DNA from: Haloglomus salinum
GTDB taxonomy: Archaea; Halobacteriota; Halobacteria; Halobacteriales; Haloarculaceae
DNA: 64,000 nucleotides
Assembly: GCF_024298825.1 (NCBI RefSeq)
Contig: NZ_CP101153.1
Coordinates: 2,666,001-2,730,000 of the forward strand
Direction: 5' to 3'
The notes beneath the pieces are model-generated. The model searched no databases. It saw only the letters and a list, made by a program, of their open reading frames with translations, and had not been told where the DNA came from. The position numbers were made by a program, and so were the translations under genes. Every line of letters begins with the position of its first letter. Within the stretch, counting starts at the first letter, position 1. Positions 1-64,000 of this stretch are shown piece after piece.

Positions 1-784
1 GTTCCGCGAGAGTACGGTTCGATACGACGCAGTAGACAACGAGTTCTACCTCCACATCTCGACTCGGCGGATAGACGGCGACGCAGAGGTTTCGGAAGAT
101 ACCGGGCACCCCGACCAAACGGTCCTCGGTATCGACCTCGGCGTCAACAGTCTTGCCGTCTCCTCGACCGGGCGCTTCTGGCAAGGAGACGATTACGACC
201 ACTGGTGCCGTGAGTTTGAGAAGCGACGCGGTGAGATGCAACAGCGCGGGACTCAATCCGCGCACAACGCCATACTTCGACTCGGCAAGCGCGAAGAAGC
301 GTGGCGGAAACAGTACATCCACACCGTCGCTAACGAACTTGTCTCGGAAGCCGTCGAACACGACTGCGACGTTATCGTGTTCGAGGACTTGACCGACATT
401 CGAGAGCGACTTCCGCACGCGAAGTGGCACCACGTGTGGGCGTTCCGACGCCTCGTCGAGTACGTCGCGTACAAAGCACCCGAGCGGGGCGTCACCGTCG
501 AACAAGTTGAGCCGAACCACACGTCCCAACGCTGTTCTCGGACGGACTGTGGGTTCACTCATGAGAACAACCGCCACGGAGAACACTTTGAGTGCCAGAA
601 GTGTGGGTATGAGGTGAACGCGGATTACAACGGCGCGAAGAACATCGGGCTACGGTACGCTCGAAAGCGGATACACAGACTCCGTTCCTCGCCTAAGTCG
701 GGGAGCGGAGACGCAGAAGTAGACCTGCGTATAACTGGTGGAACGTTGAGCGGCGAGAGTCACCGGCCTATCGCCGGTGGCTGA
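1..784 (+). CDS. tnpB: IS1341-type TnpB (IS200/IS605 superfamily), C-terminal 260 residues; 5' end outside window
   Basis: RNA-guided nuclease encoded by IS200/IS605-family elements. The reading frame is open from base 2, so the N-terminus lies before the window. All three RuvC-like acidic residues are visible: Asp in GIDLGVN (visible residue 45), Glu in VFEDL (128) and Asp in [10 protein letters not shown] (208). A CxxxxC...CxxC zinc finger sits between the last two (CSRTDC and CQKC). No frameshift or internal stop is seen, so the nuclease part looks intact. No tnpA transposase is visible, as is usual for IS1341-type elements. The last roughly 35 codons lie in DNA that can fold into several hairpins, as expected where the 3' end of tnpB doubles as guide-RNA scaffold. 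The gene converges on HMG-CoA synthase. Confidence 0.95.
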
Positions 785-860
785 TTGCCGGGAGTCCACA
801 TCAAAGCCCCACCCTCAACGAACCGAGGCGCGGAGCGCCGAGGGAGTAGGGTGGGGTAGT
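676..860 (+). ncRNA. Candidate omega-RNA / sense-overlapping transcript and IS right end
   Basis: The end of tnpB and the 76 bases after it contain five consecutive inverted repeats: 680-688 with 702-710 (nine pairs, one G-U), 711-716 with 725-730, 761-767 with 773-779, and an outer stem 807-815 with 848-856 (CCCCACCCT / AGGGTGGGG) enclosing an inner stem 827-831 with 835-839. TnpB families make a guide RNA from exactly this position, and sense overlapping transcripts of IS1341 genes are known in Halobacterium. Boundaries are my estimate. The guide would be the host DNA just downstream, which is the end of the HMG-CoA synthase gene. Confidence 0.7.
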
Positions 861-2201
861 TTACACGTAGCGGTACTTGCGCTCGCCCATCCGGCCCCAG
901 CCGTCGAAGACGAACTCGTCCTCGGGCGTGGTCAACTCGTCGACGTCGGTCTCCTTCTCGTGGTTGTGGGCGTCGTGGATGCGCTCGTACTCGTCGAACG
1001 TCAGCTCGTAGCGGTCGCGGAGCTGGTCCTTCACGCCGAGCGCGCGGATGTTCTCCTCCCACCCGGGCTGGATGACCTCGTGGTGGATCTCGGCCTGCGC
1101 GCCGCTGCCGTAGGAGCCGACGAGCAGGCGCTCGCCCGCGAGGTCCTCGCCTGCCTCGGCGGCCTCCAGCAGCCCCGACGCCCGCGCGACGTGGACGCTG
1201 CCGGTGTACCAGTTCCCGCAGTACCGCGACAGCTCCAGCGTCGGCTCGACGGTCTCGGCGTACCAGTCCTGGTACACCTCTGTCTCGGCGAGTGCGTCCG
1301 TGTACTCCTTGAGCGCGTCCTGGAACGCCTCGATGTCGTCGTACTCTTCCTGCCGGGGCTGTCGCCCGAGCTCCTCGGCGAGCTGGTCCTCGTACTCCGT
1401 GTCCCGGGCGACGTGCCGGAACCCGAGCAGCGCGGCCTTCCGGACCATCCCCGGGAACGGGGTGTGGAACGGCACCAGCGCGAAGTCGTCGGGGTGGGTG
1501 TCGCCCGCGACGGACTCGTAGTCCATCAGCGCCTCCCGCATCCGCGCCAGGTACACCTGCACGGACCGCTTCCCGTCGACGCTCGGGAACTGCTGGTTGG
1601 GCTTCAGGAAGTCCGTCTCGTCGGCGCTGCCGTACCCCTGGTGGGTAGACAGCTCGACGAGGTCCGGGTCCTCGGCGATGAGCATCGCCACCGCGCCGGC
1701 GCCCTGCGTCGCCTCACCGGGGTCGCCACGGGCGTACAGCGCCGTGTCCGTCGCGATGACCAGCGCCGCCCGGCCACGATTCCGCCCCGCCCGGATCCAG
1801 TTGTACGCGTCGTCCAGCGACTGCGTGCCCGAGATGCAGGCGAACTTCCGCTCGCCCTTGTTGGCGTGGTGGAAGTCCTCGTCGTACACCTGCTCCAGAC
1901 AGCCCGCGATGTACGTCGAGACGGGCTTCGAGTTGTCGAACGAGGACTCGGTCGCCACGTCGATGCGGCCGATGTCAGCGGGTGTGAGGTCGCGCCGCTC
2001 CATCAACCGGTGGGCCGCGTTCGCGCCCATCGTCACGATGTCCTCGTACACGTCCGGGAACGAGGAGGCGAACAGGCCGAGCCCCTTCGTGTACTTGCCC
2101 GGGTCGTCGTCCTTCGCGGGCGCGTACGTCTCCGCGAGGTCCAGTCTGAGTTTCCCTGTGTGGATTTCGACTGCATCGATACCGACGGATTTCTCGGTCA
2201 T
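861..2201 (-). CDS. hmgB: Hydroxymethylglutaryl-CoA synthase
   Basis: Condenses acetyl-CoA with acetoacetyl-CoA to HMG-CoA, the step before HMG-CoA reductase in the mevalonate pathway that supplies archaeal isoprenoid lipids and carotenoids. The 446-residue protein has the thiolase-fold landmarks of the family: a Glu in ATESSFDNSKP (residue 85), the nucleophilic Cys in FACISGTQS (Cys122) and a His in ALVPFHTPFPGM. Length is normal for haloarchaea. A TATA-like CCATAAGGT lies about 27 nt upstream of the ATG (near 2220-2229), giving a leaderless or nearly leaderless mRNA. The stop codon touches the IS right end, so the element has inserted exactly behind the gene without truncating an obvious domain. 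Confidence 0.93.
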   Translation of the reverse strand: MTEKSVGIDAVEIHTGKLRLDLAETYAPAKDDDPGKYTKGLGLFASSFPDVYEDIVTMGANAAHRLMERRDLTPADIGRIDVATESSFDNSKPVSTYIAGCLEQVYDEDFHHANKGERKFACISGTQSLDDAYNWIRAGRNRGRAALVIATDTALYARGDPGEATQGAGAVAMLIAEDPDLVELSTHQGYGSADETDFLKPNQQFPSVDGKRSVQVYLARMREALMDYESVAGDTHPDDFALVPFHTPFPGMVRKAALLGFRHVARDTEYEDQLAEELGRQPRQEEYDDIEAFQDALKEYTDALAETEVYQDWYAETVEPTLELSRYCGNWYTGSVHVARASGLLEAAEAGEDLAGERLLVGSYGSGAQAEIHHEVIQPGWEENIRALGVKDQLRDRYELTFDEYERIHDAHNHEKETDVDELTTPEDEFVFDGWGRMGERKYRYV

Positions 2202-2269
2202 GGTTCCGTGTCCGTTCGATACCTTATGGACCTGTCGACAAGGAATTCGTTATCTGTCGAAATATTTGG

Positions 2270-4147
2270 TCAGACTGTTGCCATGCCGCTCCCAGTCGCG
2301 CCATCCGTATCTGTCACGGTGACCTCGACCGAATCGGGCTTGTTGTTGCTGGTGACCGTGAACGTCTGAGTGATGGTGTCTCCCTCGCGGCCGGAAACGT
2401 CAATCGGCGACGCCGTAATCGCGTTCCCATCCCCGTTCTCGATGGTCGCCGTGTCTAGGTTCCCGTCGGCGTCATCTGGTGTGAATGTCACGCTTAGTCT
2501 ATCGTCCGAGTTGGAGTACGTCGCGCTGTTGACGGCCACGGACGGAGGTTGATTCCCCCCACCGTCTCCACCGTCCGTATCCCTGACCGTCACGGTCGTC
2601 GTGGCGGTGTCCGAGTCACCCTTGTTGTTCGTCACCTTCAACCGAACCGTGACATCGGTGTCTGCCCCCACGTCGACTCCATTGGCATCGATGGTGGCGG
2701 TTGGAGTAGCGGTGTCGTCTTCGTTGATAGTGAGGCCGTCGGGCTTGCTCCCGACGAACGACCACTCGTACGTGTCGATTTTCCCGGTACTGGACGTGCT
2801 GGTATCCCCATTCAACGTCCCCGTCGACCCCTCGTCTACTGACGAGTCGGAGTTGCTCGCGTCGGCCGTCACCGACGAGCTCCCACCGCTACTCTTCGGC
2901 GCGTCGATGTAGTACGTGGCCCTCGTCCCGTCGCTGTAGACGGCCTTGAAGACGAAGAAGTCGTCCTTGATGTTCTCGTTGAACTCGAAGGTCAGCGTCT
3001 CCGTTCCCCCGTCCGCACCGATTTCGATGTCCTGGTCGACGGTCTCGATCCGGTCGCGGATGCCGAGCCGGTCGGTATCGTTCCCGTTCAGGTCGGCGTA
3101 GTCCGGGCGGGTGCTGCTCCCGCCGGTGGCCCCGTAGTAGAACGGGATACGGGCCCGTGCGAGTGATTTCGCCTCGCTGTCGGTGTTCTTTAGTGTGACC
3201 TGGACATCGCTGTTGGAGCCCACATCGGACATGCTCACCAGCCGGACCTCGCTGAAGCCAGCAGGGTTGATGCTGCCGCCCCCGCCGCTCCCGCTCCCCG
3301 ACCCGAGCAGGCTCCCCGACCGCGCGCCGGACGGCGGCGCATCGTTGAGGCCGATGGGCCCGCAGTTCAGCTGGTAGCTGCCGGAGAGCGTGAGCGTGAG
3401 CGTACCGTCGGTCACGTCGATGTCGTCGGTCGGGACGGTCCCGTCCAGCACCTTGTCCTCCCACACGTCCTCGCTGTACGCGGTCGGGAGCTGTATCTCC
3501 GGGTCGACCACGTTCGTCGACAGCACGCCGCCGGGCACCGGCTCGACCGTCGCAGCGCCGGTTCCCGACTCCGAGAACTCGTTGCGGAGGGGAAGCAGGT
3601 TGATGCTATCGTCGGTTACGAGTTGCTGGCCCGAGCCTGGCAGCGTCTCGTCCGGGAACTCCCGGAACAGGACGGTGTTCTCGACCCGGTAGGTCGGGTC
3701 GCTGTCGTAGTAGTTGTAGCCGGCCCGGTACTCCAGCGCGCGAGTTTCCGGAACCGACGCCCCCGGGCACGCGTTGTTGGAGATTGTCTGCGGACTGCTG
3801 ACGCTGTCGTTGATGATGGTGATTTCGCGGGCTTCCGTCGTTCGAATGGTCCCCGACGGCTCCGCGGGATTCACGAACAACGACCGCGATGGGTACGCCG
3901 GTGCCAGGTCCACCTCCACGAACGACTGGTCGCCGGTTGCCGCGTCGAGGACGGCGTTCCGTGCGTCGAGCATGTCCGAGCGGACCTGTTCGCTGTGCTT
4001 GAACTCGATCTCCCCGTTCTGGTCCGGGACGACGAATATCTGGAACAGCGAGAGGTTGATGATGAGGATGGCGAACAGCAGCAGCGCTCCGAGCTGGATG
4101 GCCTGTGCCCGACCGTCCCACCGGGCTCCCTGTCCACCGGGCTCCAT
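2270..4147 (-). CDS. N-terminally anchored surface protein with pilin-like N-terminus and Ig/PKD-like domains (paralogue A)
   Basis: A 625-residue protein with no enzyme motif. Residues 13-20 (RAQAIQLG) followed by a hydrophobic segment to about residue 39 resemble a class III (prepilin-type) signal or an uncleaved N-terminal anchor. Residues 40 to about 260 form a module shared with the two genes upstream (DMLDARNAVLDAA, YPSRSLFVNPAEPSGT, YNYYDSDPTYRVENTVLFRE). After a Gly/Ser linker come a CARDB-like region (VRLVSMSDVGSNSDVQVTLKN), a PKD/Ig-like domain (about 425-525, ending TVTVRD) and a second Ig-like domain to the C-terminus. No C-terminal membrane segment or PGF-CTERM is present. A likely TATA element (GCTTAAG) lies about 30 nt before the ATG, so the gene probably has its own leaderless mRNA. 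Function is unknown; adhesion or cell-surface structure is inference. Confidence 0.8.
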   Translation of the reverse strand: MEPGGQGARWDGRAQAIQLGALLLFAILIINLSLFQIFVVPDQNGEIEFKHSEQVRSDMLDARNAVLDAATGDQSFVEVDLAPAYPSRSLFVNPAEPSGTIRTTEAREITIINDSVSSPQTISNNACPGASVPETRALEYRAGYNYYDSDPTYRVENTVLFREFPDETLPGSGQQLVTDDSINLLPLRNEFSESGTGAATVEPVPGGVLSTNVVDPEIQLPTAYSEDVWEDKVLDGTVPTDDIDVTDGTLTLTLSGSYQLNCGPIGLNDAPPSGARSGSLLGSGSGSGGGGSINPAGFSEVRLVSMSDVGSNSDVQVTLKNTDSEAKSLARARIPFYYGATGGSSTRPDYADLNGNDTDRLGIRDRIETVDQDIEIGADGGTETLTFEFNENIKDDFFVFKAVYSDGTRATYYIDAPKSSGGSSSVTADASNSDSSVDEGSTGTLNGDTSTSSTGKIDTYEWSFVGSKPDGLTINEDDTATPTATIDANGVDVGADTDVTVRLKVTNNKGDSDTATTTVTVRDTDGGDGGGNQPPSVAVNSATYSNSDDRLSVTFTPDDADGNLDTATIENGDGNAITASPIDVSGREGDTITQTFTVTSNNKPDSVEVTVTDTDGATGSGMATV

Positions 4148-4170
4148 TCCTTGCCCCTGCTTTCCGTCGC

Positions 4171-4180
4171 TCGCTTAAGT
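4171..4180 (-). promoter_or_regulatory. TATA-like box of surface paralogue A
   Basis: On the minus strand this reads ACTTAAGCGA and is centred about 30 nt before the ATG at 4147. The spacing fits a transcription start within a few bases of the start codon. Confidence 0.45.
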
Positions 4181-4259
4181 AGTTGCGGGCATATCTGGGT
4201 CTCCGGCCGGGACCGTCGCGCGACCGGTGAACTCGGTCGTTCCCTCCGCCGTCGCCCGA

Positions 4260-7200
4260 TTACTCCTGCTCGAAGCTCCCGCCGTCCCACTCGTACTTCA
4301 GCCCGTCACCGTCCGGGCACGGCGACGACGCCGTCTGTCCGCTTCCGGCCGCCGTTCCCTCACCGACGGCCGCGGCGCCGCTGGTCGACCCGCCGGCGTC
4401 GAAGTTCTCCATCGACGTTCCGGCCTTCAGCACCACCGTCTCGACCGGGTGGTCGCTGGTCCACTCGATGGCGACCGGTTCGCCGCCGTCCTTCGTCTCG
4501 GTGATGGTGATGTCGAGCGACTCGATGTCGTCGTCGACGGGACAGGCCGCGACGAAGCTGATGGCCTTCCGTGAGTCATCCTCGTCGTCGTTGTCATCGT
4601 CGTCACTATCTCCCTCACCGTCGTCGTCGCTGTCGTCGCTATCGCCATCTCTGCCATCACTGTCGCCGCTGCTCCCGCCGGCGGTCGCGGCCTCGTCGCC
4701 GAGATACCACGTGACGAGCTGCTGGCCGTCGAGTCCGGTCACGTTCAGCACGCTGTCCGGAGAGCCGGCGGGGAACCGGCTCGGCAGGCCACCGTCGCCG
4801 GCGCCGTACCTGGTCGTGTCCTGCACCTCGAAACCGACGCTGTCGAGCCCGACAACCGAGGGCCCCTCCTCGCCGACGGGGTCGCTCGTCCGGTTGACGC
4901 GGAGGTCGTTGCGCTCCTCGGGTTCGAACAGGCCCGTCGGAAGCTCCGGTCCGGGCGTCAGGTAGACCGCGCCGGGATACGTGTTCTCGTAGCCGAAGGT
5001 GGCCTCGGCCGTCCCGTCGCCGTCTTCCTCGTCGCAGCCACCGTCCTCCTCACCCTCCCACGACGAGCCGAAGTTCGGGTTGTCGGGGTCGGTGTCGTCG
5101 GGGTTGTTCCCGATACCACGGTCGTCCGTCCCTGGTGAGCCGTCGTCCTCCTCGACCTCACACTCGTCCTCGTCGCCGCTCCCGCTGTCGTCGCTCCCGC
5201 CATCGTCATCGCTCACCTCCCCCTCACAGTCCTCTTCCTGAGCGGGCGGGTCGTTGTCACTCGGGTTGCTGGGGTCGGTGTCACAGTCGTTCCCGTGACC
5301 GTTGTCGTCATCGTCTCCTTCGTCGTCCTCGTCGTCGCTTCCGTCCTCACCGTCGCCCCCATCCACGGGCGTAGTCCCAGTCACGACCGGCGAGATGTCG
5401 CCATCGTCGTCCGGGCCACCGACGACCCGGACGTTGTCGACGTGCCAGAAGTCGTCGGTCCCGTCGCCGTCGAGCTGGTGGAACCGGAGTCGGAACTCCT
5501 CGTGGCTGGCGACGCTCCCGGGCAGGTAGACCCGCCGTTCGAGCCCTCCATCGGCCAGCGCGGGGTCGTCCTGCTCGATGCGGTCGACCCGGTGCCACTC
5601 CCCGTCCGCGCCATAGAACTCCACCTCGAGGTCCTCCGGCACGGCGTCGGGCGCGCCGCTCGGGCTCTCGGCGCTGGGCAGGTCTGCGGTGTATCCGTCG
5701 GACCCGTTCTGGACCCAGTAGGCCACCTCGACGAGGTCGTAGTCACCCGTGTCGACGGTCGGGCCCGTGATGCGCTGCTCGCCGTCCGCGGTGTAGGCCG
5801 ACTGCCCACAGGTCTCGCTCGTGAGGTCGTTGACGCCGGCGATGCCGTCGCCGCTCGCGCTCCAGCTAGCGTTGGCCAGCCGTGCGGCGTCGTCGGCGCC
5901 GCGGGTCTCGAACGTCGACCACAGCAGCACCGCCTCGTCGCCGTCCAGGTTCGTCGGGTCCGAGCAGACGACCCCGTCGCCGTCACTGCCGTCGTCGCCG
6001 TCACTTCCATCACCGCCATCACTGCCGTCCCCGCCGTCGCTACCGTCACCACCGCCCGGCGGCCGTTCGAGTTCCTCGACCGTCACGGTCGCCTCGTTGT
6101 TGGTCGTGTTCCGGTCGCCGGCCGCGCCCACGTCCGCGATGGTCGCGGTGTTGTCGAGCCCCGAGGGCACCGGGCTGGCGATGGCCGTGATGGTGACCGT
6201 CTCCGTCGTACCCTCCGCGAGGCCGCTGGAGAGCCGCCACGTGCCCGTCGCCGGATCGTACTCGCCGGCGCTCTCCTCGTGCGACAGCGGAATGAACCCG
6301 GTCGGCAGCTCGTCACGAACCACGAGGCCGCTGGGGATGTCGCCCGGCCCGCGGTTGCCGACGGTCAGGTCGAACGTCACCGTGTCGCCGCTGTCGACGC
6401 GCGCCGTGCCGTCCCCGTTCGGGTCCTGGGGCGAGGTCATCTCCAGGTACGGGTCCGCCCCGCCGATGGTCACCGACGCCGTGTCCACGTCGTTGTCGAC
6501 GCCCGGGTCCTCGACCGCCGATTCCGTCCGGGCGACCGTGTACGGGAGCGCCTCGCCCGTACTCCCGCTGGCGCGCATCGTCACGTTCAGCGTGACCGAC
6601 TCGCCGGCCGGGAGTCCGTCCGGAATCGTCCAGGTCCCGCTTGCCGGGTCGTAGGTGGGCCCGTTCGCGGGACTGCTCGCCGATACCGGGTCGAACTGAC
6701 GGGGATCGTAGCCGTCACTCACGCGGATCGGTCCGGTCGCCCGCCCCGGACCGAGGTTCTTGACCGTCGTACTGAAGGTGACCTCCGCCCCGTCGCCGAC
6801 CGCGGGCTTGTCGGCGGTCACGTTGACCGCGATGTCGGCCGGGCGCTGGCGCAGGTGGACCGTCTCCGTCGAGCCGTCGTCGAACAGCAGCGTCACTGAC
6901 AGGTTGGCGTCGCCGGCCGTCGTCGGTACGAGCGTTCCCAGGTCGGCGACGGACCCGTCGTCGGTCCGGTACTCGCCCACTTCGAACTCGAAGGTCGCGT
7001 TCCCCGGGACCGTCGCGTTCTCGGCGTCGTAGCCCGGGAGGGCGTCGAGGTCCGCGAACCGATATCGCGTGCCGTCGGCCGAGACGTTCGCCTCGGCGTC
7101 CGCGAAGCCGTCGTCGCCGCTGCCGTCGCCATCGACCGGCACGTCGACCTCCCGGTCGCCGCCGCGGTCGACCGCCGCCGCGAGCGTCGTCTCCGTCTCG

Positions 7201-10200
7201 AACCCGACGATCTCCGTCGGCCCATCGCCGCTCGACAGGTCCACGCTCACGCCCGTCGTCTTCTCGATTTCACCGTCACCGTCGATGTCCTCGCCGGTCG
7301 GCGTGACGCCCTCGACGGTCACGTTCGCGCTCGCGGGCTGGGGGTCCTCGCCGGGGAGCGCCCCGGTGTCGTACCAGTCGTCGGCCGTGTCCGTGTCGAT
7401 GTACTGGCCGGCGTCGTCCTGCTCACGGTACGCTGTCGTGTCCTCGGTGCCGCCGGTGAAGGTGTGCTCCCAGTCGCCCGTGCGAGGGGCCTCCGTTCCG
7501 TAGGCGTAGCGGTCCAGTTCGGTCTCTGCGGTCCCGTCGCTGTCCAGGTCGCCCCGCAGCGTCAGCGTCGCGCCCGCGTCCGTCAGCACGTCCGAGACCG
7601 CGAGGTCGGTGAACTGCGCGCCCGACCCCGCCGGCCCGTCGATGACGATGACCCGGTCGGTCGTCACGCCGTGCTCGGCCGCGAATCGGTCCACGTCGAC
7701 CGTCTCGCCGACCAGGTAGACCGGACCGCCTGTCGTGGCGACGGGCGCCGCGACGTCGTCTAGCGAGACGTCGAGTCGACCCTCCCCGTCCGGGGCGCCC
7801 GGCCGACGGACGGCCAGCTCGTACCCGCTCGTGTCGACGGGCCGCTCGAAGTCCAGTCGGACGTACTCGTCGCTGGACTCGTCGCCGGCCGCGGTGGTCG
7901 CGTCGCGGGCCTCGACGGCCGCGATACGGCCACTCCGCAGTTCGCTCCCGTAGACGTACGTGTCGACGGTCGCATCCGACGCGTCGCGGAGCGTCACGGT
8001 CCCACCATCGTCCGCGAGGAACGACGCGGGGAGCCCGTCAGCGAGCTCCTCGGCCCGGAGTACCTGACTCGGGTCCACGCCCTGCCCGTCGGCGAACGTC
8101 GCCGGGTCGATTCCCCCGCCAACGACGTACACCGGGTCGCCGTCACGTGCCGTCCCATCGACGGCTCCGAGGTCGAGCGTTGCCACGCCCGCGGTGGGGT
8201 CGGCGCCGTCGACCGTCGCCGTCCAGCCGGTGGTGTCGGCACCGCCGGGGAACGCGAGCCGGACCCAGCCGTCGCGGTCGGCCGCGGACGCCCCGTCACC
8301 GCCCGGGAAGTCGCCGTCCGAGTCGGCCGTCACGGCGTCGATGCGACCGTTAGCCGTCCCCATCCAGGCCGCGCTGTCGACGGTCGTCCCCCCGGCGTCC
8401 TGCAGTTCGAGTGCCCCGCCCAGGTCCGAGAGTACGTCCTCGGGCGTCGGATTCCCGTCCGTGCTCGGCACGGCGCCACCGAACCGGAACACCTGGGACG
8501 GCTCCACGCCCCGCTCGGTCGCGAACGCCTCGGGGTCGATTCCCTCGCCCACGAGGTACACCGTCCCCGCCTCGGATGCGGCCTCCGCGACGGCCGGATC
8601 TGTCAGCGCGTAGGCCACCGATTCCGTGCCCGGGCCGACCGTCGTCCGCTCGACGGCGACCGTCCAGCCCGTCGTCGTGTCCACGGAGCCGGTGAAATCC
8701 AGGCGGGCGAACTCGGCGCTCGCGTCACCGCTCCGCGCGGGGTCGACCGTCGTCACCGAGCCGGATTCGGGGTTCCCACTCCCGGTCGGCGTTCCGTCGT
8801 ACGCGTACCGGTCGACGAGCCGGTCGCGGTCGTCGCGGAGCCGCAGCGTCGCGCCGGGTTCTGGCAGCGCGTTCATCGCGAGTCCGGGTTCGGCCACCGC
8901 CCCGATGGGTACCACCTGCGACGGGTCCACGCTGCGGTCGGCGGCGAACCGGTCACGGTCCACCGCCCGCCCGACCAGATAGACGTCCTGCCCGGCCGCG
9001 ATGGTGTCACGGGCCGCCGGAACGCCCAGGTCGAGTCGGCCGGCGCGCCCCGGCCCGTCGATGGCAAGCGTCCAGCCGGCTGCGTCGAACGCCCGGTCCA
9101 CGTCCAGCCGCAGGAACTCGTCGGTCGCGCCCCCGGCGCCGGTCGCGTCGCGCGGCGTCACGTCGGCGATACCCGCCGCGGGTCCGCCACCGTAGGCGTA
9201 CGTGTCCACGGTGTCGCCGGCAACGTCCTGCAGGGTGAGCGATGCGCCGTCATCGTCGAGCAGGTCGGCGTCGACGAGACCACTCTCGGCGAGCGAGGCC
9301 GCAGGTACGACCCGGTTGGCCGTGAGATCGCGAGCGCTCGCGAACGCCGCGGGATCGACCCCTTCGCCCACCAGGTAGACCGGCCCGGGGGCGGTGCCGG
9401 TCGTGTCCGCCAGCGCCGTCAGGTCGAGCCGTTCGGTCGTTCCGTCACCGTCGTCGACGAGCAACTGCCAGCCCGCCGTATCCACTGCCGTCTCGAAGTC
9501 GAGGCGCGTGTACTCGTCGCTCGCGACGCTCGGCGTCCCGCTCCCGGTTGCCTCGAGCGGCACCACGCGCCCGATGCTGGCCCGCTGGATGCCGTCGTAC
9601 GCCCGCTCGTCGACCAGCTCACCCTCGCCCGGCGGCCCGTCGTGGAGTCGGACGGTCCCGCCGGTTCCGGGGACGAACTCGTCGTCTGCGAGTCCCGCCG
9701 GAGCGAGTGTCGTGGCGCGGAAGACGCGGTCGGTCGAGACGCCGTGTTCTCTTGCGAACCTCGTCCGATTCACGTCCCCTCCGACGACGTACACCGGTCC
9801 CGTGACCGACCCGTCGGTACCGACCCGCTCGGCGACCGGGCCGAGGTCGATTGTCTCGCGGCGCCCGTCGGCGACGACGCTCAGCGTGTGGTTCGCCCCG
9901 TCGAGCAGGTCGGCCGGCCGCTCGAACCGGAGTTCGACGTGTTCGTCGGCGGGGCTCCCGCCCGGCCCGGCCGGCTGCACGCCCGCAATCCGCCCGCCGT
10001 CCGAGCGATAGGCGAACGCGTCGACGATGGTCGAGTCCTGCCGGAGCAGCACCGTCCCGCGCTGATCGTCCAGCACGTCGGTGAACGCATCACCGTCGCC
10101 TGGGTCGGCGTCCGAGAGTTCGTTCCGTGCCGTCCCATCGACGAGCGACGCGCCGGCGTCCGGGGCCAGCGCCGCGGACCGCACGACCACGTCGTTCTCG

Positions 10201-11855
10201 TCCAGGCCGTTCCGCGCGGCGAACGCTTCCAGTCCCGCCGCCCCCTCGTACGAGTCGTCGTACGCGTTCTCGCCGACGACGTAGATATCGACCGGACCGC
10301 TCGTCACCTCGTCGACCGTCACGCTCGTCAGACTGGACAGGGGAACGCCCCGAGCGTCGGCGACGTCCACCAGCACCTGATTGGCATCACCGGCGAAGTA
10401 GATCTCGTCGGCACCGCCGGTCACGCCGGCACGGTCCAGGCTTCCCGCCAGTGCGACCGTGTTCCGGACGCTCCCGTCCCGGTTCACGAACTCGAGCGTG
10501 TGGTTCGCCGCGGCGATTCCGTCCGCGTCGGTGACGGTCACCCGGACGAAGTCCCCGCTCTGGTCGTCCCTGACGTTCGGGCTGACGGCTGTGACGAGCG
10601 GCGGCATCCGGTCGTCCCGCACCGCCTCGGCGGTGTTCTCGACGCCGATGTCGTAGGTCACCTGCCCCTTGTCACCGTGGATACCCGGGGCCTCCACGCC
10701 GAGGGTCGCGGTGGCGCCGTCGCCGGGGGCATTGACCGGCGCCCGGTAGGTGAACGTCGCCCGACCGTCCTCGTCCGTGACGGCGCCGACCTCACCGACG
10801 CTGTTGACCGGTCCGACCACGCGACCGACCGACGGCTGGAGGATGTCGAGTTCGATACCGCTGACGGGGTTGTTGTACCGGTCACGCACCTGCACGGTGA
10901 ACTGGCGCTGCTTCCCCTCGTCGATGGGGTCCGGGTTCCGGAGCGCCGTCACGTAGGCGGCCGGCTCCGACACCGACCCCGTCAGGCCAATCTTCGACAG
11001 TTTGGCGTCGTACGTCACGCCAGGCTCCATCTTCAGCGTGAGCGTCCCACAGGGGGCGTCGGCCCGACTCGCCGTACAGCTGTACGACCGGACGTAGGCG
11101 TCCGGGTCGGTCCCAGCGGGGTCGAGTTCGCTCGCGAGCAGGTCGCTCCAGGCCGACTTCGGAATCCGTGTCGGGATCCGGAGCGTCATCGGCTCAGCGT
11201 TCGGGCTCCGCAGGTCCACGTTCACCTGCGAGGCCGACAGGGCCTCGGGCTCGATCGTCGCCGTCCCGGTCCGGCTGATGTCGCGCTCGCCGTCGACGAA
11301 CGCCAGGGAGAGCTGCTTCCCGTCGACCAGCCGCTGGCCGCTCTGCATCGTCGTGCTCTCGTCCCCGCTTCGGTAGAGGACGGAGCTCTCGTAGGCCGCT
11401 TGTGGGGCGTCCTCGTAGTAGTTGTAGCCCGGATCGTAGAGGACCCGGCTGTTCGTGTAGCCGCTCCGAACCGTCCCGCTCCAGAAATCCGTCGTCTCGG
11501 GGTTCGCTGCGACCGCGTTCGACAGCGACCCGGCGCCCAGTGAGTCGATACGCAGCGACCCCTGTGGCTGCTGTGGATTCTGCAGGACCGTCCGCTCGGG
11601 GTAGGTCGTTCCCAGACGGACGGTCGCTGTCTGCCCGGTCGTCGTGTCGGCCGACCCCAGCACCGCAGCGCGTACGTCCAGCATGTCCTGTTCGATTCCC
11701 TGCTGGTGCTGGACCTCCGCGCGCTCGTTCTGCTGTGGCACGACGACAGCCTGTGTCACCGCCAGCGAAACCACCACCAGTGCCAGAACGAGCACTGCCG
11801 CGATAGCCGCCACCTGGGCCCGCTCTGCCTCGGAACCCAACCCCCGGACATACAT
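4260..11855 (-). CDS. Giant (about 2,531 aa) N-terminally anchored surface protein: Big_1-like, seven LTD-like, two DUF11, MAM-like and acidic regions (paralogue B)
   Basis: A single uninterrupted frame. I start it at the ATG at 11855 (MYVRGLGSEAERAQVAAI) because a TATA-like TTTTAGTATT lies about 31 nt upstream; starts at 11867 and 11942 are also open. Approximate residues: 12-14 RAQ motif and 15-42 membrane segment; to about 300 the module shared with paralogues A and C; 302-398 bacterial Ig-like (Big_1) domain; 418-1500 seven lamin-tail-like (LTD) repeats, each with a (D/E)EYxRLDF strand, a GPVYLVGExVDP strand and a VDxYAYG end; 1675-1792 and 1802-1928 DUF11 repeats; 1932-1958 Gly-Ser-Asp linker; 1973-2148 MAM/lectin-like sandwich; 2162-2282 and part of the tail are Asp/Glu-rich with several Cys. 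There is no C-terminal anchor or sorting signal. It is probably a filamentous surface adhesin or matrix protein; this is inference from domain types. Confidence 0.82.
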   Translation of the reverse strand: MYVRGLGSEAERAQVAAIAAVLVLALVVVSLAVTQAVVVPQQNERAEVQHQQGIEQDMLDVRAAVLGSADTTTGQTATVRLGTTYPERTVLQNPQQPQGSLRIDSLGAGSLSNAVAANPETTDFWSGTVRSGYTNSRVLYDPGYNYYEDAPQAAYESSVLYRSGDESTTMQSGQRLVDGKQLSLAFVDGERDISRTGTATIEPEALSASQVNVDLRSPNAEPMTLRIPTRIPKSAWSDLLASELDPAGTDPDAYVRSYSCTASRADAPCGTLTLKMEPGVTYDAKLSKIGLTGSVSEPAAYVTALRNPDPIDEGKQRQFTVQVRDRYNNPVSGIELDILQPSVGRVVGPVNSVGEVGAVTDEDGRATFTYRAPVNAPGDGATATLGVEAPGIHGDKGQVTYDIGVENTAEAVRDDRMPPLVTAVSPNVRDDQSGDFVRVTVTDADGIAAANHTLEFVNRDGSVRNTVALAGSLDRAGVTGGADEIYFAGDANQVLVDVADARGVPLSSLTSVTVDEVTSGPVDIYVVGENAYDDSYEGAAGLEAFAARNGLDENDVVVRSAALAPDAGASLVDGTARNELSDADPGDGDAFTDVLDDQRGTVLLRQDSTIVDAFAYRSDGGRIAGVQPAGPGGSPADEHVELRFERPADLLDGANHTLSVVADGRRETIDLGPVAERVGTDGSVTGPVYVVGGDVNRTRFAREHGVSTDRVFRATTLAPAGLADDEFVPGTGGTVRLHDGPPGEGELVDERAYDGIQRASIGRVVPLEATGSGTPSVASDEYTRLDFETAVDTAGWQLLVDDGDGTTERLDLTALADTTGTAPGPVYLVGEGVDPAAFASARDLTANRVVPAASLAESGLVDADLLDDDGASLTLQDVAGDTVDTYAYGGGPAAGIADVTPRDATGAGGATDEFLRLDVDRAFDAAGWTLAIDGPGRAGRLDLGVPAARDTIAAGQDVYLVGRAVDRDRFAADRSVDPSQVVPIGAVAEPGLAMNALPEPGATLRLRDDRDRLVDRYAYDGTPTGSGNPESGSVTTVDPARSGDASAEFARLDFTGSVDTTTGWTVAVERTTVGPGTESVAYALTDPAVAEAASEAGTVYLVGEGIDPEAFATERGVEPSQVFRFGGAVPSTDGNPTPEDVLSDLGGALELQDAGGTTVDSAAWMGTANGRIDAVTADSDGDFPGGDGASAADRDGWVRLAFPGGADTTGWTATVDGADPTAGVATLDLGAVDGTARDGDPVYVVGGGIDPATFADGQGVDPSQVLRAEELADGLPASFLADDGGTVTLRDASDATVDTYVYGSELRSGRIAAVEARDATTAAGDESSDEYVRLDFERPVDTSGYELAVRRPGAPDGEGRLDVSLDDVAAPVATTGGPVYLVGETVDVDRFAAEHGVTTDRVIVIDGPAGSGAQFTDLAVSDVLTDAGATLTLRGDLDSDGTAETELDRYAYGTEAPRTGDWEHTFTGGTEDTTAYREQDDAGQYIDTDTADDWYDTGALPGEDPQPASANVTVEGVTPTGEDIDGDGEIEKTTGVSVDLSSGDGPTEIVGFETETTLAAAVDRGGDREVDVPVDGDGSGDDGFADAEANVSADGTRYRFADLDALPGYDAENATVPGNATFEFEVGEYRTDDGSVADLGTLVPTTAGDANLSVTLLFDDGSTETVHLRQRPADIAVNVTADKPAVGDGAEVTFSTTVKNLGPGRATGPIRVSDGYDPRQFDPVSASSPANGPTYDPASGTWTIPDGLPAGESVTLNVTMRASGSTGEALPYTVARTESAVEDPGVDNDVDTASVTIGGADPYLEMTSPQDPNGDGTARVDSGDTVTFDLTVGNRGPGDIPSGLVVRDELPTGFIPLSHEESAGEYDPATGTWRLSSGLAEGTTETVTITAIASPVPSGLDNTATIADVGAAGDRNTTNNEATVTVEELERPPGGGDGSDGGDGSDGGDGSDGDDGSDGDGVVCSDPTNLDGDEAVLLWSTFETRGADDAARLANASWSASGDGIAGVNDLTSETCGQSAYTADGEQRITGPTVDTGDYDLVEVAYWVQNGSDGYTADLPSAESPSGAPDAVPEDLEVEFYGADGEWHRVDRIEQDDPALADGGLERRVYLPGSVASHEEFRLRFHQLDGDGTDDFWHVDNVRVVGGPDDDGDISPVVTGTTPVDGGDGEDGSDDEDDEGDDDDNGHGNDCDTDPSNPSDNDPPAQEEDCEGEVSDDDGGSDDSGSGDEDECEVEEDDGSPGTDDRGIGNNPDDTDPDNPNFGSSWEGEEDGGCDEEDGDGTAEATFGYENTYPGAVYLTPGPELPTGLFEPEERNDLRVNRTSDPVGEEGPSVVGLDSVGFEVQDTTRYGAGDGGLPSRFPAGSPDSVLNVTGLDGQQLVTWYLGDEAATAGGSSGDSDGRDGDSDDSDDDGEGDSDDDDNDDEDDSRKAISFVAACPVDDDIESLDITITETKDGGEPVAIEWTSDHPVETVVLKAGTSMENFDAGGSTSGAAAVGEGTAAGSGQTASSPCPDGDGLKYEWDGGSFEQE
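7350..10600 (-). repeat. Array of seven LTD-like protein repeats inside the giant gene
   Basis: A recurring unit of about 400-490 nt (133-163 codons). The most recognisable strand, (G)PVY(L/V)VG followed by a (V/I)D and an F-A pair, is encoded near 10290 (first, divergent copy), 9795, 9380, 8980, 8560, 8130 and 7720. Each is followed by a Gly-Ala-x-Leu-x-Leu strand and VDxYAYG, then (D/E)E(F/Y)xRLDF and GWxLAVD. This order matches the lamin-tail (LTD) fold. Copies are diverged at DNA level, so the array is not recent. Confidence 0.7.
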
Positions 11856-11880
11856 CTTGATTACCATCACGGTAGTCGTT

Positions 11881-11892
11881 AATACTAAAAGG
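11881..11892 (-). promoter_or_regulatory. TATA-like box of giant surface gene
   Basis: The minus strand reads CCTTTTAGTATT here, centred about 31 nt before the ATG at 11855. It supports that start, because the longer start at 11942 would lie upstream of the promoter. Confidence 0.45.
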
Positions 11893-11994
11893 GCTTCTGA
11901 CAGTGCCATCCAAAAGCCCGCCACTCCAGGGTCACGAACCACGGCTATTCGGCCCTGAAACGCCGTACCTGCCGGTCCCCCGTCGTCTCCGCGC

Positions 11995-14079
11995 TCAGGG
12001 CGAGCAGCTCAGACCGTCCGCCAGCGTCAGCGTCTGTCCCGCCTCGACGAGCGTTCCCTCACACTGCACCTGCTGTCTGGTGTCATCGGTGAACGTCACG
12101 GTGACGTCGATGTCGTTGGCGGCGGCCACGCTGGGGGTGAACTCGATGATAGCGGTCCCGGACGGTCCCGACGGCGGGTTCACGAGCGAGACCGTCGTGT
12201 CGTCCGACGGGTCGGCGTCGACCGTGACCTCCGGCACGTCGAAGTCGTCCGTGGCGCTGTAGGTGAACGTCACGCGGTCGGTCTGGGGCTGGTTGCCCTG
12301 CCCCTCTCCTTGCCCTTGGCTGGGATTGCCGCCACCGGCGTAGTTGGCGCTCACGCTCAGTGACCTGACGGTCGGCGCCTGGTCGCCCGCTTCGGCCTCG
12401 CAGACATCCTCGGGCCCAGTCGTCCGCCAGTCGTCCGCCGAGACGTTCGTATCCACGTAGGCCTCGTCGTCCACGCGGCGGAGGCCGATGCCGTCGGCGT
12501 CGAACTGAACCCCTTCGGCTCCGTTGTACGTGAGGCTGTCATAGACTGGCCCGCCGCCATCGGGAACGAGTTCGAGCACGCCGCTGTCACTGACATCGAG
12601 CGTTCCAGTCGACTCGGAGCCACAGGGGTTGGCGTTGACGTATACCTCCTCCCGAGACATGGCATTGTCAATATTGACGGTCACATCGCCCCCGTCGGGG
12701 TTGTACACGAGGTCGTAGTCCCCGCCATCCGGGAAGTAGAGCCGGACGAACTCATCGGCGGCCGAATCGTCTCCGACATTCGGTGACGGTTCCACCGCGG
12801 TAATGAGCGGCCGTGTGTACGCGTCGTTCTCGACCCGCTCGGCGTTGTCCTCGACGGTGAGGTTGACGGCGACGGTCTGCGGGTCGCTCCGGTCGGCTGC
12901 GTCGCCGCCGGGGCCGGTCGCGTTGAGCGTCACCTCCCGGCTCTGCCGGACGTTCAGCGGCGCGCGGTAGCTGAACGTCGCCCGGCCGTTGGCGTCGGTC
13001 GTCGCCGTCGCCGTGCCGCCGCTCCCGCTCCCGTCGCCGACCACCCAGCCGGTCACGGGCTGGTCCACCTCCACCTCCTTCCCGGCGAGGGGGTTGTTGA
13101 ACCGGTCGCGGACCTCGACCGTCACCTGCTGGCGGTCGCCCTCGTCGAGGCTGTCGCCGCTCCCCCGGGTGACGACCACGTACGCTACCTCTCCGGCTGC
13201 TCCCTCGGCGGGGCTCCGGCTCCCCACACCGACGGCGCCGAGCCGGAGGTTGTAGCTCTGCCCCTCGACGAGGGTGACGACGAGGAGGTTCCCCTGGGCT
13301 GCCGGATTGTCCCGGACCTCGATCTCCTCGACGTAGCCGTCGGGGTTCCTGGTGGCCATCTCACCGCTCAACAGGTCCTTCCACTCCGATTCCGACAACT
13401 GCGTCGGGAGCCGAAGCGTAATCGCCCCCTCCTCGCTCGTCACGCTCACGGTCCGGTTCGTCGCGGAGACGACCCGCGGGTCGACGGCGACCGCGCGGCT
13501 CGTCGCCGTGTCGTACTCCCCCATCAGTCCGACCAGCGAGATCGTCCGGGAGTTGATGAACGACTGGTTGGAGAGTGTGAGCCGCTCGCCGCTCTCGAAC
13601 CGGTTGTACAGCACGGAGGTCTCGAACACGGTCTCCGGGGCCCCACCGTAGGCGTTGTACGACGGCTCGTACACCAGTCCGTTCGTCGAGAAGTTCCGAG
13701 CCGTCCCGTTCCAGTAGTTCTGAGCGCCGTTGCTGGTCGTCGCCGTCGCATTGGTGATGTTGAATCCGCCCCGGTCGACGGTCCGGAGGGTCCCGCCCGG
13801 CGGGGCCGGGTTCAACAGGAGGGTCCGCGAGGGGTAGGTCGTTCCCAGCCGGACCTGCGTGGTCCGGGGCTCGCCGGTCGCGGCCGACCGGAGCAGGTCG
13901 CTCCGCAGGTCGACCATGTCGCTCTGGAGGTTCTGGTTGTGGTTGAACTCCACCTGAGCGTTCTCCTGTGGGACGAGCACCGCCTGGAAGAGGGCGAGAC
14001 CGATGATGAGGAAGGCGAACAGCACGAGGACGCCGATCTGCACCGGCTGCCCCCGCGCTCCCCCCGTCGTGCCGTACAT
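11995..14079 (-). CDS. N-terminally anchored surface protein with Big_1-like and one LTD-like domain (paralogue C)
   Basis: I choose the ATG at 14079 (MYGTTGGARGQPVQIG; 694 residues) because a TATA-like CTTTTATC lies about 33 nt upstream; an ATG at 14142 is also in frame but precedes that box. Residues 9-16 (RGQPVQIG) and the following hydrophobic stretch to about 36 resemble a class III signal/anchor. The shared N-terminal module continues to about residue 280 (VRLGTTYPSRTLLLNP, YNAYGGAPETVFETSVLYN). A Big_1-like domain follows (VTVEVRDRFNNPLAGKEVEV ... DANGRATFSYRAP), then one LTD-like domain (ADEFVRLYF ... VYDSLTYNG) ending in YVDTNVSADDWRTTG, which resembles the end of the LTD array in the giant neighbour (YIDTDTADDWYDTG). 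A Gly-Asn-Gln linker and a C-terminal Ig-like domain end the protein. No C-terminal anchor is seen. Surface role inferred. Confidence 0.8.
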   Translation of the reverse strand: MYGTTGGARGQPVQIGVLVLFAFLIIGLALFQAVLVPQENAQVEFNHNQNLQSDMVDLRSDLLRSAATGEPRTTQVRLGTTYPSRTLLLNPAPPGGTLRTVDRGGFNITNATATTSNGAQNYWNGTARNFSTNGLVYEPSYNAYGGAPETVFETSVLYNRFESGERLTLSNQSFINSRTISLVGLMGEYDTATSRAVAVDPRVVSATNRTVSVTSEEGAITLRLPTQLSESEWKDLLSGEMATRNPDGYVEEIEVRDNPAAQGNLLVVTLVEGQSYNLRLGAVGVGSRSPAEGAAGEVAYVVVTRGSGDSLDEGDRQQVTVEVRDRFNNPLAGKEVEVDQPVTGWVVGDGSGSGGTATATTDANGRATFSYRAPLNVRQSREVTLNATGPGGDAADRSDPQTVAVNLTVEDNAERVENDAYTRPLITAVEPSPNVGDDSAADEFVRLYFPDGGDYDLVYNPDGGDVTVNIDNAMSREEVYVNANPCGSESTGTLDVSDSGVLELVPDGGGPVYDSLTYNGAEGVQFDADGIGLRRVDDEAYVDTNVSADDWRTTGPEDVCEAEAGDQAPTVRSLSVSANYAGGGNPSQGQGEGQGNQPQTDRVTFTYSATDDFDVPEVTVDADPSDDTTVSLVNPPSGPSGTAIIEFTPSVAAANDIDVTVTFTDDTRQQVQCEGTLVEAGQTLTLADGLSCSP

Positions 14080-14107
14080 ATGCGTCTGCTCGCATCTCTC
14101 GGGCGGT

Positions 14108-14116
14108 GATAAAAGT
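14108..14116 (-). promoter_or_regulatory. TATA-like box of surface paralogue C
   Basis: The minus strand reads ACTTTTATC, about 33 nt before the chosen ATG at 14079, leaving a leader of only a few bases. Confidence 0.45.
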
Positions 14117-14188
14117 GGTTTCCGACAGAAGCATCCAACCATCGGCTGGTCGGCCGCGCCCCCGGTGGGCGGCCGCCGACGCCCGGGC

Positions 14189-14767
14189 TCAGTCCTCCTC
14201 TTCGACGACCTCGGGGTCGGCGAGTGCCGACTGGAGGCTGTCGAGCCCGTTCACCCAGTCGAGAACGAGTGCGTTCTCTATCTCCTCGACGACGCTCGTG
14301 TCAATCTCATCGCCCGCGAAGATGCGGGTCCCGGCCTGCGCGCAGTAGGCGAACGCGGCATCGAGGTCCTGCTCGTTCCCCGCGTCGATGGCCGCGTCGA
14401 CGTACTCGGCCGCGCTGGCCTCCTCGGCGGGCGCGTTGGCGACGTACTCCTCGGCCGCCGAGATGACGGGCTCGAGCGAGGCCTGCACGCTCTGGATGAG
14501 CATCGTCTTGTCCTCGTCGTCGAACTCCACCTCGGCGAAGATGATGTCACGCATCTGCCCGAGCTTCTCCAGCGCGCTCTCCTCGGCCAGCTCCTCGTCC
14601 TCGGCGTCGGTGACGATCTTCGCGACCGCGATGGCCGTATCGTCGCGCAGGTTCCAGAGGAAGCGTGCCGAATCCTCCTCTTCGGGGTTGAAGTCCTCTT
14701 CACGGAGCCGGCCGACCCAGTTCTGCCAGCGCTCCGCCGTGTAGTACTCGTCCGGGGGCGTGCTCAT
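14189..14767 (-). CDS. DUF2150 family protein
   Basis: A 192-residue acidic, probably helical cytoplasmic protein. It matches the haloarchaeal DUF2150 family from memory (YYTAERWQNWVGRLREED at the start, SARFLWNLRDDTAIAVAKIV). No signal peptide or membrane segment and no catalytic motif are visible. The ATG at 14767 is preceded by a TATA-like GCATAAC about 27 nt upstream, while a longer open frame to 15385 runs through the neighbouring hydrolase on the wrong frame and is not coding. Function unknown. Confidence 0.85.
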   Translation of the reverse strand: MSTPPDEYYTAERWQNWVGRLREEDFNPEEEDSARFLWNLRDDTAIAVAKIVTDAEDEELAEESALEKLGQMRDIIFAEVEFDDEDKTMLIQSVQASLEPVISAAEEYVANAPAEEASAAEYVDAAIDAGNEQDLDAAFAYCAQAGTRIFAGDEIDTSVVEEIENALVLDWVNGLDSLQSALADPEVVEEED

Positions 14768-14939
14768 GTTGCCGGCGTACGTGCGCCGGGGGTTATGCCT
14801 TTCCCTCGGCCGCCACCCGATGGACTCAATACTCTCGACACATCGCCGACTGCGGGCCGCTAACGGCCCGTATCGCATGGGTTGTCGTCTCCCGCCGTGT
14901 GCTGGCGCGCCCCACCCTACGCGGGTCAACCCGGCGATA

Positions 14940-15782
14940 TCACGCTCCGAGCGTCGCCTCGGTGTCGATTCCGTAGACGCGCGCGGGAGTCTCGACGTGC
15001 ACGGTCCGGACGGCGTCCTCGTGGCCCGCCTCCAGCAGCCACCGGGTCCGCCGGGGGACCGTCTTCGGCCCGAGCACCGCACCGGGACGGTCCGGGTCGT
15101 CGATGAAGTCCGTCTCCAGCATGAACGGCCGGCCCTGCTCCATGGCGCCCTCGATCTTGGGTTTCTTGGCGATGACGCTCGGCACCGGGCCGACCGTCCG
15201 GCTCCCGGCGTAGTGCTTGACCACCTGCTCGCGCGGGAGGCCGCGCTCCTCGGCCCAGTCCGTGACCTCGGAGAAGTCCTCGCCGCCCTCCGTGTGGAGC
15301 TGGACGGCACAGCCCACCTCGGCCGCGCGCTCGAACGCGTGGCGCATGACCTCGTTCGAGGCGTCCCAGACGGCCTCGTCGACATCGTAGTGTGGACGCC
15401 CGGATTTGATGGCCAGCGCGGGGCCGTCGCTCACATACTCTGCAGCCACGTCGATGCCTGCACACATCAGGTCGCGCGCTGCCTCGGCGGTGTAGCCACG
15501 GTCGACGAGCTGGCTGATGAGCGCGGGGTGGACCCCGAGAACGGGCCATGCACGGCCGTCGAGTACCTCCGTCGCGCGTTCGACCGCCGCCACGGTGAGG
15601 TCGAACCCCTCGCGGAAGTCCTCGCGCTCGTCCACCTCGACGCCGAGACTCCACGACGGCTTGTTCAACACGAGCAGGTGCGTGCCGCCGACATCGGCGA
15701 ACTCCTCGACCGCCTCCGTATCCCGGCCGTTCACCGGGTCGAGGTGGAGGTGGTCGTCGAGAACGGGTCCGTCGTATTCCAT
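14940..15782 (-). CDS. TatD-like metal-dependent hydrolase
   Basis: A 280-residue amidohydrolase-fold protein. The N-terminal metal motif is HLHL (DDHLHLDPVNGRD, residues 9-12). Further probable metal ligands are His in LGVHPALI, His in VQLHTEGGED, His in VVKHYAG and Asp in LETDFIDDP. The ATG at 15782 directly precedes the metal motif at normal distance; the frame extends further upstream but that part is Arg/Pro-rich and unlike the family. TatD proteins are 3'-exonucleases or related hydrolases; the haloarchaeal branch seen here is usually annotated only as TatD family, so the substrate is unknown. Confidence 0.85.
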   Translation of the reverse strand: MEYDGPVLDDHLHLDPVNGRDTEAVEEFADVGGTHLLVLNKPSWSLGVEVDEREDFREGFDLTVAAVERATEVLDGRAWPVLGVHPALISQLVDRGYTAEAARDLMCAGIDVAAEYVSDGPALAIKSGRPHYDVDEAVWDASNEVMRHAFERAAEVGCAVQLHTEGGEDFSEVTDWAEERGLPREQVVKHYAGSRTVGPVPSVIAKKPKIEGAMEQGRPFMLETDFIDDPDRPGAVLGPKTVPRRTRWLLEAGHEDAVRTVHVETPARVYGIDTEATLGA

Positions 15783-15980
15783 ACCCGTGGCTGGGACGGC
15801 CGTGGCGAAAAGCGTCCGGGATGCGCCCGACGGTCGCGGTCGCGTGGCTGGACACCGGCACGTCCCCGAAAGCGGCACGCGGTGGCCCCCGGCCGCGACG
15901 CTCGCGGGGCTGGCGAACCCGTCGGCGCGACTCGGTGCGTCAGGTCACGGTTGGGCTGGTCCCGTCCCCCTACTTGAATC

Positions 15981-16994
15981 TCAGGCCAGCAGCGTCGACC
16001 GGCCGACGCTCTCGGCGGCCATCCACGCGAGGAAGCCACCGTAGACGAGCAACAACCCGACCGCTTCGGCCGTCGACACCTTCAGGTCCGTCCGGACGAC
16101 GGTCAGCAGGAGGAGGGCTGCGCCGACGAGGAAGACGAACAGCGGCACGACCGCGCCGAAGTTCACCGTGACGGCGCCGACCACCAGCACCGCGACCGGG
16201 ATGGCGACCAGCAGGTCGAACGTGCTCGACCCCAGCACCGTCGAGATGGAGACGCCCGGTTCGTCGTTGCGCGCAGCCAGCACCCCGACGAACACCTCCG
16301 GGACCGAGACCCCCGCGCCGACGACGGTCAGACCCCAGAGGAACTCGGAGGTGCCGAACACGTCGCTGAATTCGATAGCCGCGCGCACCAGCCCCTCGAC
16401 GCCGACGCCCACGAACACCAGCGATACGACCAGGCCGGTCAGGTACTGGGCGGCCGAGTGGTCGCCGCTCGCGCGTCCCGCCCCGTGCTCGGCGGCATCG
16501 GCGTACTGCAGGAACAGGAAGAAGAGGTAGAGCCCGAGCGGTGCGAGCACCAGTTGCCGCGTCAGCTCCCCGGTCCGGCTGCCGGTGGCGACCGGGTTGT
16601 AGATGACCGAGAGCGCGAGCACCAGCAGGACGGTGGCGACCGACAGCACGTAGAAGCCGGTCTCCTGATACACCAGTTCGCGGTCGGTCTGGAGGCTGCT
16701 GCCGGGGGATAGCAGCGTCGAGACGCCCGGCACCACGAGCACCTTGAACACGGCCGAACCGACGACGATGCCGACAGCCAGCTCGACGCGGTCGTGGAGC
16801 GTGATGGCGACGACCGTCGCGATGAACTCCGGGAACGAGGAGCCCAGCGCCGTCACGACCGCGCCCCGGACATCGCTCGGGAGGTCGAAGTGGTCGGCCA
16901 GCTGTCGGGTCGACCGTTCCAGCACCGTCGCTCCCGCCCACACCGCCGCCAGCGACCCCGCTGCCAGGGCCGCGACAACCTGGAGACTCGTCAT
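15981..16994 (-). CDS. CaCA-family sodium/calcium exchanger-like membrane protein
   Basis: A 337-residue polytopic membrane protein with the inverted-repeat architecture of the Ca2+/cation antiporter family. The two alpha-repeats are recognisable: TALGSSFPEFIATVV (residues about 48-62) and GAGVSVPEVFVGVLAARND followed by STVLGSSTFDLLVAIPV in the second half. The acidic residue after Pro in each repeat is the usual ion ligand. A hydrophilic His/Glu-rich loop separates the halves. It probably exports Ca2+ in exchange for Na+ in this salt-loving cell; the ion is inferred. The frame remains open upstream to 17906, but that part is the antisense of the Nif3-like gene. Confidence 0.88.
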   Translation of the reverse strand: MTSLQVVAALAAGSLAAVWAGATVLERSTRQLADHFDLPSDVRGAVVTALGSSFPEFIATVVAITLHDRVELAVGIVVGSAVFKVLVVPGVSTLLSPGSSLQTDRELVYQETGFYVLSVATVLLVLALSVIYNPVATGSRTGELTRQLVLAPLGLYLFFLFLQYADAAEHGAGRASGDHSAAQYLTGLVVSLVFVGVGVEGLVRAAIEFSDVFGTSEFLWGLTVVGAGVSVPEVFVGVLAARNDEPGVSISTVLGSSTFDLLVAIPVAVLVVGAVTVNFGAVVPLFVFLVGAALLLLTVVRTDLKVSTAEAVGLLLVYGGFLAWMAAESVGRSTLLA

Positions 16995-17147
16995 GGCCGC
17001 CCGGACTCGGGGTCGACCCGTAATTCCAATGGCCGCGTCGTGGTGCGTGAGGTGTTGACGCAGCGGTTCATGGGGTCCTGTCGTATCCGTGGCGGTGTCG
17101 ACCCACGAGCGACAACCCTGAAGCGTCCGCCCCTCGACAGCCGGCCC

Positions 17148-17921
17148 ATGTCCATCCCGCTCTGGCAGTTCGCGGACCGACTGAACGAGTTCCTCGACGT
17201 AGACGCGTACGCGGCTGACGCCGCCGTCCAGGGGCTGCAGGTCGGCCCCGAAGACGCGACCGTCGAGACGGCCGCCTTCGCCGTCGACGGCGTCGTCGCC
17301 ACCTTCGAGGAGGCCGCTTCGCGTGGTGCCGACGTCGTCGTCGTCCATCACGGCATCTCCTGGGGCGGCATCGACGCCGTCACCGGGAAGGAGCACGACC
17401 GCGTCGCCGCCCTCGTCGAGAACGACCTCGCGCTGTACGCCGTCCACACGCCGCTGGACGGGCACGACGAGGTGGGGAACGCTGCGCTGCTCGCCGACCA
17501 CCTCGACCTCGATGTCGTCGAACCGTTCGGCGAGTTCGGTGGCGTCCACGTCGGCCAGCGCGCCCGCGCGGACGACCCGCTGACGGTCGCGGACCTGCGG
17601 GCGTCGCTGTCGGAACTGGCGACCGGTGACCAGCCCGTGCAGGTGCTCGACTTCGGCCCCGACGAGGTGGAGAACATCGCGATTCTCACGGGGAGCGGCA
17701 CCGACTGGCTGGACGAGGCCCGCGACGCAGGCGTGGACGCCCTCATCACCGGCGAGGGGAAACAGCCCGCCTATCACGAGGCTCGCGAGGCCGGCATCCA
17801 TGTCTTCCTCGCCGGCCACTACGCCACGGAGACGTTCGGCGTGCGCGCGCTGGCCGACCGCGTGGCCGGCTGGGACGAGGGCATCGAGACGACGTACATC
17901 GAGCACCCGACCGGGCTCTGA
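17148..17921 (+). CDS. Nif3-like dinuclear metal center protein (YbgI/NIF3 family)
   Basis: A 257-residue member of the NIF3 family of hexameric dinuclear-metal proteins. Metal-ligand motifs are in the usual order: VVVHHGISWGG (His-His), AVHTPLDGHDEVGN (His and Asp) and, near the C-terminus, LAGHYATETFG (His and Glu). Length is that of the short form without a PII-like insert. Biochemical role is unsettled; GTP cyclohydrolase-like activity has been proposed for some relatives. It is divergent from the cation exchanger, 153 bases apart. Confidence 0.9.
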   Translation: MSIPLWQFADRLNEFLDVDAYAADAAVQGLQVGPEDATVETAAFAVDGVVATFEEAASRGADVVVVHHGISWGGIDAVTGKEHDRVAALVENDLALYAVHTPLDGHDEVGNAALLADHLDLDVVEPFGEFGGVHVGQRARADDPLTVADLRASLSELATGDQPVQVLDFGPDEVENIAILTGSGTDWLDEARDAGVDALITGEGKQPAYHEAREAGIHVFLAGHYATETFGVRALADRVAGWDEGIETTYIEHPTGL

Positions 17922-18006
17922 ACACCCGATTCACGACGCGACCACGCCGCGAGGCCGCCTGCCCACATCCGAACCCATATCCTCCAGCCGGCCCTCTACA
18001 GCGGTA

Positions 18007-18864
18007 GTGAGCACGGACACCATCTCCCTGCCGGGCCGTGGGCGGGTGGAGGCGGGGCTGGACGACCTGGTCAGGGAGAACCGGTTCACCATCGCCGTCG
18101 TGTTCCCGCTGATGGGGGCGGTCCTGCTGGTCGCCTCCCGGGAGACGCTCCTGCCGGCCGGCCTGAACTTCAATCCGTACCTCATCATCTTCGGGACGCT
18201 CGTGATGCGCCTGCCGCTCGTGGCCGGGCTCGCGCCGCTGGTCGACCGCCGGGCCGCCGCTGGCCTCCTCGCACTCACCGCGTACTCCTACGCCATCGAG
18301 TACGTCGGCGTCCTGACGGGATTCCCGTACGGGAACTTCGAGTACGGCGTGGAGCTGGGGCCGATGTTGCTGGACACGGTGCCACTCGGACTCCCGGTGT
18401 TCTTCTTCCCGCTCGTCGTGAACGCCTACCTGCTCTGTCTGCTCCTGCTGGGGCCCCGCACGGAATCGGCGCTCGTCCGCCTGCCCGCGGTCATCGCGGT
18501 CGTCCTGCTGATGGACCTCGTGCTGGACCCGGGTGCGGTGGCGCTGACGTTCTGGACGTACGACCCCGCCGGCGCGTACTACGGCGTCCCGTGGTCGAAC
18601 TACGCGGGCTGGGTGCTGTCGGCGACGGTCGCGGTCGTGACGCTCGATGCGGCGTTCGAGCGGTCGGGGCTCCGTCAGCGACTCAGCGACTGCGAGTTCA
18701 TGCTCGACGACCTCGTCTCCTTTGTCGTGCTCTGGGGGCTCGTCAACGCCTACTTCGGCAACTGGATTCCGGTGGTGCTGGCGGGGCTGCTGGGCGCCGG
18801 CCTGCTGGCGACGGACCGCTTCGACTTCGACGTTCGCCCCTCGTGGCCGTCGGTTCGGGGGTGA
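18007..18864 (+). CDS. cruF: CruF-type carotenoid hydratase (bisanhydrobacterioruberin hydratase)
   Basis: Membrane enzyme that adds water to the terminal C5 groups in the last step of bacterioruberin synthesis, the red C50 pigment of haloarchaea. The GTG at 18007 gives 285 residues with about seven hydrophobic segments. Family features include IEYVGVLTGFPYGNFEYG (about residues 99-116), LPVFFFPLVVNAYLLCLL, LMDLVLDPGAVALTFWTY and YYGVPWSNYAGW, characteristic of the DUF422/CruF family. The usual partners lyeJ and crtD are not beside it here. It converges on crtB across a long structured gene-free region. Confidence 0.9.
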   Translation: MSTDTISLPGRGRVEAGLDDLVRENRFTIAVVFPLMGAVLLVASRETLLPAGLNFNPYLIIFGTLVMRLPLVAGLAPLVDRRAAAGLLALTAYSYAIEYVGVLTGFPYGNFEYGVELGPMLLDTVPLGLPVFFFPLVVNAYLLCLLLLGPRTESALVRLPAVIAVVLLMDLVLDPGAVALTFWTYDPAGAYYGVPWSNYAGWVLSATVAVVTLDAAFERSGLRQRLSDCEFMLDDLVSFVVLWGLVNAYFGNWIPVVLAGLLGAGLLATDRFDFDVRPSWPSVRG

Positions 18865-19466
18865 GATGGGTACGACTGAACCGGTTGCATCTCGGCTCGG
18901 CCGACGACGGACCCATCAGACAGCGACGATGGCCCCGGGTAGAAAGCCCCCCCGCGCTCGGCCGTAGGGTGGTTGGTTAGCCGGGCGGTTCCGAGACCAG
19001 GAAGCGCGCGAGCGCCATCCACGGCGAACCGCGAGCGTCAGCGAGCGTGTTCGCCGGTACTCGGCGCTCGCGCGGGGAGGTTTGGGGACGCTAGCACTCC
19101 GCCGGAACCACCACGCCCGAACGCTTGGTCCAACAGACAACAGGGTGGGACTGAAAGGGGCCGCCCGGCTGGCGGCGAAGCCGCCAGCTACTAGATTGTC
19201 GGCGGATCCGACAATCCGCCTCGACCCAGCCCCGGTGACGTAAGCACCGTAGCACGAGCGAAGCGAGCGCGAGGAGCGCAACGAGCTGCGGCTGGTCGAG
19301 CGGGCGGGGGCTTTCACCAGGAGTCCGTCGTGGTTGTCCTCGCTATCGTCGTAGAGAGAGCGGGCGGGGGCTCCCAACAGGAACTATCACTCTACGACCG
19401 AGATAATCCAGATAAGGGCACACCTATTCATTAATGGGCAGAATAGGTGCGGAGATTAACATTTTC
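18865..19466. other. Gene-free, hairpin-rich region between cruF and crtB
   Basis: No credible gene on either strand; the open frames are Arg/Ser-rich shadows. It holds a 9-bp perfect stem with a GAA loop (GCTGGCGGC / GCCGCCAGC, 19169-19189), a second perfect stem 19194-19202 with 19208-19216 (GATTGTCGG / CCGACAATC), a run rich in GAGCG-type repeats (19254-19300) and a 15-nt direct repeat GAGCGGGCGGGGGCT at 19298 and 19358. It may encode a structured RNA or be a repeat element. The last 80 bases are AT-richer and lie just behind crtB. Confidence 0.55.
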
Positions 19467-20414
19467 CTATCGAGCAGGCATCGGCTCGCCGGGGTGGTCG
19501 TGGCTCGTCTGCGTGCCCGACGGGACCGCGCTCACCTTCGCGAACACCGTCTCGGGGTCCTTGTTCCAGAACCAGTGCCACTGGGTCTCCGCGACGAGCC
19601 GGAGCTTCCGAAGCGAGGACAGCGACGGGGTTGCCGAGAGCACGTCGCAGTCGCGCTCGCGGATGAGCCGGTGATGGTCGGCGTACAGCACGGCGGCGAT
19701 GAGAACCGGAAGCTGGCAGTCGCGCGGGAGGAGACCGATGCCGGCAACCCCTTCCTGGTACAGCGTCTCCGTCCGGCGCAGTTCCTCGCGCATCGCGGCG
19801 GCGAACGCCTCGTCGTACTCCAGCCGCTCGACCTGCGCCTCGGGGACGCCGTGGCGCTCGAGCGTCTCCAGCGGGAGATAGATGCGGTCGCGCTCGATGA
19901 TGTCCTCGCGGACGTCCCGGAGGAAGTTGCTCATCTGGAACGCCTCACCCAGCTTGCGAGCGGCGGGGATGGCCTCCTCGGGGGCGTCCTGGCGCATCAC
20001 GTAGGTCATCATCACGCCGACCGCGGCGGCCGACCCACGCATGTACGCCTCGACCTCCTCGTAGGTCTCGTAGCGGGACTTCTCGATGTCGGTGAGCATC
20101 GCGTCGATGAACACCTCGACCTCCCCGTCGGGGATGTCGTAGCGCTCCCGGAGTTCGGAGAAAGCCGCCAGCACCGGGTCGTCGGTCTCGCCGGTCAGTG
20201 CGGCCTCCCGGATCTCCTCGAGCTGCCGCCGCTGCTCGGCCGGTGGGACCCCCTCGGCGTCGTCCACCACCTCGTCGGCCACCCGGAAGAACGCGTACAG
20301 TACGTACGTGGCGTGCCGGACACGTTCGGGGAGCAGCCGCGTCGCGTAGTAGAACGTCCGTCCGGTCCGCCGATGGATGGCCTTGCTCCGAGAGAGCTGC
20401 GCGTCGTCGACCAT
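19467..20414 (-). CDS. crtB: Phytoene synthase (squalene/phytoene synthase family)
   Basis: Joins two geranylgeranyl diphosphates into phytoene, the first committed step to carotenoids. The 315-residue protein has both prenyl-diphosphate motifs: RVADEVVDDAEG (Asp-rich motif 1) and SNFLRDVREDIIERDRIYLP (motif 2). The ATG at 20414 (MVDDAQL) is preferred over the in-frame codon four residues earlier because a TATA-like CTATCTATAAG sits about 33 nt upstream. Together with cruF it supplies the first and last parts of bacterioruberin synthesis. Confidence 0.93.
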   Translation of the reverse strand: MVDDAQLSRSKAIHRRTGRTFYYATRLLPERVRHATYVLYAFFRVADEVVDDAEGVPPAEQRRQLEEIREAALTGETDDPVLAAFSELRERYDIPDGEVEVFIDAMLTDIEKSRYETYEEVEAYMRGSAAAVGVMMTYVMRQDAPEEAIPAARKLGEAFQMSNFLRDVREDIIERDRIYLPLETLERHGVPEAQVERLEYDEAFAAAMREELRRTETLYQEGVAGIGLLPRDCQLPVLIAAVLYADHHRLIRERDCDVLSATPSLSSLRKLRLVAETQWHWFWNKDPETVFAKVSAVPSGTQTSHDHPGEPMPAR

Positions 20415-20712
20415 TCGGTACCTCACAGTACGGTCGTCAGCATCTTATAGATAGTGCAAGGACGAGCCGGTAAGCTTGAACATGGGGGTTGTTCAAACCG
20501 CCTATCTAGGAAAAAATTGCCTAATGTCGGCCACCATGCTGAGACTGGCCCGCCGTCTGCCTCGGTCCGGATATCGAGTTGAATACCGGTTCCGGCCTCG
20601 GACAGGTCGTCGCCTCGTCGACGGGGTCGTCGTGCTCGCCGCCATGGCCCCCGCACTCGCCGACACGGCAACCAGTCGTCGAGGGGCATCGGCGCCCGGG
20701 GCTCGCCGGTGT
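20415..20712. other. Gene-free spacer upstream of crtB
   Basis: About 300 bases between the crtB start and the end of the ATP-grasp gene, both on the minus strand. The first 45 bases carry the crtB promoter (TATA-like CTTATAG at 20443-20449 on the plus strand). An AT-rich patch (20508-20520, AGGAAAAAATTGC) lies in the middle. The short frames on both strands have no protein-like composition. Confidence 0.5.
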
Positions 20713-22032
20713 CTAGGGCCCGAGATAGCCCCATGCCTGCAGCCGGTCACCGTCGCCGTCGACCCAGCGCTCCCCGATGTCGTCCCGGTAGTAGCAGTTG
20801 GGGAGCAACACCTGGTCGACGCGGTCGTACGCCTGCTCGCGGGCGTCGGCCATCGTCTCGCCCGTCCCGGTCACGACCAGTGGCATCCCGCTCTCCCCCG
20901 CCGCGCGCCACTGCCCGTCGACGAGTTTCGCGTCCTCGATGTGGACGCCCTCCGGTGGGCTCCCGTCGGGCGTGTCGAACACGATGGCGGCGTTCCGTGA
21001 GCTCTCGTCGTACGTCTTCTCGTCGTCGAACGGGAACGGCGGGAGGACCACCCGAACCGCGACCTGGTAGCCACCGTGGACCTCGGGCGAGGGATTCCGC
21101 CCGTGCGCGAGGTCGTGGAGGAACTCGCCAGTGGGTGACTCCAGGGACTCCTCCTGCAGGACGATGGTCGGGTAGCCAAAGCGGGGCGTGAACTCCAGCG
21201 GGTAGATGCCGCTCTCGTTGACGATGCAGTTGATGTCGATGCTCCCGACGTACCCCTCGTCGGCGAGCCAGCCCTCCAGCTTCCCGAACGTCTCCTCGAA
21301 CAGGCGGTTGCGACCGGCCCAGAACATCGAGGTCCCCATCTCACCCGTCGAGGGGCCGATATTGCCCGGGAACAGCTTCTTGTGCTCGAAGTTGAAGTTG
21401 ATGGGCTCGACGAAGCCCTCGCCGTCGAAGAAGCCACAGACCGCGACCTCGACGCCCTCGACGCGGCGCTGAAGCTGGAACCCCTTCATCCGGTGGCCCC
21501 ACGACTTCTCGTACGCGCGCAGGATGTCCACCACGTCGCTCCCGTCGTCCTCGCGGCCGACGTACAGCAGCCGTTTGACGTTCTGGACCTCGCCGAGCGG
21601 CTTCACGACGTACGGCGCGGGGTTCGCCCGGACGTGGTCGATGGCCGCGTCGAAATCGTGGAACACCTCCGAGGGAATGGGGTCGATGCCGTGGGCCTCG
21701 AACACCTCCGTCGCGTAGCCGCGGTCGTCCTCCAGCCGGTCGGTGTTCGGCGTCCCGCCGACGACGGCGTGGCCCTCGGCGCGCAGTTCCTGGGCCAGTT
21801 CGCCCGTCCCCACGTCGCTCCCGACCCAGATGTCGTCGAAGACGACGACGTCCGCCCAGTCCAGCTCCGCGCGCCAGTCGTCGGTCTTCGGGACGAACCC
21901 GTCGGCGATTGCCCGGTCGCTCTCGGCGGCGATGTAGTAGCGGACGTCGTGTCCCTCGCGTTTCACCTGCCACGCGAGGTCCCCGACGAGGGCCGCGTCC
22001 AGCGAGCAGAAGAGGAAGTTCCTGCTGTCCAT
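20713..22032 (-). CDS. ATP-grasp enzyme, phosphoribosylamine-glycine ligase (PurD)-like
   Basis: A 439-residue protein with PurD-like layout: an N-terminal pre-ATP-grasp domain (MDSRNFLFCSLDAALVGDLA), an ATP-binding segment (APYVVKPLGEVQNVKRLLYVGRE) and metal-binding strands near YVGSIDINCIVNE and YPLEFTPRFGYPT. The FGYP motif and Glu-rich strands follow GAR synthetase, but the N-terminus lacks the usual GxGGREHA loop. It could be a purine enzyme or a peptide/amide ligase of other specificity. A TATA-like GCTTATCC lies about 28 nt before the ATG at 22032. It is divergent from a pilin-like gene. Confidence 0.7.
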   Translation of the reverse strand: MDSRNFLFCSLDAALVGDLAWQVKREGHDVRYYIAAESDRAIADGFVPKTDDWRAELDWADVVVFDDIWVGSDVGTGELAQELRAEGHAVVGGTPNTDRLEDDRGYATEVFEAHGIDPIPSEVFHDFDAAIDHVRANPAPYVVKPLGEVQNVKRLLYVGREDDGSDVVDILRAYEKSWGHRMKGFQLQRRVEGVEVAVCGFFDGEGFVEPINFNFEHKKLFPGNIGPSTGEMGTSMFWAGRNRLFEETFGKLEGWLADEGYVGSIDINCIVNESGIYPLEFTPRFGYPTIVLQEESLESPTGEFLHDLAHGRNPSPEVHGGYQVAVRVVLPPFPFDDEKTYDESSRNAAIVFDTPDGSPPEGVHIEDAKLVDGQWRAAGESGMPLVVTGTGETMADAREQAYDRVDQVLLPNCYYRDDIGERWVDGDGDRLQAWGYLGP

Positions 22033-22113
22033 GCCCGGGTGTCGGCGGGTGACGGGATAAGCGTGGGTCCGGGTGGCGGAATAGTGATACAGGGCGCCGC
22101 ACAGCATCGGCGC

Positions 22114-22926
22114 ATGACGAGGCTGCTCGGGGCGTCCGACAGGCACGAGCGCGGTGTCTCGGAGGTCCTCGGCAGCGTCCTGATGACCGGCCTCGTCGTC
22201 GTGGCGATGACGGTCGCTGCGTCGGCTGTCGTGCCACAGTTCACCTCCGATACGGACTCGGCCCGGCCACTGGTCGACTGCGAGATTGCCTACGAGGACG
22301 AACTGCTGCTGACGCACGCCAGCGGCCACAGCATCGACACCACCGGGCCGTCGGTGGTCCTGCAGGACGGGTCGGGGTCGCCGACTCGCCTCCCGTTCGC
22401 CGTGGACGAGGGCGACGACGACGGCCGGTTCGAGGTCGACGAGACCGCCCGGCTCGGGACGCTCCCGGGCCGCACGGAGGTACTGCTCGTCGCGGACGGC
22501 GCCATCGTCTGTGAGGCCATCGTCTACCCGACGACGCCGACCCCGACGCCAGGCACGACGCCGACGGCCACAGCAACGCCGATGCCGACAGCTACACCGA
22601 CGCCGATGCCGACAGCTACACCGACACCCAGCGCGCCGGCGCCGGCCACACCGACACCGTCTCCAACGCCGGAGAATCAGCCTCCGGCAGCAGACTTCAC
22701 GGCCGACCGGAAGGGACAGTCGTCCAACGTCGACCTCGATGGCTCCCCGTCGTCCGATTCCGACGGTACGATTCTGACCTACCGGTGGGACGTGGGTAAC
22801 GACGGTTCCATCGACTACAGGACCGAGACGGTGAGCTGTGCCGAGGTTCCGCAGGGTGCGCTCGTGCGACTCATCGTCACCGACGACGACGGGGCGACCG
22901 ACCGTACACTCAAATATGTTCCGTAG
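22114..22926 (+). CDS. Archaeal type IV pilin-like protein with Thr-Pro linker and PKD domain
   Basis: A 270-residue exported protein. Residues 13-32 (RGVSEVLGSVLMTGLVVVAM) are a typical haloarchaeal prepilin N-terminus: basic-Gly before the cut, then SEVxG and a hydrophobic helix. A globular part follows (CEIAYEDELLLTHASGHSID, residues 51-70). Residues about 140-187 are a Thr-Pro-rich linker encoded partly by a tandem 24-nt repeat. The C-terminus is a PKD-like domain (PPAADFTADRK ... DGTILTYRWDVGNDG ... LIVTDDDGATDRTLKY). It is probably a membrane- or pilus-associated surface protein; substrate unknown. Confidence 0.85.
   Translation: MTRLLGASDRHERGVSEVLGSVLMTGLVVVAMTVAASAVVPQFTSDTDSARPLVDCEIAYEDELLLTHASGHSIDTTGPSVVLQDGSGSPTRLPFAVDEGDDDGRFEVDETARLGTLPGRTEVLLVADGAIVCEAIVYPTTPTPTPGTTPTATATPMPTATPTPMPTATPTPSAPAPATPTPSPTPENQPPAADFTADRKGQSSNVDLDGSPSSDSDGTILTYRWDVGNDGSIDYRTETVSCAEVPQGALVRLIVTDDDGATDRTLKYVP
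22576..22623 (+). repeat. Two tandem 24-nt copies in the Thr-Pro linker
   Basis: The unit starting ACGCCGATGCCGACAGCTAC is repeated once exactly, encoding two copies of TPMPTATP. Such linkers change length by slippage. Confidence 0.85.
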
Positions 22927-23001
22927 CTCGGCTCAGGGCGTGAAGAAAAATGGTATATGTCGGAAATTATCTGGAAATTGTCGGAATAACTCGGATATGG
23001 G

Positions 23002-24087
23002 CTACAGCGGCTCCTCGCCGTCGATGATGCGCTGGGCACGGGCCGCCAGCGCCGGGACGCCGTGGCGCATCTTCGGGTACATGTCGTCGTCCGAGTTCCC
23101 CTCGAGGTAGCGCCGGAAGAACATCTCCCCGAGTCCGGCGAGTTTGTACACCGCGAGCACGCGGTAGAACTTCTCGTTGGTGAACTCCAGCCCCGTCTTC
23201 TGCTCGTAGCGCTCGACGAGTTCCTGTCGGGTCATGTACCCGTCGCGGGTCATGAACGTGTTCGACAGCGAGTCCGTCGATTCGGGCGGATCGGGATCCT
23301 TCGCGTCCCACCAGTACGACAGCATCCACCCGAGGTCGGTGAACGGGTCCCCGAGCGTGGCCATCTCCCAGTCGAAGACGGCGTTGATGCGTGGCTCGTC
23401 GTCCGTGGCGAACATGACGTTGTCCAGCTTGTAGTCGCCGTGGACCAGCGTCGACGGCGGGTCCTCGGGGACGTTGTCCTGGAGCCAGCTCATCACGTCG
23501 TACAGTTCGTCGACCTCGCGCTCCTCGGTGGTCACCTCGAACGCCCACATCAGCTGCTCGGACCAGCGCCGGACCTGGCGCTCGGTGAAGCCGGGCGGGT
23601 AGCCGAAGTCGCCCTCCTCCAGCCCGACGGCCTCGTAGTCGACGGCGTGGATCTCGGCGAGCCCGTCGACCAGTTCCTCGCCGACCTGTCGCCGGCGCTC
23701 GGGCGTGGCGAAGCGCTCGGGCTCCTCGTCGCGGAGGACGACACCCTGCATCCGCTGCATCACGTAGAAATCCGCGCCGAGGACGTCGTGGTCGTCGCAC
23801 GCGAGTACCGTCTCGGGCACGCGCACGTTCGTCTCCTGAAGCGCATCCATCACGCGGAACTCCCGGAGCACGTCGTGGGCGTTCTCGGCGGTCTCGCCCG
23901 GCGGCGGCCGCCGGATGACGAGATCGTCGTCGCCCCACGTGACGAACAGCGTCTCGTTGGAGTGACCCTCCTTGTGATGTTCGACCTCGTAGGTGCCGCC
24001 GTGCGGCCCGAGTTCGTCCTCCAGATACTCGGCGAGCGCCTCGCGGTCGACGATGCGCCGGAAGTAGTCCGATTCGCCCTCGCTCAT
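23002..24087 (-). CDS. Phosphotransferase family protein (APH/ACAD10-like kinase)
   Basis: A 361-residue protein kinase-fold enzyme of the aminoglycoside-phosphotransferase superfamily. Catalytic loop LVHGDYKLDNVMF (His-Gly-Asp...Asn) and metal-binding loop AVFDWEMATLGDP are intact. This branch (ACAD10/11 N-terminal-like) phosphorylates 4-hydroxyacyl-CoA in other organisms. Here it is divergent from an acyl-CoA dehydrogenase, matching the two halves of animal ACAD10/11 fusions, so a role in hydroxy-fatty-acid breakdown is a reasonable inference. An SD-like GGAGAG precedes the ATG at 24087. Confidence 0.88.
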   Translation of the reverse strand: MSEGESDYFRRIVDREALAEYLEDELGPHGGTYEVEHHKEGHSNETLFVTWGDDDLVIRRPPPGETAENAHDVLREFRVMDALQETNVRVPETVLACDDHDVLGADFYVMQRMQGVVLRDEEPERFATPERRRQVGEELVDGLAEIHAVDYEAVGLEEGDFGYPPGFTERQVRRWSEQLMWAFEVTTEEREVDELYDVMSWLQDNVPEDPPSTLVHGDYKLDNVMFATDDEPRINAVFDWEMATLGDPFTDLGWMLSYWWDAKDPDPPESTDSLSNTFMTRDGYMTRQELVERYEQKTGLEFTNEKFYRVLAVYKLAGLGEMFFRRYLEGNSDDDMYPKMRHGVPALAARAQRIIDGEEPL

Positions 24088-24131
24088 GCTCTCTCCTGGC
24101 ACGACACGCCCCGTGTTGCCTCGATTGCTAA

Positions 24132-24231
24132 CATTGTAAGGGGTAGTTCCCGCCGGGGGTACGTATAGGTGGGGGACGAACGGGGGCGACCCCGTTGCCG
24201 GCGGGTGGATTGCTGCGATTCCTTTACAATG
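24132..24231. promoter_or_regulatory. Mirror-image divergent promoter with inverted repeat CATTGTAAGG / CCTTTACAATG
   Basis: CATTGTAAGG (24132-24141) and CCTTTACAATG (24221-24231) form a near-perfect inverted repeat about 80 nt apart. The right copy is about 28 nt before the acyl-CoA dehydrogenase ATG, the usual place of a TATA box with a leaderless mRNA. The left copy is about 50 nt before the phosphotransferase ATG, which has an SD sequence. The two could be TATA boxes, sites of a shared regulator, or both. Confidence 0.5.
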
Positions 24232-24253
24232 GTTGCCCAGCAACACCTCGAAC

Positions 24254-25486
24254 ATGGATATCGATTACCACGACTCCGAGCGGGCGACGGAGCTTGCTCG
24301 GCGCGCACGCGAGTTCATGGACGAGGTCGTCATCCCGACCGAGCGCGAGTATCTCGGCAACGGCCCCGTCGACATGTCCGTCATCGAGGACCTGCGTGCG
24401 GAGGCGCGCGAACGGGACATCTACTGCCCGCAGATCGCCGAGGAACACGGCGGCATGGGCGAGTCGTTCCGCGACGTGCTGCCCCTGTTCGAGCAGGCCG
24501 GGCGGTCGCTGCTGGGCGCGGTCGCGATGCGCGTCGACGCCCCGGACGAGGGGAACATGCACACCATCGAACTCGTCGGGACCGACGAGCAGAAGGAGGA
24601 GTACCTCGAGCCGCTCGTCGCCGGCGACATCCGCTCGGGCTTCTCGATGACCGAGCCCCGCGAGGGCGCCGGCTCTGACCCGAAGATGATCAAGACCACC
24701 GCCGAGAAAGAGGGCGACGAGTGGGTCATCGACGGCCACAAGTGGTGGACCACGCAGGGTGACGAGTCCGACGTGCTCATCGTGATGGCCCGGACGAACC
24801 AGGAGAAGCACCCGTACCAGGGCTGCTCGCTGTTCCTCGTCCCGACCGACGCCGACGGGGTGAACATCGTCGAGCCGACGCCGCACCTCGGCCAGACGCT
24901 CCTGCCCGAGAGCCACGCGGAGATCCGCTACGACAACGTCCGCGTCCCCGAGGAGAACCTCCTCGGCGGGCTGGACATGGGCTTCGTCCACGCCCAGGAA
25001 CGGCTGGGCCCGGCGCGCCTGACCCACTGCATGCGGTTCTCCGGGATGGCCGAGCGCGCGCTCGACATCGCGAAGACGTACATGCAGAATCGCGAGGGCT
25101 TCGGGTCGAAGCTCTCCGAGAAGCAGAACCAGCGCTACGAGATTGCCGACATGGAGACGCGCCTCCACGCGACGCGCTCGATGGTCCGCCACGCCGCCGA
25201 GGAAATCACCCGCGGCAACCAGGCCCGCGTCGAGGTCGGCATGGCGAAGGTGTACGCCGCGAACACCGCACAGGACGCCATCGACCTCGCGGTCCAGTGC
25301 TGTGGCGGGGCGGGCATCTCCCGGAAGCTCCCGCTCGCGGACTTCTACGAGGCGGTGCGGGCGTTCCGCATCGTCGACGGCGCCGACGAGGTCCACCAGC
25401 GCGTCATCGCTCGCGAGGCGTTCGACATGGAGTACGACGAGGCCGAACTGGCGAACCTCCCGACGTTCGGCAACCCGAGCGTCTGA
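24254..25486 (+). CDS. Acyl-CoA dehydrogenase
   Basis: FAD-dependent enzyme for the first step of fatty acid beta-oxidation. The 410-residue protein has the family signature segments: FSMTEPREGAGSDPK (FAD/substrate loop), WTTQGDESDVLIVMART, VHAQERLGPARLTHCMRF and QCCGGAGISRKLPLADFYEAVRAFRIVDG near the C-terminus. Sequence is closest in feel to the ACAD10/11 branch (NGPVDMSVIEDL, GMGESFRDVLPL). The catalytic base would be in the C-terminal GADEVH region. Divergent from the APH-like kinase. Confidence 0.92.
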   Translation: MDIDYHDSERATELARRAREFMDEVVIPTEREYLGNGPVDMSVIEDLRAEARERDIYCPQIAEEHGGMGESFRDVLPLFEQAGRSLLGAVAMRVDAPDEGNMHTIELVGTDEQKEEYLEPLVAGDIRSGFSMTEPREGAGSDPKMIKTTAEKEGDEWVIDGHKWWTTQGDESDVLIVMARTNQEKHPYQGCSLFLVPTDADGVNIVEPTPHLGQTLLPESHAEIRYDNVRVPEENLLGGLDMGFVHAQERLGPARLTHCMRFSGMAERALDIAKTYMQNREGFGSKLSEKQNQRYEIADMETRLHATRSMVRHAAEEITRGNQARVEVGMAKVYAANTAQDAIDLAVQCCGGAGISRKLPLADFYEAVRAFRIVDGADEVHQRVIAREAFDMEYDEAELANLPTFGNPSV

Positions 25487-25540
25487 GCCCCCGTCGTTTC
25501 CGCCGAGTCGTTTTTGTCGTGCCATGCCCTCCCACAGTAT

Positions 25541-26314
25541 ATGACTGACCTCGATGTCGAGGACGAGATTCGCTTCGCTGCCGACGCCATCCGTGACGCC
25601 GACTCGGTGGTCGCCATGACCGGCGCCGGCGTCTCGACGGCCTCCGGCATCCCCGACTTCCGCAGCGAGGACGGCGTCTGGCAGGAGTACGACCCGATGG
25701 ACTTCCACATCTCACGGTTCGAGGCCGACCCCGAGGGGTTCTGGACCGAGCGCGTCGAGATGGTCGAGGACCTGTTCGGCGACGACTTCCAGCCCAACCC
25801 GGCTCACGAGGCACTCGCCACGCTCCAGCGCGATGGCCACGTGGACGGCCTCATCACGCAGAACATCGACGGACTCCACCAGGAGGCCGGCAGCGAGGAG
25901 GTCATCGAGGTCCACGGCAACGGCCAGCGGGTCGCGTGCTACGACTGCGACCGGACGTTCGAGGCCGACGGTGTCTTCGACCGCGTCCGTACGGGCGCGG
26001 TCCCGCCGCGCTGTCCCAACTGCGACGGGCTCCTGAAACCGGACGTGGTGCTGTTCGGCGAGGAACTCCCGGAGTACCCGCTGTTCCGCGCGCAGTCGCT
26101 GGCCGAGCGTGCCGACCTGTTCCTCGTTGTCGGCTCCTCGCTCACCGTCCAGCCCGCCGCCTCCTTCCCCCGGACCGCCGCCCAGTCGGGCGCCACGCTC
26201 TGTATCGTCAACCTCGACCGGACGGGGCTCTCGGACCGCGCGGAGTACGACTTCCGCGCGGACGTGACGGACGTGCTGCCGGCCCTACAGGACGCCGTGC
26301 GGGAGCGGGCCTGA
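25541..26314 (+). CDS. NAD-dependent protein deacylase of the Sir2 family
   Basis: Removes acyl groups from lysines using NAD+. The 257-residue protein shows the full sirtuin set: GAGVSTASGIPDFR (NAD binding), TQNIDGLHQEAG, the catalytic His in VIEVHGN, a CxxC...CxxC zinc site (CYDCDRTF and CPNC), LKPDVVLFGE, and VVGSSLTVQPAA. Length and motif order are normal. The start at 25541 lies 54 nt after the acyl-CoA dehydrogenase stop, and the pair may be co-expressed. A role in regulating acyl-CoA metabolism or chromatin is inferred from the family only. Confidence 0.94.
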   Translation: MTDLDVEDEIRFAADAIRDADSVVAMTGAGVSTASGIPDFRSEDGVWQEYDPMDFHISRFEADPEGFWTERVEMVEDLFGDDFQPNPAHEALATLQRDGHVDGLITQNIDGLHQEAGSEEVIEVHGNGQRVACYDCDRTFEADGVFDRVRTGAVPPRCPNCDGLLKPDVVLFGEELPEYPLFRAQSLAERADLFLVVGSSLTVQPAASFPRTAAQSGATLCIVNLDRTGLSDRAEYDFRADVTDVLPALQDAVRERA

Positions 26315-26335
26315 GCGCTGCCGTCCCGTGTGAGT

Positions 26336-26860
26336 CTAGTTCCCGCAGTAGGTGGCCTGGCCGGTCGCTGCACAGGTCAGCGTGAGGTCGTATCCCGTCA
26401 CGGCTGCCGGGTCGCCATCGACCGGCTTCCAGACAGTCAGCCGGACGGACTCGCCGGGGTCGAGTTCGGGGCTCCCGTCGCCGGAGACGGCCACGCCGTT
26501 CCCGGGGTCCGCTCCCGCTCCGGTCGTCAGGTCGAACTCGTAGCCGTACCCGGAGGAGAGGACGGTGGCCTCGCGGTCGCCCGTGTTCGTCACGGTGACA
26601 TCGACGCCGAAGTCGGGGTCGGCGACGAACGGCGTCGCGTCGTCGAGTGCGAGTTCCGCGACGGTCGACCGGGCCGTCCCGGTCGCGTCGGTCGGCTCCG
26701 GTGAGTCGCGCGGCTCCCGCGCCGACGGCGTCGGGGAGGGCGACCGTCCATCGCCTCCGTCCGAGCTACACCCGGCTAGCAACGGTGCCGTGGCGAGGCC
26801 AGCGGTCGCCCGGAGCAGCTGTCGCCTGTTCACTCGTGACCCGTCACGGACGGGTCGCAT
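26336..26860 (-). CDS. Small Tat-type lipoprotein of unknown function
   Basis: A 174-residue protein starting MRPVRDGSRVNRRQLLRATA with a twin-Arg-like motif and a lipobox LAGC (Cys31). A Ser/Pro/Thr/Glu-rich linker follows, then one beta-rich domain (VDVTVTNTGDREATVLSSGY ... LDPGESVRLTVW) resembling the CARDB/FixG-type Ig-like folds used in extracellular proteins. Two C-terminal Cys are close together (LTCAATGQATYCGN). It may begin at the internal GTG before NRRQLL. No known partner is adjacent. Confidence 0.75.
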   Translation of the reverse strand: MRPVRDGSRVNRRQLLRATAGLATAPLLAGCSSDGGDGRSPSPTPSAREPRDSPEPTDATGTARSTVAELALDDATPFVADPDFGVDVTVTNTGDREATVLSSGYGYEFDLTTGAGADPGNGVAVSGDGSPELDPGESVRLTVWKPVDGDPAAVTGYDLTLTCAATGQATYCGN

Positions 26861-26943
26861 GAAGCTACTGCTCGGTGGCGCCTGTCGGACGCAGTGGTGT
26901 CGCCGCTACTCTTTTGTCCCGACCGGGCGTGCCAACGCTCGCC

Positions 26944-27375
26944 ATGGAATACAGCGTCGTCGAGACGGATGAAGTCGCGGTGACCGACCTCTCGCAGATA
27001 GAGGAGATTCCGCCGGACCTGGACATGCAGGATGTCGACTCCGCGCTCGGGCTGGAGAACATGCTCTGCAAGATCTGGCACTTCGAGGAGGACGAGCAGA
27101 TCGGGTACCACGCGCACGCCCAGCAGGAGGAGCTGTTCTACGTCCTGGAGGGGCGGTTCTCGCTGAAGCTCGGGCGCTCGGGCGAGGAGGAGTTCCGCGA
27201 GGTCGGCCCGGGAACGTTCTGGGCGGCCGGCCCGATGATCGGTCACGGTCACCGCTGCGTGAGCGAGTCGGGGAAGGTCCTCGCGCTCGGGGCGCCCGAC
27301 ACCGCTGACCCCGGACTCGACCCGCATCAGATATCCGACGAGGAGATAGAGGAGGCCCAGTCCGGCGACGACTGA
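26944..27375 (+). CDS. Cupin-domain protein
   Basis: A 143-residue single-cupin protein. Motif 1 is YHAHAQQEELFYVLEG (His, His, Glu as metal ligands) and motif 2 is near MIGHGHRCVSE (His). The acidic ends are haloarchaeal in style. Single-domain cupins of this sort have very varied roles, so no substrate is proposed. It is divergent from the lipoprotein gene by 83 bases. Confidence 0.85.
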   Translation: MEYSVVETDEVAVTDLSQIEEIPPDLDMQDVDSALGLENMLCKIWHFEEDEQIGYHAHAQQEELFYVLEGRFSLKLGRSGEEEFREVGPGTFWAAGPMIGHGHRCVSESGKVLALGAPDTADPGLDPHQISDEEIEEAQSGDD

Positions 27376-27405
27376 GTCCGGCCGTCCCGAGTGGTCCGGT
27401 CGGCC

Positions 27406-27741
27406 TCAGTTCGCCTCCGTCTCCGGGTTCGCGTCCACCTCGATGTCCTCGCCCGCGTAGGTCGCGTCGAGGTACTCGAGGATGCGCGAGGACTGGCTCA
27501 TCGTCACGCCGGTCGCGCTGTCGACGACGACCGGGACCTGCCGCTGGCCGGAGACGCGCTGGACCTCGTTGCGCCGGGAGTGGAGCCCCTCGACCCAGAC
27601 GCTGTCGTATGCGAGGTCGAGTTCGTCCAGCCGGTCGACGACGAACTCGCAGAACGGGCAGCCCTCCAGTCGGTAGAGGGTGATGGTCGGGTCGGTGTCG
27701 GCGGCGTCGGTGGCGTCGCCCGCGTCGGCGTCGGTGCTCAT
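27406..27741 (-). CDS. Glutaredoxin / GST N-terminal domain protein
   Basis: A 111-residue thioredoxin-fold protein. After an Asp/Ala-rich N-terminal extension comes ITLYRLEGCPFCEFVVDRL with a CPFC redox pair (Cys28-Cys31), the cis-Pro segment RQVPVVVD and a helix IL(E)YLDATY, as in glutaredoxins and the N-terminal domain of glutathione transferases. Haloarchaea lack glutathione, so gamma-glutamylcysteine or protein thiols are the likely partners (inference). The start at 27741 has no close alternative. Confidence 0.88.
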   Translation of the reverse strand: MSTDADAGDATDAADTDPTITLYRLEGCPFCEFVVDRLDELDLAYDSVWVEGLHSRRNEVQRVSGQRQVPVVVDSATGVTMSQSSRILEYLDATYAGEDIEVDANPETEAN

Positions 27742-27786
27742 ACCCGTCGTTGTGGGGCGGGGCGCATAACTCTCCGGGGCGCTCGG

Positions 27787-28176
27787 TTACGTCGTATCGC
27801 TGGGACGTGTCTCCGGGATAGGTTCGACTCGAAACACGTAGTCCGGGTAGACGCCATCCAGATTCGCCGGACTCTCTTCGGCGGTGTGCGCTCGACAGAG
27901 GGCGGCTTCTGACTCCACGGCGCCGTGGCCGGTGTCCTCCTGATAGCGTTCACGGACGAGAAACGTCGCCGGCTCGGTACAGCCGCGACGGTGACACTCA
28001 CCGGGCGAGCCCGACTGTTCGTCCTCCTCGTGTCGGGCCTCGTCGTGGCCGGTCCTATCGTCGGCGGACGGTTCCGGTTCGTCGGCACGGTCACGCGCCT
28101 CCCCAAGCTCTCGCTCCCGCTGACGGCGTTCCTCGTCGTCTGCCTGGTCCTCTCGTCCCTGCTTAGTGTCCACCAT
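27787..28176 (-). CDS. Small acidic protein with CxxxxC / C-H zinc-like motif, unknown
   Basis: From the ATG at 28176 (MVDTKQGRED) the protein has 129 residues: a highly charged N-terminal half rich in Arg, Asp and Glu, and a conserved-looking C-terminal half with CHRRGCTEPATFLVRERYQE, CRAHTAEESPANLDG and DYVFRVEPI. The Cys/His pattern (C....C ... C..H) suggests a small zinc-binding fold. The opposite strand also has an open frame with hydrophobic runs, but that is the complement of the charged N-terminus and is not convincing. Function unknown. Confidence 0.6.
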   Translation of the reverse strand: MVDTKQGREDQADDEERRQRERELGEARDRADEPEPSADDRTGHDEARHEEDEQSGSPGECHRRGCTEPATFLVRERYQEDTGHGAVESEAALCRAHTAEESPANLDGVYPDYVFRVEPIPETRPSDTT

Positions 28177-28350
28177 GCCGCTCTCTACGCGAATGGGCGG
28201 GATAACGCTGTGGACGGTCGTCGCTTCAGTGCTGCACAGTCGCGCCGTCTCCCGCGGACGCTCTAGATGTCGGAGCGACAGACGGACGGTGTTCACCTCG
28301 GGCCGGTCGTCAGGGGGTATGCAACGCTCCCTGCGAGCTCGGTGATGTCG

Positions 28351-28995
28351 CTACTTCGCGGGCTCCGGTGGCCGGCCGGGGAAGTTCACGTAGCGGTCCA
28401 GAACGCGTCGAGCGTCCTCGGTGACCGAGGACCCGTGGTAGACGAGCGCGGCGTCGAACTCCCAGTCGAGGAGGCGGTCGAGGTTCAGCTCCGCTGCCCC
28501 GTGGTCTGTGGCGTAGACGGCGGCGTGCGGGAGCAGGTACCCCTCGGGGAAGCCACGGAGGTCGGCCCCCACGAGTGCATCGCCGGCAAGCAACACCCCA
28601 CGTCGCTCGGACACGAGTACGTGGTGGTCGGGGGAGTGCCCCGGCACGTGGATGGCCCGGAACGCCCCGATTCGGTCGCCATCGCCGTAGCGGTTGTCGG
28701 CGGCGTGGTCGGTGTCTAGCTCGGACTGCTCGGGCACGCACGTCTCGGTGCCGTAGCGGTCGACAACTGCGTCGAATCCGCCGACGTGGTCGTAGTCCCC
28801 GTGGGTGATGACGAGCCGTTCCGGGCGGAGCCCGGTCGCCTCGATGCCGTCGAACAACGCCTCCGTCGTGTCGTCGAACCCCGCATCGAACAGCGTCGGA
28901 ACCTCGCCGTCGACCAGGAAGGCCCGGTACCGGCGACCCGTCGGGTCCGTCCGCACGGTGATGTCGAACACGTCCGGAACAATCTCACGAGGCAT
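28351..28995 (-). CDS. MBL-fold metallo-hydrolase
   Basis: A 214-residue metallo-beta-lactamase fold protein. The metal motif is THGDYDHVGGFD (H-x-D-x-D-H instead of the more common H-x-H-x-D-H), followed by VPGHSPDHH, LLAGDAL and a C-terminal VYHGSS His. The replacement of the second His by Asp occurs in several MBL subfamilies. No signal peptide. Substrate unknown; glyoxalase II-like hydrolases are the nearest general type. Divergent from the presenilin-like protease by about 210 bases. Confidence 0.85.
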   Translation of the reverse strand: MPREIVPDVFDITVRTDPTGRRYRAFLVDGEVPTLFDAGFDDTTEALFDGIEATGLRPERLVITHGDYDHVGGFDAVVDRYGTETCVPEQSELDTDHAADNRYGDGDRIGAFRAIHVPGHSPDHHVLVSERRGVLLAGDALVGADLRGFPEGYLLPHAAVYATDHGAAELNLDRLLDWEFDAALVYHGSSVTEDARRVLDRYVNFPGRPPEPAK

Positions 28996-29208
28996 GTCCG
29001 TGCTAGCACCCGGTCGCCCTTATATCGCGCTCCGGCACGAGGGACCCTGTGCAGCACGGGTCCGCGAATCGCTCCGGTAGCTGCCTGGCCGACACGGGAC
29101 AGTGGTACGCCGACTCTCCGGGTCGGTATGTACCCGACGCCCACGAGCCACGCACGTCCTGCGTCCGGGAGCGCAACGCCCAAACGACGGCCACCCCCAC
29201 GGACGCAC

Positions 29209-30267
29209 ATGAACGCCGACCGGCGGTACGTCGCGGTGGCCGCCATCGTGGGCATTTTCGTCCTCGTCCAGCTGGGGGCGCTCGCGCTGGTGGAGCCGTT
29301 CAAGTCCGCGGGGTTCCAGGACGTCCAGAACCCCTCGGACCCGACCAACAGCCTGCTGTACGTGGGGGCCATCCTCGTCGCGACCGTCGTGATGCTCGGC
29401 GCGTTCAGGTACGGTGGCGACCGCGTCATCCGCGCGGTGCTGGTGTTCTCGTCGGGCTACCTCTCGTTCTACGTCTTCGCGGTGCTCGTCCCGGCGGCGC
29501 CGCTCCCAGGCCTCGCCGCCCTCGCGCCGGCCGTCGCGCTCGCCGCGCTCGTCACCGGCGCGCTCTGGTTCTACCCCGAGTGGTACGTCATCGACGCCGC
29601 CGGCGTCGTGATGGGTGCGGGCGCGGCCGGCCTGTTCGGTATCAACTTCGGCATCCTCCCGGCGCTCGTCCTGCTGGTCGTGCTGGCGGTGTACGACGCT
29701 ATCAGCGTCTACGGCACCGAGCACATGCTCACACTCGCCGAGGGCGTGATGGACCTGAAGGTGCCGGTTGTCCTCGTCGTCCCGCTGACGCTCTCGTACT
29801 CGTTCCTCGACGAATCACCGGAGGCTGGCGGGAGCGACGACGGTGACGAGGACGACACGGCCGTCGCCGATGGGGGGCAGGCCAGCGGCAACGAGGCCGG
29901 CGGGGACGGGACCGACGAGGGCGGGAATGCGTCCGAAGAGGGCGACGAGGCGGACCCTGAGCGCGACGCCTTCTTCATCGGGCTCGGCGACGCCGTGATG
30001 CCGGCGGTGCTCATCGCGTCGGCCGGGTTCTTCGCGCCCGTCGGCGTCTCCTCGCTCGTGCCGGGCATCGCGCTCACGCTCCCGGCGCTCACCGCGATGG
30101 TCGGGACGAACCTCGGCCTGCTCGCGCTGATGTACTTCGTCATGCAGGGGCGCGCCCACGCGGGCCTGCCGCTGCTCAACGGTGGCGCCATCGGTGGGTA
30201 CCTCGTCGGAGCGCTCGCCGCGGGCATCCCGCTGGTGCAGGCACTCGGACTGGCCCCGTACCTCTGA
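29209..30267 (+). CDS. Presenilin / signal peptide peptidase-like intramembrane aspartyl protease (PSH, A22 family)
   Basis: A 352-residue protein with about nine hydrophobic segments. The two catalytic motifs of the family are both present: VYDAIS (YD, first Asp, residue about 163) and FIGLGDAVMP (GxGD, second Asp, about 262). The C-terminal PAL-type motif appears as AGLPLLNGGAIGG. Between the two catalytic helices lies a hydrophilic loop of about 55 residues that is almost only Asp, Glu, Gly, Ser and Asn. Such proteases cut transmembrane helices inside the bilayer. Substrates are unknown; membrane anchors or leftover signal peptides are likely. Confidence 0.92.
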   Translation: MNADRRYVAVAAIVGIFVLVQLGALALVEPFKSAGFQDVQNPSDPTNSLLYVGAILVATVVMLGAFRYGGDRVIRAVLVFSSGYLSFYVFAVLVPAAPLPGLAALAPAVALAALVTGALWFYPEWYVIDAAGVVMGAGAAGLFGINFGILPALVLLVVLAVYDAISVYGTEHMLTLAEGVMDLKVPVVLVVPLTLSYSFLDESPEAGGSDDGDEDDTAVADGGQASGNEAGGDGTDEGGNASEEGDEADPERDAFFIGLGDAVMPAVLIASAGFFAPVGVSSLVPGIALTLPALTAMVGTNLGLLALMYFVMQGRAHAGLPLLNGGAIGGYLVGALAAGIPLVQALGLAPYL

Positions 30268-30360
30268 CCGTCCCTCGCGTTGGTGAAGCAGATTTCAGTA
30301 ACTTCCCATACAGAAATGTCCTTCAGATTATACTTTTCACCCTCCCTCCGTTAGGGGTGG

Positions 30361-30645
30361 ATGCGGGGATGGTCCCCGCTGGTCCCCATGAAGCCTCCAC
30401 GAACGCGCCGCCTCATCGTAGGCGGCTCCGTCCTGCTCGTCGCCGGCTGGCTGGGCCTGATGGCGCTCGTCGCGCCGGCCCTCCTCGGTGCGGTCGCCGC
30501 AGCGACGACGCTTCCGCTGGCGCTCGTCCTCCTCCCGTACGTCGCGGTACGGCTCGCGACACGGGTGATGGAACCCCCCCGGTGGCCGCTCCGGGCCACG
30601 CCCGACGGCGTCGAGGGGGCCGACCCCGGGACCGCAGAGGCCTGA
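30361..30645 (+). CDS. Small membrane protein, unknown
   Basis: A 94-residue protein with a basic N-terminus (MKPPRTRRL from residue 10) and two hydrophobic segments (about 19-41 and 44-65). A TATA-like ATTATACT (30327-30334) lies about 30 nt before the ATG at 30361 and supports that start with a leaderless mRNA. The C-terminal 25 residues are hydrophilic. I do not recognise the family. Confidence 0.6.
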   Translation: MRGWSPLVPMKPPRTRRLIVGGSVLLVAGWLGLMALVAPALLGAVAAATTLPLALVLLPYVAVRLATRVMEPPRWPLRATPDGVEGADPGTAEA

Positions 30646-30655
30646 CTCCCGCACT

Positions 30656-30723
30656 GCCGGGGCCTCCGCGTGCCACGAAGGCCCCGGCCGTTCTCGGTCA
30701 TGTCCTGGTCCCTTACGGGACCA
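30656..30723. terminator. Two adjacent hairpins between convergent genes
   Basis: Stem GCCGGGGCCT / AGGCCCCGGC (30656-30665 with 30679-30688) and stem TGGTCCC / GGGACCA with a TTAC loop (30706-30712 with 30717-30723). They sit between the stop codons of two convergent genes and may end or stabilise both transcripts. No T-run follows, so this is tentative. Confidence 0.35.
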
Positions 30724-30745
30724 CCCTGCTGTCGCGGTCCGCGTG

Positions 30746-31750
30746 CTACCGCCCGGTGAGCGCGTCGCTCGCCGGCGCGAACTCGAGCAGTTCTCCCAGT
30801 CCCTCGTCGCGCGCCTTCCGGTACAGCATGTATGCCGCGGCGACGGTCTCGACACCCGTCCCGCCCGAATCGAACATGGTGATCTCCCGGCGGTCCGTCC
30901 GGCCCTCGGCCTCGCCGGCGACCACCTCGCCCAGTTCGGCGTGGATGTGGTTGTCCCCGACGACGCCCGCTTCTTTGGCCTGCAGGAACGCCCCGGCGTC
31001 CTGGTCGACTCGGGCACGGAGGTCCGGGACGTACTTCGCACGCTCGACGGCCGTCGTGTCCACCTCGCGCTTGTCCGGGTCGTACTGGCCCATCGCCGTG
31101 ATGTGGGTTCCGTCCTCCAGCATGTCGCCATCGAAGACGGGTTCGGTGGCGTTCGTCGCCGTGACGACGATGTCGGCGCCCTCGACGGCGGCGTCCGGCG
31201 AGGCGACCGCCGCGACGGACGCGTCGAGCGCCTCGTTCATCTCGCCCGCGAAGCTCTCGCGGTGTGCCTTCGTCGGCGAGTAGACCTCGACGGTCTCGAT
31301 GTCGCGGACCGCGGCGGCCGCGCGGAGCTGGCCCCGGGCCTGGGCGCCGGAGCCGAACAGCGCCAGGTCGGTCGCGTCCGGACGCGCCAGTTCGTCGATG
31401 GCGACACCACCCGCGGCGCCGGTCTTGAACGGATTGAGCGAGGCACCGTCCAGCATCGCCAGCGGGCGCCCGCTCTCGGCGTCGAACACCGGCAGGAAGA
31501 AGTGCGCATCCTTGTCGCCGAACCCGGCCGCGTAGGTGTACCCGCCCATCGCCCCGGTCTCGGGAAGGATGGCCATGTAGCCGGTCAGCATCCCCGGCGG
31601 CGACTGGTTCACGAGTTTGGTCCGTGGCTCGGCAGCCGCACCCTCGCCGACCTCGCGGTACCCCTCGCGGACGGCGTCGACGTACTCGGACAGGGTGGCG
31701 AGCCCGGACAGCTCGTCGCTCCGCAGGAACAGCACCTCCGTATCGGTCAT
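30746..31750 (-). CDS. Ornithine cyclodeaminase / mu-crystallin family dehydrogenase
   Basis: A 334-residue NAD(P)-binding protein of the OCD/mu-crystallin family. Substrate half: EPRTKLVNQSPPGMLTGYMA and GGYTYAAGFGDKD; dinucleotide half: LALFGSGAQARGQLRAAAAV with the GxGxQ/A signature, and DIVVTATNATEPVFDGDML. The family includes ornithine cyclodeaminase, archaeal alanine dehydrogenase (AlaDH) and ketimine reductases; residues here do not let me choose. AlaDH is a common haloarchaeal annotation. Confidence 0.88.
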   Translation of the reverse strand: MTDTEVLFLRSDELSGLATLSEYVDAVREGYREVGEGAAAEPRTKLVNQSPPGMLTGYMAILPETGAMGGYTYAAGFGDKDAHFFLPVFDAESGRPLAMLDGASLNPFKTGAAGGVAIDELARPDATDLALFGSGAQARGQLRAAAAVRDIETVEVYSPTKAHRESFAGEMNEALDASVAAVASPDAAVEGADIVVTATNATEPVFDGDMLEDGTHITAMGQYDPDKREVDTTAVERAKYVPDLRARVDQDAGAFLQAKEAGVVGDNHIHAELGEVVAGEAEGRTDRREITMFDSGGTGVETVAAAYMLYRKARDEGLGELLEFAPASDALTGR

Positions 31751-31844
31751 ACCGGGCGTTCACACGGCCACCGTTTGGCGTTTGCGGCCCGGACGCCCGG
31801 ACGCCATCGGGTGGGTATCCGCCTCCATCGAGACAAGAAGCATC

Positions 31845-31867
31845 GGACATTATCCCGGAACATGTCC
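31845..31867. promoter_or_regulatory. Inverted repeat GGACAT-N11-ATGTCC next to an AT-rich island
   Basis: Perfect 6-bp arms, about 95 nt upstream of the OCD-family gene. It is followed by a strikingly AT-rich stretch (31868-31900) that contains the palindrome ATCTAGAT (31882-31889). It could be an operator for the OCD-family gene; no binding protein is known to me. Confidence 0.35.
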
Positions 31868-31964
31868 AATATATCTATAATATCTAGATTATATTCAGTA
31901 GATGGGATTCTGGTAACAAATGGTGGTGTAGGACCGTAGCGTAGAATACGGCACCGTCGGGAGT

Positions 31965-32195
31965 TCAGTCGGCGGGCTCGAAGGAAGCCTGCGACTCGGT
32001 GGCGGGGGCCCCCGTCGACCGACCGGGGGTGCGGACGAACATGGCGTGGCCGACGAGGCCAGCGGCGACGAGGCAACCCAGCGAGATGGCGGTGGTGACG
32101 ACGATGCCACCGAGGAAGAGAGCGGTGGCGATGCTGGCTGCTGCGAGCGGAATCGCGCCGAGAACGAAGTCGTAGTAACCTGCCATATCTATCAT
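31965..32195 (-). CDS. Small two-helix membrane protein, unknown
   Basis: A 76-residue protein with hydrophobic segments at about 10-30 and 32-51 and a hydrophilic Pro/Ser/Glu C-terminus. The start could be MIDMAG (32195) or the ATG three codons later (32186). A TATA-like ACTTATACC near 32213-32221 favours a leaderless mRNA at either. No family recognised. Confidence 0.6.
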   Translation of the reverse strand: MIDMAGYYDFVLGAIPLAAASIATALFLGGIVVTTAISLGCLVAAGLVGHAMFVRTPGRSTGAPATESQASFEPAD

Positions 32196-32522
32196 GACTT
32201 TCGGATGTTACTGGTATAAGTGTTTCCCAGATTCAACTGGTAAGTCGTGTGGGGGCGATATATATCTGCTCCAATACTTCTGCAAATAATCTCCATAACT
32301 TATGAAATAGTTCGTTCTCCATAACCGCAATCGAGCAGCGGGAGAAGGGAACGGCTGGACGGGCACGAACGGCCGACTGGAGGATTACATACGATGCAGT
32401 ATGTTTACCGACTCGTCCCAAGCGACTCCCCGCGGCGCCGGGAACCGGTCAGACGCTGGGGGAGTCCGGGCCCGTGAGGAGCGAAACGACGTGTTGAAAC
32501 CTGCGGCGTCGGAGTTGAAGAC
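32196..32522. other. Gene-free AT-rich spacer with inverted repeat
   Basis: About 330 bases between the promoter of the small membrane protein and the MFS gene. The centre is AT-rich for this genome. It holds the perfect inverted repeat ACATAC-GATGCA-GTATGT (32387-32404). A short minus-strand frame (MENELFHKLWRLFAEVLEQI, 29 residues) exists but has no further support. Confidence 0.5.
32387..32404. promoter_or_regulatory. Inverted repeat ACATAC-N6-GTATGT
   Basis: Perfect 6-bp arms with the spacing of a dimeric helix-turn-helix operator, about 120 nt before the MFS transporter start. The regulator is unknown, and no regulator gene is adjacent. Confidence 0.4.
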
Positions 32523-33824
32523 GTGAACCGGAACGACCGGGCGATTACGGGGCTGGTGATGGTCGCACACGCGATGGTCCACACGTACGAGCTGTCGCTC
32601 CCGCTGTTGCTCCCGGTCTGGCAGGCCGAGTTCTCGACGGTCGCGCTCCCCACAGGGACGCTCGCAGTCACGGGGTTCGTGATGGGTGTCGTCCTCACGA
32701 TGGGATACGCTCCCTTCGGGCTGGGCGCGCTCCCCGGCGGCGTCCTCGCGGACGCCTACGGCTCGCGCCGACTCATCCTCGCCTGTCTCGTCGGGATGGG
32801 GGCCTCGTTCCTCCTGCTGGCGGTTTCGCCCGGACTCATCGCCATCGCGTTCGCACTGTTCGTCTGGGGTGTGGCGGCGTCGGTCTACCACCCGTCGGGG
32901 CTGGCGCTCATCTCGAAGGGCGTCGAGGAGCGTGGCTCCGCGTTCGCCTACCACGGGGTGGCGGGCAACCTCGGCATCGCACTGGGCCCGCTCGCCACCG
33001 CCCTGCTCCTGTTCGGCCTCGGTGACTGGCGCGTCGCCGTCGGCCTGCTGGCACTCCCGGCGCTCGTCGCGGCTATCGCGGCCGCGCGCATCGACGTCGA
33101 CGAGACGGCTGCTGTCGGGTCGGAGCCCGCGACCGACGGAGGGGCACCGGACGGCACGCCTGATGGCGAGGAGACCAGCGGCGACGCCCGGGCGTCGGGG
33201 TCGGTCGCCTCGCTCGGTGAGTTCCTCGCGGACTCGCGGCTCCTGTTCGGTGGCGCGTTCGTCCTCGTGTTCGCCGTCGTGATGCTCTCGGGACTCTACT
33301 ACCGTGGCCTATTGACGTTCCTCCCCGAGATACTCGGTCGGTTCCCGTCGCTCGCTCCCATCGAGTTCGCCGGCCGCACGCTGGAACCGGAGCGGTACTT
33401 CTACGTCGGCCTACTGATGGTCGGCGTCGCCGGCCAGTACGCCGGCGGCCGCCTCACCGACCGGGTCCCGGTCGAGCTCGGACTCCTCGGCGGCTACGGC
33501 GCGCTCGCGGTGCTCGCCGTCCTCTTCCTCCCGGTCGCCACGATGGGGCTCGTTCCCCTCCTGGTGATGGGCGCGCTCGTCGGGTTCTTCCTGTTCGTCG
33601 TCCAGCCGTTCTACCAGGCGACGGTGGCCGAGTACACGCCCGCCGGCGCGCGCGGGCTCTCGTACGGCTACACCTACCTCGGCGTGTTCGGCGTGGGGGC
33701 GCTCGGCGGTGCGGTCGCAGGTGGTGTCCTCACCTACGCGAACGACGCCGCCCTGTTCGCCGTGCTCGCCGGGTTCGGCGCGCTGGCGTCGCTGTGTGGT
33801 GCGGTGCTGTATCTGCGACGGTGA
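32523..33824 (+). CDS. MFS transporter
   Basis: A 433-residue 12-helix major facilitator. The start is a GTG (MNRNDRAITG). An MFS loop motif is seen at ADAYGSRRLI (about residues 76-85). A hydrophilic Asp/Gly/Ser-rich central loop (about 200-235) separates the two six-helix halves. The early helix motif HAMVHTYELSLPLLLP is also seen in FSR-like (fosmidomycin resistance) MFS exporters. Substrate unknown. Expression may be controlled through the upstream inverted repeat. Confidence 0.88.
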   Translation: MNRNDRAITGLVMVAHAMVHTYELSLPLLLPVWQAEFSTVALPTGTLAVTGFVMGVVLTMGYAPFGLGALPGGVLADAYGSRRLILACLVGMGASFLLLAVSPGLIAIAFALFVWGVAASVYHPSGLALISKGVEERGSAFAYHGVAGNLGIALGPLATALLLFGLGDWRVAVGLLALPALVAAIAAARIDVDETAAVGSEPATDGGAPDGTPDGEETSGDARASGSVASLGEFLADSRLLFGGAFVLVFAVVMLSGLYYRGLLTFLPEILGRFPSLAPIEFAGRTLEPERYFYVGLLMVGVAGQYAGGRLTDRVPVELGLLGGYGALAVLAVLFLPVATMGLVPLLVMGALVGFFLFVVQPFYQATVAEYTPAGARGLSYGYTYLGVFGVGALGGAVAGGVLTYANDAALFAVLAGFGALASLCGAVLYLRR

Positions 33825-33935
33825 GAGTCGTCGACCAGCGACGCACTGCCGTACCGCCGGCCTCCCGCCACGACCCGCTGTGAGTCACCGAGAATCGAAT
33901 CGTCACTCCGGTTCCGCTGGCGAGGGGTACCGCGA

Positions 33936-35093
33936 TCAGCTGGTCATCGAGTCCTGACTCGCCGCGCAGTTGTTCGGGCCGAGTTCGAGTTGCAGGGCGA
34001 CACGCTCGGGTGGCGACTCCACGCCGAGGTTCGTCCCGATGATCTGCTGGTAGTTCGACGGACGAGGCGGCATATCCGAGAGGACGAACTCGACGAACTC
34101 GTCCTCCGTCATCTCGAGGGCGTCCATCGACGCCCGGAGGTCACCCAGCGTCGCCGTGTACGTGCCGTCCTCGGCGGGCTCTGCACTGTCGCTGAAGTGC
34201 GCCGGGGCGACGATGGTGCTGTCCGGCAGGGAGAGTACCGTGTTCTGAAGCGTGTCGTACAGGAGCCTGGCAGCGTCCGCTGCGCCGTCCTCCCCGTCCT
34301 CGAGGTCGGGGCGGGCGACGCTCTCGGTGAACAGCCCGTCTCCCGTGAACAGGACATCCCCGACCTGGTAGGAGGTCATCCCCGAGGTGTGCCCCGGGGT
34401 GTGGACGACCTCGACCTCGGCCCCTCCGACCTCGAGGACATCGCCGTCCGAGACGGTGTCGTAGTCGATGTCGTATTCCACGCCTCGCTCCTCGGCGGCC
34501 ACAGGGACGACCGCCGTCGCGTCGGTCGTCGAGGCGAGTGTCCGAACGCCCGAGATGTGGTCGGCGTGGATGTGGGTGTCGATTGCGTACTCGAGCGTCG
34601 CGCCGCGCTCGCGGGCGTCCTGCTGGTACCGGTCGGTGAATGCACGGAGTGGGTCGACGACGACAGCCTCGTCGCCGGCCACGACGAGGTACCCGAGGCA
34701 TCCACTGGATGGTCGCCTGTATTGTATAATATCTGCACTACTACTGCTCTCGAGCGGCACCCCCTGGTAGAGGTACGCCCAGCCGTTCATCCCGTACGAG
34801 AGGTTCTCGGCCTCGATTCCGTACCGGTCGAGGTGGGCGGCGGCGGCCCGACTCGAGTTCCCGCTGGCGCACACCGTGACGACACGATTGTCGGTTGGCA
34901 CGTCCTCCAGCATCGACCTGACCCGGGAGGTCTGAAGGCTCGCTATCGGGATGTTGACCGTAGTCACGTTCTCGCCGCCGTCGATATGCCACTCCTCGTA
35001 CTGTCCGGGACCTCGAACGTCGATGATGGTCACGTTCTCGCCGCGCTCGATTGCGCCGTACAGTTCGTCGGGACTCAGTGTCGGAACTTGCAT
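33936..35093 (-). CDS. Rhodanese-MBL fold fusion (persulfide dioxygenase-like)
   Basis: A 385-residue two-domain protein. Residues about 1-110 are a rhodanese domain with active-site Cys in VTVCASGNSSR (Cys74). Residues about 120-330 are an ETHE1/glyoxalase II-like MBL domain with the metal motif DTHIHADHISG, HTPGHTSG, LFTGDGLF and a late VAPAHFSD His. This pairing suggests handling of persulfides or thiosulfate. The order (rhodanese first) is the reverse of the best known PDO-rhodanese fusions. Substrate is inferred. Confidence 0.85.
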   Translation of the reverse strand: MQVPTLSPDELYGAIERGENVTIIDVRGPGQYEEWHIDGGENVTTVNIPIASLQTSRVRSMLEDVPTDNRVVTVCASGNSSRAAAAHLDRYGIEAENLSYGMNGWAYLYQGVPLESSSSADIIQYRRPSSGCLGYLVVAGDEAVVVDPLRAFTDRYQQDARERGATLEYAIDTHIHADHISGVRTLASTTDATAVVPVAAEERGVEYDIDYDTVSDGDVLEVGGAEVEVVHTPGHTSGMTSYQVGDVLFTGDGLFTESVARPDLEDGEDGAADAARLLYDTLQNTVLSLPDSTIVAPAHFSDSAEPAEDGTYTATLGDLRASMDALEMTEDEFVEFVLSDMPPRPSNYQQIIGTNLGVESPPERVALQLELGPNNCAASQDSMTS

Positions 35094-35251
35094 CTACGAC
35101 GTAGTATCGGATGGACCTACATAAGCATATCCATAGTATTGTAGAATTCTCACAATATTGATGCTCCCGGCGCCCTCACCGGGGCACGGGCCAGTCGACT
35201 CGACGGGCGCGTGACGCGACCCTTTTGCTCCCGCACTCGCTACCCCGTCCC

Positions 35252-36028
35252 GTGCCCCCCGACATCTCAGTCGCCGTCGTGGACGCCGAGACGCCCGGCA
35301 ACGTCGGGACCGTCGCCCGCGCGATGAAGAACTTCGGGCTCTCGGAGCTGCTGCTGGTCGACCCGCCGGAACTCGACCCCGAGGGTGAAGCGTACGGGAT
35401 GGCAGGCCACGCCCGCGAGGACGTCCTCCCGAACGCCCGTCAGGTGACGTTCGACCATCTCGTCGAGAACTTCCACACCGTCGGCTGCACCGCGGTCACG
35501 AACGAGGACGCCCGCAAGCACGTCCGGTACCCGTTCCGCACGCCCGCGGACCTCGCCGACTCACTTCGCGGCGTCGAGGCCGACACCTGCATCGTGTTCG
35601 GCCGCGAGCGCGTCGGCCTCACCAACGACGAACTCGGCCGCCTCGACGAGGTGTGTGCCATCCCCGCCAGCGCTGACTACCCCGTCCTCAACCTCGGCCA
35701 GGCCGCGACCGTCGTCATCTACGAACTCCGGGAACTGACCGTCACCGAGACGCAGGTACCCGACGAAATCGAGCGCGCCGACGAGGCCGAGATCGAGGGG
35801 CTGCACGAGGAGTTCGCCCGCTACCTCGGCAACGTCAACCACCCCGAGGGGAAGCGGGCGAAGGCCCGGCGACTCCTCCGGCGCGTGCTGGGGCGTGCGC
35901 ATCTGACCGGCCGCGAGGCCCGCACACTGCGGGGAATCCTCCGGCGAGGGAACGGCCTGCTCGAGCACCCCGAACGGCTCCGCCCGGGCGGGTCGGCCCC
36001 CGACGAGAGCGACGACGAGGCCTCCTGA
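35252..36028 (+). CDS. SpoU-family RNA 2'-O-methyltransferase (TrmJ-like)
   Basis: A SPOUT-fold methyltransferase of 258 residues if started at the GTG at 35252 (PPDISVAVVDAETPGNVG). Motif 1 is TPGNVGTVARAMKNFG, motif 2 is VFGRERVGLTNDELG, and motif 3 is NLGQAATVVIYEL. Archaeal TrmJ 2'-O-methylates C32 in tRNA, which is the most likely role. A C-terminal helical extension of about 90 residues (RAKARRLLRRVLGRAHLT...) matches the TrmJ dimer/RNA-binding tail. Confidence 0.9.
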   Translation: MPPDISVAVVDAETPGNVGTVARAMKNFGLSELLLVDPPELDPEGEAYGMAGHAREDVLPNARQVTFDHLVENFHTVGCTAVTNEDARKHVRYPFRTPADLADSLRGVEADTCIVFGRERVGLTNDELGRLDEVCAIPASADYPVLNLGQAATVVIYELRELTVTETQVPDEIERADEAEIEGLHEEFARYLGNVNHPEGKRAKARRLLRRVLGRAHLTGREARTLRGILRRGNGLLEHPERLRPGGSAPDESDDEAS

Positions 36029-36059
36029 CCGCTCCCCACGAACGGGTGCCGGCCCGCAG

Positions 36060-37127
36060 TCAACCGCTCTGGACCCGGAGCTTCCCCGGCGTCAGGTCGA
36101 AGAAGGCCGTCTCGTACCCCTCGTGGCGGGCGACCTGCGGCGGCACCGTCACGCGGAGCCGGACCCGGTCGTCGGCCCGTAGCGACGGGAGCCCCGCACC
36201 GTAGTGGTAGCCCAGCTCGGGTCCGAGCGTCCGGGTCAGCGCTCCCTCGAACACCGTCTCCCCCTCGCGTTCGACGGTTGCCGTCAGCCCCATCGACGGG
36301 ACCACGAGGCGGTTGTGGACCGTCCGGGCCGCGACCGCGAGGTAGGAATCGCCCGGGAGGTCGGGACGCGAGACGCCGAGCGCGGCGAGGTCGATGGCGC
36401 CGGTCCGCACCGTGCCCAGATGGCGTCCCGGCAGGTCGGCCGGCTCCGGGGTCGTCGAGGATGGCAGCACGTCCGGAACGGCCCGCGCGAGCGCGCCGGG
36501 GTCGCCCGCCCGGGAGACGCGCCGGCGCTCGATACGCTCGCGGTCGCGACGGCTGTAGTCGAACGCGACCGTGGCCGTCGCCGGGTCCGAGAGCCGCCCC
36601 GCGAACGCCCCAACGCGGCGGTTCTGCAACCCCCCGACCCGGACGCGGACGGTGTAGCGACCGTCGCCCGTCAGCGCGAAGTTGCCGCCGTAGTGAAAGC
36701 CCATCCGCTGGGCCAGCATCGGGTAGACCACCTCCTCGCTCACGAGGGCACCGTCTCGCGTGAGCTCGGCGGTGACGCCGGCCTCTGGAAGGACCAGTCT
36801 CGATTCTCGCTCCCAGACGGTGACCATCAGGTGACAGTTGTCGTCCGCGTCCACCTCGGTCCGCTGGCTCCGGGTGCCGGTGACGTTCCAGAACCGGCTC
36901 GGATACGAGTACGTGACCGCGACCCCGAACGGGCCCGCCGTCGTGGCATCGACCAGTTCCATCCCGAGGGCGAGCGTCGGCCGGTAGACCGTCTCCGGCC
37001 GGTAGTCGACGACTGGCGGCATCCGACCGCTCGAGCGCCGCTGGAACGGCATCCCACCGTAGACACAGCCCGCGGTCGCGGCGCTCCCCGCGAGTGCACT
37101 CGCCCGGAGGAACGCGCGCCGTCGCAT
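36060..37127 (-). CDS. Tat lipoprotein with two P19/Tp34-like metal-binding domains
   Basis: A 355-residue protein starting MRRRAFLRASALAGSAATAG with a lipobox-like ATAGC (Cys21). It contains two similar domains: the first ends with MGFHYGGNFALTGDGRYTVRV, the second with LGYHYGAGLPSLRADDRVRL. This HYG...G.Y.V pattern is that of the P19/Tp34 iron-transport family, and haloarchaeal relatives carry a DUF7350 label. Some of the metal-binding residues may differ between copies. The start lies 1 nt after the halocyanin stop, so the two are co-transcribed. A role in iron or copper handling at the outer membrane face is inferred. Confidence 0.75.
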   Translation of the reverse strand: MRRRAFLRASALAGSAATAGCVYGGMPFQRRSSGRMPPVVDYRPETVYRPTLALGMELVDATTAGPFGVAVTYSYPSRFWNVTGTRSQRTEVDADDNCHLMVTVWERESRLVLPEAGVTAELTRDGALVSEEVVYPMLAQRMGFHYGGNFALTGDGRYTVRVRVGGLQNRRVGAFAGRLSDPATATVAFDYSRRDRERIERRRVSRAGDPGALARAVPDVLPSSTTPEPADLPGRHLGTVRTGAIDLAALGVSRPDLPGDSYLAVAARTVHNRLVVPSMGLTATVEREGETVFEGALTRTLGPELGYHYGAGLPSLRADDRVRLRVTVPPQVARHEGYETAFFDLTPGKLRVQSG

Positions 37128-37128
37128 C

Positions 37129-37572
37129 TCACTCGACGACGCGGAAGCCGCCCTTCATGCCGACCGAGAGGTGCGGCTCGCAGAAGTACCTGTAGTAACC
37201 CGGTTTCTGGACCGTCTTCTCGTAGGTGTAGCCCTCCGTGTTGGAGTAGCTGCTCTCCCAGTTCCGGTCTTCGAACACGACGACGTGCTGGCCGCCCTTC
37301 CCCGTCCACTCCCAGGTGATGGTCGTCCCCGGAGAGACGTCCATCTTGATAGGGTCGAAGTCGAAGCCGTCGCTGGCGCCGACCTTCACAGTCACCGCAT
37401 CCTGTCCGGTCATATCGACCGGCTCGCCGTCGTCGTCGATGTCGCTGAAGTGGTCGCCGTATCCCCCGCCTCCCGACCCGCCCCCGATGCCGAGACAGCC
37501 GGCCAGTCCGCCCAGCGTGCCGGCACCGGCCGCCCGCGCGAGGAAACCACGGCGTCCGGTCGGTCGTCGCAT
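37129..37572 (-). CDS. Halocyanin-like blue copper lipoprotein
   Basis: Small membrane-attached electron carrier of 147 residues. N-terminus RRPTGRRGFLARAAGAG (twin-Arg) and lipobox LAGC (Cys26). The plastocyanin fold has the copper ligands His in GGQHVVVFED, and Cys-His-Met in YYRYFCEPHLSVGMKG. The ATG at 37572 is used because the signal begins there; the frame extends further upstream without protein-like content. It is the first gene of an operon with the P19-like lipoprotein. Confidence 0.9.
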   Translation of the reverse strand: MRRPTGRRGFLARAAGAGTLGGLAGCLGIGGGSGGGGYGDHFSDIDDDGEPVDMTGQDAVTVKVGASDGFDFDPIKMDVSPGTTITWEWTGKGGQHVVVFEDRNWESSYSNTEGYTYEKTVQKPGYYRYFCEPHLSVGMKGGFRVVE

Positions 37573-37798
37573 ACCGCCATCTCTCCCCCATCGAGTGATA
37601 AGAGTGACTCCTGTCTGGGTCGGTCGGTTAAGTGTCGGACCGCCAGTACCGCTCTGCTCTGCCCACCACTCGACCCCGGGCACGGCGGTCACTGTGCGTG
37701 GCCGAGTGGCGGATACGACGGGTGCTCGGATGATTACTTATCAATATCCCGGCTCTACAGGGGGTATTTTTAACCTCGGCTGGGGGCCTCTCCTCGGT

Positions 37799-39166
37799 AT
37801 GACCGACGAACCGGAGCCAGCAACCGACGAGCGGGGACTCGCACGCCGGGACGTGTTGAAACTCGCAGGCTCGGCGAGCGCGGCCGGGACCGTCGCCGCC
37901 GTCGGTGGGGCCGCTGCCGCACCGACACAGAAGCGCGGCGACGTGCCCGCGAACCAGCCCGACCGCGGCGACCCCGCGGCATACGAGGACTACACCGTCC
38001 GGCGGGTGCCCGAGCAGTACGACACCATCCAGGCCGCCGTCAACGACGCCGAGGAGCGCGACCTCGTGCTGGTCGGGCCGGGCGTCTACAACGAGGCCGT
38101 CACCATCCAGGACACGAACGGGCTCACCATCCGCGGGACCGACCGGAACGAGGTCGTCCTCGACGGCGAGTTCCAGCGCCGCAACGGCATCACCGCTATC
38201 GGGACGAACGGGAGTCTCGAGGACATCGTGCTGGAGAACATGACCGCCCGGAACTACCAGTACAACGGCTTCTACTGGACGGGCGTCGACGGCTGGCGTG
38301 GCTCCTACCTCACGGCGCACAACAACCGGATGTACGGCATCTACGCGTTCGACTCGGTCAACGGCAAGTTCGAGCAGTCCTACGCGTCGGGCCACCGCGA
38401 CAGCGGCTTCTACATCGGGCAGTGCTACCCCTGCCACGCCATCATCGACGACATCGTCTCGGAGGGGAACGCGGTCGGGTACAGCGGGACGAACGCCGGT
38501 GGCTACCTCACGCTGAAGAACTCCGTCTGGCGCGAGAACATGTCCGGCATCCTGCCGAACTCGCTGGACAGCGAGGAACTCGCCCCGCAGGGGACCGCCC
38601 GCATCGAGAACAACGTCGTCGAGCGGAACAACAACGTCGGTGCGCCCGCTCGCAAACTGGCGTACCCCGCGTTCGGTACGGGCATCAACATCGCCGGCGG
38701 CGTCGACAACGAGGTCGTCGGCAACGAGGTCCGCGACCACGTCAACTTCGGGCTCATCGCCTCCATCAACATCTCCGAGAACCTCTACAAGCCCGCGGAC
38801 AACGTCTTCCGCGAGAACACCGTGGAGCGGTCCGGTCGCGCGGACCTCGCGGTCGGGGCGCCCTCCGGCGGCGGGAACCGCTTCGAGGCCAACGAGTACG
38901 ATTCCTCGCGCCCGGCGGGACTGCAGGACGGCTTCGGCCTGCTGGGGAGCGATATCTGGCCGACGCTCGTGCTGGGCAAGCAGTTCCTGCAGGGCTTCGG
39001 CGAGCCGCCGCGCGGCGACTGGAAGGAGTACCCGCACCCCGACGACCAGCCCACCATGCCCGACCCCGAGTCGCCGCCGCGCGAGGCCGTCGCGGAGAAG
39101 GCCGAGGTCCAGTACGGACTCACGCCCGGCCGTGGTCCCGGTGCGGTCACGGGAGGTGAGCGGTGA
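37799..39166 (+). CDS. Tat-exported right-handed parallel beta-helix protein
   Basis: A 455-residue protein. Signal: RRDVLKLAGSASAAGTVAAV (twin-Arg, residues 16-35). The mature part has NosD/pectate-lyase-type beta-helix repeats (TIQAAVNDAEERDLVLVGPG, then many coils with N-x-V-x-x-N patterns: IENNVVERNNN, NEVVGNEVRDHVNFG). The QYDTIQAAV opening is typical of beta-helix proteins that bind carbohydrates or act in copper site assembly. A CYPC pair is present (IGQCYPCHAI). A TATA-like TATTTTTAA lies about 29 nt before the start at 37799. Function unknown. Confidence 0.85.
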   Translation: MTDEPEPATDERGLARRDVLKLAGSASAAGTVAAVGGAAAAPTQKRGDVPANQPDRGDPAAYEDYTVRRVPEQYDTIQAAVNDAEERDLVLVGPGVYNEAVTIQDTNGLTIRGTDRNEVVLDGEFQRRNGITAIGTNGSLEDIVLENMTARNYQYNGFYWTGVDGWRGSYLTAHNNRMYGIYAFDSVNGKFEQSYASGHRDSGFYIGQCYPCHAIIDDIVSEGNAVGYSGTNAGGYLTLKNSVWRENMSGILPNSLDSEELAPQGTARIENNVVERNNNVGAPARKLAYPAFGTGINIAGGVDNEVVGNEVRDHVNFGLIASINISENLYKPADNVFRENTVERSGRADLAVGAPSGGGNRFEANEYDSSRPAGLQDGFGLLGSDIWPTLVLGKQFLQGFGEPPRGDWKEYPHPDDQPTMPDPESPPREAVAEKAEVQYGLTPGRGPGAVTGGER

Positions 39167-39633
39167 TGGCGGGGTCGACCGTCGAGCGGTTCGCGGCCGA
39201 GAACCGCCACGACACCGCCACGACCGCAGTCGTCGTCGCGTTCGCGGCCCTGTTCGGACTCTACGGTTCCTGGATGCTGGCCGACCTGCTTCCCCGTGCC
39301 CTCGGGTTCCTCCTGCCGGCACTGGTCGGGGGCTGGGTTTGTTACGGTCGCGCGGACCGCGGCTCGGTCGCGGCGGCCGGCTGCTACGGCCTCGCCGTGC
39401 TGGTCGTCCTGACGCCGGTCGCGCTGCAGGTGCCGTACGTGCTCAACAGCGGGATGGTGTCCAACGGCGGTGCGCTCTCGTTCTTCCAGCCGACGGACCT
39501 GGTCTTCCTGCTCATCTTCGTCGTCATCGCGGCGGTGCCGGCGCTCGTCGGGTTCTACCTGAACAACCGCGGCCACGTCCGCGAGCGCGTCAGTGGAGCC
39601 GTCGGAGGCGTCGCGGGGCGTATCCGGGGCTGA
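39163..39633 (+). CDS. Membrane protein coupled to the beta-helix gene
   Basis: A 156-residue protein with about four hydrophobic segments. It starts at the GTG at 39163 or the ATG at 39166, in either case overlapping the stop of the beta-helix gene (GTGATGG), so translation is coupled. The C-terminus is basic (RGHVRERVSGAVGG). It may hold the exported beta-helix protein at the membrane. Not assigned to a family. Confidence 0.75.
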   Translation: MMAGSTVERFAAENRHDTATTAVVVAFAALFGLYGSWMLADLLPRALGFLLPALVGGWVCYGRADRGSVAAAGCYGLAVLVVLTPVALQVPYVLNSGMVSNGGALSFFQPTDLVFLLIFVVIAAVPALVGFYLNNRGHVRERVSGAVGGVAGRIRG

Positions 39634-39676
39634 CGCGGGCCACTGCTTCTCGCTTCGCCGCCGTCTCCAGCTTCGT

Positions 39677-41575
39677 TCACTCCGGGTGGCCGTAGCCCGC
39701 CAGGGCCGCGATGCCGTCGTCCGCGTTCGTGATGGCCTCGCGCAGCGCCGTCACGCCTGGCTTCTCGATACGCTCGGGGTTGGCCAGCACCCGGACCGTC
39801 TCCTCGCCGACGGGGACGAACGCCATCTCGAGCCGGTCGGCCGTCACGCGCAGGCCGAGGCCGGCGTCGGCCTTGCCCGCGAGCACTCGCCGAGCGGGGC
39901 TCTCGTGGGCCCGCGTGCCGGCGTCGAAGCCGTCGATTGCGTCGACGAGGTCGTGACGGTCGACGCCGCGCTCCTCGGCGAGGTCCCCCACGGCGTTCCC
40001 GAGCGTGGTCCGCAGTCCCGACGCCGAGGTTCGGTTGACGAAGCGCAGGTCGCGGTCGACGAGGTCCCCAAGGCCCTCGACGCCCTCGGGATTGTCGTCG
40101 GGGACGACGAGGCCCCACTCACGGGTCCACCGACCGAGTTCTTCGGCCTCGATGCTGACCTCGCCCGGGGCGCTCGTGACGGCCACGTCGGGAACGCCGT
40201 CCCGGAGCCGGCGGAGCCCCTCCCGCGAGCCGACACCCAGGTAGCGAGGTCGTTGTGTGGCCGATACCTCGTCCAGTAGCTCCGACAGCAGCGGGTCGTC
40301 CTCGCCCACGCCGAACAGTGTCGGCGGACGCACGTCCGGCGAGAACAGTTGCACTGCGACCGATTCGCCCTCGTCGAGGTACTCCACGTCCGGGTCGACG
40401 GCGACGACCCCGTCGGCCTCGACGAGCGAGGTGGTCGCGCCGCTCCCCTTGTCGACGGGGTAGACGAGCGTCTCGCCGTCGCCGTCGGTCACGAGGCCGG
40501 CCGGCATGTAGCGCAGTCGGCCCTCGCTGTAGCGTTCGGCGACGGCCATCCGCCCCTCGACAGTGGCTGTCTGTGCTTCGGGCAGGCCCGCCGCCTCGCG
40601 GATGGCGGGTGCGACGAAGGTCCGGAAGATGGTGAGCGCCGAGACGGGGTAGCCCGGCAGCCCGACGTACGCGCTGCCCTCCATCCGCCCGATGAGCATC
40701 GGCTTCCCGGGCTTGACGGCGACGCCGTGGAGCAGCAACTCGCCGCGCTCCTCGACGACGCGGTAGATGACGTCGACGGCCGAGGCCGACGTGGACCCGG
40801 AGGAGAGCACGAGGTCGCACTCCGCCGCGGCCTCGCGCAGGACGGACTCCATCGCGTCGTAGTCGTCACCGGCGTGGGGGTAGAGTCGGGCCTCGCCACC
40901 GGCGGCCTCGACCGCGGTGGCCGTGGTGTAGGAGTTCACGTCGTAGATCTGTCCGGCGTCGCTGTCGAGGTCGCCGCCCGGACGGACCAGTTCCTCGCCG
41001 GTCGAGACGATGCCGACCGTGGGGCGGCCACGGACGGGTACCTCGTCGACGCCGAGTGCGGCGAGCAGCCCGATTTCGCGGGGGCCGAGTTCCGTTCCGG
41101 GCCCCAGCGCCCGCTCGCCGGCGGCCACGTCCGCGCCCGCGAACATCACGCGGTCGCCCGGGGCGACCGAGGTGCGGACGAGCACGTCGTCGCCGTCTCT
41201 ATCGGTTCGCTCCACCATCACCACCGCGTCGGTGTCCTCGGGGACGACCGCGCCCGTCGATATCTCGACGCAGGTGCCCTCCGGAACGTCGACGTCTGGT
41301 GCCTCGCCCGCGTGGACTTCACCGACGAGTTCCAGCCGGACGGGGTCGGCTTCGTCGGCGCCGAACGTGTCGCTCGCGTGGACGGCGTACCCGTCGACGC
41401 TCGCGCGGTCGAATCCGGGCACGTCGATGGCGGCGTCGATACGCTCGTGGAGGACCCGGCCGCGTGCTTCACGCAGCGGGACCGTCTCGCTGTCGGGCGT
41501 GAGGTCCAGGGACGCGATGGCCGCCCGTGCCTCCTCGGGTTGTGCCAGGTCCCTGAACTCCTTCCGCTCGCTCAT
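39677..41575 (-). CDS. moeA: Molybdopterin molybdenumtransferase MoeA fused to a periplasmic-binding-protein-like domain
   Basis: Inserts molybdate into adenylylated molybdopterin. Residues 1 to about 405 are MoeA (DRASVDGYAVHASD, STGAVVPEDTDAVVMVERTD, GRPTVGIVSTGEELV, SSGSTSASAVDV in place of the common GGxSxG, VGLPGYPVSALTIF). The last 225 residues are a molybdate-binding/LysR-substrate-like PBP domain (RPRYLGVGSREGLRRLRDGV, RFVNRTSASGLRTTL, DAIDGFDAGTRAHESPARRV). Such fusions are common in haloarchaea and probably sense or hand over molybdate. A second stand-alone MoeA lies at 57279-58523. Confidence 0.92.
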   Translation of the reverse strand: MSERKEFRDLAQPEEARAAIASLDLTPDSETVPLREARGRVLHERIDAAIDVPGFDRASVDGYAVHASDTFGADEADPVRLELVGEVHAGEAPDVDVPEGTCVEISTGAVVPEDTDAVVMVERTDRDGDDVLVRTSVAPGDRVMFAGADVAAGERALGPGTELGPREIGLLAALGVDEVPVRGRPTVGIVSTGEELVRPGGDLDSDAGQIYDVNSYTTATAVEAAGGEARLYPHAGDDYDAMESVLREAAAECDLVLSSGSTSASAVDVIYRVVEERGELLLHGVAVKPGKPMLIGRMEGSAYVGLPGYPVSALTIFRTFVAPAIREAAGLPEAQTATVEGRMAVAERYSEGRLRYMPAGLVTDGDGETLVYPVDKGSGATTSLVEADGVVAVDPDVEYLDEGESVAVQLFSPDVRPPTLFGVGEDDPLLSELLDEVSATQRPRYLGVGSREGLRRLRDGVPDVAVTSAPGEVSIEAEELGRWTREWGLVVPDDNPEGVEGLGDLVDRDLRFVNRTSASGLRTTLGNAVGDLAEERGVDRHDLVDAIDGFDAGTRAHESPARRVLAGKADAGLGLRVTADRLEMAFVPVGEETVRVLANPERIEKPGVTALREAITNADDGIAALAGYGHPE

Positions 41576-41714
41576 GCGACGGGGTTGGGCCGGGGGCGTA
41601 ATGAAGGGGTGGACCCGCGAGCAACGGGCAGTTCGTGCGACTGTTCGTCTGATATCGCTGTTGCTGCGTGGGAATTCGCGGAGTTGGTCGAAAAAGTCAG
41701 CTATTATCCCAAAA

Positions 41715-42509
41715 TCAGGCCTCGACGGCCAGTCCGGACTCGCGCAGCGCCTCGTCGGGGTCGGCGTCCTCGTGGACGACCAGGCTGACCGCGCGGGTCA
41801 TCGCCTCGGGGTCGTCGTGCTGGAAGATGGTCCGGCCCATCGAGACGCCGGCGGCGCCGCCGTCCATCGCGCCGCGGACATCGGCCAGCGTCTCGCGGTC
41901 GGTGTCGGGTTCGCCGCCCGCGATGACGACCGGCAGGCGCGTCGACTCGCAGACGTGCTCGTAGCTCTCGGCGTCGCCGGAGTAGGCCGTCTTCACCACG
42001 TCCGCGCCGAGTTCCTCGCCCAGCCGGACCGCGTGGCCCAGCGCCTCGGGGTCGTGCTCGTCGACGCCCGGTCCGCGAGCGTACGTCATCGCGAGCACGG
42101 GGAGGCCGTAGTCGTCGGCCACGGTCGTCAGCTCGGCGAGTTCCTCGATCTGGCCGGGCTCGTGGTCCGAGCCGACGTTGATGTGGAAGGAGACGGCGTC
42201 CGCGCCCGCACGGATGGCGTCCTTGACGCTGCCCGTGGTGCGCTTGTCGTTCGTGTCCGGGCCCACGACGGTCGAGCCGTTGAGGTGGACGATGTAGCCC
42301 GCACCGTTCTTGTGGGGGTGGACCCGCGGGGCGATACCCTTCTGCGTGAGGACCGAGTCCGCACCGCCACGCGTGATGGCGTCGATGGTCGATTCGATGT
42401 CCTTCAGGCCTGTCACCGCGCCGAGTGTGATGCCGTGGTCCATCGGAACCACGACGTATCGCCCGTCCGTCCCGATGCGGTCCAGACGGGCCGTCTTCCC
42501 TGCATCCAT
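41715..42509 (-). CDS. 2-amino-3,7-dideoxy-D-threo-hept-6-ulosonate synthase (class I aldolase family)
   Basis: A 264-residue DhnA/class I fructose-bisphosphate aldolase-like protein. In haloarchaea and methanogens this family makes ADH, the first step of the archaeal route to 3-dehydroquinate. Motifs: VPMDHGITLG (Asp-His), IVHLNGSTVVGPD, AVSFHINVGSD, the Schiff-base Lys in ADVVKTAYSGD and VIAGGEPDTDRETL. Its place directly after trpCBA supports the aromatic role over glycolysis. The start at 42509 (MDAGKTARLDRIG) is the family start. The usual partner, 3-dehydroquinate synthase II, is not in this window. Confidence 0.87.
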   Translation of the reverse strand: MDAGKTARLDRIGTDGRYVVVPMDHGITLGAVTGLKDIESTIDAITRGGADSVLTQKGIAPRVHPHKNGAGYIVHLNGSTVVGPDTNDKRTTGSVKDAIRAGADAVSFHINVGSDHEPGQIEELAELTTVADDYGLPVLAMTYARGPGVDEHDPEALGHAVRLGEELGADVVKTAYSGDAESYEHVCESTRLPVVIAGGEPDTDRETLADVRGAMDGGAAGVSMGRTIFQHDDPEAMTRAVSLVVHEDADPDEALRESGLAVEA

Positions 42510-42703
42510 GTTACCTGACGGTGTGGCAGGTACGAACAAGGGCGTTCCGGTCGGGGCCGACGTTGCGGGGATATGTGGGTGGTGGTGTACGGTACTGTCC
42601 ACCCTGTTCGAGGGATGTCACCGTAGACGACCCGCTGAAAGCCCCCGGTCGCTGGCGCGGTCGAGCGACGCGTGCCGAAAACCAGGTGTGTCCGTTCCGT
42701 CCG

Positions 42704-43549
42704 TCAGTCCGCCTGCGACGCTTCCGTCTCGGTGCCCGCCAGCGCACCCTCCTTCAGCTCGCGGCCGAGTTCCTCCAGTTCGGCGGCGGTCTCCGCGACC
42801 GGCCGGTCCGTCTCGTGGCCCTCGGCGACGATGTCGACCAGCGCGCTCCCGACGATGACGCCGTCGGCGCCCGCCGCGATGACATCGCGGGCCTGCTCGA
42901 ACGAGGAGATGCCGAAGCCCACGGCGCGGGGAAGGTCGGTCCCGGTCTCGGCGACGCGCGCGAGCGACTCGCTCGTCCGGTCGGAGACGCTCGCGCGGGC
43001 GCCCGTCACGCCCAGTCGCGCCTGGATGTAGAGGTAGCCCGAGGAGAGGTCGACCAGCCGCTGGAGCCGCTCCTCGCCCGTCGTCGGCGCGACGATGGAG
43101 ACGAGGTCGCGCCCGTGCTCGTCGCAGGCCTCGCGCAGCGGGCCGGCCTCCTCCGCCGGCAGGTCTGGCACGACGAAGCCGTCGATGCCCTCCGCGGCGG
43201 CCCGCTCGACGAACGGCTCGGGGCCCTCCTCGTCCCCGTAGCGGTAGATGAGGTTGTAGTAGGTCATACAGACCAGCGGGGTGTCCACGTCCAGCTCCGA
43301 GACGAACTCGAAGTAGCGCTCGACGGTCATGCCGCCCTCCAGCGCCCGGACGACGGCCTGCTGGATGGTCGGGCCCTCTGCGATGGGCTCGGAGAACGGC
43401 AGGCCGAGTTCGATGCAGTCCGCGCCCGCCCGCTCCAGGGCCTCGACGTACTCGAGCGAGGCCTCGTAGTTCGGGTCGCCGGCCGCGAGGTAGGGGACGA
43501 AGGCGGGCTCGCCGTCGAACGCCGCAGGGATGTGGCTCTGACCACTCAT
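42704..43549 (-). CDS. trpA: Tryptophan synthase alpha subunit
   Basis: Cleaves indole-3-glycerol phosphate to indole, channelled to TrpB. The 281-residue TIM barrel has the catalytic Glu47 in [11 protein letters not shown] and the catalytic Asp in [10 protein letters not shown], plus the phosphate-binding GFGISS and GVIVGSALV. The usual FSDPxADGP loop reads FSEPIAEGP, with both Asp changed to Glu. Its ATG at 43549 overlaps the trpB stop by 4 nt (43546-43549), so the two are translationally coupled. Confidence 0.96.
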
Positions 43550-44865
43550 CGGAGGCCACCCTCCCCCTCGAACACGCCCATCTCCGGCGCGTTCGGCAGG
43601 TCGCGCGTCGCGGTCTCCTCGATGGCCGACTCGAGGTCCTTGTCGCCACGCCCGGAGACGTTGACGACGACGTACTCGCCGAGTTCCGAGGGGTCGTCGT
43701 GTTCCTCGAGATAGGCGAGCGCGTGGGCCGTCTCCAGTGCCGGGATGATGCCCTCGGCCTGTGAGAGCCGGTGGAACGCCTCCAGCGCTGCGTCGTCGTC
43801 GACGTTCACCGCGTCGACCCGGCCTTCGTCGACGAGGTTCGCCAGCTCGGGGCCGACACCGGCGTAATCGAGGCCGGAGGAGACCGAGTGGGACTCCATT
43901 ATCTGTCCGTCAGCGTCCTGCAGGACCTTCGTCCGGGCGCCGTGGAGCACGCCCTCCGTGCCGGTCGAGAGCGACGCCGAGTTGGGCGCGACGCCGCGTT
44001 CCTCGTCGACAGCGAGCGAGGAGCCGCCCGCCTCGACGGCGTACAGGTCGACATCGTCCTCGGCGCCGGCTTCGTTGGTCGCCGGGTCCGTGCCGGGGAG
44101 CCCGCCGGCGTCGACGAACTCCGAGAAGATGCCCATCGTGTTCGAGCCACCGCCTGCGCACGCGACGACGGCGTCGGGGAGCCGGCCGAACGCGTCGATG
44201 GACTGGCGCTTCGTCTCCGCGCTGATGGGCCGGTGGAAGTCCCGGACCATCGACGGGAACGGGTGGGGACCGACGATGCTCCCGATGACGTAGTGGGTGG
44301 TCTCGACCGTCGTCGCCCAGTCGCGCATCGTTTCGTTGATGGCCTCCTTCAGCGTCCCGCGGCCGATGTCGACGGGGTTCACCTCGGCGCCGTTGATGCG
44401 CATCCGGAAGACGTTGGGGCGCTGGCGGTTGATGTCGCGCCGGCCCATGTATATCTCGCAGGGCATATCGAGGTGCGCGGCGGCCATCGCCGTCGCGGTG
44501 CCGTGCTGGCCGGCGCCGGTCTCGGCGACGATGCGCTCCTTGCCCATGTACTTCGCCAGCAGGCACTGGCCGAGCGCGTTGTTGAGCTTGTGTGCACCGC
44601 CGTGGAGCAGGTCCTCGCGCTTGAGGTACACCTCGACGCCGTAGCGCTCGCTCAACTGGTCGGCCCGGCCCAGCGGCGTGGGCCGGCCGCCGAAGTCTCG
44701 CAGGCGCTCGCGGAACTCGTCCATGAAGCCGTCCTCGTTGTCGAGGACGTAGCGTTCGTAGGCGTCGGTCAGCTCCTCGATGGCCGGCATCAGTGCCTCC
44801 GGGACGTACTGGCCGCCGTACTCCCCGAACTTGCCGTCACCGCCGCGTCGTTGTTGTTCGCTCAT
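43546..44865 (-). CDS. trpB: Tryptophan synthase beta subunit
   Basis: PLP enzyme condensing indole with serine. The 439-residue protein is somewhat longer than the usual 390-410. PLP lysine is Lys93 in [12 protein letters not shown]; the catalytic Glu is in [12 protein letters not shown], and the Gly-rich phosphate cup is [12 protein letters not shown]. An acidic insertion (residues around 250-262, [14 protein letters not shown]) explains part of the extra length and is typical of halophilic proteins. ATGA overlap with trpC (44862-44865) shows tight coupling. Confidence 0.97.
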
Positions 44866-45650
44866 GATGAATCGCCACCCTCGGTGGGCATCGTCAGCCG
44901 CTTCGTGTTCGCGCGGACCGAGCCATCCATGATGGCCGACCCGACCAGCAGTCCGTCGGCGCCGGCCCGTCGCATCCGCGCGGCGTCCTCGACGGTACCG
45001 ATGCCGCTCTCCGCAATCAGGGTGACGTTTGCGCGTTCCTCCGGGGACAGCGACGCCGCGACGCGCTCGAAGGTCGCGAGGTCGACCGCCAGGGCGGCGA
45101 GGTCGCGGTTGTTCACGCCCACGATATCCGCTCCTGCCGCGAGTGCCCGCTCCAGTTCGTCGGCGTCGTGGACCTCGACGAGCACCTGGAAGCCGCGCTC
45201 GCGGGCGGCCCGTAGCATCGGTTCGAGGTCGTCACCGAGGAAGCGGGCGATGAGCAGGACCACGTCGGACGCGACCGCATCGAGCTGCGCCTCGTGCAGG
45301 AGGAAGTCCTTCCGCAGGACTGGCACGTCCACCGCCTCGCGGACGCGTTCGAGCGCATCGGTCGAGCCACCGAAGTGCTCGGGTTCGGTCAGCACCGACA
45401 GCGCCGCCGCGCCGCCGGCGACCATCTCCTCGGCCAGCGCCACGGGGTCCTCGCGGCGTTCGCCCTCGGTCGTCGGCGAGGTCGGCTTCACCTCCGCGAT
45501 GACCGGCACGCGCCCGTCCGCCTCCGCTACGGCGAACGCCTCGGGCAGCGACCGCGGCTCGACCGACACACGCTCGTCGCTCCCCCCGCGCTCGCGGGCC
45601 GCCGCCAGGATGGAACGCACGGCTGGTGCCAGCTCCTCGGTGGTATCCAT
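44862..45650 (-). CDS. trpC: Indole-3-glycerol phosphate synthase
   Basis: Closes the indole ring in tryptophan synthesis. The 262-residue TIM barrel has [11 protein letters not shown] (Lys and Ser of the active site), [26 protein letters not shown] (catalytic Lys), [22 protein letters not shown] and LIAESGIG. First gene of the trpCBA operon. The ATG at 45650 has a TATA-like CCTTATGCA about 28-33 nt upstream (45676-45684), so the mRNA is probably leaderless. The first genes of the pathway (trpD, E, G, F) are elsewhere. Confidence 0.96.
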
Positions 45651-45758
45651 TACTGTACACTGAGGGACGTATCTGTGCATAAGGCTTGCGGGACGCGGTT
45701 GCCGCCTGCCGGTCGACGGCCGTACTTCAATGCCCGGACATGACGGGAGGAATCTGTT

Positions 45759-45772
45759 TGACCGAACGGTCA
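45759..45772. promoter_or_regulatory. Palindrome TGACCG-AA-CGGTCA before the first oxidoreductase operon
   Basis: Perfect 6-bp arms around AA, ending 14 nt before the ATG at 45787. The sequence type is like operators of TetR-family repressors, which would block initiation at this position. No TetR gene is adjacent. Confidence 0.5.
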
Positions 45773-45786
45773 GTCCATCGGGACGA

Positions 45787-46986
45787 ATGCGACAACGGAC
45801 TCTTGGTCGACGGTCACTCCTCCAGGGCATCGCGGGGGCGGGAGCGTTCACGGTCCTTCCGGGGACTGCCCGCGGTACCACGCCGCCGACCACGGACCCA
45901 CACACGCGAGTGACGTTCGCGGCGGCGGTAGACGCGGTGGTGCCGCCGACACCTGACCTCCCGGAGAACGACGAGACGGACGCCGACGACGTGGACGACG
46001 GCAAGCAGTACGGCCACGTCGGCGAGGAGCACGTGCCCGGCGCTGTCGAGGTGGGCGTCGACGAGTACATGATCACCTACGTGAACTCGCTGCTGGGTAT
46101 CGGGAGCGAGGAACTGGGGCTCACCGGTGAGCTTCGACTGGCCGAACTCGTGGGACTCGTCCTTGACGCCGCGGCGACCGAACTGGTCGCCCGCGGCGAG
46201 AACACGGTGCCGCTGGACCCGGGACGGGTCCTCGACCTGCTCGCCCTTCGGGACATCGCGGCGGACCCCCGGAGCCTGGCGGCCGGGCCGTTCGCGAAGC
46301 TCTCGCGGACGGACCGGCTCCGGGCGCTCGCCATGCTGGACGAGAAGGAACTCGACACCGCCGAACTCCCCGGTCCGCTCGTCGAGGCCGACGCCGGCCT
46401 GGTCCCGCAGCTCATCGTCGGCTTCTCCGAGGTCATCTACTACAGCGAGTGGCAGGGGTACGACGATATCGGCGGGCCCCCGAGCGAGCGGTCGCACCCG
46501 AACGACCCCGATTCGGTCCAGTCCTGGCGGCAGACCGGCTACCCCGGGTTCGAGGACGGCAACGCGGCGTTCCGGGGCTACTGGGGTGCCCCCGACTCGT
46601 CCCTCGGCGGTGGCCGGACCTGGAAGACCTACAAGGGACCACAGGGCCCCCGCCAGCTCACCTTCGAGTCGGGCGCGTTCCGCGAGAACGACTACGACAC
46701 GAGCGACTACGAGGAGGTGTACCCGGAGACGGGCCGGACCGACGGCGACACGCCGGTCACAGACGTGACCGGCATCGTCCGCGGCGAGGACCCCGGCGAC
46801 GCCCCCGGTGAGACCGGCAACCCGACGGGAACCGCCCCGGACCCCGACGCGTCCGGGACCGACGGCCCCGGCGACGGCGGAACCGACGATGCGGACGGCA
46901 TGGACGACAGCGGGTTCATCGGCGGACGGACCGACGATGACGACGACGACGGCCTGCTCGGCGGTCTGCTCGGGGGTGACGACTGA
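45787..46986 (+). CDS. Gluconate 2-dehydrogenase subunit 3-like protein, Tat-exported (copy 1)
   Basis: A 399-residue protein with a Tat signal ([20 protein letters not shown], residues 7-26). After the signal comes the subunit-3-like segment [20 protein letters not shown] and a helical core ([39 protein letters not shown]), with [12 protein letters not shown] and TGYPGFEDG near its end, as in gluconate dehydrogenase gamma subunits. The C-terminal 90 residues are Gly/Asp/Thr/Pro-rich, ending [14 protein letters not shown]. Start at the ATG at 45787 because the Tat signal follows directly. The stop overlaps the next gene start (TGATG). It probably carries the flavin subunit through the Tat pore. 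Confidence 0.85.
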
Positions 46987-48785
46987 TGGTGGACCGTCGC
47001 TACGACGCGGTAATCGTCGGCGCGGGCGGTGACGGCCCGGTCGCGGCCTGGAAGCTCGCGGAGGCCGGTCTGGACGTTCTGCTGCTGGAGGCGGGGCCCT
47101 TCCACGGCAACGAGGAGTGGCCCCGCCCTCACGAGGAGGCCGGCGGGGAGTACTCCGACAGCGCGAGCGACCTCTCGGGCGAGCTGCTGGACGAGCAGTT
47201 CACGACACGCGAGTTCGAGATGACGGGGAAGCTCCTGTTCGGCCCGGCCGACCACGAGCGGGGACTCTGGTTCCGGAAGTTCCCCGGCGATGGCGCGCTG
47301 CTCCAGTGTGCCGGCGTCGGCGGCACGACGCTGCACTACACCGGCAACCACCCCCGGGCGTATCCGGCCGCCATCGACGAGCAGGGTCACTGGCCCGACG
47401 AGGTGTCGTACGCTGACCTCGTCCCGTACTACCAGGAGGTCGAGACGATGACTGAGGTCCAGCCGGCGCCCGTGACGAAGAAGGAGGAGCTGTTCTTCCA
47501 GGGCGCCGAGGAGGCCGGCTGGGACCTGCTGGACACGAAGAACGTCACGGAGCCGGGCTATCGCCCCCAGCCCAACGCCGTCCGGCAGCCCTCCGAGAAG
47601 CTCCACGTCTCGAACGACTACGACGGGAACTTCCGCCACCCCGCCGACCCCGATGCCGAGAACCCCGTCGAGGGCTCGACCGGCGCGCTGTCGATGATTG
47701 CGGGCAACCCGCATCCGAAGGGCGCGCCGTTCGAGGAGAAGGCCAAGCGCGCCTCGAACGTTAGCTTCGTCCCGGCCGCGCTCCGTGCCAGCGACGACCC
47801 CGAGAAGGGTGACGTGCACGTCCGGCCCAACGCGTTTGCCACCGACATCGAGGCCGACCGCGCGCTCGGGGACGCCCCCGTCGCGACCGGTGTCACCTTC
47901 CGTGACACCTGGACGGGACAGACGGAGTCCGTCGAGGCGGAGGTAGTCGTGCTGGCGGCGGGCGCCATCGAGACGCCGCGCCTCTACCTCAACAGCGGTC
48001 TGCCGCAGAACGGCTGGGTCGGCAAGGGGATGACCATCCACTTCGGCGACAACGTGATGGGGTTCTGGGAGTCCGCGGACGCCTACGCGGAACTGGAAGA
48101 GCGCGTCCACGACGAGGTGCCGCTGGAGGGCGACCCAACTGTGGACCAGCACAAGGGGCAGAACATCGCCGCCCGGTTCGATTACCCTGGACTGGGGATG
48201 CTCCAGACCACCGGAATCGGGCCCGGTGTCGGTGCGTTGCTCGGGTTCGGCGCCTCGGCGTCCGGGTTCAGCTTCCGCAACGACGTGGGTGACGCGCCCT
48301 GGGACTCGATGGGCCGCCTGACCGGCGAGGACCTGAAGTACCACCTCTCGCACTACGAGCGGAACCTGCCCGTCCTCGTGGTCACCGACGACCGGCCCCA
48401 CCAGCGCAACGGCGTCTCCGTCGCGCCCGGTGCCGAGGACGAGCACGGCCCCATCCCGCTGGTGAACTACGTCCCCAGCGAGGGTGACGTCAAGCGCCGC
48501 GACCGGCTGGCGGAGATCTGCACGGAGATCCTCCGCGAGGCGGGTGCCGACCACATCCACCGCTCGGACTCGCCGCCTGCGGCACTGCACATCCACGGGA
48601 CGATGCGGATGGGCACGCGCGGCGAGCGGGTCGTGGACACGGCGTGTGAATGCGTCGAGGTCGACCGGCTGTTCGTGGCCGACCACTCCGTCCTGCCGAA
48701 CTCGCTGGGCGGGCCGAACCCGACGAACACCGGCCAGGCCATGGCGGCCCGGACGGCCGACCGCATCGTCGACCGCTACTTCTGA
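46986..48785 (+). CDS. GMC-family flavin oxidoreductase (copy 1)
   Basis: A 599-residue glucose-methanol-choline-type oxidoreductase without its own signal peptide. FAD-binding fold: DAVIVGAGGDGPVAAWKLAE (GxGGDG instead of the usual GxGxxG), LLLEAGP, and CAGVGGTTLHYTGNHPRAYP. C-terminal domain: LHIHGTMRMGTRG and the end motif DHSVLPNSLGGPNPTNTGQA with active-site residues (His and Asn). The substrate is unknown (sugar or alcohol). Start overlaps the preceding Tat protein's stop codon, so the two form one coupled unit, probably exported as a complex. No haem subunit is adjacent. Confidence 0.9.
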   Translation: MVDRRYDAVIVGAGGDGPVAAWKLAEAGLDVLLLEAGPFHGNEEWPRPHEEAGGEYSDSASDLSGELLDEQFTTREFEMTGKLLFGPADHERGLWFRKFPGDGALLQCAGVGGTTLHYTGNHPRAYPAAIDEQGHWPDEVSYADLVPYYQEVETMTEVQPAPVTKKEELFFQGAEEAGWDLLDTKNVTEPGYRPQPNAVRQPSEKLHVSNDYDGNFRHPADPDAENPVEGSTGALSMIAGNPHPKGAPFEEKAKRASNVSFVPAALRASDDPEKGDVHVRPNAFATDIEADRALGDAPVATGVTFRDTWTGQTESVEAEVVVLAAGAIETPRLYLNSGLPQNGWVGKGMTIHFGDNVMGFWESADAYAELEERVHDEVPLEGDPTVDQHKGQNIAARFDYPGLGMLQTTGIGPGVGALLGFGASASGFSFRNDVGDAPWDSMGRLTGEDLKYHLSHYERNLPVLVVTDDRPHQRNGVSVAPGAEDEHGPIPLVNYVPSEGDVKRRDRLAEICTEILREAGADHIHRSDSPPAALHIHGTMRMGTRGERVVDTACECVEVDRLFVADHSVLPNSLGGPNPTNTGQAMAARTADRIVDRYF

Positions 48786-48995
48786 CACCCGCGCGGCCCG
48801 GGGCGCCGCCCTCGCCGCACTGCCGCCGGAGCCGTCAGTACAAATACGTCCCCACATAGACGGCGACAGTCGTTAGCCGCTATTCTCCCATGCGAGGTGT
48901 ACGGAGCGACCCGTCGGCCGGCAACGGCGAACACGTGGTGTGTCTCGGTGCGGGCGACGTACCGGTGGTGGGCAGGTCGACGGGCCACATGAACA

Positions 48996-50171
48996 ATGCT
49001 AGGACGACCAGCGGACGACGGAGACGAGGAGCCGAACACGGACGAACAGCTCGACCGCCCGCCTCGGGTGGCCGGAGCCGACCGGACGGCTGACGACCGG
49101 CGGGCACACCCCTCGCGCCGGAGTCGGAGCCGGCGCGGGTTCCTCGGTGGCATGGCCGGGATGGGCGTCGGCGTCGGGACGGTGACGCCCGGGCGCGTGC
49201 TCCAGCAGGTAGAGGACCTGCTCACGCAGGTCGACGAGGAGGACCTGCCCGCCGACACGGACGCCGGGCCGCACGACCCACACACGGTGGCGACGTTCGA
49301 GGCCATCATCGACGCGGTCGTGCCGAACACGCGTGAGGCGGACGGTCACGACCCCGTCACGACGGACAAGGTCGGCGAGGAACTCGACGACATCCACCAG
49401 TACGGCGGCCTCGACACGGGGATGACCGGGATGTGCATCGACATCCTCAACGACTTCATGTCGCCCGAGGTCTCCCTGCCGAAGGTGACCAACACGGGCG
49501 AGACGGCGCCGCTCTCGGAGGCACTGGCGGCCATTCTGGACGTGGCGGCCAGCGAACTCGTCGCCCGGGGGGGAAATCAGGACACACCAGAGCCCGGTCG
49601 GTTCGGCCCCGCTGGCGGTCCGTTCGCCAGTCTCTCACGGGAGGACCGCTTCCGGGCCCTGTACGACGTGGAGAACCGGGCGAACCAGCTCGGCGAGGGC
49701 GAAGCGCAGGTGAGCGAGGCCGTCGGCATCGACAACGGTCGGTATAGCCGGACCGGGAGCTTCGTCGTCGCGCTGGCGGTCGTCTTCCCGCCCATCGTCT
49801 ACTACAGCGACATGAACGCGTACGACGACTTCATCGACACCGCGCCCAGTGAACGCGATTTCGACCCCGAGGAATACAACAGCGCGCCCGAGGGATACGA
49901 CACGCTGCTGGGGTGGGCCCAGACCGGCTATCCTGGCATCACCGAGGGACACGACGCGCTCCTGGGGTACGAACTCGAGATAGCCGAGGGCGGGGAGAAC
50001 GAGGGCGAGTTCGTCGCAACCGGCGACGGGAAACAGCGGTCCGAGGGTGCGGGGCCGCGGAACGATACCGGCGAGGACACCTCCAGCACGGACAGCGACG
50101 GCGGGGACGGCCCGCTGGGCGGCCTGCTACCGAGCGACCCCGCGGGCCAGTTCACGGAGGGTGGATTCTGA
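48996..50171 (+). CDS. Gluconate 2-dehydrogenase subunit 3-like protein, Tat-exported (copy 2)
   Basis: A 391-residue parallel of the gene at 45787. It has a long charged N-region of about 45 residues before the Tat motif (RSRRGFLGGMAGMGVGVG). Core: HTVATFEAIIDAVVPNTREA, AAILDVAASELVARGGNQ, FASLSREDRFRALYDV, YYSDMNAYDDFID and TGYPGITEG. The C-terminal tail is again Gly/Asp/Ser-rich and has a GGLL motif. An internal start cannot be excluded because of the long N-region. Its stop overlaps the next start (TGATG), as in copy 1. Confidence 0.83.
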   Translation: MLGRPADDGDEEPNTDEQLDRPPRVAGADRTADDRRAHPSRRSRSRRGFLGGMAGMGVGVGTVTPGRVLQQVEDLLTQVDEEDLPADTDAGPHDPHTVATFEAIIDAVVPNTREADGHDPVTTDKVGEELDDIHQYGGLDTGMTGMCIDILNDFMSPEVSLPKVTNTGETAPLSEALAAILDVAASELVARGGNQDTPEPGRFGPAGGPFASLSREDRFRALYDVENRANQLGEGEAQVSEAVGIDNGRYSRTGSFVVALAVVFPPIVYYSDMNAYDDFIDTAPSERDFDPEEYNSAPEGYDTLLGWAQTGYPGITEGHDALLGYELEIAEGGENEGEFVATGDGKQRSEGAGPRNDTGEDTSSTDSDGGDGPLGGLLPSDPAGQFTEGGF

Positions 50172-52009
50172 TGAGTACGAACACGAGCAACGACTTCGAC
50201 GTCATCGTGGTGGGAGCCGGCGGCGACGGCCCCGCCTGTGCACAGCGACTCGGCGAGCGCGGCCTGAACGTTCTGGTGCTCGAGGCCGGGCCGTGGTACG
50301 GGAACGAGAAGTGGCCCCGACCCACGGAGAGCGGGGGGAAGGCGAAGGTGTCCTCCGACCCGGAGGACCTCTCGGGCGAACTGCTCGACGAGCAGTTCAC
50401 GACCCGCGAGGCGGAGATGCTGGAGAAACTGGTCTGGGGCCCGGCCGACATCGAGCGGCCGCTCTGGTACCGCGAGCAGCCCGAGGATGGCCTCATCCTG
50501 CAGGTCGCCGGCGTCGGTGGGACGACGCTGCATTACACGGGCTGTCACCCGCGGGCGTATCCGAGTGCGTTCGAGACGGGCGGTGCTGCCGCCGGTGGCG
50601 AGGGGTGGGAGAAAGCGGGCGTCGGCTACGAGGACCTCGCCGTGATGGGCCCGGGGCCCGACGGCCCACAGGAGGAGGGCAAGTCCTACTACCGCACCGT
50701 CGAGGACCAGCTCGACATCTCGCCCGCGCCCACGACGCCGAAGGAGGAACTCTACTACCAGGGCGCCTCGAACATGGGCTTCGACCTGCTGGAGGGACGC
50801 GACGTGGAGGCCGAGGGATATCGACCCCAGCCCAATGCCATCACCCGACCCGACGGGAAGCTCAATGCCAATAAGGGAAAGAACCCGGACGACTACAGCG
50901 CCGACAGCGTCTCGGGCCACACGCTGGTCGGCACCGAGATTCCCGGCAACCCGCACCCGCGCGGCGCGGACTACGCGGACAAGGCCAAGAAGTCCAGCGC
51001 TATCGGCTTCGTCCCGGAGGCGCTGGAGACGGGCAACGTCACCATCCGGCCGAACGCCTTCGTGACCGAGGTCCTCCCCGAGGGCGGGCCCGGAAGTATC
51101 CAGGCGCGGGGCGTTCGGTTCCGCGACACGTGGACCGGCGATTCACGCATCGTCGAGGCCGACGCCGTCGTGCTGGCCGCGGGCGCCATCGAGACGCCGC
51201 GGCTGTGGCTCAACTCCCCGCTTCCGCGCAACGAGTGGGTCGGCCGGGGGCTGACCATCCACTTCGGCGAGGTCATCGTCGGCCAGTTCAGCAAGAAAGC
51301 ACTGGAGGGTGTTATCGGCCAGGAGCAGATCGACCCCTGGGCCGGCGAACAGATCGCCGCCCGCTTCGACTGGCCGGGCTACGGCGGCGTCCAGACGTTC
51401 GGCGGCGCGCCGGGGACGACCGCACTCTCGTCGGTCTCGGGCTCGGCACAGACGTTCACGAGCGACATCCTCGAGGATGTCGGCGTCGAGGCCGACCCGT
51501 CGGAGCCGTGGGACACCCGCGGGCGCATCGCCGGCGAGGAGCTCAAGCGGTTCATGGGCGGCTACGACCGGATGCTCTCGCTGCAGATCATGACCGACGA
51601 CGAGCCCCAGAAGCGCAACCGCGTCGAACTCGGCGGCTACGCCGACGAGCACGGGGCCGTCCCGAAGGTCACCTACACGCCGAGCGCCGACGACATCGAG
51701 AAGCGCAACGAGCTCTCGCGGCGCTGTGCGGACATCCTCCGCAGCGCCGTCCCGGACGGACTCGACCCCGACGAGCACGTCCACGTCCACCGGCTCGACG
51801 CCGGCCCCAGCGCCATCCACATCCACTCCACGATGCGGATGGGATTCGTGGCCGACGGGAACTGCGAGGCCTACGACGTCGACCGGCTGTTCATCGCCGA
51901 CCACTCCGTCCTGCCGAACGGACTGGGCGGGCCGAACCCGACGAACACCGGCCAGGCACTCGCGATGCGTACGGGTGACCGTATCGCCGACCTCTACTTC
52001 GAGGACTGA
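50171..52009 (+). CDS. GMC-family flavin oxidoreductase (copy 2)
   Basis: A 612-residue paralogue of the protein at 46986. FAD motifs VIVVGAGGDGPACAQRLGE, VLEAGPWYGNEKWPRP and VAGVGGTTLHYTGCHPRAYP; C-terminal IHSTMRMGF and DHSVLPNGLGGPNPTNTGQA. An insertion of about 15-20 residues (FETGGAAAGGEGWEKAGVG, residues 134-152) is absent from copy 1. The start at 50171 is coupled to the preceding gene. The conservation of both motif sets implies both copies are active, perhaps with different substrates. Confidence 0.9.
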   Translation: MSTNTSNDFDVIVVGAGGDGPACAQRLGERGLNVLVLEAGPWYGNEKWPRPTESGGKAKVSSDPEDLSGELLDEQFTTREAEMLEKLVWGPADIERPLWYREQPEDGLILQVAGVGGTTLHYTGCHPRAYPSAFETGGAAAGGEGWEKAGVGYEDLAVMGPGPDGPQEEGKSYYRTVEDQLDISPAPTTPKEELYYQGASNMGFDLLEGRDVEAEGYRPQPNAITRPDGKLNANKGKNPDDYSADSVSGHTLVGTEIPGNPHPRGADYADKAKKSSAIGFVPEALETGNVTIRPNAFVTEVLPEGGPGSIQARGVRFRDTWTGDSRIVEADAVVLAAGAIETPRLWLNSPLPRNEWVGRGLTIHFGEVIVGQFSKKALEGVIGQEQIDPWAGEQIAARFDWPGYGGVQTFGGAPGTTALSSVSGSAQTFTSDILEDVGVEADPSEPWDTRGRIAGEELKRFMGGYDRMLSLQIMTDDEPQKRNRVELGGYADEHGAVPKVTYTPSADDIEKRNELSRRCADILRSAVPDGLDPDEHVHVHRLDAGPSAIHIHSTMRMGFVADGNCEAYDVDRLFIADHSVLPNGLGGPNPTNTGQALAMRTGDRIADLYFED

Positions 52010-52295
52010 GTGGCGGCCGCCGTCCGGCTCGCGCCCGCCGTTCCTGCTCCTTCACGCCTCACCTCGACCGCCAGCCTCGCCGTTCATCTGCCCACGTTGC
52101 GCGACTGTCGTGCCCAGTATTTCGACTATATGTCGATAATGTGTTATTTAATCGAGGTATGTCGCGATACTCGTGAGTAATCGGCGAGACAACAAGAGAG
52201 TGTGTGGAACGGGGACCCGAGGTGGGGGGACCAGTTGGGCGGGTCGTGTTGGCGGTGGGGCTCCTGTGTTGGGTAGGGAGACTACGAGGCGTCGG
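52010..52295. other. Gene-free region after the oxidoreductase cluster
   Basis: About 290 bases between the GMC stop and the convergent small gene's stop. It holds a palindrome TCGAC-TATAT-GTCGA (52122-52136) in an AT-rich patch. No coding potential recognised. Confidence 0.5.
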
Positions 52296-52550
52296 TCACG
52301 CGGGTTCCACGCGCCACGTGGTCGCGCTCGTGTACGACCACTTCTCGATCTCGAGGTCGGTCGCGGAGTCGCGGAGCTGGACCATCAGCGCGCCGATCTC
52401 CTTCGCGGAGAGGCCGACCTCGTCCGCGATGAACTTGCTCTTGAAGTAGAGCTCGCCGTCCTGTGCGCGCTCGCTCAGGTACGTCTGGAGTCGCTCGTAC
52501 TTGCTCTCGGTCTCCGCGTCGTCGGAGGGGGACTGCGTGGTTGCGCTCAT
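52296..52550 (-). CDS. Small winged-helix-like haloarchaeal protein (DUF7123-like)
   Basis: An 84-residue protein from the ATG at 52550. The core KYERLQTYLSERAQDGELYF is followed by KSKFIADEVGLSAKEIGALM and VQLRD, a helix-turn-helix-like pattern, and ends in WSYTSATTWRVEPA. It resembles small haloarchaeal DUF7123 proteins (family name from memory). The start is set by a TATA-like TTTATATG at 52588-52595, about 40 nt upstream, and an SD-like GAGGTG before the ATG; the longer frame would begin inside the TATA element. A transcription-related function is plausible but not shown. Confidence 0.8.
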   Translation of the reverse strand: MSATTQSPSDDAETESKYERLQTYLSERAQDGELYFKSKFIADEVGLSAKEIGALMVQLRDSATDLEIEKWSYTSATTWRVEPA

Positions 52551-52852
52551 CTCTGACACCTCATCCCCGTCTTGCCACCACACCCCCATATAAACGCGAG
52601 TCGCTTGCCGTTACTTCGGCTCGTTTCGCCGGTCTCGGGGCGAAAAGAGTTCGTTTTACGACCTTTTCAGAATCCCTTAGAAGTTTTATCGAGTCTTCAG
52701 AATCTTTCGTTCGGTTGTGATAGCGTTCGTGAACGAGGGCCACTGCCGCGGTCTATTCCTGTTCGTAGGAATTGGAATAATCGGCCAGACGGGGGTCGCG
52801 CCCCGGAGCGCGCTCCTCTGTATGACAACGTTTGCCCTGGCATTCGGGGTGG
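52551..52852. other. Gene-free spacer with direct repeats TTCAGAATC
   Basis: About 300 bases between the promoter of the small winged-helix-like gene and the MoaE-fusion stop. TTCAGAATC occurs at 52666-52674 and 52696-52704, 30 nt apart. The promoter of the small gene is at the left edge (TTTATATG). Nothing protein-like seen. Confidence 0.5.
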
Positions 52853-53695
52853 TCACTCGCGCTCGTGGACCCAGAACGTCTCCGCCTCGGTGACCTCCTT
52901 CTTGAATATCGGAACCTCGTCTTTCAGCCGGTCGATGCCGTCCTCGACCGTCCGGAAGGCCTCCTCGCGGTGGCCGGCGAGGACGACAACGAAGACGATG
53001 TCCTCTCCGTCCGGGATGACACCAGTCCGGTGGTGGAGCCGGACCTCGAAGACGCCGTCGCGGGTCGCCAGTTCGTCCTCGATGGCACGCATCCGCGTCG
53101 CCGCGACCGCCTCGTACTTCTCGAACTCCAGGTACTGGGTGCGGTCATCGTCCGGGTCGTCACGCGCGCGAACGCGGCCAGTGAACGTGGCGATGGCGCC
53201 CGACCGGTCGGCGTCGGGTGCGCGTTTCACCTCGGCGACCAGCGATTCCAGGGTCTCGAACGGCTCCGTCTCCTCGATGGCGGCGACGAGGTCGGCCGTC
53301 GGCCCGTCCGGGTCCGCGACACGGGCGATGACCTCGCCCGGCGGCTCCGCGTCCCCGATGACGACCTTGGGCAGGTCGGCCTCCGGGAACCCGACGGCGA
53401 GCGCGTAGTCGTGGTCCGGTGCGAGGCGCTCGATGGCGTCCCGAAGCGACGGCCCCGGGCCGCTGGCCGCCCACGACTCGGCGCCCAGCCGGTAGGTGGT
53501 GTCGGCGGCGTCGATGCTAGCTGTTCCGGTAGCGGCCCCGCCGTCGGATGTCTCCGCCGAGGGTTGTCCCGCTCCGCTCGGCTCCCCGCCGTCCTCGGCG
53601 ACCTGGTGGACGAGTCCGACCCGGCCAGCCAGCGCGTCGGCCAGCCGACCGGCCAGCCGGTCCGCGCCGGGGCCACAGACGACAACTGCGTGCAT
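52853..53695 (-). CDS. moaE: Molybdopterin synthase catalytic subunit MoaE with N-terminal MobB-like extension
   Basis: The C-terminal 130 residues (from about 150) are MoaE, the large subunit that transfers sulfur to precursor Z to form molybdopterin: SGAIATFTGRVRARDD, LEFEKYEAVAATRM, VRLHHRTGVIPDGED, VVVLAGHREEAFRTVEDGID and the Lys pair in VPIFKKEVTEAETFWVHE. Residues 1-145 resemble MobB in layout (VVVCGPGADRLAGRLADAL, DYALAVGFPEADLPKVVIGD) but the P-loop lacks GKT/S, so GTP binding is unlikely. The ATG at 53695 has a TATA-like element about 28 nt upstream. It is divergent from UMP kinase. The small subunit MoaD is not in the window. Confidence 0.9.
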   Translation of the reverse strand: MHAVVVCGPGADRLAGRLADALAGRVGLVHQVAEDGGEPSGAGQPSAETSDGGAATGTASIDAADTTYRLGAESWAASGPGPSLRDAIERLAPDHDYALAVGFPEADLPKVVIGDAEPPGEVIARVADPDGPTADLVAAIEETEPFETLESLVAEVKRAPDADRSGAIATFTGRVRARDDPDDDRTQYLEFEKYEAVAATRMRAIEDELATRDGVFEVRLHHRTGVIPDGEDIVFVVVLAGHREEAFRTVEDGIDRLKDEVPIFKKEVTEAETFWVHERE

Positions 53696-53743
53696 GAGCG
53701 ATACCAGGTCGGCTCGGGGCTTGTATCCCCCGGGTAATCGGAC

Positions 53744-53761
53744 GTTAAGCGGAAGCTTAAC
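53744..53761. promoter_or_regulatory. Palindrome GTTAAGC-GGAA-GCTTAAC in the moaE/pyrH divergent promoter
   Basis: Perfect 7-bp arms around GGAA. The right arm (GCTTAAC) is about 28 nt before the pyrH ATG and may be its TATA box; the palindrome would let one protein block it. The moaE TATA-like element (53720-53728) is 16 nt to the left. Confidence 0.45.
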
Positions 53762-53786
53762 CGACCGGCCGGGGGTACGCTCGGAC

Positions 53787-54482
53787 ATGAAAGTAGTCGT
53801 CTCCGTCGGGGGGAGCGTCCTCGCGCCGGACCTGGCTGCCGACCGGGTCGCCGCGTACGGCGACGTGCTCGTGGACCTCGCCGCGGACCACGAGGTGGCC
53901 GCGGTCGTCGGTGGTGGGCGGGTCGCGCGCGAGTACATCGATGCGGCCCGCCAGCTGGGGGGCAACGAGATCGAACTCGACCAGCTCGGCATCGGCGTGA
54001 CGCGCCTGAACGCCCGTCTGCTCGGTGCCGCGATGGAGGGTCCTGTCAAGCCACCCGAGGAGTACGACGCCGCTGCCGAGGCGCTGCGCCGTGACGGTCT
54101 CGTCGTGATGGGTGGGGTCGTGCCCGGGCAGACCACCGACGCCGTCGCCGCGGCGCTGGCCGAGTACGTCGAGGCGGACCTGCTGGTGTACGCCACGTCG
54201 GTGCCCGGCGTGTTCGACGCGGACCCCAACGAGGACCCCGACGCCGAGCGGTACGACCGCCTTCCCGCGGCGGAACTGGTCGAACTCGTCGCCTCGGGCG
54301 GCTCGCTCGGCTCTGCCGGCTCGAACGCCCCCATCGACCTCCTCGCGGCGAAGCTGGTCCAGCGCTCGGGCACGCGGACGCTCGTCCTCGACGGCGAGGA
54401 CCCCGACCGCGTCCGCGGTGCGGTCCGTGACGGCGACTACGACGGCACCGAAATCGTCCCCGACGCGGAGGTGGAGTCGTGA
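53787..54482 (+). CDS. pyrH: UMP kinase, archaeal type
   Basis: Phosphorylates UMP to UDP in pyrimidine synthesis. The 231-residue amino-acid-kinase-fold protein starts MKVVVSVGGSVLAPDL (phosphate-binding GGS) and has VVGGGRVAREYI, MGGVVPGQTTDAVAA and VYATSVPGVFDADPNED, which fit archaeal PyrH. The stop overlaps the GTG start of lysS (54479-54482), so the two genes are coupled. Confidence 0.95.
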   Translation: MKVVVSVGGSVLAPDLAADRVAAYGDVLVDLAADHEVAAVVGGGRVAREYIDAARQLGGNEIELDQLGIGVTRLNARLLGAAMEGPVKPPEEYDAAAEALRRDGLVVMGGVVPGQTTDAVAAALAEYVEADLLVYATSVPGVFDADPNEDPDAERYDRLPAAELVELVASGGSLGSAGSNAPIDLLAAKLVQRSGTRTLVLDGEDPDRVRGAVRDGDYDGTEIVPDAEVES

Positions 54483-56230
54483 GCGACGACTCCGGCCCGC
54501 CCGTCGATGCGGCCCCCTCGAACACCGTGGACGTGCCGCTCGACGCCGAGTCGTTCGACGCCCGCTCGCCACACACGCTCGCCGAGAGCGACCGCCAGCA
54601 CGCCTTCTGGGCCGACGCCGTCGCCGACGCCGTCGAGAACCGCGTCGAGGCGGCAATCGAGGCCGGCGAGCGCGACTCGGACGCGCCCATCGTCGTGAAG
54701 GGTGGCATCTCGCCGTCGGGCGTCCCGCACCTCGGGAACATGAACGAGGTGATGCGGGGGTACTTCGTCGCCGAGGCCCTCCGCGAGCGTGGCTACGAGG
54801 TCCGACAGGTGTTCACCACTGACGACCGTGACCCGCTCCGGAAGGTCCCCCGGAAGCTCGCGGACCTCGACGGCAACGTCGTCGGCCTTGGCGAGGTCGA
54901 GGATGCGGGCGCGCTGGGTCGCAACCTCGGCAAGCCGTACACGGCTATCCCGGACCCGTTCGGCTGCTGTGACTCCTACGGCGACCACTTCTCGGAGCTC
55001 ATCCGGCGCTCGGCCGAGCAGCTGGGCGTCGACATCGACATCGTCTCGAATACGGCGCTGTACGAGTCCGGCGAGTTCGAGGACGCCACGCGGGAGGTCC
55101 TCGCCAACGCCGACCGCGCCCGGAAGGTCCTCGCGAACTACCAGAACAAGGTCGACGCCGACTACGTCCCGTTCAACCCCATCTGCGCGGAGTGCGGGAC
55201 GGTGACCGAGACGGTCACGAGCATCGACCTCGACGCCGGCACCGTCGAGTATCGCTGTACGGATATGGAGGCCGGCGACAACGTCATCGAGGGCTGTGGC
55301 CACCAGGGGACCGCGACGTTCCGCGAGGGGAAGCTCCCGTGGCGCTTCGAGTGGCCCGCCCAGTGGCGCGTTCTCGGCGTCGACTTCGAGCCGTTCGGGA
55401 AGGACCACGCCGAGGGCTCGTGGCCCTCCGGCGACCACATCGCTCGCGCCGTCTTCGGCGACAAGCCGCCCGTTCCGATGGTGTACGAGTGGTTCACCCT
55501 CAACGGGGAGCCGTTCTCCTCGTCGGCGGGCAACGTCGTCCTCGCGGGCGAGGTGCTGGACCTGCTGGAACGGGCGGTCGTCCACTTCTTCTTCGCGAAG
55601 GACCCCAAGCGCGCCCGGGACTTCGACATCCACGCGCTCGACCAGCTGGTCGACGAGTTCGACCGCTTCGAGCGCGTCCACTTCGGCGAGGTCGAGGGTC
55701 CGGAGACCGAGCGGGAGCGCGCAGAGCGGGTCTATCCGTTCGTCGTCGACGAGGTGCGCCCGGAGCGGGTCCGCATCGCCTACACCTTCGCCGCCGTCCT
55801 CGGGATGACCGACGACCTCGACCTGCGCGAGACGATGGCCCGCCGGTCGGGCCACATCCCCGACGACGCCCCCGAGTGGGCCACCGAGGACGCGCTCGAC
55901 CGCGTCCCACTGGCACGGAACTGGGCGGTCCGCACGGACAACGAGTACAACTACCGGCTCGCCGAGGACCTGCCCGAGGTCGATTTCGACGCGAACACCG
56001 AGGCCGCGCTCACGGAACTGGCCGAGTTCATCGAGTCCGAGGGGCCGGACGGCGAGGCGCTCCAGGAGGCCGTCTACGAGACCGCGCGCGGGAACGATGT
56101 CGAGGTGGGCGACTTCTTCACGGCTGGCTACCGGCTGTTCCTCGACGAGGACCAGGGCCCGCGGCTGGGTCCGTTCCTGGCGGCGCTGGACCGGCAGTTC
56201 GTGGTCCGGCGGTTGCGGCTGGAGGGGTAG
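54479..56230 (+). CDS. lysS: Lysyl-tRNA synthetase, class I
   Basis: Charges tRNA-Lys. The class I form is typical of most archaea. The 583-residue protein starts with GTG at 54479. The HIGH-type motif is SPSGVPHLGN (residues about 81-90), the KMSKS-type site is FSSSAGNVV, and a Cys-rich zinc-like segment sits at CAECGTVT ... CGHQGT. The C-terminal helical anticodon-binding part is complete. Co-transcribed with pyrH. Confidence 0.96.
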   Translation: MSDDSGPPVDAAPSNTVDVPLDAESFDARSPHTLAESDRQHAFWADAVADAVENRVEAAIEAGERDSDAPIVVKGGISPSGVPHLGNMNEVMRGYFVAEALRERGYEVRQVFTTDDRDPLRKVPRKLADLDGNVVGLGEVEDAGALGRNLGKPYTAIPDPFGCCDSYGDHFSELIRRSAEQLGVDIDIVSNTALYESGEFEDATREVLANADRARKVLANYQNKVDADYVPFNPICAECGTVTETVTSIDLDAGTVEYRCTDMEAGDNVIEGCGHQGTATFREGKLPWRFEWPAQWRVLGVDFEPFGKDHAEGSWPSGDHIARAVFGDKPPVPMVYEWFTLNGEPFSSSAGNVVLAGEVLDLLERAVVHFFFAKDPKRARDFDIHALDQLVDEFDRFERVHFGEVEGPETERERAERVYPFVVDEVRPERVRIAYTFAAVLGMTDDLDLRETMARRSGHIPDDAPEWATEDALDRVPLARNWAVRTDNEYNYRLAEDLPEVDFDANTEAALTELAEFIESEGPDGEALQEAVYETARGNDVEVGDFFTAGYRLFLDEDQGPRLGPFLAALDRQFVVRRLRLEG

Positions 56231-56257
56231 CTGGTACTCCTGCCGGGGCCAGTCCCG

Positions 56258-57079
56258 TCAGCGCGTCTCGTCGCCCATCCCGGTGTAGAGTTCACCCTCC
56301 ATGACTGTCCAGCCCTCGTGACTCCCGGTCACGGTCACGGTCGTCTTCTGGACGAACTGATTGAAGCCGTTGCTGAGGCCGAATCCCCACTCGTTCGTGC
56401 CGGACAGTTCGAGGGCCAGGTGAGCGACGTTGTCGGCGCTCGTGTCGTACGCGACGTAGCCGGGCGTCTCGAACGTCGTGCAGGCGGCGTTCTCGTCGTC
56501 GGGCCAGTACGGCTCGCAGGCGTCGGCGGTTGGGTTCTCGACCGGGAGGACGGCGGCGCTGGCGACGGGGTCGGTCACGTCGATGCGGTCCTCGACGGGC
56601 ACGTACACCGAGAACCGGTAGTGGGTCGGCTCGGCGTACGCTTTCTTGTTGGTCATGTCCGCGGGGAGTTCGTCCTCGGGGACCTTCTCCCAGCCGAGGT
56701 GCGTGCCGTTGTCGTCGAACTCGTGGACGAGGTAGTAGAGTTCACCTTCGACGCGGTCGGCGGTCAGCGCGAGCATCGGGCCGTCCGGAGTCTCGACGAG
56801 TTCGACCTGCCAGTCGGCGGCGCCGTCCTCGGTCTCGACCGTGACGTTGGCCGCGTCGATCAGGGCCGTCCCGTTCTCGACGGGAACCGGGAGGTAGAGC
56901 GTGACGTTGGTCAGGGTCTCGTTCGTGGCGAGCGTGCCCTCGTACTGGTAGTGGCTGGTGTAGCTGCCGGCCACCCCGAAGCCACCGAGGGCGCTGAGGA
57001 GGAACAGGAAGCCACCGGCGACGACCGCTATGGCGACCACGATAGTCGCCACGGCGATGCCGATGGAGCGGAGGTTCAT
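56258..57079 (-). CDS. N-terminally anchored exported protein, unknown
   Basis: A 273-residue protein with one N-terminal hydrophobic segment (residues about 8-37) and an extracytoplasmic domain with several Asn-x-Thr/Ser sites (TNETLTNVTLYLPV). A Cys pair (DACEPYWPDDENAACTTFE) could form a disulfide. It contains YLVHEFDDNGTHLGW and ends EGELYTGMGDETR. No family recognised. It converges on lysS and is separated from moeA by about 200 bases that hold no gene. Confidence 0.75.
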   Translation of the reverse strand: MNLRSIGIAVATIVVAIAVVAGGFLFLLSALGGFGVAGSYTSHYQYEGTLATNETLTNVTLYLPVPVENGTALIDAANVTVETEDGAADWQVELVETPDGPMLALTADRVEGELYYLVHEFDDNGTHLGWEKVPEDELPADMTNKKAYAEPTHYRFSVYVPVEDRIDVTDPVASAAVLPVENPTADACEPYWPDDENAACTTFETPGYVAYDTSADNVAHLALELSGTNEWGFGLSNGFNQFVQKTTVTVTGSHEGWTVMEGELYTGMGDETR

Positions 57080-57278
57080 CTATATCACCGTGTGGTTAGA
57101 CGTGCCCTCGGGGCATATACCGCAGATCCGATTCTCGGTTTCGGAGAATCTCGAGCCGGTTCCGCGTCCCACTGGACCGCGAGAGCGGGCCGGGCCGGGC
57201 GCGGAGCGGTCGTGCCGAACGCCACTCTCAGTGTGCAGATATGATGAAAATGCGCCGATTACGGGGAAAGCTAGGGAA

Positions 57279-58523
57279 TCACGCGTAATACTCCCAGTCT
57301 TCGACGGAAATCTCGCTGCCTTCCGCGTACCCCTCCGTCTCCTCGGGCACCACGACCCAGCCGTCGGCCAGCGCCACGGACGACAGCACGCCCGAGCCCG
57401 AGGCCCGCGTCGGCGTCGCCTCTAGCCCATCCCCGCCCGACTCCTCCACCGTCACCCGCGCGAACGTCTGCACGCCCGGTTCGCTGGGGAGCTTGCGCGT
57501 CAGCGTCGCCTCCCGCGTCGGATGCTCGCGCAGCGGCATGTGGCCGGCCCACTTGATGGCGGGCCGGAGGAACTGGACGGCGTTGACGATACACGCCACC
57601 GGATAGCCGGGGAGCATCAGCACCGGCGTGTCCCGGACGACGCCGAAGCCGAACGGGTGCCCGGGTTTCAGCGCGACGCCGTGAACGAGCACCTCGCCGA
57701 GCCGGTCCACGACCTCCGGAATCAGGTCCCGCTCGCCGACCGACGAGCCGCCCGTCGTGACGATGAGGTCCTTCGTCAGGTCGCGCTCGACGGCCGCACG
57801 CAGGGCCTCGGGGTCGTCGGTGACGGTGTTGCGGTAGGTCGCGGCGCCACCCCAGCGCTCGACGTAGCGCGAGACGGTGAGGCCGTTCGTCTCGACCACC
57901 TCGCCGGGCCCGGGGTCGCGCTCGACCACCTCCTCGCCGGTCGGAATCACACCGACCGTGGGACGGTCGTGGACCTGCACGCGTCGGACGCCGCACGATT
58001 TGAGCAGTCCCATGTCGGAGGGCCGAACCTGATGGCCGGGCTCGTAGAGGCGCTGGCCGGCCTCGACATCCTCGCCGGGTGGCGCGACGTTCTCGCCCTC
58101 CGCGACGGCGTCGAACACCTCCACCTCGCCGGCGAAGCGGTCGACGTGCTCGACCATCACCACGGCGTCGGCGCCTTCCGGAAGTGCGCTCCCGGTGTGG
58201 ACGCGGGTGGCCTCGCCCGGCCTGACGCTCGCCTCCGCGGGGTCCGTGTCCTCGTCCTCACCGACCTCGCGGAGGACCTCCGGCGCGCGGTCGCTGGCGC
58301 CGAACGTGTCCGCGGCACGGACCGCGAACCCGTCCATCGCGGCGCGGTGGTAGTCCGGCACCGCGTGCCGGGCGTCGACCGGCTCGGCCAGCGCCCGGCC
58401 TTCGGCGGCCGAGAGCGGCACCGTGTCCGTCCGGTCGACGGGTGTCACGGCCTCGCGGAGCCGTTCCCGGGCGGCCGCGACGCGGGTAACCTCCTTGAAC
58501 CCGTGTTCGTGCAGGTCGCTCAT
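57279..58523 (-). CDS. moeA: MoeA-like molybdenum cofactor synthesis protein (second copy)
   Basis: A 414-residue stand-alone MoeA. Motifs: DYHRAAMDGFAVRAADTFG, HTGSALPEGADAVVMVEHVD, RPTVGVIPTGEEVV, TTGGSSVGERDLI and LMLPGYPVACIVNAV. Unlike the copy at 39677 it lacks the C-terminal PBP domain and keeps the typical GGSSVG motif. MoeA paralogues can be specific for Mo or W, and this may be such a split (inference). Start at 58523 (MSDLHEHGFKEVTRV); the frame continues upstream but overlaps the promoter of the divergent HTTM gene. Confidence 0.92.
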   Translation of the reverse strand: MSDLHEHGFKEVTRVAAARERLREAVTPVDRTDTVPLSAAEGRALAEPVDARHAVPDYHRAAMDGFAVRAADTFGASDRAPEVLREVGEDEDTDPAEASVRPGEATRVHTGSALPEGADAVVMVEHVDRFAGEVEVFDAVAEGENVAPPGEDVEAGQRLYEPGHQVRPSDMGLLKSCGVRRVQVHDRPTVGVIPTGEEVVERDPGPGEVVETNGLTVSRYVERWGGAATYRNTVTDDPEALRAAVERDLTKDLIVTTGGSSVGERDLIPEVVDRLGEVLVHGVALKPGHPFGFGVVRDTPVLMLPGYPVACIVNAVQFLRPAIKWAGHMPLREHPTREATLTRKLPSEPGVQTFARVTVEESGGDGLEATPTRASGSGVLSSVALADGWVVVPEETEGYAEGSEISVEDWEYYA

Positions 58524-58654
58524 GGTGGAGTCGAGGGGCGGGTGGCGCAAAAACGGGCGGGTCGTGGCGGGGGTCGGCCCCGCTGGACCGGGGCGGCCGC
58601 TCGTGCCCGCTGGGAGATAGAAGATACTTGTCCGCGCGGGCGAGAGCGGGGGAC

Positions 58655-60166
58655 GTGACAGGCGGCGGGCCCGAGGGCCGACTCGCACGCATCCGGGCTA
58701 CCGGTGCGTCCGCCCTCGCTCGCCGCGTCGCTGTCGACCGCCGGGCGCTGGCGGCGCTCCGTATTTCGCTCGGCCTCCTGCTTCTCGCGGACCTGCTGCT
58801 CCGTTCGCGGGCGCTCGTCGCCCACTACACCGACAGCGGGGTCATGCCCCGCACGGCGCTCCGGGAGGTCTACGGCCCGCTCGCCGATATCTCGCTCCAC
58901 GCGCTCTCGGGCGGTGTCGTACTCCAGGTCGCGTTGTTCGCCCTCGCCGGACTCGCGGCGCTCGCGCTCGCGGCCGGCTACCGGACCCGCCTCGCGGCCG
59001 TCGTCTCGTGGCTCCTGCTCGTCTCCCTGCACGCGCGTAACCCGATGCTCCTGAACGCGGGCGACTCGCTCCTCCGGCGGCTGCTGTTCTGGGGGCTGTT
59101 CCTCCCGCTGGGGAGCGTCCGGTCGCTCGACGCGCTCGCGCGGGACGAGGAGCGCGAATCCTCTGTCGGTAGTACGGTCGTGAGCGTCGCCACCGCCGCG
59201 CTGCTGGTACAGGTCGTCCTCGTCTACGCGGTCAACGCCGCCATCAAGGTCCGCGGGGAGGCGTGGGTCTCGGGCACCGCTGCCCGGTACGTCTTCGGTA
59301 TCGACCATCTGACGGTGCTGCTGGGGGATGTCCTCGCCGGCCACCCGGCGGTGCTGACGCCGCTCGCGCACCTGTGGCTCGCGTTGCTCGTCGCATCGCC
59401 GCTGTTACTCCTCCTCACGGGCTGGCCCCGCGCGCTCCTCGCCGGTGCGTTCGCTGCCGGCCACCTCGGGATGGCGCTCACCCTCCGGCTGGGGCCGTTC
59501 CCGTTCGTCTCAATGGCAGCGCTCCTCCCGTTCCTCCCGCCGCGCGTGTGGGACGTGGCCGAGCGCCGGCTGGCGGGTCTCGTCGCCCCCGACGCTCGCA
59601 CGCGTGCCCGACGGGTGGCACGGCGACTCGCCCCGTGGCTCCCCCGCGGCCCGACGCTCCCGAACGAGGTCCGGGCTCCGGGCCGCCGGGTCGTCACGGT
59701 CGTCGTGGCGGTCCTCCTCGTGACGGTGCTGGTCTGGAACGCCGTCTCGGTCGACCTCGCGCCCGCGCCACCCGAGGTGGAGGCCGCCAGCGAGGAGTAC
59801 CGCTGGGACATGTTCGCGCCGGAGCCCCGACGGGTCGGTGGGTGGTACGTCGCCCCGGCGACGACGGTGGCGGGCGACCGCGTCGACGCGTGGAACGGCG
59901 GCTCCGTCTCCTGGGCCCCCCCGGCGGACGCCACGACGACGTTCCCGACCCATCGGTGGCTGGTCTACCTGCTCGACCTCCAGCGCCCCGGTGGCGTGCC
60001 CCTGCGGGACGAGTTCGGGGCGTACCTCTGTGACCGCTGGGCGACCCGCCACGACTCCCGGTTGCAGAACGTCTCCGTGGTGTACGTCGAGCGACCCGTC
60101 CGGTTCGAGGGCCCGTCGGAGACCCGCCGGGCCGACCTCGGGACGTACGGATGTTCGGGCGGCTGA
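58655..60166 (+). CDS. HTTM-domain membrane protein (vitamin K-dependent gamma-carboxylase-like)
   Basis: With the GTG at 58655 the protein has 503 residues; a TTG at 58628 is also in frame but lies only a few bases from the TATA-like element at 58615-58625. It has several hydrophobic segments with the HTTM pattern: LAALRISLGLLLLADLLLRS, ARNPMLLNAGDSLLRRLLFW and YAVNAAIKVRGEAWVSGTA. A soluble C-terminal part (RWDMFAPEPRRVGGWYVAPA) follows the last helix. HTTM proteins include the animal gamma-glutamyl carboxylase, but most prokaryotic members are of unknown function. It directly precedes two archaeosortase-like genes, but without overlap. Confidence 0.82.
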   Translation: MTGGGPEGRLARIRATGASALARRVAVDRRALAALRISLGLLLLADLLLRSRALVAHYTDSGVMPRTALREVYGPLADISLHALSGGVVLQVALFALAGLAALALAAGYRTRLAAVVSWLLLVSLHARNPMLLNAGDSLLRRLLFWGLFLPLGSVRSLDALARDEERESSVGSTVVSVATAALLVQVVLVYAVNAAIKVRGEAWVSGTAARYVFGIDHLTVLLGDVLAGHPAVLTPLAHLWLALLVASPLLLLLTGWPRALLAGAFAAGHLGMALTLRLGPFPFVSMAALLPFLPPRVWDVAERRLAGLVAPDARTRARRVARRLAPWLPRGPTLPNEVRAPGRRVVTVVVAVLLVTVLVWNAVSVDLAPAPPEVEAASEEYRWDMFAPEPRRVGGWYVAPATTVAGDRVDAWNGGSVSWAPPADATTTFPTHRWLVYLLDLQRPGGVPLRDEFGAYLCDRWATRHDSRLQNVSVVYVERPVRFEGPSETRRADLGTYGCSGG

Positions 60167-60256
60167 CCGACGGTCAACGTGCCGCCGGCTGGCGGTCGTG
60201 AGCGTAGCGCGGCGCCAGCCACAAGCCGTATATCCCGGCACGACGACGGGCCACGT

Positions 60257-61231
60257 GTGTCGCAGGCACTGACCGACGCGCTGGCCTGGATATCCATCGC
60301 CGCGTTCGTCGTGGCGGCCCTTGCGGAGTTGCGTGACCGCCGAACGGCGAGTCTCGCCGCCGCGGGCGCGTGGACGCTGTTCGCCGTCTTCTGGCTGGCG
60401 CTCATCCCGCAGTTCCTGCTCGTCGAGAAGAGTGCCATCGAGGGCGTCCTCAGTGCGCTCGCCGTGCCGGCCTCGCTGTCGGCCGCGTACCTCCTCTACC
60501 GGGGTCGCGCGTCGCTGCTCGTCCTCACGCGTGGTGTCGCGGTGATGGGCCTCATCTACCTGCCCGCCACGACGATTCCGTGGCTCTACGGCCTCCTCAT
60601 CGAGACGACCACGGCCCAGACGGACGCGCTCATCCGGTTCGCGGGCTACGACCCGACCGTCGCCACCAACGAGGCAGGCCTCCGGAACACCTTCGTCTTC
60701 ACCACGGGCGGCCACCAGTACGAGACGTTCATCATCCTCGCCTGCACGGGGCTGGGGAGCATGGCCATCTTCGCCGGCCTCATCGCCGCCGTCCGTGCGC
60801 CGCTGCGCCGGAAACTGGCCGCGTTCGCCGTGAGCGTCCCGGTCATCTGGGTCCTCAACCTCGTCCGGAACGCGTTCATCGCGGTCGCGTTCGGGAAGCA
60901 GTGGTTCCAGGTCGCGGTCCCGCAGGTGTCGATGCTGTTCGGCATCCCGCCCGAGGAGTCGGGGCTGGTCTCGTTCTACCTCGCGGACAAGGTCATCTCG
61001 CAGTCCGCGTCGGTCGTCGCGCTCGTCCTCATCACCTACCCGGTCGTGCGGGCGCTGCCCGAACTCGCCGGCGTGCTGGACGACGCGCTGTACGTCGTCA
61101 CGTATCGGGAGTTCCACATCGCCGAGGCACTCGGGCTGGAAGCATCGGATGCCGGGGCAGCCGAGACGACCGCGACCGACGCGAGTCACGCGGCCGGTTC
61201 GGATTCCGTCGGCCACTCGGACGACGACTGA
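60257..61231 (+). CDS. Archaeosortase family protein, copy 1 (Lys at third catalytic position)
   Basis: A 324-residue membrane protein with about eight hydrophobic segments. Catalytic Cys in ILACTGLGSMAIFAG (Cys163) and Arg in LNLVRNAFIAV (Arg204), 41 residues apart as I recall for ArtA of Haloferax volcanii. The third position, Arg in that enzyme, is Lys245 here (YLADKVISQ). Archaeosortases cut surface proteins at a C-terminal PGF motif and attach lipid. The GTG at 60257 has TATA-like GTATATCC about 27 nt upstream. The acidic tail of about 40 residues is unlike the family core. Function may differ from the second copy. Confidence 0.9.
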   Translation: MSQALTDALAWISIAAFVVAALAELRDRRTASLAAAGAWTLFAVFWLALIPQFLLVEKSAIEGVLSALAVPASLSAAYLLYRGRASLLVLTRGVAVMGLIYLPATTIPWLYGLLIETTTAQTDALIRFAGYDPTVATNEAGLRNTFVFTTGGHQYETFIILACTGLGSMAIFAGLIAAVRAPLRRKLAAFAVSVPVIWVLNLVRNAFIAVAFGKQWFQVAVPQVSMLFGIPPEESGLVSFYLADKVISQSASVVALVLITYPVVRALPELAGVLDDALYVVTYREFHIAEALGLEASDAGAAETTATDASHAAGSDSVGHSDDD

Positions 61232-61328
61232 TGGCCGCATGGCGCCGGCCCGCTTCCGTTGTGGCGTCTTGTACCCCCCGAGTACACCCGGGCAAGAGCT
61301 ATAGGCCGAATCTCCCAACGGTGGAGCG

Positions 61329-62384
61329 ATGAGTGGACCGGCCGAGGCGCTCCTGTCGGGGCTCGCCGCGCTGGGGGCGCTGTCCGACCCGCTGGCGTGG
61401 TTCGTCGTGGCGGCGTTCGTCGGCGGGAGCCTCCTCGAGCTACGGGCCCGCGAGCCCGCGCGCTACGTTCTCACCGGTGCGTGGCTCCTGTTCGGTCTGT
61501 TCTGGCTCACGCTTGTCCATCACTTCGCCTTCGAGCAGAAGTCGCTCATCGAGGGGGTCGGGAGTCTCGCCGCCGTCCCACTCTCGGCTTACGTCGGCTA
61601 TCTGCTCTTCCGGGGTCGTGACTCCCTGTTCGTCCTCTCCCGGGCCGTCGCGGGGATGGGCGCCGTCTTCATGCCGTTCGAGGCGCTCGCCGTCCTGCGG
61701 CGCCCCCTTATCGAGACGGTCACGTCCCAGACGGAGTTCCTGATGGCCCTGCTCGGGCAGGACCCGACGGTCCTGACGTGGTCCGGGGCGACCGAGCGCA
61801 TCGCCGCCCAGTACGACTGGTCGGCCGCCCGTGCCCGGGCCTTCAGCGACGCCCGGGGCTACTACGACTATCGGAACACGTTCTTCTGGCTCCACGAGGG
61901 CCAGTACCCCATCACCTACACCATCCGTCTCGCCTGCACGGGGCTGGGAAGCATGGCTATCTTCGCGGGGCTCATCACCGCTGTGCGCGCGCCGCTCCGC
62001 CGGAAGGCCCGGGCGTTCGCCGTGAGCGTCCCCGTCATCTGGGTGCTCAACCTCGCCCGGAACGTCTTCATCGGCCTCGCGTTCGGCCAGCAGCGGATGC
62101 AGTGGTTCGTCCCGCAGGTGATGGACCTGTTCGGCACCACGGACCCCCGGATGGTGTCGTACTTCCTCGCGGACCGCGTGCTCGCACAGTCGCTGTCGGT
62201 GGTGGCGCTCGTGGTCGTCACCTACCTCGTCGTCCGCGAACTGCCGGAGGTGTTGACCGTCGTGGAGGACGTGCTGTTCGTGCTGACCGGCAGCGAGTAC
62301 GACCTCGGCGCGGCGCTGGACGTGCCCGGCGCCGAGGAGGCCGACCCCGACCCGGCCGCGGTGCGGGCCGACGGCGGCGAGTGA
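61329..62384 (+). CDS. Archaeosortase family protein, copy 2 (Cys-Arg-Arg set intact)
   Basis: A 351-residue paralogue of the preceding gene. Cys203 (LACTGLGSMAIFAG), Arg244 (LNLARNVFIGL) and Arg283 (FLADRVLAQ) have the 41/39 spacing I recall for C173/R214/R253 of H. volcanii ArtA. It has an insertion of about 30 residues before the catalytic Cys (TERIAAQYDWSAARARAF, DYRNTFFWLHEG) that copy 1 lacks. A TATA-like CTATAGG about 27 nt before the ATG (61300) gives it an own leaderless transcript. No PGF-CTERM substrate is found in the window. Confidence 0.92.
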   Translation: MSGPAEALLSGLAALGALSDPLAWFVVAAFVGGSLLELRAREPARYVLTGAWLLFGLFWLTLVHHFAFEQKSLIEGVGSLAAVPLSAYVGYLLFRGRDSLFVLSRAVAGMGAVFMPFEALAVLRRPLIETVTSQTEFLMALLGQDPTVLTWSGATERIAAQYDWSAARARAFSDARGYYDYRNTFFWLHEGQYPITYTIRLACTGLGSMAIFAGLITAVRAPLRRKARAFAVSVPVIWVLNLARNVFIGLAFGQQRMQWFVPQVMDLFGTTDPRMVSYFLADRVLAQSLSVVALVVVTYLVVRELPEVLTVVEDVLFVLTGSEYDLGAALDVPGAEEADPDPAAVRADGGE

Positions 62385-62395
62385 GGCCGACCGCC

Positions 62396-63232
62396 CTACG
62401 CCAGTCGTTCGTCGGCCAGGTCGGCGGGTGCGTCGGCCAGTTCGACCAGCGCGTCGCGCTCGATGTAGTGCAGCTCGCCAGGGAGCACGAGCAGGTGGAG
62501 CGGGTCGCCGAAGTCGCGTTCGGCCAGCGCCGCGAGTCGGTCCGCAGTGACGACGGGGTCGGGACTCCCGGCACGCGCGACCACGACGCCCAGTTCGTCG
62601 CCGCGGCCGGCGTCGGTCAGCAACCCGGCGGCGGTGCTCGCGGCCATGTACTCGTCGGTCTCTGCGAGTTCGTGGTCGACCTTGATATCGAGGAAGCAGA
62701 GCGTGTGGAGCCCGCGCTCCCGGTTGGCGCCGACGGTATCGAGGACGGAGTCGGGGACGCTCGCGGACTCCGTCCGCTCGCCGGAGGCGTCTTTCGACGC
62801 CCGGCCACCGTGCGCGTACGGGAACGGGAGCGTCGTCGCCTTGCCGAAGCGGTAGTTCTGGAGGCCCGTCAGCGAGGCGGCCGCGGCCGCGGCCGTGGTC
62901 CCGTGGACGACGCGCGTCTCGATGCCGCGCTCGTGGGCGCGCAGGCGCAGGTCGACGTGCGTGGTCGCGATCATCGTGTCGCCCGCGGTGCAGAAGACGA
63001 CATCACCCGACGCGGCGGCGTCGAGAATCGGGTCGGGCTCCTGCTCGACGCCCTCACGGGACCGGACCTCGACCGTGATGTCGTGGTGGGATTCGATGTC
63101 GTCGAGGGTCGCCCCTGCCAGCTTGCTGGTGTAGAACTCGGCGAAGACCTGGTCCGCCGTGCGGAGGGCGTCACGCCCCTCGACGGTGACCGAGCGCTCG
63201 TCCCAGAGGCCGAGGCCGACGAAGGTGAGCAT
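62396..63232 (-). CDS. dphB: Diphthine synthase
   Basis: Methyltransferase that builds the diphthamide precursor on a His of elongation factor 2. The 278-residue protein starts MLTFVGLGLWDERSVTVEGR and has AGDTMIATTHVDLRLRAHE, the SAM-binding HGTTAAAAAASLTGLQNYRFG and TLCFLDIKVD. Length and layout are normal for the archaeal family. It converges on the archaeosortase gene, with 11 bases between the two stop codons. Confidence 0.95.
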   Translation of the reverse strand: MLTFVGLGLWDERSVTVEGRDALRTADQVFAEFYTSKLAGATLDDIESHHDITVEVRSREGVEQEPDPILDAAASGDVVFCTAGDTMIATTHVDLRLRAHERGIETRVVHGTTAAAAAASLTGLQNYRFGKATTLPFPYAHGGRASKDASGERTESASVPDSVLDTVGANRERGLHTLCFLDIKVDHELAETDEYMAASTAAGLLTDAGRGDELGVVVARAGSPDPVVTADRLAALAERDFGDPLHLLVLPGELHYIERDALVELADAPADLADERLA

Positions 63233-63368
63233 ACACGCCCTCTCGGCGGTGTCCGAGCGTAAGCCTGGCGGAGCATGGGTGGCCGGGAGCAGACGGCGGC
63301 CGGAAGGTGGGTGAAGCCGCTGTTTGTGTCTGCCGGAGACGTATGCGTCGGGGGGACCAGGGAGTCGT

Positions 63369-64000
63369 ATGAACCGCAGAACGTACCTCGGCGCGCTTGC
63401 CGCCAGTGGGGCCGGGATGCTCGCCGGCTGTTCGGCACTCGGAGGAGCACAACCGGACCGGACCAGCGGGGAGCGTCGGCTCCAGTACGACGAGAACTCC
63501 GTCGGCTCGAACGCCCGCAACCCCGCGACCGTCGAGGCGTACCTCGACTCGATGGCCAGCACGTACGGTTCGATGGGCGTCTACGGCGAGGCAGGGGCCG
63601 ACCCGGAGGGCGACCTTCCTATCGGTGGCCTCTGGACGCAGCCGCTGGAACACGGGAGCGGGGTCGTCTCGAACCACGCGCTCGTTCTCCATCGGCTCCC
63701 GACGGCTCCGGACGGGACCCCGGCGGCCGCGCTCTGGCTCTGGAGCGCCATCGACCCGAGCGCCGCCGAGGATGCGACGGTCGAACGCATCGAGACCCAC
63801 GTCGACCTCCCCGGGGACGGGGCCGAGATGGGCATCTACGACCCCGGCGGCGACCGGCGGAGCGGCCAGGTCGACGCCTACACCGTCGGGACCGCTCGGA
63901 AGGACGTCGAGGGACTCTCCGCCTCGATGCCGCTGCCGGCCGGTCGGGTCGAACACGACCCGGACCGGACACAGGTGGGGGACGCCGGCGGCTACGCGCC
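63369..64000 (+). CDS. Lipoprotein of unknown function, 3' end outside window
   Basis: The frame from the ATG at 63369 runs off the window after 210 codons without a stop. N-terminus MNRRTYLGALAASGAGMLAGC: twin-Arg-like motif and lipobox LAGC (Cys21). The mature part is hydrophilic with segments WTQPLEHGSGVVSNHALVLH and LPAGRVEHDPDRTQ. It looks like a haloarchaeal surface lipoprotein; no family recognised. Confidence 0.7.
   Translation, partial: MNRRTYLGALAASGAGMLAGCSALGGAQPDRTSGERRLQYDENSVGSNARNPATVEAYLDSMASTYGSMGVYGEAGADPEGDLPIGGLWTQPLEHGSGVVSNHALVLHRLPTAPDGTPAAALWLWSAIDPSAAEDATVERIETHVDLPGDGAEMGIYDPGGDRRSGQVDAYTVGTARKDVEGLSASMPLPAGRVEHDPDRTQVGDAGGYA

What the first reader, a model, noticed from the sequence alone, without database searches (positions are those of the whole stretch)
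2270..14079. Three tandem surface genes sharing one pilin-like N-terminal module and different outer domains
All three proteins begin with R-(A/G)-Q just before a hydrophobic helix, then a shared module (VVPQxN, DMxDxR, YPxRTLxxNP, YNYY...VLY). Beyond that they differ: PKD/Ig-like in A, seven LTD plus DUF11 plus MAM-like in B, and Big_1 plus one LTD in C. None has a C-terminal anchor. This looks like a recombining family of N-terminally anchored surface fibres, not described to my knowledge as a named system.
Basis: partly seen in the sequence, partly recalled or inferred. Interest (0 to 1): 0.72.

Follow-up and report, generated by a model that had tools for sequence, protein, structure and literature searches.

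The report
Modular pilins with swappable outer tails
Three neighbouring genes of a salt-loving archaeon make pilus-type surface proteins with one shared base and very different outer parts, and comparison with close relatives shows that in this family the outer part is repeatedly replaced wholesale, as if cells trade adhesive or recognition tips on a fixed stem.

Summary
Observation real. Genes C (14079-11995), B (11855-4260) and A (4147-2270), all minus strand in a Haloglomus genome, share a ~290-aa N-terminal module that looks like a type IV pilin: class III signal motif, one predicted 59-residue helix, all-beta head (pLDDT 95). It occurs in 337 of 391 Halobacteria genomes; of 104 regions read, 74 place it beside DUF2150/HMG-CoA synthase (the window's locus) and 18 beside PilB-PilC. 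It is very probably the predicted minor pilin arCOG02911 (PMC4858521), so not an undescribed family. The new part is the tail. Against sister species H. halophilum (flanks about 90-94% identical), five of eight family genes lose all alignability over their 3' part (once the whole gene); gene A is 97-100% identical up to window 2883, then unrelated to its stop. Core-locus pairs in other genera agree: 9 of 14 family genes versus 5 of 99 control genes. No silent donor copy of A's tail was found. Best reading: modular minor pilins (pilin, Ig stalk, exchangeable adhesive or recognition tail). Cleavage, assembly and tail function are untested. 'LTD' and 'MAM' labels are unsupported.

The parts
11995..14079 (-). 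gene C, 694 aa: pilin-type module, Big_1-type Ig domain, unassigned C-terminal domains
   Evidence: 96% identical to its H. halophilum ortholog
4260..11855 (-). gene B, 2531 aa: pilin-type module, Big_1-type Ig domain, seven repeats, two DUF11, acidic linkers
   Evidence: about 88% and 79% identical in two parts to its H. halophilum ortholog
2270..4147 (-). gene A, 625 aa: pilin-type module, a middle domain, PKD/Ig-like tail
13216..14079 (-). pilin-type module of C (residues 1-288; modelled: helix 10-68, beta head 74-284)
10974..11855 (-). pilin-type module of B
3338..4147 (-). pilin-type module of A
14047..14055 (-). class III signal motif R-G-Q of C (predicted cut after G)
   Evidence: sequence
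11814..11822 (-). class III signal motif R-A-Q of B (predicted cut after A)
   Evidence: sequence
4103..4111 (-). class III signal motif R-A-Q of A (predicted cut after A)
   Evidence: sequence
12961..13143 (-). Big_1-type Ig domain of C
   Evidence: E 7e-5, under the curated cut-off; fold: (model residues 297-412)
10743..10937 (-). Big_1-type Ig domain of B
   Evidence: E 6e-4, under the curated cut-off
6078..6404 (-). best of the two DUF11 stretches of B
2585..2854 (-). PKD domain of A (K319L-like)
   Evidence: E 6.9e-7
2270..2882 (-). exchanged tail of A: unalignable in H. halophilum between conserved flanks
861..2201 (-). HMG-CoA synthase, downstream landmark of the core locus
14189..14767 (-). 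DUF2150 protein, upstream landmark of the core locus
   Evidence: Pfam hit on the homolog in L053
14940..15782 (-). TatD-like hydrolase, upstream landmark of the core locus

Best explanation
A, B and C are large modular minor pilins (pilin-type subunits with grafted domains). The short leader ends in R-A/G and is cut by the prepilin peptidase; the helix that follows sits in the membrane and can be packed into a type IV filament by a PilB/PilC machine encoded elsewhere in the genome. The conserved beta head and an Ig stalk then present a variable C-terminal tail outside the cell for adhesion or recognition. The tail is the part that changes: whole tails are replaced, most likely by homologous recombination with DNA from other strains, the conserved module/stalk on one side and the conserved downstream gene on the other serving as homology arms. 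SHOWN by computation: module homology, signal motif, helix-plus-beta prediction, PilB-PilC neighbourhood of paralogs, wholesale tail replacement. INFERRED: cleavage, assembly into a pilus, adhesion/recognition, donor and mechanism of the exchange.
For: Signal motif: strict rule met by 106 of 116 modules against 28 of 88 other proteins with an N-terminal hydrophobic helix; all ten misses still show R-G/A or E-G at the helix. Model: single helix 10-68 starting at the predicted cut, then all-beta, pLDDT 95.2, pTM 0.89. Pilin_N matches 23 and DUF7289 49 of 77 relatives at E<=0.1; Natrinema PilA2 is the top PDB profile hit (E 0.0024, helix only). 18 of 104 regions have the gene next to PilB/PilC on the same strand, in haloarchaea and other orders, including the window's own genome. 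A prepilin peptidase family gene is in the genome. Tails hold surface-type domains: Big_1 in 76 of 99, PKD, CARDB, PA14, laminin-G, DUF2341; one homolog is module + Big_1 + DUF2341 + H-type lectin. Tail replacement; tail relatives on other core genes.
Against: The window locus itself has no PilB/PilC gene. The beta head matches no solved pilin head or any other structure. A, B and C fail the curated Pfam pilin models. 2531 aa is very large for a pilin. No experiment shows cleavage, filament localisation or adhesion. Three PilB-PilC-locus pairs show no tail loss.
Confidence: 0.6

Rival explanations
1. Free-standing membrane-anchored stalks: the helix stays in the membrane, cut or not, and each protein stands alone through the S-layer without entering a filament.
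For: Most members, including A-C, lie away from PilB/PilC (74 of 104 regions at the DUF2150/HMG-CoA synthase locus); sizes up to 2.5 kDa-scale residues counts (B 2531 aa) would be awkward in a filament; the beta head resembles no known pilin head.
Against: Homologs recur directly behind PilB-PilC in distant orders; published work says haloarchaeal PilB/PilC act on pilins encoded in trans and that stand-alone pilin genes are common (PMC4858521); large modular pilins are known (PMC9934059).
Confidence: 0.25
2. A conflict or self/non-self system: the exchanged tails are effector- or receptor-like variable domains, as proposed for VARTIG in Thermococcales or polymorphic toxin systems, and the pilin module only delivers or displays them.
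For: C-terminal hypervariability by in situ exchange is the hallmark of VARTIG (PMC8416519) and is seen here.
Against: The tail domains that could be named are structural or adhesive (Big_1, PKD, CARDB, PA14, laminin-G); no toxin-like domain was seen among the listed families; no small immunity-type gene is required by the locus, where HMG-CoA synthase follows directly in many genomes.
Confidence: 0.08
3. No exchange: the tails are simply fast-evolving or low-complexity sequence that drifts beyond recognition.
For: Some pairs decline gradually along the tail; B's break lies in an acidic low-complexity linker.
Against: In gene A identity falls from 60 of 60 to 13 and 4 of 60 per block at one point, and 94% identity resumes at window 2261, just past the stop. 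Similar sharp edges occur at other loci of the same two species and at 95%-identical flanks in another genus (L083/L133). The two tails of A are of different domain content.
Confidence: 0.07

Closest known systems
arCOG02911, predicted minor pilin of euryarchaeal type IV pili (Makarova, Koonin, Albers 2016, PMC4858521)
   Same: Found with PilB/TadC genes across euryarchaeal orders and in haloarchaea; prone to duplication; variable length; class III signal peptide; beta-rich after the helix.
   Different: Described length 250-550 aa, here up to 2531 aa; the syntenic site beside HMG-CoA synthase and the exchange of tails are not in the passages read. Identity of the two families could not be tested directly.
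Modular minor pilins PilB and PilC of Streptococcus sanguinis type 4 pili (PMC9934059)
   Same: Pilin moiety with extra domains grafted at the C-terminus (PilC: Ig-like plus lectin), used for adhesion at the pilus tip.
   Different: Bacterial, one form per gene, no tail exchange described in what was read; no sequence relationship tested.
VARTIG, hypervariable Ig module of Thermococcales (PMC8416519)
   Same: Large Ig-type surface protein whose C-terminal region is exchanged in situ between species.
   Different: Other family (arCOG07710) with a C-terminal sorting signal and downstream small Ig genes; no pilin module is described. Its authors report no counterpart outside Thermococcales.
Pfam DUF7289 (PF23960) and Pilin_N (PF07790)
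   Same: Many relatives give matches over the N-terminal helix, some over much of the module.
   Different: A and C give no match and B stays below the cut-off; the strong DUF7289 genes of this genome are other genes at 1.06-1.09 Mb.

Membership tests
Type IV pilin-type subunit | Class III signal peptide: short leader ending in G/A, basic residue before it, then an uncharged hydrophobic stretch | tested here: met
   R-G-Q / R-A-Q in C, B, A; strict rule met by 106 of 116 family modules, 28 of 88 control proteins with N-terminal helix
Type IV pilin-type subunit | Long N-terminal helix of about 50 residues carrying a beta-rich globular head | tested here: met
   Predicted helix 10-68, beta 74-284, pLDDT 95.2; prediction only, and packing of helix on head was not inspected
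Type IV pilin-type subunit | Head of a known pilin fold | tested here: inconclusive
   No PDB match above noise for the module alone
Type IV pilin-type subunit | Genes with assembly ATPase (PilB) and platform protein (PilC) | tested here: met
   Met for the family (18 of 104 regions); not met at the window locus itself
Type IV pilin-type subunit | Cleavage by prepilin peptidase and presence in a filament | not testable with these tools
   Only the presence of one PF01478 gene in the genome was checked
arCOG02911 | Membership by sequence (arCOG profile) | not testable with these tools
   arCOG alignments are not held; supplements could not be read
arCOG02911 | Shared by PilB/TadC loci of several euryarchaeal groups | tested here: met
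arCOG02911 | Prone to duplication, variable length (about 250-550 aa) | tested here: met
   8 copies here; tandem copies in L055, L058, L059, L068, L132. Lengths vary but exceed the published range in many members (A 625, C 694, B 2531 aa)
arCOG02911 | All-beta, Ig-like fold | tested here: inconclusive
   All-beta after the helix; Ig fold not recognised in the module, but present in the next domain
Pfam DUF7289 (PF23960) | Score over the curated cut-off of 27 bits | tested here: not met
   A and C none, B 15.8 bits; the paralog in L046 reaches 27.3
Pfam Pilin_N (PF07790) | Score over the curated cut-off of 25.2 bits | tested here: not met
   No match for A, B, C modules
VARTIG | C-terminal region hypervariable by in situ exchange | tested here: met
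VARTIG | C-terminal sorting signal/anchor | tested here: not met
   No hydrophobic C-terminus in A, B, C
VARTIG | arCOG07710 sequence and RNase III-like neighbour | not tested
   Neighbours found are DUF2150, TatD, HMG-CoA synthase; arCOG profile not held
Lamin tail domain (LTD, PF00932) for the repeats of B and the domain of C | Pfam LTD match | tested here: not met
   No hit at E<=10 for any of the seven repeats or C's stretch

The most novel reading that the evidence does not exclude
Haloarchaea run a hypervariable surface-display system on type IV pilins: a conserved pilin module and Ig stalk at fixed syntenic sites carry outer tails that are exchanged wholesale between strains and species by homologous recombination through conserved flanks. 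It would be a haloarchaeal counterpart of VARTIG, tuning adhesion, choice of mating partner or escape from viruses that use pili as receptors.
Probability: 0.45. Interest if true: 0.78.

Novelty: new variant of a known kind. Interest (0 to 1): 0.58.

Why it matters
It turns a row of odd hypothetical proteins into members of a near-universal haloarchaeal pilin-type family whose outer tail is swapped between relatives. If so, haloarchaea have a modular, recombining adhesive or recognition surface. The authors of VARTIG looked for comparable hypervariable modules outside Thermococcales and found none, so this would extend that idea and give a concrete place to study adhesion specificity, mating barriers and virus receptors in archaea. 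The fixed core locus beside HMG-CoA synthase makes the variation easy to read in any haloarchaeal genome.

Tried and rejected
Single-sequence Pfam/NCBIfam searches named no family for the module; only diverse relatives revealed kinship to Pilin_N/DUF7289. Recent tandem triplication considered and rejected: A groups with the single core gene of a same-genus MAG (100/100), C and B with a core gene of another genus (94/89), and the three are not one clade. Silent donor cassettes for gene A sought in both genomes and not found. LTD and MAM labels tested and not supported. Foldseek and VIA searches with the module alone gave nothing above noise in PDB or in the viral library; with the Ig domain included, Ig/invasin-type matches fill the list. 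Literature searches for DUF7289 and for guessed Haloferax volcanii locus tags returned nothing.
Full report
WHAT IS THERE. The window (G000:C1:2666001-2730000) comes from a haloarchaeon very close to Haloglomus halophilum ZY41. Three minus-strand genes run C (14079-11995, 694 aa), B (11855-4260, 2531 aa), A (4147-2270, 625 aa), between TatD-like and DUF2150 genes upstream and HMG-CoA synthase downstream. Their N-termini are homologous over about 290 aa. Beyond that the tails differ: PKD in A; seven repeats, two DUF11 and acidic linkers in B; Big_1 and unassigned sequence in C. Upstream of each proposed ATG there is a T-rich, TATA-like stretch; this was seen by eye and not tested.

THE MODULE IS PILIN-LIKE. 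It begins with R-G/A followed by Q or V and a hydrophobic helix. A strict class III rule is met by 106 of 116 family modules; of 88 other proteins with an N-terminal hydrophobic helix in the same regions 28 meet it. All ten misses still show R-G/A (nine) or E-G (one) at the helix. AlphaFold predicts one helix, residues 10-68, starting at the predicted cut, then an all-beta head, mean pLDDT 95.2 and pTM 0.89. Of 77 relatives, 23 match Pilin_N and 49 match DUF7289 at E<=0.1, while A and C match neither and B matches DUF7289 only weakly. A profile search of PDB sequences puts Natrinema PilA2 first (E 0.0024, helix only). The beta head matched no solved structure, and its fold is left open.

WHERE IT OCCURS. 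The module is found in 337 of 391 Halobacteria genomes sampled and, with weaker scores, in other orders of the phylum. Copy numbers in those calls are lower bounds because few candidates per genome were scored. Among 104 regions read around hits (mostly strong matches, so a biased sample), 74 have it next to DUF2150 or HMG-CoA synthase on the same strand, 18 next to PilB or PilC, 12 elsewhere. The order PilB-PilC-module recurs in haloarchaea and in other orders, and is found at two places in the window's own genome (L045, with two units, and L046). The window's three genes sit at the core site that usually holds one. In the tree of 115 modules A joins the single core gene of a same-genus MAG, B and C join a core gene of another genus, and the three are not a clade; the cluster is therefore not a recent triplication. 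H. halophilum has the same three genes and eight family members in all.

THE TAILS ARE EXCHANGED. Gene A and its H. halophilum ortholog are 94.5% identical to residue 418 and unrelated from there to the stop. At DNA level the stretch upstream of the break (window 2883 to about 3550) is about 97-100% identical, window 2270-2882 is unalignable, and 94% identity resumes at window 2261, just past the stop. At four other regions of this genome the flanks are about 90-94% identical (87% at one far end) and a break falls on a family gene: the whole gene in L044, from inside the module to the stop in L046, the tail only in L045 (gene at 12776) and in L047; the second L045 gene is intact. L047 also has two breaks outside the family gene. 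With A, five of eight family genes are affected; C is conserved and B nearly so. Scored by one rule (first third aligned, last third not), 3 of 6 scorable family genes and 2 of 54 other genes qualify (Fisher p 0.005). Over 15 pairs of core-locus regions in other genera the counts are 9 of 14 against 5 of 99 (p 5e-7). Some pairs share a member and some control cases may only mark the end of synteny, so the p-values are guides. Three PilB-PilC-locus pairs from related genomes show no tail loss, but two pilus-locus genes of this genome do, so locus type does not decide it.

WHERE TAILS COME FROM. No second copy of either A tail exists in the two Haloglomus genomes or the same-genus MAG, which argues against silent cassettes for this gene. 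Relatives of A's tail (35-47% identical) turn up in 13 other genomes of 242 searched; at least eight of these hits lie in the distal part of a family gene (by position in the regions or by the same open frame as). This suggests a pool of tails used by the family, old rather than recent at that distance.

WHAT THE TAILS LOOK LIKE. In 99 tails Big_1 is in 76, PKD families come next, and CARDB, PA14, SdrD_B, DUF2341, laminin-G and LTD are rare. One homolog is module, Big_1, DUF2341 and H-type lectin; DUF2341 is the domain that Makarova and colleagues link to PilY-type pilus adhesins. This points to adhesion or recognition, but no tail function was tested.

COMPARISON WITH THE KNOWN. The published description of arCOG02911 (minor pilin shared by euryarchaeal pili, prone to duplication, variable length, FlaFind-positive, beta-rich) fits the family on the features tested, except that lengths here exceed the stated range and an Ig-like fold of the head was not recognised. 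Sequence identity of the two could not be tested. Modular minor pilins with an Ig and a lectin domain are known from Streptococcus sanguinis. In situ exchange of C-terminal Ig regions is known from VARTIG of Thermococcales, whose authors found no close counterpart elsewhere. The combination seen here, an exchangeable tail on a pilin-type module in haloarchaea, was not met in the papers read.

LIMITS. Gene calls outside the window are heuristic; region sampling favoured strong hits; alignment loss was judged by blastn at E<=1e-8; all eight loci were compared in only one pair of sister species; and cleavage, assembly and function rest on prediction.

Noticed in passing
window 2-784 (+): Open frame with a TnpB/OrfB-like zinc-ribbon sequence (CxxC pairs, NADYNGAKN) next to HMG-CoA synthase, at the edge of the window; recognised by eye only.
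   Followed up: no
window about 5003-5383 (inside gene B): Acidic low-complexity linker that is unalignable between the two Haloglomus species while both sides are conserved.
   Followed up: partly
L045 (G000:C1:3990000-4009999): Two PilB-PilC-module units in a row in the window's own genome; only the module gene at 12776 has an exchanged tail against H. halophilum, the one at 6601 is 98.7% identical.
   Followed up: partly
L046 7576-9438: Module gene behind PilB3-like ATPase and PilC, followed by a response-regulator-like gene; only 37% identical to its syntenic counterpart in H. halophilum although flanks are 93-94% identical.
   Followed up: partly
L068 6598-11216 (genome G466): Two adjacent module genes in a non-haloarchaeal genome, one carrying Big_1, DUF2341 and H-type lectin domains.
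   Followed up: no
G000:C1 1059606-1092030 (L144-L146): Three strong DUF7289 (PF23960) genes, a related pilin-like family of unknown function that the module profile did not pick up.
   Followed up: no
model of window 13216-14079, residues 74-284: The beta head is modelled with high confidence (pLDDT 95) yet has no recognisable solved or viral relative.
   Followed up: partly
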